DNA of 32,614 bases, from positions 1-32,614 of the forward strand of contig JAHQYM010000019.1 in NCBI GenBank assembly GCA_024421095.1, read 5' to 3'. Shown one piece after another: positions 1 to 32,614 of this stretch. The position numbers were made by a program, and so were the translations under genes. The stretch comes from Acidimicrobiia bacterium (GTDB lineage Bacteria > Actinomycetota > Acidimicrobiia > Acidimicrobiales > Aldehydirespiratoraceae). The notes beneath the pieces were generated by a model. The model saw only the letters and a list, made by a program, of their open reading frames with translations. It was not told the DNA's origin and searched no databases. Numbering within the stretch: the first letter of the stretch is position 1; every line of letters begins with the position of its first letter.

Positions 1-355
1 ACACACCGCTATCAAAGCCCTATCACCAAAAGATCCGCTAACTCTGCGATTGCAATCTGGAAATTGGGTATTACTTGACCACCTAGGGACCACCGTAGGC
101 AAGTTGGCAAAGAAATTTCGTCCACCTCAGGAGATGGTATGTACGCGCGCAAGTGTCCGTGCGATCATTGTTAGGTTCCACCGCCAGTCGCGCCCCGAAT
201 TTCAAGGGAGGCTTCGCTGTGAGGAAAGTTGGGAGGTCGTGTTACCTGAACTTATCTTTGAACCAGAGGCGGGGCAAGATCAGGCGGGGCAAGATCAGGC
301 GGTGCAGGATCAGGCGGTGCAGGCTTCGCCGTTGCGGTCGCGGTCTAGTTTGTAG
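1..355 (+). CDS. 3' end of an unidentified CDS, possibly a RecQ-type helicase C-terminus
   Basis: An open frame enters from the left edge (first complete codon at position 2) and ends at TAG 353-355, giving about 117 residues. It looks like real coding sequence: it contains the runs LLDHLGTTVGKLAKKF, ASVRAIIVRF and WEVVLPELIFEP, typical of a compact folded C-terminal domain. I have a weak recollection that such a VGKL/AIIV/WEVVxPEL pattern ends some actinobacterial RecQ-family helicases, but no helicase motif lies inside the window, so this is only a suggestion. After the conserved PELIFEP the protein ends in a low-complexity GQDQA/VQDQA tail encoded by 15-bp tandem repeats. Its last 46 bp overlap the convergent nuclease gene on the other strand. 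Confidence 0.5.
   Translation, partial: HTAIKALSPKDPLTLRLQSGNWVLLDHLGTTVGKLAKKFRPPQEMVCTRASVRAIIVRFHRQSRPEFQGRLRCEESWEVVLPELIFEPEAGQDQAGQDQAVQDQAVQASPLRSRSSL
269..322. repeat. 15-bp tandem repeat (about 3.6 units) in a convergent gene overlap
   Basis: The units start at 269, 284, 299 and 314 (last one partial), with consensus GCGGGGCAAGATCAG drifting to GCGGTGCAGGATCAG. On the plus strand they encode repeated AGQDQ/AVQDQ. On the minus strand each unit reads Cys-Thr(or Pro)-Ala-stop, so in-frame TGA codons recur at 312-310, 297-295 and 282-280. The period is a multiple of three and keeps both frames open. Confidence 0.85.
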
Positions 356-1515
356 GGGTCAACCCCAATAGTCTTTATTTGCACTGGCTTTTGGCTGCGG
401 GGTATGTCACCGCAGTTCAGCGCATCGCCTTCGAGGTTGGGCAAACACGGGGTATATGCTGGATGGCACAACTCGTTTGCTGCGGTCTCGCTTTCCGTTG
501 CCGCCGCAGTGGGTGCCGTGGTGGTCGGTAGCGCCGCGGTAACTACCGCGGTTTGCGGGATGGCACCGAGTTGCCAGTCTCCGCAACGCGATATGAGTTG
601 TCGTAGCGCTTGCGCCTCGGCTTCATCCACGGCCAACACCCAACGGGTTTTCACCTGTATCCATGCCTCGGCATACCAGCAATGCACTGAAACATCAGGC
701 GGCAACCATTCGGCGGGGTCTTTGGCACCCTTTGAACGGTTCGAAGTAGCCGACACAGCAACCAACGAATGTACATAACTCAAATCGTTGGCGAAGCGGC
801 GGCGGGTAGCGCGGTCCCAACCATAAGCACCTGAATCCCACGCTTCTGCCAACGGCACTAGATGATCGACATCAAAACCAGAGCCATTCCCAGCCTCGGC
901 GCGACCATCGTAGATGCTTGCCCACTGCCCTCCCGAAAGTGAACAGTTGGTACCCACGGTGGGCGCTACCACAGCTTCGCTGATCAACACCTCGCGCCGC
1001 GCATCACAACGGTCACCATCGGCATCCACCCAATGATCAAAAAGATCACGGGCATAACCACTGCGTTGTTCAGTTCTAACCGGCAACGTTTCAAGAAGAC
1101 GCAACAAGACGACAGAGGTCGCGGATTCGGCAAGGTCCGTGACGACCAAGTTGCTTGACCTCACTTGCGTGGTAGTGGGTACGAGAGATGTGGACGGAGA
1201 ATTTGCAGCAGCGGTTGTGGTCGTGGTTGCGGTGCTGGCCGTGGTTGGGGAAGCAATGGCCGTGGTCGTGGAGGACATGGTTGTGGTGGTGGAAGCAATG
1301 GTTGTGGTCGTGGAAGTTGTGGTCGTGGAAGCAATGGTCGTGGAAACTGTGGTGGTGGAAGCTGTGGTTACAGACGCGGCTGCGGACACCGGGGTTGTGG
1401 AAACTGAATTACTATTGGCCTCATCAATAGACGCGCAGCCGCCAACTACAAACAAAACAAACACGGCGACGGCGTGGCGGATTACCACAAATAGGATGAT
1501 AGCCCTTCCAGGCAT
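310..1515 (-). CDS. Secreted HNH nuclease lipoprotein with Thr/Ser-rich linker and excalibur-like tail
   Basis: This is a predicted lipoprotein of 401 residues from the ATG at 1515; a longer frame with a GTG start at 1602 would run 75 bp into the divergent dehydrogenase gene. The N-terminus is hydrophobic and ends in VVGGC, an acceptable lipobox. About 90 residues of Thr/Ser/Ala-rich linker follow. The catalytic part matches secreted HNH proteins of the DUF1524/GmrSD-C type: FDVDHLVPLAEAW with D217-H218 as the core, then a downstream Asn and SNRSKGAKDPAEW. The C-terminal segment holds paired Cys residues and ends DPYKLDRDRNGEAC, an excalibur-type calcium-binding signature (DxDxxGxxC). Known excalibur proteins are extracellular, and an envelope-tethered nuclease that degrades outside DNA is the likely role; this is inferred. 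The gene converges on the left-edge gene with a 46-bp overlap. I see no Shine-Dalgarno motif before the chosen start. Confidence 0.8.
   Translation of the reverse strand: MPGRAIILFVVIRHAVAVFVLFVVGGCASIDEANSNSVSTTPVSAAASVTTASTTTVSTTIASTTTTSTTTTIASTTTTMSSTTTAIASPTTASTATTTTTAAANSPSTSLVPTTTQVRSSNLVVTDLAESATSVVLLRLLETLPVRTEQRSGYARDLFDHWVDADGDRCDARREVLISEAVVAPTVGTNCSLSGGQWASIYDGRAEAGNGSGFDVDHLVPLAEAWDSGAYGWDRATRRRFANDLSYVHSLVAVSATSNRSKGAKDPAEWLPPDVSVHCWYAEAWIQVKTRWVLAVDEAEAQALRQLISRCGDWQLGAIPQTAVVTAALPTTTAPTAAATESETAANELCHPAYTPCLPNLEGDALNCGDIPRSQKPVQIKTIGVDPYKLDRDRNGEACTA
1180..1420 (-). repeat. Low-complexity Thr/Ser/Ala codon tract inside the nuclease gene
   Basis: On the plus strand this appears as strings of GTGGTN/GGAAGC motifs. 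On the minus strand it reads as alternating ACC/ACG/ACA and GCT/TCC codons, giving runs such as TTTTSTTTTIASTTTT. It is an unstructured mucin-like linker between the lipid anchor and the nuclease domain, and such tracts are prone to length change. The open plus-strand frames through it are shadows. Confidence 0.75.
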
Positions 1516-1520
1516 ATATT

Positions 1521-1524
1521 GGAG
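1521..1524 (+). promoter_or_regulatory. Shine-Dalgarno of the acyl-CoA dehydrogenase gene
   Basis: GGAG sits three bases before the ATG at 1528, which favours that start over the TTG at 1519. It lies in the 12-bp space between the divergent start codons at 1515 (minus) and 1528 (plus). Confidence 0.5.
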
Positions 1525-1527
1525 ACC

Positions 1528-2760
1528 ATGTCTACGCAAACCACAAACGACAAAGACCTCACCCACTTTGAACAACGCTGCCGAACGTTCCTTGACGAAC
1601 ACGCCACCGGGATGAGCGCCCCAGAAAACGCAGACCCGCGTGGCCTAAAAAGGTTCGCCGCCGCCAAAACATTCCAACTCGCACGAGCCAAAGCCGGTCT
1701 CGCGGGCCTCACCTACCCCCGTGAATACGGCGGTGCCGGCCTGAGCCGAGCCCATGAACGGGTCTGGCGTGATACCTACGCCCAATACCCCAACATGAGC
1801 ACCGAATACATTATCTCTCACGGTATGTGCCTACCGATGCTAGCCGAATACGGCACCCACGAACAAAAACTGAAATACCTGCCCGACATCATCAGCGGCC
1901 ACAGTTTATGGTGCCAAATGTTCTCAGAACCTGGGGCAGGCTCAGACGTGGCAAGCCTGCAAACCAAAGCCGAAAAAGATGGCGACACTTGGATCATCAA
2001 CGGTCAAAAGGTTTGGACTACTCTTGCCCATCTCAGCCAATACGGATTAATAATCGCCCGCACCAACCCCAACGTTGCTAAACACGCCGGTATCTCCATG
2101 TTTATCATGCCGATGGATGCCCCGGGAGTGGAAGTTCGCCCGATTCATCAGATCGACGGTGGTACCCACTTCAACGAAGTATTTTTCAAGGATGTAGAAA
2201 TCGGTGCAGAACATCTTCTAGGTGACCTCAGCAATGGTTGGAACATGGCCACCGCAATGCTCATGTATGAACGGGTAGCCATCGGTACTGGCACTAGCGA
2301 CGGCGTTCGCCACGAACTAGCCGACCAACTCATCGCCGAAGCAACCAAACGCGGCCTCATCAAAGATCTCGTACTGCGCCAAAAACTCATGCACATTTAC
2401 ACATTGGAAACCTGCCTTTCGCTAGTATCAATGCGCACCCGCGCCGAGCTAAAAGCCGGTAAAACCCCCGGGCCTGGCGGTTCGATTACCAAGCTCGTCA
2501 ACGCCATAATCTGGGCCGCTTATCGCGATCTCTCCATGGAAATCGTTGGCGCTAGCGGTTTGGCTTGGGAAGATGAATCTGCGGCACGGTGGCAACGCGG
2601 CGCGCTCACGAGTTTGCAAAGCGGAATCGCTGGAGGCACCAACGAAATTCAACGCAACATTATCGGCGACCGCGTGCTCGGGTTACCCCGCGACATCAGC
2701 GTCGACAAAGGCATTCCCTTCAAAGACCTAAAGGTAGGCACCCAACAAACCCCCGCCTAA
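1528..2760 (+). CDS. Acyl-CoA dehydrogenase family flavoprotein
   Basis: This 410-residue enzyme should oxidise an acyl-CoA thioester to the trans-2-enoyl-CoA using FAD, passing electrons to electron-transfer flavoprotein; the substrate cannot be read from sequence. Family motifs are in order: FSEPGAGSDVASL and INGQKVWTT for the flavin and substrate site, and GGTNEIQRNIIGDRVLG near the C-terminus. The medium-chain enzymes' catalytic Glu (YEGT motif) is replaced by Gly (AGGT). The helix-G motif MYERVAIG places Glu248 where isovaleryl-CoA dehydrogenase carries its base, so Glu248 is the likely catalyst. The ATG at 1528 is preferred because GGAG lies at 1521-1524; a TTG at 1519 is the alternative. 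It stands alone on this strand and converges on ftsX with a 53-bp gap. Confidence 0.92.
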   Translation: MSTQTTNDKDLTHFEQRCRTFLDEHATGMSAPENADPRGLKRFAAAKTFQLARAKAGLAGLTYPREYGGAGLSRAHERVWRDTYAQYPNMSTEYIISHGMCLPMLAEYGTHEQKLKYLPDIISGHSLWCQMFSEPGAGSDVASLQTKAEKDGDTWIINGQKVWTTLAHLSQYGLIIARTNPNVAKHAGISMFIMPMDAPGVEVRPIHQIDGGTHFNEVFFKDVEIGAEHLLGDLSNGWNMATAMLMYERVAIGTGTSDGVRHELADQLIAEATKRGLIKDLVLRQKLMHIYTLETCLSLVSMRTRAELKAGKTPGPGGSITKLVNAIIWAAYRDLSMEIVGASGLAWEDESAARWQRGALTSLQSGIAGGTNEIQRNIIGDRVLGLPRDISVDKGIPFKDLKVGTQQTPA

Positions 2761-2813
2761 TAGAGACGATCCCGACCACGCGGCGATCCGTTCCACCGAT
2801 ACTGACCTAAAGT

Positions 2814-3710
2814 TCAGGCATCAAGGTAGCGGGTCACCGCGACTGCGGAACCTATCCCCGACACCACAACCGCAATTACCAATACCAACAAACTCGTCGA
2901 ATAAAACTCACTGCGGTCAACTTGAAATCCTTGCATGAGTTGCAAACTATCGGGTTGACTTAACCCCCGGATCACAGTGTCGTCTAGGATTCGCAGACCG
3001 ATCCAAGCACCCATCGCGCCCAGCACTGCTTGCACTAAACCCTCAAGCATGAACGGTATGCGAATAAACCAGTTGGTGGCCCCCACAACCTTCATTATCT
3101 CAATTTCAGCTCCACGGCTACGGATCGCACTAACCACATTAGTAAGGATTAGCAATGTGGCCGCAGTCAACAAAATGACCGACCCAACCAAAAATACTCG
3201 AGTCACTCGGTCGGCCAGGTTTTGAATATCACGGATGGTCTTGTCGGCAGAAACAACCTCTTGCACCCCTGGGCGATCCACGAACTGGCTCGCAAGTTCC
3301 GCCACCACATCGGGGGAAGGATCAACCGGCACCACGCGATAAGAAGGCGGCAGAATCTCCGCGCTGACAACTTCAGTGAGTTCTGGCGTGTCGGCGAAGA
3401 TCTCCTGAAACTCTTCCAAAGTTTCGTCTTGGTCAACGTAAGTCCAAGACCGTATTGATGGGCTGGTTTCGATGCTGGTGCGAATATTGTCATCTTGTTC
3501 GAGGGAAGCTTCGGGTTGCATCCAAACCACAAACTCAATCCCTCCCTCCCATCTAGCGGTGGCGTTGTCAACCGCATAGTTGAACAAAAAGAAACCACCA
3601 AAAAGCCACAGCGAAACCCCAATGGTGATAACCGCCGCCGCCGAAGACAACACATTGCGCCACAGGTTTTGGCCAGTTTCACGAAGCACGTATACCGGGT
3701 TCAGAGACAT
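2814..3710 (-). CDS. ftsX: Cell division protein FtsX
   Basis: This 298-residue integral membrane subunit of the FtsEX complex couples cytoplasmic ATP hydrolysis to activation of peptidoglycan hydrolases at the septum. It has the usual layout: a first membrane helix around residues 20-45, a large extracytoplasmic domain up to about residue 165 (starting near RWEGGIEFVVWM), then three further helices with the conserved cytoplasmic loop IRSRGAEIEIMKVVGATNWFI. The length is normal for actinobacterial FtsX. It follows ftsE after a 5-bp gap, so the two are co-transcribed. No SmpB or hydrolase gene follows; the next gene downstream is on the opposite strand. Confidence 0.96.
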   Translation of the reverse strand: MSLNPVYVLRETGQNLWRNVLSSAAAVITIGVSLWLFGGFFLFNYAVDNATARWEGGIEFVVWMQPEASLEQDDNIRTSIETSPSIRSWTYVDQDETLEEFQEIFADTPELTEVVSAEILPPSYRVVPVDPSPDVVAELASQFVDRPGVQEVVSADKTIRDIQNLADRVTRVFLVGSVILLTAATLLILTNVVSAIRSRGAEIEIMKVVGATNWFIRIPFMLEGLVQAVLGAMGAWIGLRILDDTVIRGLSQPDSLQLMQGFQVDRSEFYSTSLLVLVIAVVVSGIGSAVAVTRYLDA

Positions 3711-3715
3711 CCAAC

Positions 3716-4393
3716 CTACTCGTAAACGCCGCGGGCTTGGTCACGCACAATCGAACCTCGGTCGAGTTCTATCACCCGACGGCGCATCGTGTCTACAATA
3801 CTGCGATCGTGGGTAGCCATCACCACCGTGGTGCCAGTGCGGTTGATGCGGTCAAGCAACTTCATTATCCCTACCGACGTTTGCGGGTCAAGATTGCCCG
3901 TGGGCTCATCAGCCAACAAAATAGGTGGGCGATTTACGAAAGCTCGCGCCACCGAAACCCGCTGCTGCTCACCACCAGAAAGTTCGTGGGGGAAATTCTC
4001 CATCTTCGCCGAAAGGCCAACGAGTTCCACAATGGCGGGCACTTGCTTACGCACCACATGGCGGGGTTTACCAATTACTTCTAAAGCAAAGGCCACGTTT
4101 TCGGCCACAGTCTTTTTGGGCAGCAACTTAAAGTCTTGGAAAATGAAACCAATGTTGCGACGCAGATACGGCACCCGCCAAGCACCGAGCGTACCGATAT
4201 CTTTGCCGGCAACATAGATCGTGCCGTGTTCAGGACGTTCCTCGCGGTTGAGCAAACGTATAAAGGTTGATTTACCAGAACCCGACGGCCCTACCAAAAA
4301 GACGAATTCGCCTTTGCCGATGTCGACGGTTACATCACGAACCGCCACAACAGCACCTTTATATACTTTGGTCACGCTGCTGAGTTTGATCAT
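3716..4393 (-). CDS. ftsE: Cell division ATP-binding protein FtsE
   Basis: This 225-residue ABC ATPase drives FtsX. All motifs are intact: Walker [10 protein letters not shown] at residues 35-43, Q-loop Gln86, signature LSGGEQ at 138-143, Walker B ILLADE at 158-163 and the switch His195. The family markers [17 protein letters not shown] and the MacB/LolD-like [10 protein letters not shown] are present. The ATG at 4393 lies 10 bp after the prfB stop, and the prfB-ftsE-ftsX order with short spacing indicates one transcript. FtsE works at the inner face of the membrane at the division site. Confidence 0.97.
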
Positions 4394-4403
4394 TTTGAGC
4401 CCG

Positions 4404-5525
4404 TCACTTCGCTAATCCTACGTTGCTTTTTGCTCTGCTCCACCGCAACCAAGCCTCCATAAATGCTTCGATCTCACCGTCGAGCACTGCTTCAATCTGG
4501 GACGTTTGCTGGTCGGTGCGCAAGTCTTTAACCATCTGGTAGGGCTGCAGCACGTAGCTACGTATCTGGCTTCCGAAACCCACGTTGTCTGGTTCACCAG
4601 TTATTCCAGCAATCGCCGCTTCACGCTTTTTGCGCTCAAGATCTAAGAGTTTAGCGGCCATGATCTGCATGGCACGGTCTTTGTTCTGGTGTTGGCTGCG
4701 TTCGTTTTGACAACTTGTTACCAACCCGCTGGGGAGATGGGTGATGCGCACAGCCGAATCGGTTACGTTGACATGTTGCCCACCGGCACCCGACGAACGG
4801 TAAGTGTCAATCCGCAGTTCCTTTTCGTCAATGTCGATTTCTTTGGCGACTGCATCAAAAAATGGGGCTACTTGTACTGCCGCGAAAGCCGTGTGGCGCT
4901 TGCCTTCGTTGTTGAAGGGCGATATTCTCACTAACCGATGCACCCCATGTTCGGCCTGCATGAGGCCATACGCATGGCGACCAGTCAAAATGAACTCCAC
5001 GGTTGACAGTCCTGCTTCGGTGCCCTCCGACAAGGCAGTTGTCTCAATATCGAATCCCCGCCTTTCAGCCCAGCGTTCATACATGCGCATCAACATCGCA
5101 GCCCAGTCTTGGGCATCGGTACCACCCTCGCCCGACTTTATCTGGCACACGGCAGCACCTTCATCAAACTCGCCACTAAACAGCGAGCGCACCTCCAAGT
5201 CGTCAAGTTGAACTTCGAGGGCCTTGGCTGCTTGAGTGATTTCGTCAGCAAGCAGGTCTTCGTCTTCTTCTCGAGCTAACTCGTGCAAGGTTTCCACATC
5301 TTCAAGAGCCCCATACAAACGCTTGAAAACACCTAAATCTTCGTTCACGGTGGCCAACTCAGAAGTAATCTTGCGGGCACTGTCTGGGTCGTCCCAAAGA
5401 TCGACGCTTGAAGCCTGCTGTTCTAACTGCGGTTGACGACGGCTGAGATCGGCAATGTGCATGTATCTAGCTGCTTCTTCAACGCGGCTGCGAATAGTTG
5501 CTATTTGTTCTGTAAAATCTTGCAT
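4404..5525 (-). CDS. prfB: Peptide chain release factor 2
   Basis: This 373-residue class I release factor recognises UGA and UAA and triggers peptide release. The stop-codon recognition tripeptide SPF is at residues 202-204 within [15 protein letters not shown], and the catalytic GGQ is at 248-250 within [17 protein letters not shown]. The frame is continuous through the region (around ARYMHIADL) where many bacteria use an autoregulatory +1 frameshift at an in-frame UGA, so that control is absent here. It lies 36 bp downstream of secA and 10 bp upstream of ftsE. Confidence 0.97.
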
Positions 5526-5561
5526 TTTGAAACTTCCTGCGCGATTAGCGCGGCGATGACG

Positions 5562-8291
5562 TTACAGAGTAGCCGCAGCCGTGTTGCGACCATGGCAGGT
5601 TTTGAACTTCTTACCGCTACCGCAGGGGCAAGGTTGATTGCGACCCACCTTTTCAAGGTCGGATTTTACGATTGGCGTGCGCGCCGCTGTTTGGTTAGGT
5701 TGGGCTGCGGGTGTACCCCCGGTTAGGAGTTGTGTCGCTGAGGTGCCCACAGCGGCGATTTGTTTTTGTTCCGTCACGCCCGTAAGTTTTTGCGAATCTA
5801 CTGAGTTGGTGCTGGTTTCGCTCGGTTGCACGGCTTGCACATGCATTACGTATTTGACGAATTCTACGGAGATGGCGGTCATCATTTGGGTGAACATCGC
5901 GAATCCTTCACGTTGCCATTCCATCGCCGGGTCTTTTTGGCCCATGGCCCGCAGGTGAATGCCTTCACGCAACAGGTCCATCTCGGCGAGGTGCTGGCGC
6001 CAACGCTGATCAATGACGAGAAGCATTACATGGCGTTCAACTTGACGCATCACCTCGGCACCGAGTTCCGCTTCTCGCGCTGCATAGATTTGCGCGGCTT
6101 CATCGCTGAGACGTTCAAGTAGCTCTTTTCGGTCATACACGTCAGTTAGCGACTGTGCCGTGATTTCAGTGGGCCAAAGCGTTGTAAGTTCAGTTATCAG
6201 TGGATCCAGTTCCCACTCTTCGGAGAATTCGGCTTCGCAGTACCGGTCGACCACGCCCTTAACAGCATCGTTGATGTATTCGAAGGTTGCGCTTCGCAAG
6301 TCGGCATCGTCAAGTATCTGACTGCGCCGCTCATAGATCACTTTGCGTTGCTCGTTCATTACCTCGTCGTATTTGAGAACGTTTTTGCGAGTTTCAGCGT
6401 TGCGTTGCTCAACCGTGTTTTGTGCTCGTTCAATGGCTTTCGTCACCATTTTGGCTTCAATCGGCTCGTCTTCGGGAAGAGTTCGATCCATCACCCAATT
6501 CATCGCTCCGGTAGCAAACAAGCGCATCAGATTATCTTCTAAAGAAAGATAAAACCTGCTTTTACCAGGGTCACCTTGGCGACCTGAACGACCACGCAAC
6601 TGGTTGTCTATTCGGCGACTTTCGTGCCGTTCCGTACCGAGCACATATAAACCCCCCAGTTTGATAACTTTTTTTCGTTCACGCTCAGTGGTTGCAGTGT
6701 GGATCTTGAGGCGTTGCTCGTAATACTCTTGGCCTTCTTGGCTTTGTGGGTCGTGTCCTTTGGCCAAGAGATCACGCTGCGCTAAGCCCTCAGGGTTTCC
6801 CCCCAACAACACATCAACGCCCCGACCAGCCATGTTGGTAGCTACCGTGATTGCGCCAAGCCGCCCAGCTTGGGCAACGATTTCGGCTTCACGGGTGTGT
6901 TGCTTGGCGTTGAGGATCTCATGGGGAACCCCCCGCTGATTGAGAGCCAGCGATAGTTTTTCGGATTTTTCAACCGAGATTGTGCCGACTAGTACCGGTT
7001 GTCCGGATTGGTATCGTGCGGTTAGGTCGTTGACGCAAGCCGCAAACTTGGCATCTTCGGTCTTGAAGATAAGGTCGGCTTCGTCACTTCGAGCGACTGG
7101 TTTGTGGGTGGGAATTGGCACAACGTGCAAACCATAGGTGCTGACGAACTCCGATGCTTCGGTTTGCGCGGTGCCCGTCATTCCCGCAAGCCGCTCATAA
7201 AGCCGGTAATAGTTCTGCAAGGTGATTGTTGCTAGGGTTTGGTTCTCTTCGTTGATCGCAACCCCTTCCTTGGCTTCCACCGCTTGATGCAGACCATCTG
7301 ACCAGCGCCGCCCTTCAAGAATGCGGCCCGTGAACTCGTCAACAATCTTCACCTCTCCCCTGTTGACGATATATTCCTTGTCTTTTTTGTAGAGCTCTTT
7401 GGCGCGCAAAGCAGCTTGGAGTTGATGCACCAAGTTGGATGACACTTGGTCGTAGAGGTTGTCGATCCCGAGGGCTCGCTCAACTGCGTGGACCCCTGCT
7501 TCAAGCGGTGCCACGGTGCGCTTTTCTTCGTCTACTTCATAGTGCAGGTCTCGTCGCAGACCCCGCGCAACGGATGCGAACTTGTTGTAGAGCTTGGCCG
7601 CATCAGCTACCCGCCCAGAGATGATCAACGGTGTACGAGCTTCATCGATGAGAATCGAGTCGATCTCATCAACGATGCAATAGTTGTGGCCACGCTGCAC
7701 CTGGTCGCTGCGGTTCGTGGCCATATTGTCACGCAGATAGTCGAAACCGAATTCGTTGTTTGTGCCGTAGGTAATATGCGCCGCGTATTGTTTCCGTTTG
7801 AAATCTGCGTCACGGTCGCCGGGGACAATGAGGCCAACCTCAAATCCTAACCAAAGAAAGATCTGCCCCATCCATTCGGAGTCTCGGCGCGCCAAATAAT
7901 CGTTGACGGTGACGATGTGGACTCCTTCGCCGCTGAGTCCGTTGAGGTAGATAGGCAAGGTAGACGTAAGAGTCTTGCCTTCTCCGGTTTTCATTTCAGC
8001 GACGCAACCAAGGTGCAACGCCGCCCCGCCGACTAGTTGCACGTCGTAATGCCGTTGACCAAGCACTCGTTGTGCCGCTTCACGAACTACAGCAAAGGCT
8101 TCAAACAGCAGGCCATCAAGGGTTTCGCCGTTGCTGAGCCTAGTTTGAAACTCTGTGGTCTTGGCTCGCAGGGCATCGTCAGGTAGCGCCTTGATGGTGG
8201 GTTCAAGCGCATTGATGTCTGGAACCAGGGCCTGAATTGTCTTGAGTTTACGGCCCTCGCCGCTACGCAGAACCCGTTTAAATACGCTCAT
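5562..8291 (-). CDS. secA: Preprotein translocase ATPase SecA
   Basis: This is the motor that pushes unfolded preproteins through SecYEG. From the ATG at 8291 it has 909 residues; the frame is open to a TTG at 8339, but the family's conserved start (MSVFKRVLRSGEGRKLK) supports 8291. The Walker A motif GEGKT is at residues 103-107 in MKTGEGKTLTSTLP, followed by the DEAD-type IVDEIDSILIDEARTPLIISG, the arginine-rich QLRGRSGRQGDPG motif and the helical-scaffold region. The C-terminus carries the zinc-binding SEC-C motif NQPCPCGSGKKFKTCHG. Length and motifs fit a housekeeping SecA1. Only one SecA is visible here. It is 61 bp downstream of hpf. Confidence 0.97.
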   Translation of the reverse strand: MSVFKRVLRSGEGRKLKTIQALVPDINALEPTIKALPDDALRAKTTEFQTRLSNGETLDGLLFEAFAVVREAAQRVLGQRHYDVQLVGGAALHLGCVAEMKTGEGKTLTSTLPIYLNGLSGEGVHIVTVNDYLARRDSEWMGQIFLWLGFEVGLIVPGDRDADFKRKQYAAHITYGTNNEFGFDYLRDNMATNRSDQVQRGHNYCIVDEIDSILIDEARTPLIISGRVADAAKLYNKFASVARGLRRDLHYEVDEEKRTVAPLEAGVHAVERALGIDNLYDQVSSNLVHQLQAALRAKELYKKDKEYIVNRGEVKIVDEFTGRILEGRRWSDGLHQAVEAKEGVAINEENQTLATITLQNYYRLYERLAGMTGTAQTEASEFVSTYGLHVVPIPTHKPVARSDEADLIFKTEDAKFAACVNDLTARYQSGQPVLVGTISVEKSEKLSLALNQRGVPHEILNAKQHTREAEIVAQAGRLGAITVATNMAGRGVDVLLGGNPEGLAQRDLLAKGHDPQSQEGQEYYEQRLKIHTATTERERKKVIKLGGLYVLGTERHESRRIDNQLRGRSGRQGDPGKSRFYLSLEDNLMRLFATGAMNWVMDRTLPEDEPIEAKMVTKAIERAQNTVEQRNAETRKNVLKYDEVMNEQRKVIYERRSQILDDADLRSATFEYINDAVKGVVDRYCEAEFSEEWELDPLITELTTLWPTEITAQSLTDVYDRKELLERLSDEAAQIYAAREAELGAEVMRQVERHVMLLVIDQRWRQHLAEMDLLREGIHLRAMGQKDPAMEWQREGFAMFTQMMTAISVEFVKYVMHVQAVQPSETSTNSVDSQKLTGVTEQKQIAAVGTSATQLLTGGTPAAQPNQTAARTPIVKSDLEKVGRNQPCPCGSGKKFKTCHGRNTAAATL

Positions 8292-8352
8292 AACTAGCCA
8301 CGACTCTAGCGACCTAAAGCCAATAAATGGTTTGACCAATTAGGCCAGTAAG

Positions 8353-8949
8353 CTACCCAGCTTCGTCAATCAACCCCACATCACCATCATCGCGACGGTA
8401 GACCACCGCGCTACGGTCGGTTTCTTTGTTGATGAAGAAAAAGAAGCCGTGATCCATGTATTCCATTTTTTCGGCTGCTTCATCGGGGGTCAGCGGACCA
8501 AGATGAAATCGTTTGGTCTTGACAATCTGCGGAATGTTCTCCTCGGTTCCAACGACATCTAAATCTTGCATAGCGCCATCGTCTAACACCGCCACGTTTT
8601 GCAGTTGAGCATCGGTGCCGGTACGGATGGTTGCGCCGGTGCCGTGATGTCGACGTTGCAACTTGGTACGCAGCTTGCGGATTTGGCGCAAGAGTTTGTC
8701 TTCCGCTAAGTCGATTGCGGTGAAGGGGTCGGGGGCACGAACCTTGGTGCGTAAATGATGACCACGACCCTTGAGGACAATCTCGCAATACTCCTTGTCT
8801 GCGATCCGAGGATTTTGCGCTTCGTCAAAATGGACGCTGGCATAGTCAAGCGCGTCCAGATATTTATCTAACTGGCCTATTTTCTCATGAATCACCTCCT
8901 CCAGTCTCGGCGTGACATTTACGTGCCGGGCGCTGATGGAGACGTCCAT
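8353..8949 (-). CDS. hpf: Long-form ribosome hibernation promoting factor
   Basis: This 198-residue protein has the N-terminal S30AE domain (about residues 1-105, beginning MDVSISARHVNVTPRLEEVI) that occupies the mRNA and tRNA sites of the 30S subunit. A charged linker follows, then the C-terminal dimerisation domain (about 140-198, KTKRFHLGPLTPDEAAEKME and FINKETDRSAVVYRR). The long form joins two 70S ribosomes into an inactive 100S dimer in slow growth. A strong AGGAGGT motif at 8961-8955 sets the ATG start at 8949. The comF-hpf-secA order is, as I recall, that of Mycobacterium (Rv3242c-Rv3241c-Rv3240c). Confidence 0.96.
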   Translation of the reverse strand: MDVSISARHVNVTPRLEEVIHEKIGQLDKYLDALDYASVHFDEAQNPRIADKEYCEIVLKGRGHHLRTKVRAPDPFTAIDLAEDKLLRQIRKLRTKLQRRHHGTGATIRTGTDAQLQNVAVLDDGAMQDLDVVGTEENIPQIVKTKRFHLGPLTPDEAAEKMEYMDHGFFFFINKETDRSAVVYRRDDGDVGLIDEAG

Positions 8950-8954
8950 TCCTT

Positions 8955-8961
8955 ACCTCCT
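8955..8961 (-). promoter_or_regulatory. Strong Shine-Dalgarno of hpf
   Basis: The minus strand reads AGGAGGT five bases before the hpf ATG. It is the best ribosome binding site noticed in the window; most other genes here have weak or no such motif. Confidence 0.8.
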
Positions 8962-9015
8962 GGTTGTGGTTTGAAACGACCATAGCAGAGCACGCATGCA
9001 GATGCAAACAAAATC

Positions 9016-9522
9016 TCAGGTTGATGTTGAGCGAGTGGCCACGAGGCCATAAACCGCGCCGGCTCCTTGTTGGCGCAATATGTCGGCGGCATTGTGCAGC
9101 GTTGTGCCCGTGGTTGTGACATCATCGATGACTAATATTGAGGGTTGCCGACGCAGCGGCGGACCCCGCGAAACCAACCTCGGGCCGCTAATACGCCCTT
9201 GCCGATCTCGTGCGGTTTGCGGCAGATCATCGGTTCGCCGCAGCATCCGCTTGACCCGCACACCTTGGCGGCGCGCCACCGCACGCGCCAATAACTCGCT
9301 TTGATCAAATCCACGCTTGCGCCGACGCGACGGGGAAGCTGGTATCCAGGTGACCAAATCCGCCTGCGGAGACAATGCGGCCATGGCCTGCGCCAGCGCC
9401 GACACCACAGCCGTGGAACGCTCATATTTGAGTTTGCACACCAATTCCGCGGCACGCCCTTCATGCGGCCAAACCGCAATAATTTCCTGCAGAGGACTCT
9501 TGAGAAAGTTGTCTTTAGCCAT
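9016..9522 (-). CDS. ComF family phosphoribosyltransferase-like protein, without zinc finger
   Basis: This 168-residue protein has the ComF signature: ELVCKLKYERST near the start, WIPASPSRRRKRGFDQSELLARAVA in the middle and the phosphoribosyltransferase PRPP-loop ILVIDDVTTTGTT at residues 129-141. ComF helps natural transformation in competent bacteria; in other bacteria the role is unclear. Typical members are 210-240 residues and start with a four-cysteine zinc finger, which is absent here: the protein begins just before the family's WPHEGRAAELV segment and nothing in frame upstream restores the finger. It sits between the F420 oxidoreductase and hpf on the same strand. Confidence 0.88.
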   Translation of the reverse strand: MAKDNFLKSPLQEIIAVWPHEGRAAELVCKLKYERSTAVVSALAQAMAALSPQADLVTWIPASPSRRRKRGFDQSELLARAVARRQGVRVKRMLRRTDDLPQTARDRQGRISGPRLVSRGPPLRRQPSILVIDDVTTTGTTLHNAADILRQQGAGAVYGLVATRSTST

Positions 9523-9562
9523 AACCGAACACTAAAGACCCCCTATGACACTCAGCAACAAT

Positions 9563-10456
9563 TCAAGAAGGCATGTTTGGTGCTAAAGCTACGAGAACAG
9601 CATCATCAACCTCGCCTTGGCCAGTTTTGGGGTGCAATGGGTGGATGCAAATATGTGAAGCGCCAGCTTGTGCATGTTCAGTAAGGCGAGCTTCAATAGC
9701 ATCGACATCACCCCAAGCCACCAAACCATCAAGAAATTTCGCGCTTCCAGCGTCTATGTCATCGTCTGAAAAACCCATCGTCAGCCAAGCATTGCGGTAT
9801 CCCGGGGCGCGGGAATAGAACTTCAGAACCTGTGCAGCAGTTGCGTGCGCCAATGCCTTGTCACTAGTCAACAAAACCTTCTGCTCAACGTAAAGCCCAG
9901 TTTCAGGACCAATAATGCTGCGAGCCCAAGCAGTGTGTTCGGGGGTGGTGTTGTATGGATGCGCCCCAGCGCTGCGCTCTGCCGCTAGCTCCAACATCTT
10001 CGGGCCAAGCGCGCCAAGCACCCGAGTCACCGGCCGAGGGGGCGGCACCGACACATAGCGGGTGTTGTCCATGGCATCTAGGTAGTCGCGCAAATATGCA
10101 AGGGGCCTCACGTAATCCAAACCACGCACCCGTTCAACGATCGCCGGGCTTGAAACTCCCAAACCCAAAATCATGCGTCCACCAGTTTGTTCAGCCACAG
10201 TGTTGGCAGCTTGCAACATCACCGCCGGGTGCCGATTGTAAATGTTGGCAATGCCCGTGGCTAACACTAAGTCCTTTGTGACAGCACCAATCGCTGCTAG
10301 TTGTGCAAACGGGTCACGCCCGAAAGTTTCCCCCACCCAAAGCGTTGAATATCCAAGTTCCTCAACTCGCTTGCTGAGAGCGGCAACCTCTAAACCGCTT
10401 AGTCGTTCAGGTGCCACCCAGACACCTCGATCGATTTGTTTTGCTGCGTTAGTCAT
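9563..10456 (-). CDS. LLM-class F420-dependent oxidoreductase
   Basis: This 297-residue TIM-barrel protein belongs to the luciferase-like monooxygenase superfamily and resembles the TIGR03620 group of F420-dependent oxidoreductases. Supporting segments are ELGYSTLWVGETFGRDPFAQLAAIG, LVLATGIANIYNRHPAVMLQAANTVAEQTGGR, MILGLGVSSPAIVERVRG and RVLGALGPKMLELAAERSAGAHPY. Such enzymes use reduced deazaflavin F420 for hydride transfer, and the substrate here is unknown. Presence of this family fits an actinobacterial host that makes F420. It lies 36 bp downstream of ahcY and 40 bp upstream of comF. Confidence 0.9.
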   Translation of the reverse strand: MTNAAKQIDRGVWVAPERLSGLEVAALSKRVEELGYSTLWVGETFGRDPFAQLAAIGAVTKDLVLATGIANIYNRHPAVMLQAANTVAEQTGGRMILGLGVSSPAIVERVRGLDYVRPLAYLRDYLDAMDNTRYVSVPPPRPVTRVLGALGPKMLELAAERSAGAHPYNTTPEHTAWARSIIGPETGLYVEQKVLLTSDKALAHATAAQVLKFYSRAPGYRNAWLTMGFSDDDIDAGSAKFLDGLVAWGDVDAIEARLTEHAQAGASHICIHPLHPKTGQGEVDDAVLVALAPNMPS

Positions 10457-10492
10457 GCCACGAATCGTAATGCCTCAAAAGGCAACAAGTTG

Positions 10493-11953
10493 CTAATAAC
10501 GGTAGTGGTCGGGTTTGTAGGGGCCAGCCATGGGCACGCCTAAATAGTCCGCCTGGTCTTGGCTCAGGGGGGTTAACTTCACGCCTAGCGCGTCAAGATG
10601 CAGACGCGCCACCTCCTCATCAAGCGTCCGCGGCAAGACATGCACGCCTAACGCCACGTTGGCACTATTGGTGTGCAGTTCAAGTTGCGCCAGCACCTGA
10701 TTGGTGAACGAACAACTCATCACGAAACTTGGATGGCCTGTAGCGTTGCCCAAGTTCAGCAAGCGCCCCTCACTCAAAACGATCACCGAGTGCCCGTCGG
10801 GGAACAAAAACTCGTCTACCTGCGGTTTTATATTGATCTTTTGCACATCAGACATGCGCTCAAGCCCGGCGATATCAATTTCGTTGTCGAAATGCCCGAT
10901 ATTGCCAACGATTGCTTGATGCTTCATGCGGGCCATATGACCCGCCAAAATAATGTCCTTGTTACCTGTAGCCGAGATAAAAATGTCGGCTTTGTCGACC
11001 ACTGCTTCTAAAGTGTTCACCTCATAACCGCACATTGCAGCCTGCAACGCGCAAATCGGATCGATTTCGGTGACGATCACCCGCGCGCCTTGCCCCGCAA
11101 ACGACTCGGCGCAGCCTTTGCCCACATCACCAAACCCGCAGACAACGGCAACCTTGCCGCCAATCATTACGTCCGTGGCACGGTTGATGCCATCAACCAA
11201 ACTATGGCGCACCCCGTAAAGGTTGTCGAACTTCGACTTGGTAACTGAATCGTTGACGTTGATTGCCGGGAACAGCAATTCCCCCCTTTCCAGCATCTGG
11301 TAGAGACGGTTAACTCCCGTGGTGGTCTCTTCAGAAACGCCCCGAATCTGTGCGGCTATACGGGTGAAAAACTCTGCATCCCGCGCCGCGATACGCGCTA
11401 AGCGATCCAAGAACACGGCCCATTCTTCTGAGTCGTTTTCGTCCGCTTGAGGTATCGCCTGACTTTTTTCGAACTCCAAACCTTTGTGAACCAGCATCGT
11501 GGCATCGCCACCGTCATCAAGGATCAGGTTGGGGCCGCCACCGTCCCCCCAGAGGAACAGTTGCTCAGTAGCCCACCAATACTCTTCTAAGGTTTCACCT
11601 TTCCAAGCGAAAACGGCGCTGCCCCGGCAGTCTTCGGGCGTTCCGTCAGGGCCCACGACAACCGCCGCAGCCGCATGATCTTGGGTCGAGAAAATGTTGC
11701 AACTCACCCAACGCACCTCAGCGCCCAAAGCGGTGAGCGTCTCAATTAGCACTGCGGTTTGCACAGTCATATGCAATGACCCCGCGATGCGTGCGCCTTT
11801 GAGGGGGACCTCGTCTGCATAGCGAGCCCGCAGCGCCATCAGGCCAGGCATTTCGTGTTCGGCTAAGCGAATTTCTTTCCTACCGAACTCAGCTAGTTGC
11901 AGGTCTTTGACCTTATAGTCCATCGGTTTGTCCATCGGCTCGTCCATCGGCAC
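10493..11953 (-). CDS. ahcY: Adenosylhomocysteinase
   Basis: This NAD-dependent enzyme reversibly splits S-adenosylhomocysteine into adenosine and homocysteine, removing the inhibitor left by methyltransferases. It is up to 486 residues. Diagnostic segments are [16 protein letters not shown], the NAD-binding [20 protein letters not shown], the [15 protein letters not shown] region, [11 protein letters not shown] and the family's C-terminal KPDHYRY. The start is ambiguous: GTG at 11953 and in-frame ATGs at 11947, 11935 and 11923 lie in a short tandem repeat, and conserved homology begins at about [17 protein letters not shown], so 11923 is plausible. No clear Shine-Dalgarno motif decides it. 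It is 29 bp downstream of manA, too short a gap for a SAH riboswitch. Confidence 0.96.
11915..11950 (-). repeat. 12-bp in-frame repeat with reiterated ATG at the ahcY start
   Basis: Three adjacent units read CCGATGGACGAG, CCGATGGACAAA and CCGATGGACTAT on the minus strand, encoding [12 protein letters not shown]. Each unit brings its own ATG in the ahcY frame, so one to three copies could be translated depending on which start is used. Confidence 0.85.
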
Positions 11954-11982
11954 GCTCAGTGGTATTGTTCACTAATGTCAGC

Positions 11983-13167
11983 TTAAGCGGAGCGGGCTAA
12001 ATCTTCACCCAAACCGGCGCGGAAGATCGTTGCACTACCACTGAGCCACGCAGCCCCGCTAGCGGCATCAAGCCAGGCTCCATCACCGGCGCGCAACCGG
12101 TGCGGCCCGTGAGGGTTTTGTAAATCCGCTTCACCGGCGATGCACAACAAGATGGCAGGTCCGCCAGCAATGCGGATTTCGCCCTCAACATCGATTCGTT
12201 GCAGAGAGAACTCTGCCACGGGGCTTCGGTAGCGCACGATGCCACCAACAGCTGTGGGGCGCTGGACATCAACAGCAAGCGGGGCGCTGTCGACAATGTT
12301 GAGAAACGTGTTGACGTCGACATGTTTGTTAGTTAGACCCGCACGCAACACATTGTCGGAGTTGGCCATGACCTCCACGGCGCTGCCATGCAAATAAGCA
12401 TGCAAGTTGCCGGCCCCCAAAAAAATTGCTTCACCGGGCTGCAAAGTCACATAATTCAAGAGCAAAGCGATCAGCACTGCCGGGTCTTGGGCGTGACACC
12501 GACCTAGTTGCAGCGCCACCCTTCGCTCCGGCGCGAACGGTAGCGAAGATTCTTTCGCACACGCCGCTACTAATGCCGCTATTTGTGCGGCGATCGTGGA
12601 ATCATCTTGGCGCAACAGCCAGCCGAGAATATGTGCCAGACCTCTAGGCGAAGAATCTGCAATCAGTTTGTGCCGTAACGGGTTGAGGGCTGCAGTCGGG
12701 ATCGTCTCCAGAAACTCCAGCGTCACAGCCGGTTCACGCAACCCACAAAGAGCACTGAACTCACTGAGCGCGCAAAGCAACTCCGGTTTATGGTTGCGAT
12801 CACGAAAGCTGCGGTTGGGGGCGCGGCGGTCGATCCTTTGAGAATCTTCTCGAGCGAACCCAGCTTGAGCCTGCTGGATCGAAGGATGCGCCTGCAAAGA
12901 CAACGGCTCCGCTGCGGAGATCACCTTCAACAAAAACGGTAACGATGCGAACCTTTCGGCTGCTTGCTTTCCCAAAGTGGCCAAAGGATCGGCGCGAATG
13001 CGTTGATCTAAACGAGTGCCACCACCACGGATTGGCGACGACCCCATCCGATGAGCACCGAACCAAACCTCGGCAATCGGTGCATCCGTCCTTGGCCAAC
13101 CAAACATTTCAGGGATCGCCGTGCGCGAACCCCATGCATAGTTTTTGACCACGCCATCAATCAACAC
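11983..13167 (-). CDS. manA: Mannose-6-phosphate isomerase, type I
   Basis: This 394-residue zinc enzyme interconverts fructose-6-phosphate and mannose-6-phosphate, feeding GDP-mannose synthesis. It begins with the family start VKNYAWGSRTAIPEMFG and has the metal-site segments SLQAHPS and HKPELLCALSEFSALCG, plus FLGAGNLHAYLHGSAVEVMANSDNVLRAGLT, which carries further zinc and active-site residues. The start is GTG at 13167 or the adjacent TTG. It is 18 bp downstream of the Trm112-like gene, in the manB-trm112-manA order I know from mycobacteria (Rv3257c-Rv3256c-Rv3255c, from memory), where it serves mannosylated envelope glycans. Confidence 0.95.
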   Translation of the reverse strand: MLIDGVVKNYAWGSRTAIPEMFGWPRTDAPIAEVWFGAHRMGSSPIRGGGTRLDQRIRADPLATLGKQAAERFASLPFLLKVISAAEPLSLQAHPSIQQAQAGFAREDSQRIDRRAPNRSFRDRNHKPELLCALSEFSALCGLREPAVTLEFLETIPTAALNPLRHKLIADSSPRGLAHILGWLLRQDDSTIAAQIAALVAACAKESSLPFAPERRVALQLGRCHAQDPAVLIALLLNYVTLQPGEAIFLGAGNLHAYLHGSAVEVMANSDNVLRAGLTNKHVDVNTFLNIVDSAPLAVDVQRPTAVGGIVRYRSPVAEFSLQRIDVEGEIRIAGGPAILLCIAGEADLQNPHGPHRLRAGDGAWLDAASGAAWLSGSATIFRAGLGEDLARSA

Positions 13168-13185
13168 GTCGCGAATCGCCTGTGG

Positions 13186-13407
13186 CTACAAACCGTCCGC
13201 CGTAGATTTGGCGCATAAACGAGCGTGTTCTTGAGCATCCACATCGACCGCCTCCTCAGGCAGCATCACCGCAATGTCGCCTTGATGCACACGATAGAGC
13301 TTACGCAGACGTGGGTTGTAGAGTTTGTCTTCGTCATCAAAATACAACAACGGGCCACGGTCAATAGGGCACACCAACAAATCACGGAGACGGGCATCAA
13401 GAGGCAC
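13186..13407 (-). CDS. Trm112-like small protein
   Basis: This 73-residue protein with a GTG start matches the Trm112/UPF0434 (PF03966) pattern: LRDLLVCPIDRGPLLYFDDEDKLYNPRLRKLYRVHQGDIAVMLPEEA. In eukaryotes and archaea Trm112 activates methyltransferases; the bacterial role is unsettled. One CP motif is kept (CPID) but the usual second cysteine of CxxC is replaced by Arg/Asp context, so zinc binding is doubtful. It lies between manB (39 bp upstream) and manA (18 bp downstream), a conserved actinobacterial arrangement. Confidence 0.88.
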   Translation of the reverse strand: MPLDARLRDLLVCPIDRGPLLYFDDEDKLYNPRLRKLYRVHQGDIAVMLPEEAVDVDAQEHARLCAKSTADGL

Positions 13408-13446
13408 GATGACTAGTCAACCAGATTCCGCTCAAGACCACCACAA

Positions 13447-14790
13447 CTAAGCAATGAGTGCCAAGATTTCTTGGCTGCGGCGCTGCATCTCCGCTTGGTT
13501 AGCAGCTTCAAGATTTAGACGCAGCAAAGGCTCAGTATTCGAAGGGCGCAGGTTGAACCACCAATCACCACACTCGACAGTGAGACCATCAAGCCAATCT
13601 TGTTGGCAACCCGCGAAAACGCCTGCCACCTTGTCGATCACCGCGTGGGGATCAGCAACCGCAGTGTTGATTTCAGACGAGGCACTATAACGATCTAATG
13701 CGGCAACGAGATCAGCAAGACCCGCTGAATGCCCGCTCAATGCTTCCAACACCAACAACGCGGCAATCATGGCGCTGTCGGCACCGAAATTGCGGCGGAA
13801 GTAGTAATGGCCCGAATGTTCACCACCAAAAACGGCTCCACTGTCAGCCATCGCCTGCTTCATAAAGGTGTGACCAACCCGCGAGCGAACCGCTTGGCCT
13901 TGACCTTCGGAGATCACCTCCCGCACCGCTTTAGAACAAATCACGTTATGCACGATCGCCGCACCCGGTTCAGCTTTCAGTATCGCACGCGCAACCAAAG
14001 CAGTCGTCAAAGAACCGGAAAGGCTGCGCCCATGCTCATCAATCAGAAACACCCGATCGGCATCACCATCAAAGGCCAAACCAATGTCGGCTTTAGTCGC
14101 CCGAATCCTTGCAGCGAGGTCTTGACAGTTTTCTGTTTGAAGCGGGTCGGCGGGATGGTTCGGGAAAGTGCCATCAAGCTCGGCGTACATATGATCAAGC
14201 ACAAACGGCAAATCGGCAAACACTGCGGGGACCACCAAACCGCCCATGCCATTAGCCGAATCGACCACAACACGCAGCGGTTCTAGCGCGCCGACATCAA
14301 CAAAGGACCGCACATGCGAAACGTATCCTTCAAGCAAGCGATACGGAGTACATTTGCCACGGCGCGGTGTGGGTTGCGGGCCAGCAATCGCCAAACGTTT
14401 GATTTCGGTCAGCCCCGTAGCGGTGCCAACTGGTGCCGCGCCAGACAAACACATCTTGATTCCGTTGTAGCCCGCAGGGTTGTGTGAAGCTGTGAAAACC
14501 GCGCCAGGCAAACCCAGAAACCCCGAACCGTAATAGAGCATCTCGGTGGCACACAACCCGACATCAAGCACATCTATGCCGTGCGCTAAAGCACCATCAG
14601 CGAACCCAGTCGCTAGTTCCTCACCGTCTGGGCGCATGTCACGGCCCACCAAAATCGCTTCAGCACCAGTAGCCCGCACGAAACGAGCGAAAGCGCCGCC
14701 GATAGCTTCAGCACCGCTGGCATCTAGCTGATCGGGGACTAAACCACGCACATCGTAGGCCTTAAATATCGCCTCAAAGTCTGTGGGCAC
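13447..14790 (-). CDS. manB: Phosphomannomutase/phosphoglucomutase
   Basis: This 447-residue alpha-D-phosphohexomutase converts mannose-6-phosphate to mannose-1-phosphate (and possibly the glucose pair). All four active-site loops are present: the phosphoserine loop TASHNPAGYNG with Ser102, the magnesium loop DGDADR at 241-246, the sugar-binding GGEHSGHYYFRR and the phosphate-binding RPSNTEPLLR with Ser417. The start KAYDVRGLVPDQL is typical. With manA two genes downstream it supplies the precursor of GDP-mannose for the glycosyltransferases in this neighbourhood. It is 17 bp downstream of ppk2. Confidence 0.96.
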   Translation of the reverse strand: MPTDFEAIFKAYDVRGLVPDQLDASGAEAIGGAFARFVRATGAEAILVGRDMRPDGEELATGFADGALAHGIDVLDVGLCATEMLYYGSGFLGLPGAVFTASHNPAGYNGIKMCLSGAAPVGTATGLTEIKRLAIAGPQPTPRRGKCTPYRLLEGYVSHVRSFVDVGALEPLRVVVDSANGMGGLVVPAVFADLPFVLDHMYAELDGTFPNHPADPLQTENCQDLAARIRATKADIGLAFDGDADRVFLIDEHGRSLSGSLTTALVARAILKAEPGAAIVHNVICSKAVREVISEGQGQAVRSRVGHTFMKQAMADSGAVFGGEHSGHYYFRRNFGADSAMIAALLVLEALSGHSAGLADLVAALDRYSASSEINTAVADPHAVIDKVAGVFAGCQQDWLDGLTVECGDWWFNLRPSNTEPLLRLNLEAANQAEMQRRSQEILALIA

Positions 14791-14807
14791 CGAGTAATCC
14801 TCTTAAC

Positions 14808-15656
14808 TCAGTAACGCTCAGGGACAAATGTTTGCTCAGAGATGGGTGGACGCACATAACCGATGGCTGACTGCTTTTGCGGCAAATGTACTTCCTCCCA
14901 AGGCACCGGTTCGTAGGGTATCTGCTCAAGCAGGTGCGCGATGCAGTTTAACCGGGCCTTCTTTTTGGAGTCGGCATTGACCACAAACCAAGGAGCCACC
15001 TTAATGTCGGTGTGCGCGAACAGAATATCTTTGGCTTTAGAAAAATCTACCCAGCGGGTACGACCCTGCAAATCAAGCGCCGATAATTTCCAACGCCTCA
15101 CTGGATCGTTGATACGGCTTTGAAAGCGGCGTTCTTGTTCACTGTCGCTAACCGAGAACCAGTACTTGATCAAAACAATTCCCGAGCGAACTAACATCCG
15201 CTCAAATTCGGGGCAGGAACGCAAAAACTCTTGGTATTCCTCTTCGCTGCAAAAACCCATTACCGGTTCGACAAGGCCACGATTATACCAACTGCGGTCG
15301 AAGAGCACCATCTCGCCAGCGGCAGGCAACTCAGCCACGTAACGCTGAAACCACCATTGGGTCTTTTCACGGTCGCTTGGCGTGCCCAACGCAACTACCC
15401 GCACAACTCTCGGGTTGAGACGTTCAGTAATGCGCTTGATCACACCGCCTTTGCCGGCTGCGTCACGCCCCTCAAAAATAACCACAACTTTGAGACCCTG
15501 ATGGCGTATCCAGCGCTGTAGACGCACCAGTTCTTGCTGTAAACGGGCAAGTTCGCGATTGTATTCCTTAGTTTTCACCTTGAACCGCCTTTTTGCGCCA
15601 TTTGCGCCAGATGTTGGCGTGGCGCTAGTGTGCGACCCCAACATAATAGCGACCAT
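14808..15656 (-). CDS. ppk2: Polyphosphate kinase 2
   Basis: This 282-residue one-domain PPK2 transfers phosphate between polyphosphate and nucleoside diphosphates, or the reverse. It has Walker A GRDAAGKGG at residues 63-71, the lid region with LNPRVVRVVALGTPSDREKTQWWFQRYV and Walker B FDRSWYNR (D120-R126), followed by the conserved EPVMGFC and RINDPVRRWKLSALDL segments. A single domain of this length fits class I PPK2. Two ATGs are possible (15656 and 15644). It lies in the manB operon, 33 bp after the acidic membrane protein gene; whether it supplies GTP for GDP-mannose formation is speculation from context. Confidence 0.94.
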   Translation of the reverse strand: MVAIMLGSHTSATPTSGANGAKRRFKVKTKEYNRELARLQQELVRLQRWIRHQGLKVVVIFEGRDAAGKGGVIKRITERLNPRVVRVVALGTPSDREKTQWWFQRYVAELPAAGEMVLFDRSWYNRGLVEPVMGFCSEEEYQEFLRSCPEFERMLVRSGIVLIKYWFSVSDSEQERRFQSRINDPVRRWKLSALDLQGRTRWVDFSKAKDILFAHTDIKVAPWFVVNADSKKKARLNCIAHLLEQIPYEPVPWEEVHLPQKQSAIGYVRPPISEQTFVPERY

Positions 15657-15689
15657 CGACCGCTGAACTCACCGGTTTGAGGTGAAAGG

Positions 15690-16352
15690 TCAAGTTGGTT
15701 CCCATTCGTCGGGTGTGTCTTCATCGTCTTCATCGTCCTCATCTTGCATTGGTTCATCGGGTAGGGTTCCGAATAATCCTCCACCGAGCGCATCGCCTAG
15801 CGCGTCGCCAAGTTCATTAAGGTCAAGCAAAAAGGGGAGCAATTCAGCTAAATCGCCCAAACTGCCGAGGTCGCCGAGATCAAGGTCGCCTAATCCTAAC
15901 GCTTCGCTCAAATCCAGTCCCCCGGGATCTAAATCGCCAGAATCCAGATCACTTGAATCCATGTCCCCCGACTCGATATCCCCGGAATCTGGATCGTCAA
16001 GACCGAGATCTGATGCCATGACCACCACCACGATCGGTCGGTTGGTGTCATTGCCGTGGCTACGATCGGAGCGTTCGGCGACTTCAGGAGCATCATTAGT
16101 CGCTTGGTCGTCGCCGAGTGCAGAAATCGCCCACCAAGCGCCAACCACGATCCCCGCACAAATCAACACTGTGCCGACAACCACGCTAGCGATCTGCATT
16201 GCACGCGCCGGCTTCAACGGTTCTTTGCTCGCGGCCACCGGCATTGTTGGCGAACTTACTGAATTGGCAACACTGGATTCACTCACGCTGGTCTCGCTGC
16301 TGCTGGCCTCAGCCGAGTTCTCCTTCGGCGGGTCTTGGTTTTCGTCATTCAT
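15690..16352 (-). CDS. Acidic one-helix membrane protein with a pentad-repeat tract
   Basis: I do not recognise this 220-residue protein. It has a Ser/Glu-rich cytoplasmic head (1-50), one membrane helix at about 53-79 (IASVVVGTVLICAGIVVGAWW), and an acidic outer part. Residues 120-145 run as near-perfect five-residue units (SGDIE, SGDMD, SSDLD, SGDLD, PGGLD), followed by GLGDLDLGDLG-type repeats and a final DEDDEDDED cluster. The pattern resembles pentapeptide repeats (D-L-x-x spacing) but is too short to be sure of that fold; binding of calcium is another possibility. The ATG overlaps the stop of the glycosyltransferase fusion by 8 bp (ATGAATGA), so translation is probably coupled. Confidence 0.78.
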   Translation of the reverse strand: MNDENQDPPKENSAEASSSETSVSESSVANSVSSPTMPVAASKEPLKPARAMQIASVVVGTVLICAGIVVGAWWAISALGDDQATNDAPEVAERSDRSHGNDTNRPIVVVVMASDLGLDDPDSGDIESGDMDSSDLDSGDLDPGGLDLSEALGLGDLDLGDLGSLGDLAELLPFLLDLNELGDALGDALGGGLFGTLPDEPMQDEDDEDDEDTPDEWEPT

Positions 16353-19300
16353 AGTTCGAGTCTACCCGAAACTTCACACTCGGCGCAAAACTATAATCAC
16401 CGCGTTTGGCTAGTTTGCGGATTTTGCAGATGTCTCGGGTGACCCTGATCCCGTCTCGAACGGCTTGCACGGTAGACGAATCGCTGTTAATCACGTTCAC
16501 GGGCACTTCGGAAATCGAATATCCATAGCGTTCCGCCAAGTGCAGTACCTCAATATCGAAAGCGAACCCGTTGATCTTGCCAACCGTCATCAAGGTTTTG
16601 GCCACATCGGCACGGAACGCTTTGCAACCGCATTGGGTGTCTTGATAGCGCCCAGTCAACACTTGACGCGCAAACAAGTTCACCACTCGGCTCCCCAAAC
16701 GCCGCACGTTAGACACGTCATTGCGCCCAGCCCTATGAGCTACGTAGCGATTACCGATCACCACATCACTCCCGCCCTCCACAGCGCGCAACAGCGGCAG
16801 CAACTGCTCTGGTGAGTAGGCGAGATCGGCATCAGTAAACGCCACCGTGTTCCCCCTACTTGCCAACACGCCTACTCGTACCGCCGCACCTTTGCCTTGA
16901 TTTTCACCCAACGTGACCACTCGAGACGCTCCAGCATCACGGGCCGCGTTCGCGGTTCGGTCGGTTGAGCCATCATCTACGATCACGATCTCAAGTTCTC
17001 CAGATTCATGAAGGTCAGCCAAAGCACGGCGAATCTCAGCAATCGTGGCGGCGATACGCGGCTCTTCACAATAGGCCGGGACGACCACCGACAAGCGACA
17101 ATCTGACCGATCGTTGGTGGCCGAGTCTGGGTTTGGGTCGGCGACCGGGTCGGTGGTTGAGTTGAACAGAAACTCAGGGGGCGGCTCAGCTTGTGTTTGG
17201 GTTTTGCGCGGCGCGGCGAAATCCCACCAAGGCGTGCCTTGCGAAGGCAAGCGAGCAAACTTGCGCACGCCCAGCAACAATATCAACAACAGCAACCCGG
17301 CTAGGGTCGCAAACCAGCCTATCCACTGCACAGAGGAGCGGGCGTATGTCAAGGTCACCTCAGACTCGGTCGGCACCACCGCCATCAAATTAGGAGACAC
17401 ACGATACGGGCCTTCGGCTCCGCGGGCTTTCCAGTTAGGGAAATAACTACTGCGCACCAGCACCGGCAGGCCCGTTTTTTCAACCGAGAAGCTGATCGTA
17501 TCGCGCCCCGTTGCGATATCGGTAACCTCAGTTGTGGCAACGCTTTGGCGTTCCAGCCAAGCGGGTAACGCAGCAGCCAGAGCACGTATCTCGGCCACAC
17601 GATCACCGCTCTCGACTGCTTCGGCAACCAACGGTTCTTGACGCGACAAATCAGCAAGCGACATGCGCGGCCACTCAGGCGGACCGTCCGCGGCAATCAA
17701 GGGTATCTCGCCACTAGCCTCCCAAGCGGCCACCGCCGGCACCAACCAATGGTCACCACCAGCATCTAAACCTTCAAGCACCACAGGCTGCTGCTCAATG
17801 CCGACAACAACATCGTGATCCTCGACCAAAAACACTACCCACGGCCCGCTGTTGGCTATCTCAACGAAACCGCTGTGGTCACGAGCTTGGCCTATCGCCG
17901 CTTCGGTGACAGCTAAGTAATAGCGCACCCCCAGCGTTTGCAGACCCGCTAGACCTTTGTCGACATTGAGTTGAGAATAAGGCAACTCTCGCTGTGCCCG
18001 AGAAGGCAACTCAGACAACTCCGATTGCAACAAAAAGTGATACGGCGTGGTCGCTGAAGCCTCAAAATAGAGCCCCTCCATAGAACCAATGCAGCCTTGC
18101 GTCCAATGCGGCAACAACATCGGTGCCATAGTCGTGCCGTAGGTACCCAGGCGTTCTGAGTTGTACTCCCAAAGCGACCGTCCACAACCATACTGCTCAC
18201 CCACCCGTTCCATCGTGGCAACCAAATCGTTGTACTCGGCAGTTCCAGATTTTTCTTCGTAGCCGGTGAAGTTGTAACGCAACCAACCAGGACCCGGGTT
18301 GATGCTTTCAGTGGCCCAAATCTTGCGCCCCGCAACCGATTCCACCCCAAAAACACTTGAGAAGCCATAAACAAAGTTGGTCTCGCCGTCTGCGCCAACC
18401 CTCTGAAAGGCAGTAGCAAAAGGCACCGACCTCAGCGGGAAAGCCAACGCAACAACGATCACAATCGCGAATGTCGCCGCCGGTAGCGTCATCCAAAGCG
18501 GACTCAGCGAACCCCGAGAAGCGCTATCGTCCTTCGCCAACGGGCGGAACCAGCGTCCCACGATCCCGGACAATTCCGCGAAAGCAATTCCCGCTAATAG
18601 ATAAACAGCTAGATAATAAAACGGCAAGATACGGACGTTCCACAAACGACTCTCTGGCAGCGCCACAAAAGCAACCGCAAACACCAAAGCCACAAGGCTC
18701 AAAACCAAACCGAGGCGGATACGGCGCACAACAGAAATCAAAGCCCCCAGCACCGCAAGCACCACAAACACCTGCAACGGTAATTCGTTCGCCAGAAACG
18801 ATTGATCTCCCAAGTTGTCGCCACGATGCCACAAAGCAGCCGCGTAACGCCGTTCTTTACCCCAACCCATGTCGTTGAGGTAACGAACGTTCCACACAAA
18901 CGGCAAAACCCAAAACGCCGCCAACAACGCTGCGAGCGAACCAACTACCCCAACCCATACCACTTCTCGTCGTCCCAGACGAATCAGCAACACCGCAGCC
19001 AACGCAACCAACGCAAAAAATGCCGCAAACAAATGCAACAGACCTGTCAACGCCAACAAGACCGCCGCAAGCGCGTGATCTCGGCCGGTGCGTTGCCCCC
19101 GCACCGCCAAACCAATGAACAGCACCGCTACCGTCAAACCGAGGCTGTAAGCGAACTCCCCCGCCATCGTCGACAACAAGTTCCCGCCGTAAATATTGAA
19201 AGAACGATCAAAAATAAACGGCAACGTCATCAACGCCATCAACGCCGCAGCCGGGTCATTCAATCGAGCTAAACGGCCCGCCGCAAAAGCCGCGCACGGG

Positions 19301-20091
19301 AGCGTGACAATCCCCGCAACGACAACCACCTTGATAGCCACCCCATATGGAACTGACACAACCAACAACGTGGCAACCGCTGCCGTTGTGGTGAGCGCCA
19401 CACGCCAACGTTGCAAAACCTTAAACCGTTGCTCAAGCACCTCTAAGCAGCACCACACCAACCTCGCTAGCGCCGCCGGCAACACCAACACAACCAACGC
19501 CAAATCAAGCGCAGCGTCATTGAAGGTAAACGGTTCTAGCGGTGACCAACCAAAAACGTCGGTGTGGAACACACGTCCGTCAGCAACCGCTCCAAAAACG
19601 GCCGCACCCAACCCAAAACCAAGAGTCACCGTCAACCGCGAAATCCAATCCAAACGAAACCTCTCCACAGCAAGGAAGGCCACCAGCGCTACCCCTAATG
19701 CAGCAAGCCAATCAATCGGTATGCCCAACCCCACGTTGACAATCACGATCAAAAGCGATGGGATCACCATGTAAAACGTGAAAGCTGGAAACCCCGCATA
19801 CCAATCAGGTGACCAACCAGTAAGGCGCAGGTTCGGTAACAGTGCATCACGCAAATACGCCGGCGACCAAACATGGGCCCCCAAGTCTCCACCAGTGGGC
19901 GTGGTGTCATAAAACCACAACCACGGCGACAAATTCCACACCACGAACAAGGTCGCACCGCCAACCAACGCAAAGTTAAAACCGCGCTGCACAACCAGAG
20001 AACGCTCCGCGCTACGCCACCAAGCCTGCAGAGAACTCCGCAGCGTCTTAGTCGGCGCCGTTGCTAGCTGTTGGTCAGGTTGCATCTGCAT
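16345..20091 (-). CDS. GT-C-like membrane protein fused to a GT2 dolichyl-phosphate-type glycosyltransferase
   Basis: This is a 1248-residue two-part protein. The N-terminal ~950 residues have many membrane helices; the first outer loop carries GGDLGAHVWSPAYLRD and WSPDWYAGFPAFTFYM, like GT-C or PTPS-related (PF10131) membrane proteins, and a large outer region lies between about residues 560 and 915. A last helix (WIGWFATLAGLLLLILLLGV) and a linker lead to a GT2 domain from about residue 999: RLSVVVPAYCEE, IVIVDDGSTDRT, GKGAAVRVG, FTDADLAYSPEQ, DTQCGCKAF and GFAFDIEVLHLA, the pattern of polyprenyl-phosphate mannose/glucose synthases. The fusion would make a lipid-linked sugar inside and use it outside; this is inferred. 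It is 84 bp downstream of the CPBP gene. Confidence 0.88.
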   Translation of the reverse strand: MQMQPDQQLATAPTKTLRSSLQAWWRSAERSLVVQRGFNFALVGGATLFVVWNLSPWLWFYDTTPTGGDLGAHVWSPAYLRDALLPNLRLTGWSPDWYAGFPAFTFYMVIPSLLIVIVNVGLGIPIDWLAALGVALVAFLAVERFRLDWISRLTVTLGFGLGAAVFGAVADGRVFHTDVFGWSPLEPFTFNDAALDLALVVLVLPAALARLVWCCLEVLEQRFKVLQRWRVALTTTAAVATLLVVSVPYGVAIKVVVVAGIVTLPCAAFAAGRLARLNDPAAALMALMTLPFIFDRSFNIYGGNLLSTMAGEFAYSLGLTVAVLFIGLAVRGQRTGRDHALAAVLLALTGLLHLFAAFFALVALAAVLLIRLGRREVVWVGVVGSLAALLAAFWVLPFVWNVRYLNDMGWGKERRYAAALWHRGDNLGDQSFLANELPLQVFVVLAVLGALISVVRRIRLGLVLSLVALVFAVAFVALPESRLWNVRILPFYYLAVYLLAGIAFAELSGIVGRWFRPLAKDDSASRGSLSPLWMTLPAATFAIVIVVALAFPLRSVPFATAFQRVGADGETNFVYGFSSVFGVESVAGRKIWATESINPGPGWLRYNFTGYEEKSGTAEYNDLVATMERVGEQYGCGRSLWEYNSERLGTYGTTMAPMLLPHWTQGCIGSMEGLYFEASATTPYHFLLQSELSELPSRAQRELPYSQLNVDKGLAGLQTLGVRYYLAVTEAAIGQARDHSGFVEIANSGPWVVFLVEDHDVVVGIEQQPVVLEGLDAGGDHWLVPAVAAWEASGEIPLIAADGPPEWPRMSLADLSRQEPLVAEAVESGDRVAEIRALAAALPAWLERQSVATTEVTDIATGRDTISFSVEKTGLPVLVRSSYFPNWKARGAEGPYRVSPNLMAVVPTESEVTLTYARSSVQWIGWFATLAGLLLLILLLGVRKFARLPSQGTPWWDFAAPRKTQTQAEPPPEFLFNSTTDPVADPNPDSATNDRSDCRLSVVVPAYCEEPRIAATIAEIRRALADLHESGELEIVIVDDGSTDRTANAARDAGASRVVTLGENQGKGAAVRVGVLASRGNTVAFTDADLAYSPEQLLPLLRAVEGGSDVVIGNRYVAHRAGRNDVSNVRRLGSRVVNLFARQVLTGRYQDTQCGCKAFRADVAKTLMTVGKINGFAFDIEVLHLAERYGYSISEVPVNVINSDSSTVQAVRDGIRVTRDICKIRKLAKRGDYSFAPSVKFRVDSNYE

Positions 20092-20175
20092 GGCAGTTCA
20101 TTGTGCCACCGACACCGCAAACAACGCACCGATGTGCGCCCGGGGATTGCGGTTAGCGGTGCCATGGTTCGCTGG

Positions 20176-20973
20176 TCAAGATAATTGCTGGAGCAAAACA
20201 ATAACGCTGGTGGCGTTGAAACCCACATGGATCCACAGTGCCGTGCCAAGACGTCCGCTAATTTGCAAAGCCGTGGCAGCAACAATGCCAAACACCAACA
20301 ACCCCGGAAATTGCGGCACCTGAAAATGCGAAGCCGCAAACACGAAAGAAGAGCCGAACACCGCGAGCAGCACTCCGAAACGACCAAAACGAGACAACCA
20401 ATCAACCAAACCGCGATGCAGCAATCCCCGATACAAGAACTCTTCAGCAATCGGCGCGCCCACAATCGTCAACACCACCAGAGCCACAACCCCAATCGAC
20501 GAATCCGCTGCCGCCACCAAATTTCGAGCCGGCGCTTCAAGAGCGTCAGCATCAATAAAAGGCCGCAGCGGTGCATAAATCAGCGGCAACACCACAACTT
20601 GAGTAGCCACCCCGACAAAAAGGCCAACAACAATGTCTTGGCGGGTCATGTTCCAACCGAAATCTCGGCGCAAGTCAAGTTTGCGGCGCGCATACAACCA
20701 AGGCACACCCAGAAAACACAACCACAAAGGCACGGTCAGTAAGGTCTGCGCCACCAACGGACCACGATTATGGTCGAGCGGCACTCCCGCCGCCAACTGC
20801 CCGGCAACACGGCCAACATCGTCACCCAACCCCGAGGGGACACCAAACTCCCAACCGGTGGCTTCAACAACCAACCCAGACACCACCGCCGATATCACAA
20901 ACCCGACCAGAATCGCCAAAATCGCCAAAGACACCCGTAAACGAGGGGACGGAATAGCTCCAGCAGCCACCAC
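20176..20973 (-). CDS. CPBP family intramembrane metalloprotease
   Basis: This 265-residue protein has several membrane helices and the CPBP (Abi, CAAX protease/bacteriocin-processing) motifs: motif 1 EEFLYRG with E177, E178 and R182, and motif 2 FAASHF with H216, followed by a final glycine-rich helix. These residues form the glutamate/histidine metal site of Rce1-type proteases. Substrates of bacterial members are mostly unknown. It starts 8 bp after the DUF3499 stop and ends 84 bp before the glycosyltransferase fusion. Confidence 0.9.
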   Translation of the reverse strand: MVAAGAIPSPRLRVSLAILAILVGFVISAVVSGLVVEATGWEFGVPSGLGDDVGRVAGQLAAGVPLDHNRGPLVAQTLLTVPLWLCFLGVPWLYARRKLDLRRDFGWNMTRQDIVVGLFVGVATQVVVLPLIYAPLRPFIDADALEAPARNLVAAADSSIGVVALVVLTIVGAPIAEEFLYRGLLHRGLVDWLSRFGRFGVLLAVFGSSFVFAASHFQVPQFPGLLVFGIVAATALQISGRLGTALWIHVGFNATSVIVLLQQLS

Positions 20974-20981
20974 GGGCGGCC

Positions 20982-21254
20982 CTATCCAGCCCGGCGTAAA
21001 GGCGGTGGACGGTCTTTTTTCACCGTAGTTTCAACGTGAGGTTTGAGTAACGCTGCGGGAGTTGTGCGCCGGTCTTGCAGCAACCAGCCGCGTGGAGGAC
21101 GAGTCCGGTCGGCGTGCAGCGTACACAAATCATGGTTCGCCGGCGAATCTTCACGATGCAAATCGTCAATCCAGACGATCCGCTCGGCGTACATAAACGA
21201 CAGTGTGGTCGATGCGAGATGCGGGCAAGCAGGTCGAGCGCAACGGCGATTCAC
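20982..21254 (-). CDS. DUF3499 family protein
   Basis: This small actinobacterial protein (90 residues from GTG at 21254, 102 from GTG at 21290) matches DUF3499: RRCARPACPHLASTTLSFMYAER, a short linker, then HDLCTLHADRTRPPRGWLL. The C-x4-C pair and the later C-x2-H pair look like a metal-binding site. The function is unknown. I prefer 21254 because homology starts at about VNRRCARPAC and it leaves 68 bp for promoters facing ftsH. In mycobacteria a member lies beside manB (from memory, Rv3258c), consistent with this cluster. Confidence 0.82.
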   Translation of the reverse strand: MNRRCARPACPHLASTTLSFMYAERIVWIDDLHREDSPANHDLCTLHADRTRPPRGWLLQDRRTTPAALLKPHVETTVKKDRPPPLRRAG

Positions 21255-21322
21255 TCGCAGAATAGTACCGCCAATCTCAACACAAGTCACCGATATCGTG
21301 AGATGGGGCCTACGCTTAAGCT

Positions 21323-23272
21323 ATGGTGTCTAAAACCCCACCGCCTCCACCACCACCTCCGCTGCGTGGTGATGACGAGGCCCCGTCACTTAGTGACAAA
21401 GAAACAACCGAAGGCAAAAACTCTGGCCCACGTAAACGGCCAGTCAAAACGCGCTACATCTTGTGGGCCGCAGCCTTAGCCGCAACAGTGGCTTTGCTGA
21501 TCAACTTTACACTTGCCGGATCCTCACGTGAGCAAGTCACCTACACAAACTTTTTGACAATGGTTGAAGCTAGCTCAGTAACTGAAGCCAAGTACAACAA
21601 CAACAATGGTGGGATCGACTTCAGCACCGCAGCCGGCGACTTCCGCACAACCGGCCCCAACCCATTGCCCGATGCCGACCACGAACTAATCGCAGCCGCA
21701 ACCAAGCTAGAATTCGCAACCCCGCAACCCAACTTCTTCGCCTCCATCTTTCCCTTGTTGCTGCCGGTGATGCTGCTCATCGGATTTTTTGTTTGGATGC
21801 AGCGCCGCGCTCAAGGCCAAATGGGCAGCATCATGTCGGTCGGCCGCAGCAAAGCCAAAACCTACACCACAGAGCGGCCCGGCACCACTTTTGATGATGT
21901 GGCCGGCTATGACGGGGTCAAAAAAGAAATCACCGAGATCGTAGAGTTTCTCAAACACCCGGCACCGTTCGCACAAATCGGCGCGCGCATACCCAAAGGA
22001 GTGCTGCTAGTCGGCCCCCCTGGCACTGGGAAAACTCTCATCGCGAAAGCAGTCGCTGGTGAAGCCGGAGTTCCCTTCTTGTCGGTTACCGGCTCAGACT
22101 TTATGGAGATGTTCGTGGGCGTGGGCGCTAGCCGTGTGCGAGACCTTTTCGAGTCGGCACGCAAAATGAACAAGGCCATCATCTTCATTGATGAAATCGA
22201 CTCAATCGGGCGCAAACGAGGAACTGGCGTAGGTGGCGGGCACGACGAACGTGAACAAACCCTCAACCAGATGCTCGCCGAGATGGATGGGTTCGAAACC
22301 ACCGAAGGGGTAGTGATGATGGCCGCTACCAACCGGCCAGACACATTGGATCCAGCACTGTTGCGCCCCGGCCGTTTCGACAGGCAAGTAGTGGTGCCGT
22401 TACCCGAACTAGCAGACCGCAAACTAATCCTCGCAGTCCACCTCAAAGGTAAACGCACCCAAAAAGACCTAAACATTGACCTGATCGCCAGGGGCGCTAC
22501 TGGCATGAGCGGTGCTGACCTCGCCAACTTGGTGAACGAAGCCGCCCTCTTCGCGGTTCGCCGTGGCCGCGACCAAATCAATGGCAGCGACTTTGATGCT
22601 GCTCGCGACCGAGTGATTTTGGGCATCGAAAGGCTGACCGTCGCCCAAAGCCCAGAACACCTAGAGCGCACTGCCTACCACGAAGCGGGCCACGCCTTAT
22701 GCGCCGCGGTGCAAAACAACCACGATCCGGTTCACAAAGTCACCATCATTCCAACTGGTATGGCCTTAGGGGTCACCATGACGTTACCGACCGAGGATCG
22801 CCACACGCTAGACAAAGCCGAAGCAGAAGCACGCATGACCATGGCCATGGGAGGACGGGTGGCCGAATCGATGGTCTTTGACGAGTTCTCTTCTGGGGCC
22901 GCCAACGACTTGGTGCAAGCAACCAACATTGCTCGTCTAATGGTCACCGAATGGGGTATGAGCGCGGTTGTGGGGCCAATGTCTTTAGCCGACGGTGGGC
23001 CGGTATTTCTTGGTGCCGACATGATGCAATCCAAGAACTACTCCCCCGACACCGCCAAACTTGTAGACGACGAAGTGCGGCGTATCCTCAACGAAGCCGA
23101 AGCTCATTGCCGCGACTTGCTCACCGAACACCGCAAAGGTCTTGACCTAGTAGCCCGAGCGTTACTTGAGCACGAGACCATTTCTGGTGACGAAGTGGAA
23201 CGCTTGGTGAAGTTAGCCCAAGATGAACCCAACGTTGCTTCTGCGAGCGAAACGGTTGGCGCATCACGTTAA
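21323..23272 (+). CDS. ftsH: ATP-dependent zinc metalloprotease FtsH
   Basis: This 649-residue membrane-bound AAA+ protease degrades misfolded membrane proteins and selected regulators. After a proline-rich start (eight prolines at residues 6-13) come a first helix (about 50-68), a short outer domain, and a second helix ([17 protein letters not shown]). The AAA module has Walker A GPPGTGKT at 231-238, Walker [12 protein letters not shown] and the SRH segment [19 protein letters not shown]. The protease site is HEAGH at 453-457 with the third zinc ligand Asp529 in [11 protein letters not shown] see no good Shine-Dalgarno motif before the ATG. The next gene begins 2 bp after its stop. Confidence 0.97.
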
Positions 23273-23274
23273 GT

Positions 23275-23745
23275 ATGGACCGCCTGATTTTGGTCTTGGG
23301 TGGCGTAGCCATAGCCGCACTTGTTGCTTATCTACTGAACCGAGGCCACCGCGCCGTTCCCGCGGCCAACACGCAAACTGTCCCCCGTGAGCTCAACCGC
23401 AACGACTTTAGTGAAGCCGCCAAGCCGTGGCTTGTGGCGGTGTTCACTGCGGCGACCTGCAACACTTGTGCCAAAGTCATGTCACACGCAAGCCACTTAG
23501 CTAGCAGCCAAGTAGCAGTTCAAGAACTCGAATACACCGCGCAACGAAATCTGCACAAACGTTACAAGATTGATGCTGTGCCAATGGTCTTGTTTGCGAA
23601 CGAAACTGGCGAAGTAAAACGCTCGTTTCTGGGGCCAGTCAGCGCGGCCGAGCTGTGGTCTTCAATGGCTCAACTGCGTGATTCTAGCTATGGTTCAACC
23701 CCCACCGACAAGGCTGCTGATGCCACCACTGCGGGCAACAGTTGA
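23275..23745 (+). CDS. Membrane-anchored thioredoxin-fold protein
   Basis: This 156-residue protein starts with a membrane helix (LILVLGGVAIAALVAYLL, residues 4-21) and then has a thioredoxin-like domain: PWLVAVFTAATCNTCAKVM with the redox pair Cys62-Cys65 (CNTC rather than CGPC), and YKIDAVPMVLFANETGEV with the cis-proline. It probably faces the outside and handles dithiol exchange; substrates are unknown. The ATG is 2 bp after the ftsH stop, so it is co-transcribed with ftsH. Its last 58 bp overlap the end of the convergent DUF5719 gene; those codons give a polar tail rich in Thr and Ala. Confidence 0.85.
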   Translation: MDRLILVLGGVAIAALVAYLLNRGHRAVPAANTQTVPRELNRNDFSEAAKPWLVAVFTAATCNTCAKVMSHASHLASSQVAVQELEYTAQRNLHKRYKIDAVPMVLFANETGEVKRSFLGPVSAAELWSSMAQLRDSSYGSTPTDKAADATTAGNS

Positions 23746-25223
23746 TGTTGGGACACGCCGCTCAGGTCGCGGCTCACCAACACCGGTGCCGTTGCCACCA
23801 CTTCCACAATCGGCGCGTCACTACCCAACTCTGCTGCGCTGAACCTGGCTCGCTCCTGTGGTGCTATGTTCACCGCAACAACTAGTCTCTTGCCTTGCTC
23901 GTCAATGACCGAAACTTGCGCATCAAGCGCCTCTGCCGCGGGATTGAAAATCGAAATCCCGTGGTCTGGGCTGCGCAACGGTGCCAACCACCTCGTGGTG
24001 CCCACATCCAAACCACTCGTTGCCGCCAAGGAAATGTTTTCCGAGCCAAACCCCAACTCGGGGTCGCAAGTCGACGGTGTCTCTTCGGGATCCGCGGCTG
24101 ACACTGCGTCCGTCGATTCGTGTAAGACGGCAACGCCCAGTCCAGTTATCGAACGCGCCGTAATGATGTAACTCCCTATACCCTCAAGCCTCTGCATGGC
24201 GTTCAAACAAACCTGACGTGCCTCACCCGGCGCAATGGTCAACTCAACCGGAACACGCTGCACAACTCCACTATCACCATCAACAATGAGCTCAAGGTCA
24301 ACCCCAGCGACCTCATCTGAAGACGGATTCAACACCGTCACCACATCAATACGTTCAGAGTTGTTCAAATCCAACAAATACCACAAAGGCGAAAGGGTCG
24401 AAACCGCTGGGGTAACCGACAACGCAGCAGGAAACTGTTCATCGCTCTCAAGCGGCAACCCGCGCGACTGAACCCGCGAAACCACAACCCGCCCAAATAC
24501 CACATTCACCGTGGCGCTAATCTGCTCGGCAACTGGCACTTCGCTCGCAACATCAAGGGCCAGAACCCGCCTCGCTGGAACGACTACCCCGTTGCGCGTA
24601 TCAACACCAACATCGGAAGCGAAGCGGATATTCAACACCGCGTCATGCGGAAACGGGTTGAGCACCAACAACACCATCTCCTCACCCTTCTCCGCTAGAC
24701 GCGTGGCACCCGAAGGAACCAACCACAAATCCGAGGTGCGCGTCTGGCACAACGCCCGGTCGGTAGTGCCCGAAGCGCCCAGATAAGTCTGCTCAACAAT
24801 CATGTCAGCGGAGTCCACCTCCACAACAGCACCCATATATGACGACTCGGGAACCAAATCAGCCAGACGCACCAAGGAACGCTCACCCGCCTCAACACGT
24901 ACTAGCGCCTCAGTTGGTATCACACCAAGCCCCTGACGGATACCTGTGACGAGGGCTTGAGACGCTTCTGCTGAAGCGTTGATGATCTCAATAGACACAT
25001 CAGCGATCCCACCGGGGGCAGAACCACCAGGGCAGAACCAAGTGTTCTGGTGAGGCCACGACTCAGCAAGTGAATGTCTAATCGGGGTATGCACCTCCGA
25101 GATGTCTCTGGAAATCTTGTTCCCAAACACGACACCGCCAATCGACACAGAGTTGTCAAGCAACAATGCGGTCGCAATTACCGCCGTGAACACCGCAGAC
25201 ACGCACAGGCGAATGAGCTTCAT
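23688..25223 (-). CDS. Secreted DUF5719 family protein
   Basis: From the ATG at 25223 this 511-residue protein has an N-terminal export signal or anchor (KLIRLCVSAVFTAVIATALLL) and then only extracytoplasmic beta-rich sequence. Features such as NTWFCPGG, LWLVPSGATRLAEKGEEMVLLVLNPFP and TRWLAPLRSPDHGISIFNPAAE fit the actinobacterial DUF5719 family as I recall it, repeated beta-sandwich-like segments whose function is unknown. Its ATG overlaps the stop of the upstream glycosyltransferase by 4 bp (ATGA), so the two are translationally coupled and probably work together outside the membrane. A longer frame to 25313 would overlap the glycosyltransferase further and is unlikely. Confidence 0.82.
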   Translation of the reverse strand: MKLIRLCVSAVFTAVIATALLLDNSVSIGGVVFGNKISRDISEVHTPIRHSLAESWPHQNTWFCPGGSAPGGIADVSIEIINASAEASQALVTGIRQGLGVIPTEALVRVEAGERSLVRLADLVPESSYMGAVVEVDSADMIVEQTYLGASGTTDRALCQTRTSDLWLVPSGATRLAEKGEEMVLLVLNPFPHDAVLNIRFASDVGVDTRNGVVVPARRVLALDVASEVPVAEQISATVNVVFGRVVVSRVQSRGLPLESDEQFPAALSVTPAVSTLSPLWYLLDLNNSERIDVVTVLNPSSDEVAGVDLELIVDGDSGVVQRVPVELTIAPGEARQVCLNAMQRLEGIGSYIITARSITGLGVAVLHESTDAVSAADPEETPSTCDPELGFGSENISLAATSGLDVGTTRWLAPLRSPDHGISIFNPAAEALDAQVSVIDEQGKRLVVAVNIAPQERARFSAAELGSDAPIVEVVATAPVLVSRDLSGVSQHQLLPAVVASAALSVGVEP

Positions 25224-28200
25224 CGTTGATGACCCACAACTGGGCGGATGACTAGCACCGCTAGCAACAAAACCAACGCCAACACCTGCCCCACGAGCAG
25301 CAAACGCCGCCACGGTTGCGTTGAGTACACTAAATCGCCTAGGCCCCCTGTCTGCGCTGAGAACGCCGTTGCGTAACCCAACACCGGGCGTGGAGTTACT
25401 CGCCTACCGTCAAGCTCGAATCTCCATAGGGGGTCAGCGCTTTGTGCCACCAAGACATCAGTCTCCGCGGGTATTTCTCCAGAAATCTTGCTGCCACGGC
25501 CGGCCATCACCCCGGCGCTACCCACAATCGGCGCTACCGCCAAATCCGAGATTTCGGTGATTGCCTGATCAAAGCCCGGTGTCGCGGCGGCGCGAACTGC
25601 CGTCCAAGCAGTGTTGACATACACTTCTACCGCGCTGTTAATCCCCTCAAGGTGCCTCAAATCAAGCTGCGCAGCAAAAGCGTCTTTGATTCCCTCGTCA
25701 ATCGCGGTGGTTGCATCGGGTTCGCTGAACGGTGCGGGAGCTAGCCGGTCGAGCAACACCACATAGCGAATCCCCAATCCACCGAGTTGTCGCCCTACAC
25801 GTATCGTGGTGCCATCCAAAGCCCGTAGAAGTGTTTCTTGCACTAACAATGCCGCCCCGGGATCAACCGCCGGTTTCGCATCGGCGAGTTTCGGGGGGCC
25901 ATCAAGCGACGCTAACCAAGCGACGTCGGCGACTAAATGACGCCCGTCACCCAACAGTGTTTCGGAGTTGCCAATCCACAACACCCGGTAACTTCCATCC
26001 TCACGAGGATTGGCGAAAGGCAACACGTCTGCATAATCACTCCTAGGCATCTCCCAACGACCCGTTTCTGCCAACGCCAGCCCCGGCAGAGCTCCGATCA
26101 GTGCCGCCAACACCGCTAACGGCATGAGCGCTTGACGCCAACCGAAGGAGACCGCCGCTAAATCATGTTCAAAAGCTACAACCGCTAAACCACAAGTCAA
26201 TGCCACCGCAGCAGCCGCAGGAGCCAAAATGACACCGTTATCAGGCATCCCAAAAGGCAACCAACCCAACGCCACGACCCAAGCCAAACCCCAACTAACC
26301 AATGCCACAGACCAGCCACGCACCGCCATCGCGAAACGCCACGACCGTCCGATTGCCAAAGGAACCGCCATCAACAAAGCGAAAGCCCAAACAAAATGTC
26401 CCGGTTCCGCTGGCCCAACATCAAAACGAAAAATGTCAACCAACCCGAGCGCCGAAGCTGACCCGTCACGCCCACCCACAAACGGTGCCAAGTTTGCTTT
26501 AGTGCCCGCTACCAACAAGTCCACCACGAAAGGCAACACCAACAGTAATGCCACCGGCAATGCCATCAACACCGAACTCAACAGGCGCAAAGTGCCGTTG
26601 AAGCTAAACGTGAGCAACCCCGCGAGCAACAACCCGGCAAGCATCGGCACCACAATCAACGCCGTAGACACGTCAAAGGCGGCTGCCGCGCCCAACGCCA
26701 CGCCTATACCGACACCAGCACTAACCTGGCGAAACCAAGATTTCTTCACCCGCCAAGGTGCGGCCGCGCCCTGTGCCTTTAGCAACCCGCCTAGCAGCCA
26801 CGGTGCCAACGCATACGCGTAAATTCCGCTGATGCTAGCGCTCGCAATGACTGCCCAAGGCAAAGGCAGCATGGCATACACAAACACCGAACCAAGCTGA
26901 GCACGCCTCGAAGCCGTGGCGCGCAACATCCGCCAAGCCCCCAATAAACCAACGGCAACCGGTGCCAAAACCCACAATGTTCGCACCAAACCCAACGCTC
27001 CACCTGAAACAACCGCCAAAAAACCCAACAATCCCGCTGCGCTAGCAGCAGAACCAGTGCTACCCAAGTCACGTTCACGCCAACCGCTCCACCAATCACC
27101 AAGCATCTCCGAACCCGAATCGGCAAAAGGGAGATAGTCACCCACAACAGGTACACCACCACTAATCAATGACCGCGAACCAAACACCACAAACAACGCC
27201 AACAACCCCCAAACCACTGCTGCAATGCGAACCGTGCCGGTTTGTATCTTGGCAGTTAGTTCGTGCCTCGCCACAAACCCAGCATCGGCACCACCTTGAC
27301 CTCGCATCGTGGCCCCAAGCCGCACGCTTCGGCGATGTTGCTGTGCGCGCACATCTCGATAGCGAACCCTACGCAGAGCCCTCAGCGCGGTTCTACGGCT
27401 GCGAATCTCATCTAGGTGCCTGAGGTTCCAAGTCCAAGCCGCCCAAATATTGCGAAACTGGGCAAACTGGCGCTTTGCCAACGCCGCAAAGGATTCACCG
27501 ACAGAAAAAAGCAGCGCAAGGGGCAACAAAAAACCCAACGACGGATAGCTAGAGGTGACCATTACTGTGCGCAGTTGATGACGAGCACGGAGGCGCTCCA
27601 CAACCGCGCTGTCGGCTTTTGTGCGATCTGCTAGTGCTTCGCGATGACGAACCCTCGCATCTGGCACGGCCATCACCCTCGCACCCGCAAGTTGCGCCCT
27701 AAAACACAGATCAACATCTTCGCCGTGGAACGGCATCTCTGGATCAAAACCCTCTAACCGCCGAAACAAGTCGGAGCGAATCAAGACGGCCGCGGAAGGC
27801 ACTGCGAACACATCCACAACACCGTCATATTGTTCTTGGTCTATCTCTTTTGGTTCTACAACATCGCTAGCGGCGGCTAAACGGTCGACAACGTATGCCA
27901 CATGTTGGAGGCGGTCGGGGTTATCCCAGTAGAGGAGCTTTGGCCCCACAATACCGGCGTTGGAGCGCAGAGATTCAAGCACCAACAGGCGGACCGCATC
28001 GGTCTCTAGGGCAACGTCATCGTGACAAATCAGCAGGAACAGCGGATCAAGAGCGGTGTCCAAAATTGCGTTGGCGGCACCCGAAAAGCCGTTTGTGTCC
28101 GAAGCATCCAAAACCGATGCACGGGGCAACCGAGCTTGCACTCGGGTAGCCAAACTGGGATCACCCGCGGCATCCACCACTAGCGTTTCAAGGCGCGGAT

Positions 28201-28360
28201 AGTCTTGATTTGCAAAACTAGCTAAGGTTTCGTCGAACCAATTGCCGGGGGTATGAGCAACGATCACCGCCAAAACCGAAGGGGTGGTGTCTCGACTGTT
28301 TAAAGTCGGGTTCTCCAAACCAGCATTGAGTTGTGTTTGTTGTGCGTTGCCATGCCCCAC
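25220..28360 (-). CDS. GT2 glycosyltransferase with large C-terminal membrane domain
   Basis: This 1046-residue protein starts with a GT2 domain (about 28-290): LAVIVAHTPGNWFDETL, TNGFSGAANAIL, the metal-binding CHDDVAL (D114-D115), VGPKLLYWD and the acceptor/base motif FHGEDVDLCFRAQLAG. This pattern resembles rhamnosyl- and galactofuranosyl-type transferases of envelope polymers. A basic segment (about 315-375) leads into at least ten membrane helices with short outer loops (for example GGVPVVGDYLPFADSGSEML) and a final helix near the end. The start is a GTG at 28360, with homology beginning by about residue 28, so a later start is possible. It is coupled to the DUF5719 gene and diverges from the rhodanese gene (65 bp apart). 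Confidence 0.9.
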   Translation of the reverse strand: MGHGNAQQTQLNAGLENPTLNSRDTTPSVLAVIVAHTPGNWFDETLASFANQDYPRLETLVVDAAGDPSLATRVQARLPRASVLDASDTNGFSGAANAILDTALDPLFLLICHDDVALETDAVRLLVLESLRSNAGIVGPKLLYWDNPDRLQHVAYVVDRLAAASDVVEPKEIDQEQYDGVVDVFAVPSAAVLIRSDLFRRLEGFDPEMPFHGEDVDLCFRAQLAGARVMAVPDARVRHREALADRTKADSAVVERLRARHQLRTVMVTSSYPSLGFLLPLALLFSVGESFAALAKRQFAQFRNIWAAWTWNLRHLDEIRSRRTALRALRRVRYRDVRAQQHRRSVRLGATMRGQGGADAGFVARHELTAKIQTGTVRIAAVVWGLLALFVVFGSRSLISGGVPVVGDYLPFADSGSEMLGDWWSGWRERDLGSTGSAASAAGLLGFLAVVSGGALGLVRTLWVLAPVAVGLLGAWRMLRATASRRAQLGSVFVYAMLPLPWAVIASASISGIYAYALAPWLLGGLLKAQGAAAPWRVKKSWFRQVSAGVGIGVALGAAAAFDVSTALIVVPMLAGLLLAGLLTFSFNGTLRLLSSVLMALPVALLLVLPFVVDLLVAGTKANLAPFVGGRDGSASALGLVDIFRFDVGPAEPGHFVWAFALLMAVPLAIGRSWRFAMAVRGWSVALVSWGLAWVVALGWLPFGMPDNGVILAPAAAAVALTCGLAVVAFEHDLAAVSFGWRQALMPLAVLAALIGALPGLALAETGRWEMPRSDYADVLPFANPREDGSYRVLWIGNSETLLGDGRHLVADVAWLASLDGPPKLADAKPAVDPGAALLVQETLLRALDGTTIRVGRQLGGLGIRYVVLLDRLAPAPFSEPDATTAIDEGIKDAFAAQLDLRHLEGINSAVEVYVNTAWTAVRAAATPGFDQAITEISDLAVAPIVGSAGVMAGRGSKISGEIPAETDVLVAQSADPLWRFELDGRRVTPRPVLGYATAFSAQTGGLGDLVYSTQPWRRLLLVGQVLALVLLLAVLVIRPVVGHQR

Positions 28361-28425
28361 GGTCCTTTGAGGCTAGCGCCGCTGAAGCCCGTCCGAAATC
28401 TGACCCTAGTCGGTACATTGCAGTA

Positions 28426-28806
28426 ATGGCCTTGCACAACTTGAATTTGACACCCATAGATGTTCGGCTCGACCAAGCGCGGACACATTTTACCCGCGTG
28501 AAACCTGCGGAACTGCCAGAGATGCTCAAAGCGGGGGCAATCCTTGTTGATATCAGGCCCGAATCGTTTCGTCAAGATGAGGGCACACACCCCGACGCCT
28601 TGATCATTGAGCGCAACGTCTTGGAATGGCGCCTTGACCCCAACTCCGCTGCACGCATCATCGACATCGAACCCGAAACCACAATCATCATTATGTGCAA
28701 CGAAGGTTACGCTTCAAGCCTCGCCGCCGCCGACCTTGTAAAAATGGGTTTTTCAGGCGCAACTGATCTCATCGGTGGCTTCCGCAGTTGGCGCGCTCAA
28801 GCGTAA
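28426..28806 (+). CDS. Rhodanese-like domain protein
   Basis: This 126-residue single-domain sulfurtransferase starts at ATG 28426; the frame is open further upstream to 28333, but that part crosses the divergent gene's start. It has the rhodanese landmarks LKAGAILVDIRPESFRQDEGTHPDALII, the active-site loop MCNEGYASS with Cys91 after a beta strand, and the end LIGGFRSWRAQ. The loop lacks the Arg of classical thiosulfate sulfurtransferases, so the sulfur donor is open. It ends convergently with a 10-bp overlap of the next minus-strand gene. Confidence 0.9.
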   Translation: MALHNLNLTPIDVRLDQARTHFTRVKPAELPEMLKAGAILVDIRPESFRQDEGTHPDALIIERNVLEWRLDPNSAARIIDIEPETTIIIMCNEGYASSLAAADLVKMGFSGATDLIGGFRSWRAQA

Positions 28807-29411
28807 CTACGCACCGCGTCCCAGATTCCCTCAGCACCGTAGTCCCAAAATTTGGTTCGGTCGATCCTTATCGCCTCGCTGCCCACAACTCCACCTGGCA
28901 AGCGTCCGTTGTGGATCCGCACAGAGCGGTACTGCCGAGGCGAAATCTCCGCAACGGCTCGCTGATGTACCACACTTTTGCGCCAATCTTGGGAGTCGGA
29001 TGGTTCAGCATGGATCACCAAATTGGCCCAATAGTTGTCAACAAGTTCGGTGGAACTATAACTCAAAATCCCTGGGTAAGACCTGAACTCGAACAGCAGA
29101 TCAACCTCAATATCGTCCACCACTGATTGCTGGGCATCTGGTCTTCGTTCACCAAAAAACCCAACAATACAACGCTCCACTGGTTGTGCTAGCGCCCCGG
29201 GGTCACAAATCACCGCCCTGCGAGCCAAACCGTGAACCTGCCAATGCACAGTTTCATGGCGTTGCAGTAATACCTCACCAGCACAAACTTGGCGTGCCAA
29301 AACCCGCACATCTTGCAGCATGTAAGCCAGCAAATCTTTGTCAGTCGCGATTAACTCCAGCGCCGTGCATGGATGATCCTCATGTTGTTCATCTGCCTCT
29401 AGTTCCACCAT
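28797..29411 (-). CDS. Conserved-looking protein of unknown function, partner of the Rieske gene
   Basis: This 204-residue protein (ATG 29411; an upstream TTG at 29492 would overlap the Rieske gene by 40 bp) is not one I recognise. It looks like a soluble enzyme or partner with conserved-looking motifs: LLQRHETVHWQVHGLARRA in the first half and, in the second, YPGILSYSSTEL, DNYWANLVIHAEP, WRKSVVHQRAVAEISPRQYRSVRIHNGRLPGG and TKFWDYG. The His/Trp-rich second half recalls dimeric alpha/beta-barrel (ABM-like) proteins, but this is a guess. It follows the Rieske gene by 41 bp on the same strand, so a shared transcript and a joint oxidation pathway are likely. Confidence 0.7.
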   Translation of the reverse strand: MVELEADEQHEDHPCTALELIATDKDLLAYMLQDVRVLARQVCAGEVLLQRHETVHWQVHGLARRAVICDPGALAQPVERCIVGFFGERRPDAQQSVVDDIEVDLLFEFRSYPGILSYSSTELVDNYWANLVIHAEPSDSQDWRKSVVHQRAVAEISPRQYRSVRIHNGRLPGGVVGSEAIRIDRTKFWDYGAEGIWDAVRSYA

Positions 29412-29452
29412 CTCCGCACAGTCTAGCAAGCGGTTTACGGTGCCTGCGCGGC

Positions 29453-30664
29453 CTAACGATACTGTTCGATTGGGTTGGGATTGACCCCGCAACCTAACCG
29501 CTCCGCTTCACTATTGCCATCACCTGCCGGGATAGTGATCTCTGCCAAAGACTCTGCGGTCATGGTGTCGGCCAACATGTTGTGGAAACGGTGCAGTGGT
29601 TCCTCGAAACGCGGCGCAAGCGGCCCCGGGGGAATCGCACCAGCGGTTACTCCCCTTTGCCCACGTTCAACGATGTCTATGTCCTCGTTGTTGACATCAA
29701 TCCAAAAGTTGCGAGTCTGTGCCATGTCTTCGTCTGATATTTCGGGAGTTGATGGGGGCAACAAAAAGGTGGCGTGTTCGATAGTTAAGTCTGGCGCAAC
29801 GGGTTCAAGACGGATCAAGAACACATGGTTCGGCAACACCGACACCATAACATTAGGAAACACCGCAACAAAACGGCCACTAACCAGATCAGATTGGTTC
29901 AATCCAGCCGCTGGTGGCAACACTAACCAATCATCGCGGTCGTCAGCCGAAACTGGTGTGGTGGTTTGGCCGCAATACATTCCCGGCCCTTGATAACGAT
30001 AATGATCTTTAACTCTTGAAACCTTAGCTAGCTCAGGGTGAACCCATTGGAGATGGTAATACTCCTGAAAGTTCTCAGTGATAAGTTTCCAGTTGGCACG
30101 CACCTCAAATGTCGCCTCTGCTTGCACTCGCCATTGCTCAAATCCATAACCACCCATACGCCAGGTTAGATCACCTAACCACTCACCCAAAGGGGGGGTT
30201 TCTTCGCTCAAGCACGCGAACAGCAAGAAACCCCAAGTATCAACCCGTATCTCAACGAGGCCAAAATCTTCACGGCGAAAATCATCACGAGGAATTTCCC
30301 CAAACAACGGCGTGGAACGCAATGCGCCATCAAGTCCATAACCCCAACGGTGATAGGGGCAAAAGATCGTGTTGCCAACTTCGCAATCAGTCGCTAACAG
30401 TTCAGTCCCACGATGCCTACAAGAATTGATAAAACCCCGCAACACCCCTTGTTTATCGCGGGTCACCAAAATCGACCGATTACCACATTGACGCACCACC
30501 ACCCGCCCCGCAGAGGCGACCTCAGCGGTGGTACCAACCGCGACCCATGCCCGTTCAAATACTTGTTTTCGTTCGTCTGCAAAGAAAAGCGGATCACTAT
30601 AACTCTGTGGGGGTAATCCCGTAGCCTCTGTCAACGGAACTCTAGTACCAGCCCATAGGTTCAT
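29453..30664 (-). CDS. Rieske non-heme iron oxygenase, alpha-subunit type
   Basis: This 403-residue oxygenase uses electrons from a separate reductase to activate O2. The Rieske [2Fe-2S] ligands are Cys82 and His84 (CRHRG) and Cys102 and His105 (CPYHRWGYG). The mononuclear iron site is ENFQEYYHLQWVH, with His204, His209 and probably Asp328 (NNEDIDIVERGQRG). Glu201 stands where aromatic dioxygenases carry the bridging Asp, as I recall for the carnitine oxygenase CntA, so a quaternary-amine or other non-aromatic substrate is as likely as an aromatic one. The start is fixed by AAGGAG at 30674-30669. No reductase or ferredoxin gene is in view. Its 5' coding end is partly duplicated at 31026-31079. 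Confidence 0.93.
   Translation of the reverse strand: MNLWAGTRVPLTEATGLPPQSYSDPLFFADERKQVFERAWVAVGTTAEVASAGRVVVRQCGNRSILVTRDKQGVLRGFINSCRHRGTELLATDCEVGNTIFCPYHRWGYGLDGALRSTPLFGEIPRDDFRREDFGLVEIRVDTWGFLLFACLSEETPPLGEWLGDLTWRMGGYGFEQWRVQAEATFEVRANWKLITENFQEYYHLQWVHPELAKVSRVKDHYRYQGPGMYCGQTTTPVSADDRDDWLVLPPAAGLNQSDLVSGRFVAVFPNVMVSVLPNHVFLIRLEPVAPDLTIEHATFLLPPSTPEISDEDMAQTRNFWIDVNNEDIDIVERGQRGVTAGAIPPGPLAPRFEEPLHRFHNMLADTMTAESLAEITIPAGDGNSEAERLGCGVNPNPIEQYR
30592..30644 (-). repeat. Direct repeat copy A, inside the Rieske 5' coding region
   Basis: This 53-bp stretch covers codons 7-24 of the Rieske gene. It matches 31026-31079 in the same orientation at roughly 44-47 positions, including exact blocks GATCACTAT, TCTGTGGGGG and CTGTCAACGGAACTCTA. 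Confidence 0.88.
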
Positions 30665-30668
30665 TTGT

Positions 30669-30674
30669 CTCCTT
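30669..30674 (-). promoter_or_regulatory. Shine-Dalgarno of the Rieske gene
   Basis: The minus strand reads AAGGAG four bases before the ATG at 30664, supporting that start. Confidence 0.7.
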
Positions 30675-31025
30675 AATGGTCAGTTGCCACGGTGGTTGCG
30701 GTGGCGCAATCGGAGTAGTTGGCCGTTCTCGCCGAGCATACCGACGAACTGAAGATGCTGCGTCTCGGTTCGGTGTTTAGTCGGTGGTTAAGTCGAACTA
30801 CACGTCGTTTATTTTAACCTAACGGGGACTGGCAGAGTTGTACCACCCATATTCGGGAACGGTGTCAAACTAAGGGCGTTAGCGGTTAGGCGCTGTTCTG
30901 CGGGGACGTCCGAAAATCCGGCACTAGCTGCGATCCCCTGGCCTGCCGCTTTCTGCTAGCAATCACGGTCGAGACAACATCTTCCAAACCCGCGCCGCCT
31001 AGCCGCGCAACCTCTAAGAAATCTA

Positions 31026-31079
31026 GATCACTATGGATCTGTGGGGGGTAACTCCGCAACCGCTGTCAACGGAACTCTA
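31026..31079 (-). pseudogene. Direct repeat copy B, a frameshifted fragment of the Rieske 5' end
   Basis: This 54-bp copy reads RVPLTAVAEL in the Rieske frame, where the gene has RVPLTEATGL. One extra C in the run of Cs then shifts the frame, so that PPQIHSD parallels PPQSYSD of the gene. It has no start codon and the match stops after about 18 codons, so it is a dead fragment. It ends 8 bp before the stop codon of the SLH gene. Confidence 0.75.
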
Positions 31080-31087
31080 CTCGGTTT

Positions 31088-32614
31088 CTAGTTTCTTGGT
31101 TGTGAATGGGTTGGTAGGTCTAATGCTCTTACCAAAAAGCTTGCCATTTGCGCACGGGTGATGGAGTCGTTAGGGCAGTAGCGCAACGGATCGCCACTAC
31201 AGCCGACTGTTATACCCGCTGCGTAGATTGCGTCGATGTTGGCAGCGTGGGTGCTTGCGGCATCAACATCGTTGAACCCCGCCGGTTGCGCTTCCGCGAG
31301 TTCGAGCGCACGCACTAGGAACGTTGCCATCTCGGCACGCGTGACGAGATCGTTGGGGCAGTAGCGCAGTGGGTCGCTGTTACAGCCGACCGTTATGCCT
31401 GCCGCGTAGAGCGCGTCGATGTTGGCGGCGTGGGTGCTTGCGGCATCAACATCGTTGAACCCCGCCGGTTGCGCGGGTTCCAGATCGAGCGCACGCACCA
31501 GGAACGTTGCCATCTCAGCGCGGGTGAGGGGATCGTTGGGGCAGTACTGCAACGGATCGCTACTACAGCCTTCGGTTATACCCGCTGCGTAGATTGCGTC
31601 GATGTTGGCAGCGTGGGTGCTTGCGGCGTCAACATCGTTGAACCCCGCGGGTTGCACAACCCCGTCGCCGGAGCCAGCGTCAGTGTCGTCGGTGCCGACA
31701 TCGGTCTCGTCCGTGCCGGTGAAGTCAACCCCGCCGTCGGTGCCGGTGTCATCGGTGTCGGTGTCATCAGTGCCGGTGTCATCAGTGCCGGTGTCGGTGT
31801 CATCAGTGCCGTCCGTCTCTTCGGTGTCGGTGTCGGGGGGCACAGTAGTGGTTGGGGGCACAGTTGGAGTCGGCGTGAAAATTGGGTTTGTGGGGGTTGG
31901 TTGGACGTTGATAGAGGGGGTTATGGAGACGGAGGCGTTTCGGTATGTGGGATGGCGCAGCAGCTGGTCGGTGCCGTCGGTGATGCGCAGGTCGATCGTT
32001 TTGCGGTCGGTGTCGGCGTTGTCGGTTATCCTCACAGCCACGCGGGCGAACCGACTGCCAGCGGGAATGGTCACGGTCTTTTCGGTGATACGGAAATCGC
32101 CGGGGTTATCTTCGTTCTGCCATTCGACTGCGGTGCTTGAGCCGAGCGCTTCAACGGTAATGTCAAGATCAGATTCCACAGGCCGGTTCGTCGCGATCGG
32201 TAGGAATACGATGCTGCCGCGAACCCCCGAGGTAGAGTACCCGAAAGCTTGAGGGTAGATTTTCGAACCACCAGTCAGAAGCAGACTGTTAGGCTCGATT
32301 ATCGAACCGATCAGGACCAGGTCGTTCCCCGAGTAGCGGGCCACAACAGAATCAGTGAAACGCGTCACAGTAGTCGCAAAGGAATCGGGAATTGGGAATG
32401 CGTCATCACCAAGGTTCGGGAGTGTCAGCGACCACGCATTGGTTTGCGCTGCTCCGGCGACCACGATATTGCCGTCGGGTTGCAACACCATCCCAACCCT
32501 GCGGAAATCGGGTCTCGGGTTACCCGCCGTTGCGGGCACGAATGCAGTGGTCACGAGAGTGCCGTCGAATTGCTCCATAAGCCCAGCCCCGGAAAAATCG
32601 GGATCGGTTATGTC
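31088..32614 (-). CDS. C-terminal part of a large SLH-anchored surface protein (5' end outside window)
   Basis: The frame is open to the right edge, with DPDFSGAGL before the first in-window Met, so the gene continues upstream. In order it has a delta-60-type beta-propeller segment (DPDFSGAG, MVLQPDGNIVVAGA, TRFTDSVVARY; TIGR02608-like), a Calx-beta-like domain (ITVEALGSSTAVEWQNE to VAVRITDNADTDRKTIDL), a Pro/Thr stretch, an Asp/Thr/Gly linker of about 60 residues, and three SLH repeats of 61 residues ending the protein. Each SLH repeat has a Cys pair (GCxxDPLxYCPN) before TRAxMAxFLVRAL. SLH domains hold proteins to the wall or its secondary polymers, so this is an exported surface protein; its ligand is unknown. 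A signal peptide is expected upstream but not visible. Confidence 0.9.
   Translation of the reverse strand, partial: DITDPDFSGAGLMEQFDGTLVTTAFVPATAGNPRPDFRRVGMVLQPDGNIVVAGAAQTNAWSLTLPNLGDDAFPIPDSFATTVTRFTDSVVARYSGNDLVLIGSIIEPNSLLLTGGSKIYPQAFGYSTSGVRGSIVFLPIATNRPVESDLDITVEALGSSTAVEWQNEDNPGDFRITEKTVTIPAGSRFARVAVRITDNADTDRKTIDLRITDGTDQLLRHPTYRNASVSITPSINVQPTPTNPIFTPTPTVPPTTTVPPDTDTEETDGTDDTDTGTDDTGTDDTDTDDTGTDGGVDFTGTDETDVGTDDTDAGSGDGVVQPAGFNDVDAASTHAANIDAIYAAGITEGCSSDPLQYCPNDPLTRAEMATFLVRALDLEPAQPAGFNDVDAASTHAANIDALYAAGITVGCNSDPLRYCPNDLVTRAEMATFLVRALELAEAQPAGFNDVDAASTHAANIDAIYAAGITVGCSGDPLRYCPNDSITRAQMASFLVRALDLPTHSQPRN
31106..31654 (-). repeat. Three 183-bp tandem repeats encoding SLH domains
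   Basis: Units run 31654-31472, 31471-31289 and 31288-31106 on the minus strand, with an exact 183-bp period checked at the shared GTTGAACCCCG (plus strand) landmarks. They begin QPAGFNDVDAASTHAANIDA and are nearly identical in protein, with differences clustered around GCSSDP/GCNSDP/GCSGDP and the ends of the units. Recent duplication or gene conversion is the simplest reading. Confidence 0.92.
31655..31850 (-). repeat. Low-complexity Asp/Thr/Gly linker repeats
   Basis: The tract encodes runs such as DDTGTDDTDTDDTGTD through short reiterated units (plus strand GTCATCAGTGCCGGTGTC and variants). It is an acidic flexible spacer between the Calx-beta-like domain and the SLH anchor, and plus-strand frames across it are shadows. 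Confidence 0.8.

Follow-up and report, generated by a model that had tools for sequence, protein, structure and literature searches.

Is a small acidic membrane protein the partner of the glycosyltransferase whose gene it overlaps, and do the five-residue repeats in its tail have a role of their own? The question arises at positions 15690 to 16352 of a 32,614-nucleotide stretch of Acidimicrobiia DNA (contig JAHQYM010000019.1, hereafter the window). A first-pass annotation made from the letters alone had described an acidic pentad-repeat membrane protein coupled to a glycosyltransferase, and we compared the locus with related genomes.

The gene and its protein

The gene runs on the minus strand from an ATG at 16352 to a stop at 15690, and its coordinates are exactly those first annotated. 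We took the minus frame as coding because homologs conserve it; a 243-aa plus-strand ORF covering the same bases has no such homolog support. From N- to C-terminus, the 220-aa protein comprises an acidic Ser/Glu-rich N-terminus (14 of the 50 N-terminal residues are Ser or Thr by composition count), one membrane helix, an acidic linker, a short hydrophobic stretch, the pentads, a GDL/Leu-rich stretch, and an acidic end, with a tail rich in Asp. Its parts are as follows, with the evidence for each in brackets.

15690–16352, minus strand: gene of study, encoding a single-pass membrane protein of 220 aa whose acidic tail bears repeats (ORF and homologs)
16116–16211, minus strand: predicted transmembrane helix, residues 48-79, with K/R before and D after, N-in/C-out by the positive-inside rule (hydropathy, AF2)
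16017–16037, minus strand: PIVVVVM, short hydrophobic stretch, residues 106-112 (sequence)
15915–15989, minus strand: pentad tract DSGDI ESGDM DSSDL DSGDL DPGGL, residues 122-146, present only in this genome among those examined (sequence, homolog comparison)
15768–15914, minus strand: GDL/Leu-rich stretch, residues 147-195, in which AF2 places a short helix of low confidence at 172-190 (sequence, AF2)
15699–15743, minus strand: acidic end DEDDEDDEDTPDEWE, residues 204-218 (sequence)

Sequence, hydropathy, and the AF2 helix all bear out the original description of a membrane protein whose tail is acidic and carries repeats. By eye, PIVVVVM resembles GPIVVLVV in same-genus homologs and VTVLVC in sister-genus homologs. 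Searches of Pfam, NCBIfam, PHROGs, and PDB with the protein returned no family match, in agreement with the earlier remark that no named family has this layout. A scan of viral contigs for relatives gave none among 89 pattern matches, and literature searches found no paper on the protein among the matches listed. Elsewhere in the window, 31088-32578 encodes a second acidic repeat-bearing, probably surface, protein with a TDD/TGTDD repeat followed by three repeats that we take from their motif to be SLH-like, and 310-1602 encodes what is by eye a probable secreted nuclease-like protein with a Thr-rich linker.

A family of two sister genera

Homologs occur in 5 of the 6 genomes of the window's genus and in 14 of the 16 genomes of its sister genus, giving 19 members. 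A single-sequence search of 51 family genomes at E ≤ 0.01 matched 18 genomes: the window's own, 4 of the 5 others of its genus, 11 of the 16 of the sister genus, and two weak matches that were dropped. G022 and G032 (E 0.007 and 0.005) were dropped from the family for want of a fitting open frame or for an internal stop. Three members (G013, G010, and G001) were added through a profile search and a reading of the shared locus, with the membership of G001 resting on position, start, helix, and promoter without a BLAST match. The profile-profile match between the two genera had an E-value of 1.9e-15, compared with 8e-5 for the best of 10 local-shuffle controls and 2e-4 for a reversed control. 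Profile A1 yielded nine matches over 298 genomes of the order, of which seven fell in the two genera and two were judged to be chance. Profile matches in G092 and G318 were dropped because they proved on inspection to be unrelated reading frames, and a match of 30 residues in G217 (E 2.5e-4) was left out of the family. The two sister-genus genomes with no member (G008 and G012) also gave no detected match for the neighboring gene, so the absence there may be an assembly gap.

On these comparisons, the protein appears to define an unnamed, lineage-restricted family, known to date from Acidimicrobiaceae-type MAGs of two sister genera, several of them possibly from sponges. A profile could be built for it. 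Identity within two close pairs was 59% and 53%, compared with 88% and 87% for the glycosyltransferase, and dN/dS was about 0.40 and 0.30 compared with 0.17 and 0.25. These values indicate that the protein evolves much faster than its neighbors yet under constraint.

Gene neighborhood and the glycosyltransferase

The following features adjoin the gene in the window.

16345–20091, minus strand: upstream fusion of a GT-C-like membrane protein with a GT2 domain that resembles polyprenyl-phosphate sugar synthases (domain searches)
16345–16352, minus strand: ATGAATGA overlap of the glycosyltransferase stop with the start of the gene of study (sequence)
14808–15656, minus strand: downstream PPK2 polyphosphate kinase (domain searches)
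13447–14790, minus strand: phosphomannomutase/phosphoglucomutase, directly after the glycosyltransferase in other genera (domain search, locus comparison)

The order CAAX protease, glycosyltransferase, phosphomannomutase is common across the bacterial family. In the window's genus, the 220-aa gene and PPK2 lie between the last two; in one genome of that genus (G049) the glycosyltransferase is present, the 220-aa gene is absent, and PPK2 stands alone. The gap between glycosyltransferase and PPK2 in that genome (L052:4380-4550) holds, by eye, two near-identical copies of about 65 nt. Outside the window's genus, 3-156 nt separate the GT2 domain from phosphomannomutase in 26 of 26 measured loci (L074 and L076 were left out of this measurement), which leaves no room for the gene. 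The sister-genus homolog is found downstream of ATP synthase, away from the glycosyltransferase, flanked on one side by a gene whose DnaJ match is weak and sub-threshold and on the other by an uncharacterised gene. Of 12 loci read outside the sister genus, 11 have these two flanking genes close together on the same strand without a member in between, and the twelfth (G017) is rearranged. Homologs do not, then, always follow the glycosyltransferase fusion. The GT-C-like and GT2 domains form one gene in the window's genus and in L063 and L064 and are separate in most other family loci; fusion in some loci suggests that donor-lipid synthesis is paired with transfer. Another large protein whose GT2 domain is N-terminal is encoded at 25220-28360.

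The 8-nt overlap ATGAATGA with the upstream fusion, which ends at 16345, was correctly identified by the first-pass annotation. It invites the view that the protein is an accessory subunit of the fused enzyme that holds the acceptor or donor lipid in place or presents it, with translation coupled through the overlap. The gene lies directly downstream on the same strand in 5 of the 6 same-genus genomes, with stop-codon overlap in 2 of 5 loci; both products are membrane proteins; and the predicted tail is on the outer face, where GT-C enzymes act. Nevertheless, we consider a subunit role unlikely. The glycosyltransferase does without the gene in G049 and in other genera, the sister-genus gene occupies another locus, and even within the window's genus the distance varies from overlaps of 8 and 11 nt to gaps of about 9, 40, and 278 nt. 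The sister-genus locus likewise speaks against functional coupling as originally proposed.

A probable promoter of its own

16359–16364, minus strand: TAGACT, predicted -10 box lying within the last part of the glycosyltransferase gene, 6 nt from the start codon of the gene of study (homolog conservation)

A TANNNT box is located 6-8 nt before the start codon in all 19 homologs, at both locations, and none has a Shine-Dalgarno-like site before the start; in each, the box is placed so that transcription would begin at or near the start codon. In G016 the start is the second of two nearby ATGs, since the box is out of place at the first. As background, eight loci contain 2474 ATG triplets, of which 48 show the arrangement (at 5-9 nt), and shuffling the last 20 nt produces it 5% of the time, with the proviso that the 19 promoter sequences are related rather than 19 independent events. 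The box stays while flanking sequence and neighbors differ. Leaderless genes of Actinobacteria are described in two studies (PMC3160421, PMC3898074) as lacking a Shine-Dalgarno sequence and having TANNNT about 12 bp ahead of the start codon. The 220-aa family shares this placement of TANNNT and lack of a Shine-Dalgarno site, as predicted from conservation.

We conclude that, at both locations, a leaderless promoter of its own probably drives the gene, in which case expression need not depend on ATGAATGA. Given a leaderless-type promoter and an unconserved overlap, the idea that the two proteins are made together is therefore not required, although read-through or coupling from the glycosyltransferase may still occur in the window's genus, where the gene, when present, always follows it. 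A tight stop-start overlap can mislead in this way, giving the appearance of a single unit when the downstream family has a probable promoter of its own and another site in a sister genus.

The same features permit a bolder account, namely a surface gene that relocates in the genomes of marine, possibly sponge-associated Acidimicrobiaceae, carries its own leaderless promoter to different sites and undergoes repeat growth and replacement in an exposed tail, like host-facing variable proteins. We regard this as quite unlikely.

Membrane topology and predicted structure

Kyte-Doolittle hydropathy of the 220-aa protein peaks at 2.51 at residue 54, and its AF2 model (mean pLDDT 51.9) contains a confident helix at 48-79 and little else. 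All 19 members have one dominant membrane segment with more K+R before it than after and a net charge of -3 to -9 after it, which by hydropathy and charge is a type II single-pass arrangement with the tail after the helix. In one homolog (G046), windows of transmembrane-like hydrophobicity C-terminal of the helix make a second membrane pass possible. L63, A66, W74, D81, and R94 are kept across both genera in or near the helix, which may thus have a partner rather than being a mere anchor.

The AF2 model of a sister-genus member has a mean pLDDT of 40.5 and one longer helix at 122-156, and Arg is abundant alongside Asp/Glu in the sister-genus tail. By composition and model, therefore, that tail does not appear to be simply polyanionic or unfolded throughout. 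With 5-7 sequences behind the models, low AF2 confidence argues only weakly for real disorder, and both the topology and any disorder in the cell are predictions.

Topology also bears on whether the protein is a substrate of the glycosyltransferase, that is, a surface glycoprotein glycosylated at Ser/Thr or Asn. Protein O-mannosylation systems have a layout like that of the GT-C-like protein fused to a polyprenyl-phosphate-sugar-synthase-like GT2 domain, and this resemblance, together with one NxT sequon at residue 101, lends the proposal some appeal. We find it very unlikely, as sequons occur in only 3 of 19 members and at unrelated places, most genera have the glycosyltransferase without the gene, and the Ser/Thr-rich part is on the predicted cytoplasmic side.

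The pentad tract

The description of near-perfect five-residue units followed by GDL repeats and an acidic end withstood counting and shuffling. The pattern [SP][GS][DG][ILM][DE] matches five times in the protein, with 4-5 SGD[ILM][DE]-type units. Period-5 identity over residues 111-165, a region picked because it looked repetitive, gave 20 matches where shuffled sequences averaged 8.35, and 0 of 5000 shuffles reached 20. Among the first four pentads, codon positions 1, 2, and 3 were identical in 22, 30, and 8 of 30 comparisons. With all second positions identical and third positions drifted, the repeat is old at the DNA level and kept at the protein level. Recent DNA slippage as its source was ruled out by these identities and by TRF, which found no 15-bp array in the pentad DNA.

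A special role for the pentads fares poorly in the wider comparison. The pattern was absent from all 18 other homologs, none of which is a very close relative (the closest genome compared has at most about 66% glycosyltransferase identity to the window), and residues 110-200, used as a query, had no match in the four other genomes sampled from the genus or in three from the sister genus. Several homologs instead have their own unrelated repeats, with periods from 5 to 22 (period 22 in G047, 14 in G015, 11 in G016, 6 in G010, and a PVEDA-type pentad N-terminal of the helix in G004 and G006). In the G010 homolog (L149:1876-3441), many short DS-x-EQ-type repeats lie in the N-terminal part, on the membrane side opposite to the window's pentads. 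Repeats that differ by lineage, together with fast yet constrained evolution, suggest that charge and length count for more than sequence.

AF2 assigned the pentads pLDDT values of 43-46 with neither coil nor strand in this low-confidence model, contrary to the suggestion of a short pentapeptide-type coil. The pentapeptide consensus has a D-L core, as which GD[ILM][DE]S can be read, and the tail is D-rich. Even so, a short pentapeptide-repeat beta-helix or calcium-binding repeat deserves hardly any credence, given 4-5 units against the at least eight contiguous pentapeptides described for the family (PMC8145042), no PF00805 match, no strands in the AF2 model, and no pentads in any homolog.

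A proposed tethered acidic tail

The explanation we favor is that of a fast-evolving, type II, disordered, polyanionic envelope protein acting as a membrane-tethered brush or spacer. Taken as a whole, we judge this statement about evenly balanced, with its structural description much safer than the brush function. The short acidic N-terminus would stay in the cytoplasm and one helix would anchor the protein, leaving a largely unfolded, strongly acidic tail, with a short hydrophobic stretch and a Leu-rich segment, outside the membrane. At the cell surface, this tail may act as a polyanionic brush or spacer that binds water and cations and provides spacing by steric or electrostatic means. What would matter is the length and charge of the protein, not its exact sequence; hence each lineage could fill in different low-complexity repeats, the pentads being this genome's version. 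The gene would be a transcription unit by itself, with a leaderless promoter, and this may explain how it could settle at two different sites. A pure brush would hardly be expected to contain the hydrophobic stretch or the Leu-rich segment, and both count against one. If the tail is exposed as proposed, the protein becomes a candidate for surface contact with hosts or particles in an uncultured group of bacteria.

Comparison with known systems

Two kinds of known protein invite comparison. The window's pentads share with PF00805 proteins a five-residue period and D-[ILM] at core positions, but the tract has too few units (4-5), no predicted coil, and no conservation among homologs. A search of the 220-aa protein at E up to 0.1 gave no PF00805 profile match, only PF01578 below its cut-off. 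Acidic low-complexity surface proteins, of the SD-repeat type and similar, are membrane- or wall-tethered and Asp/Ser-rich, with a disordered tail of variable length. The 220-aa protein differs from these in that no sequence homology was found, it has no wall-anchor domain, and its anchor is an N-terminal helix; it resembles them in being tethered and Asp/Ser-rich, with a predicted disordered tail of variable length.
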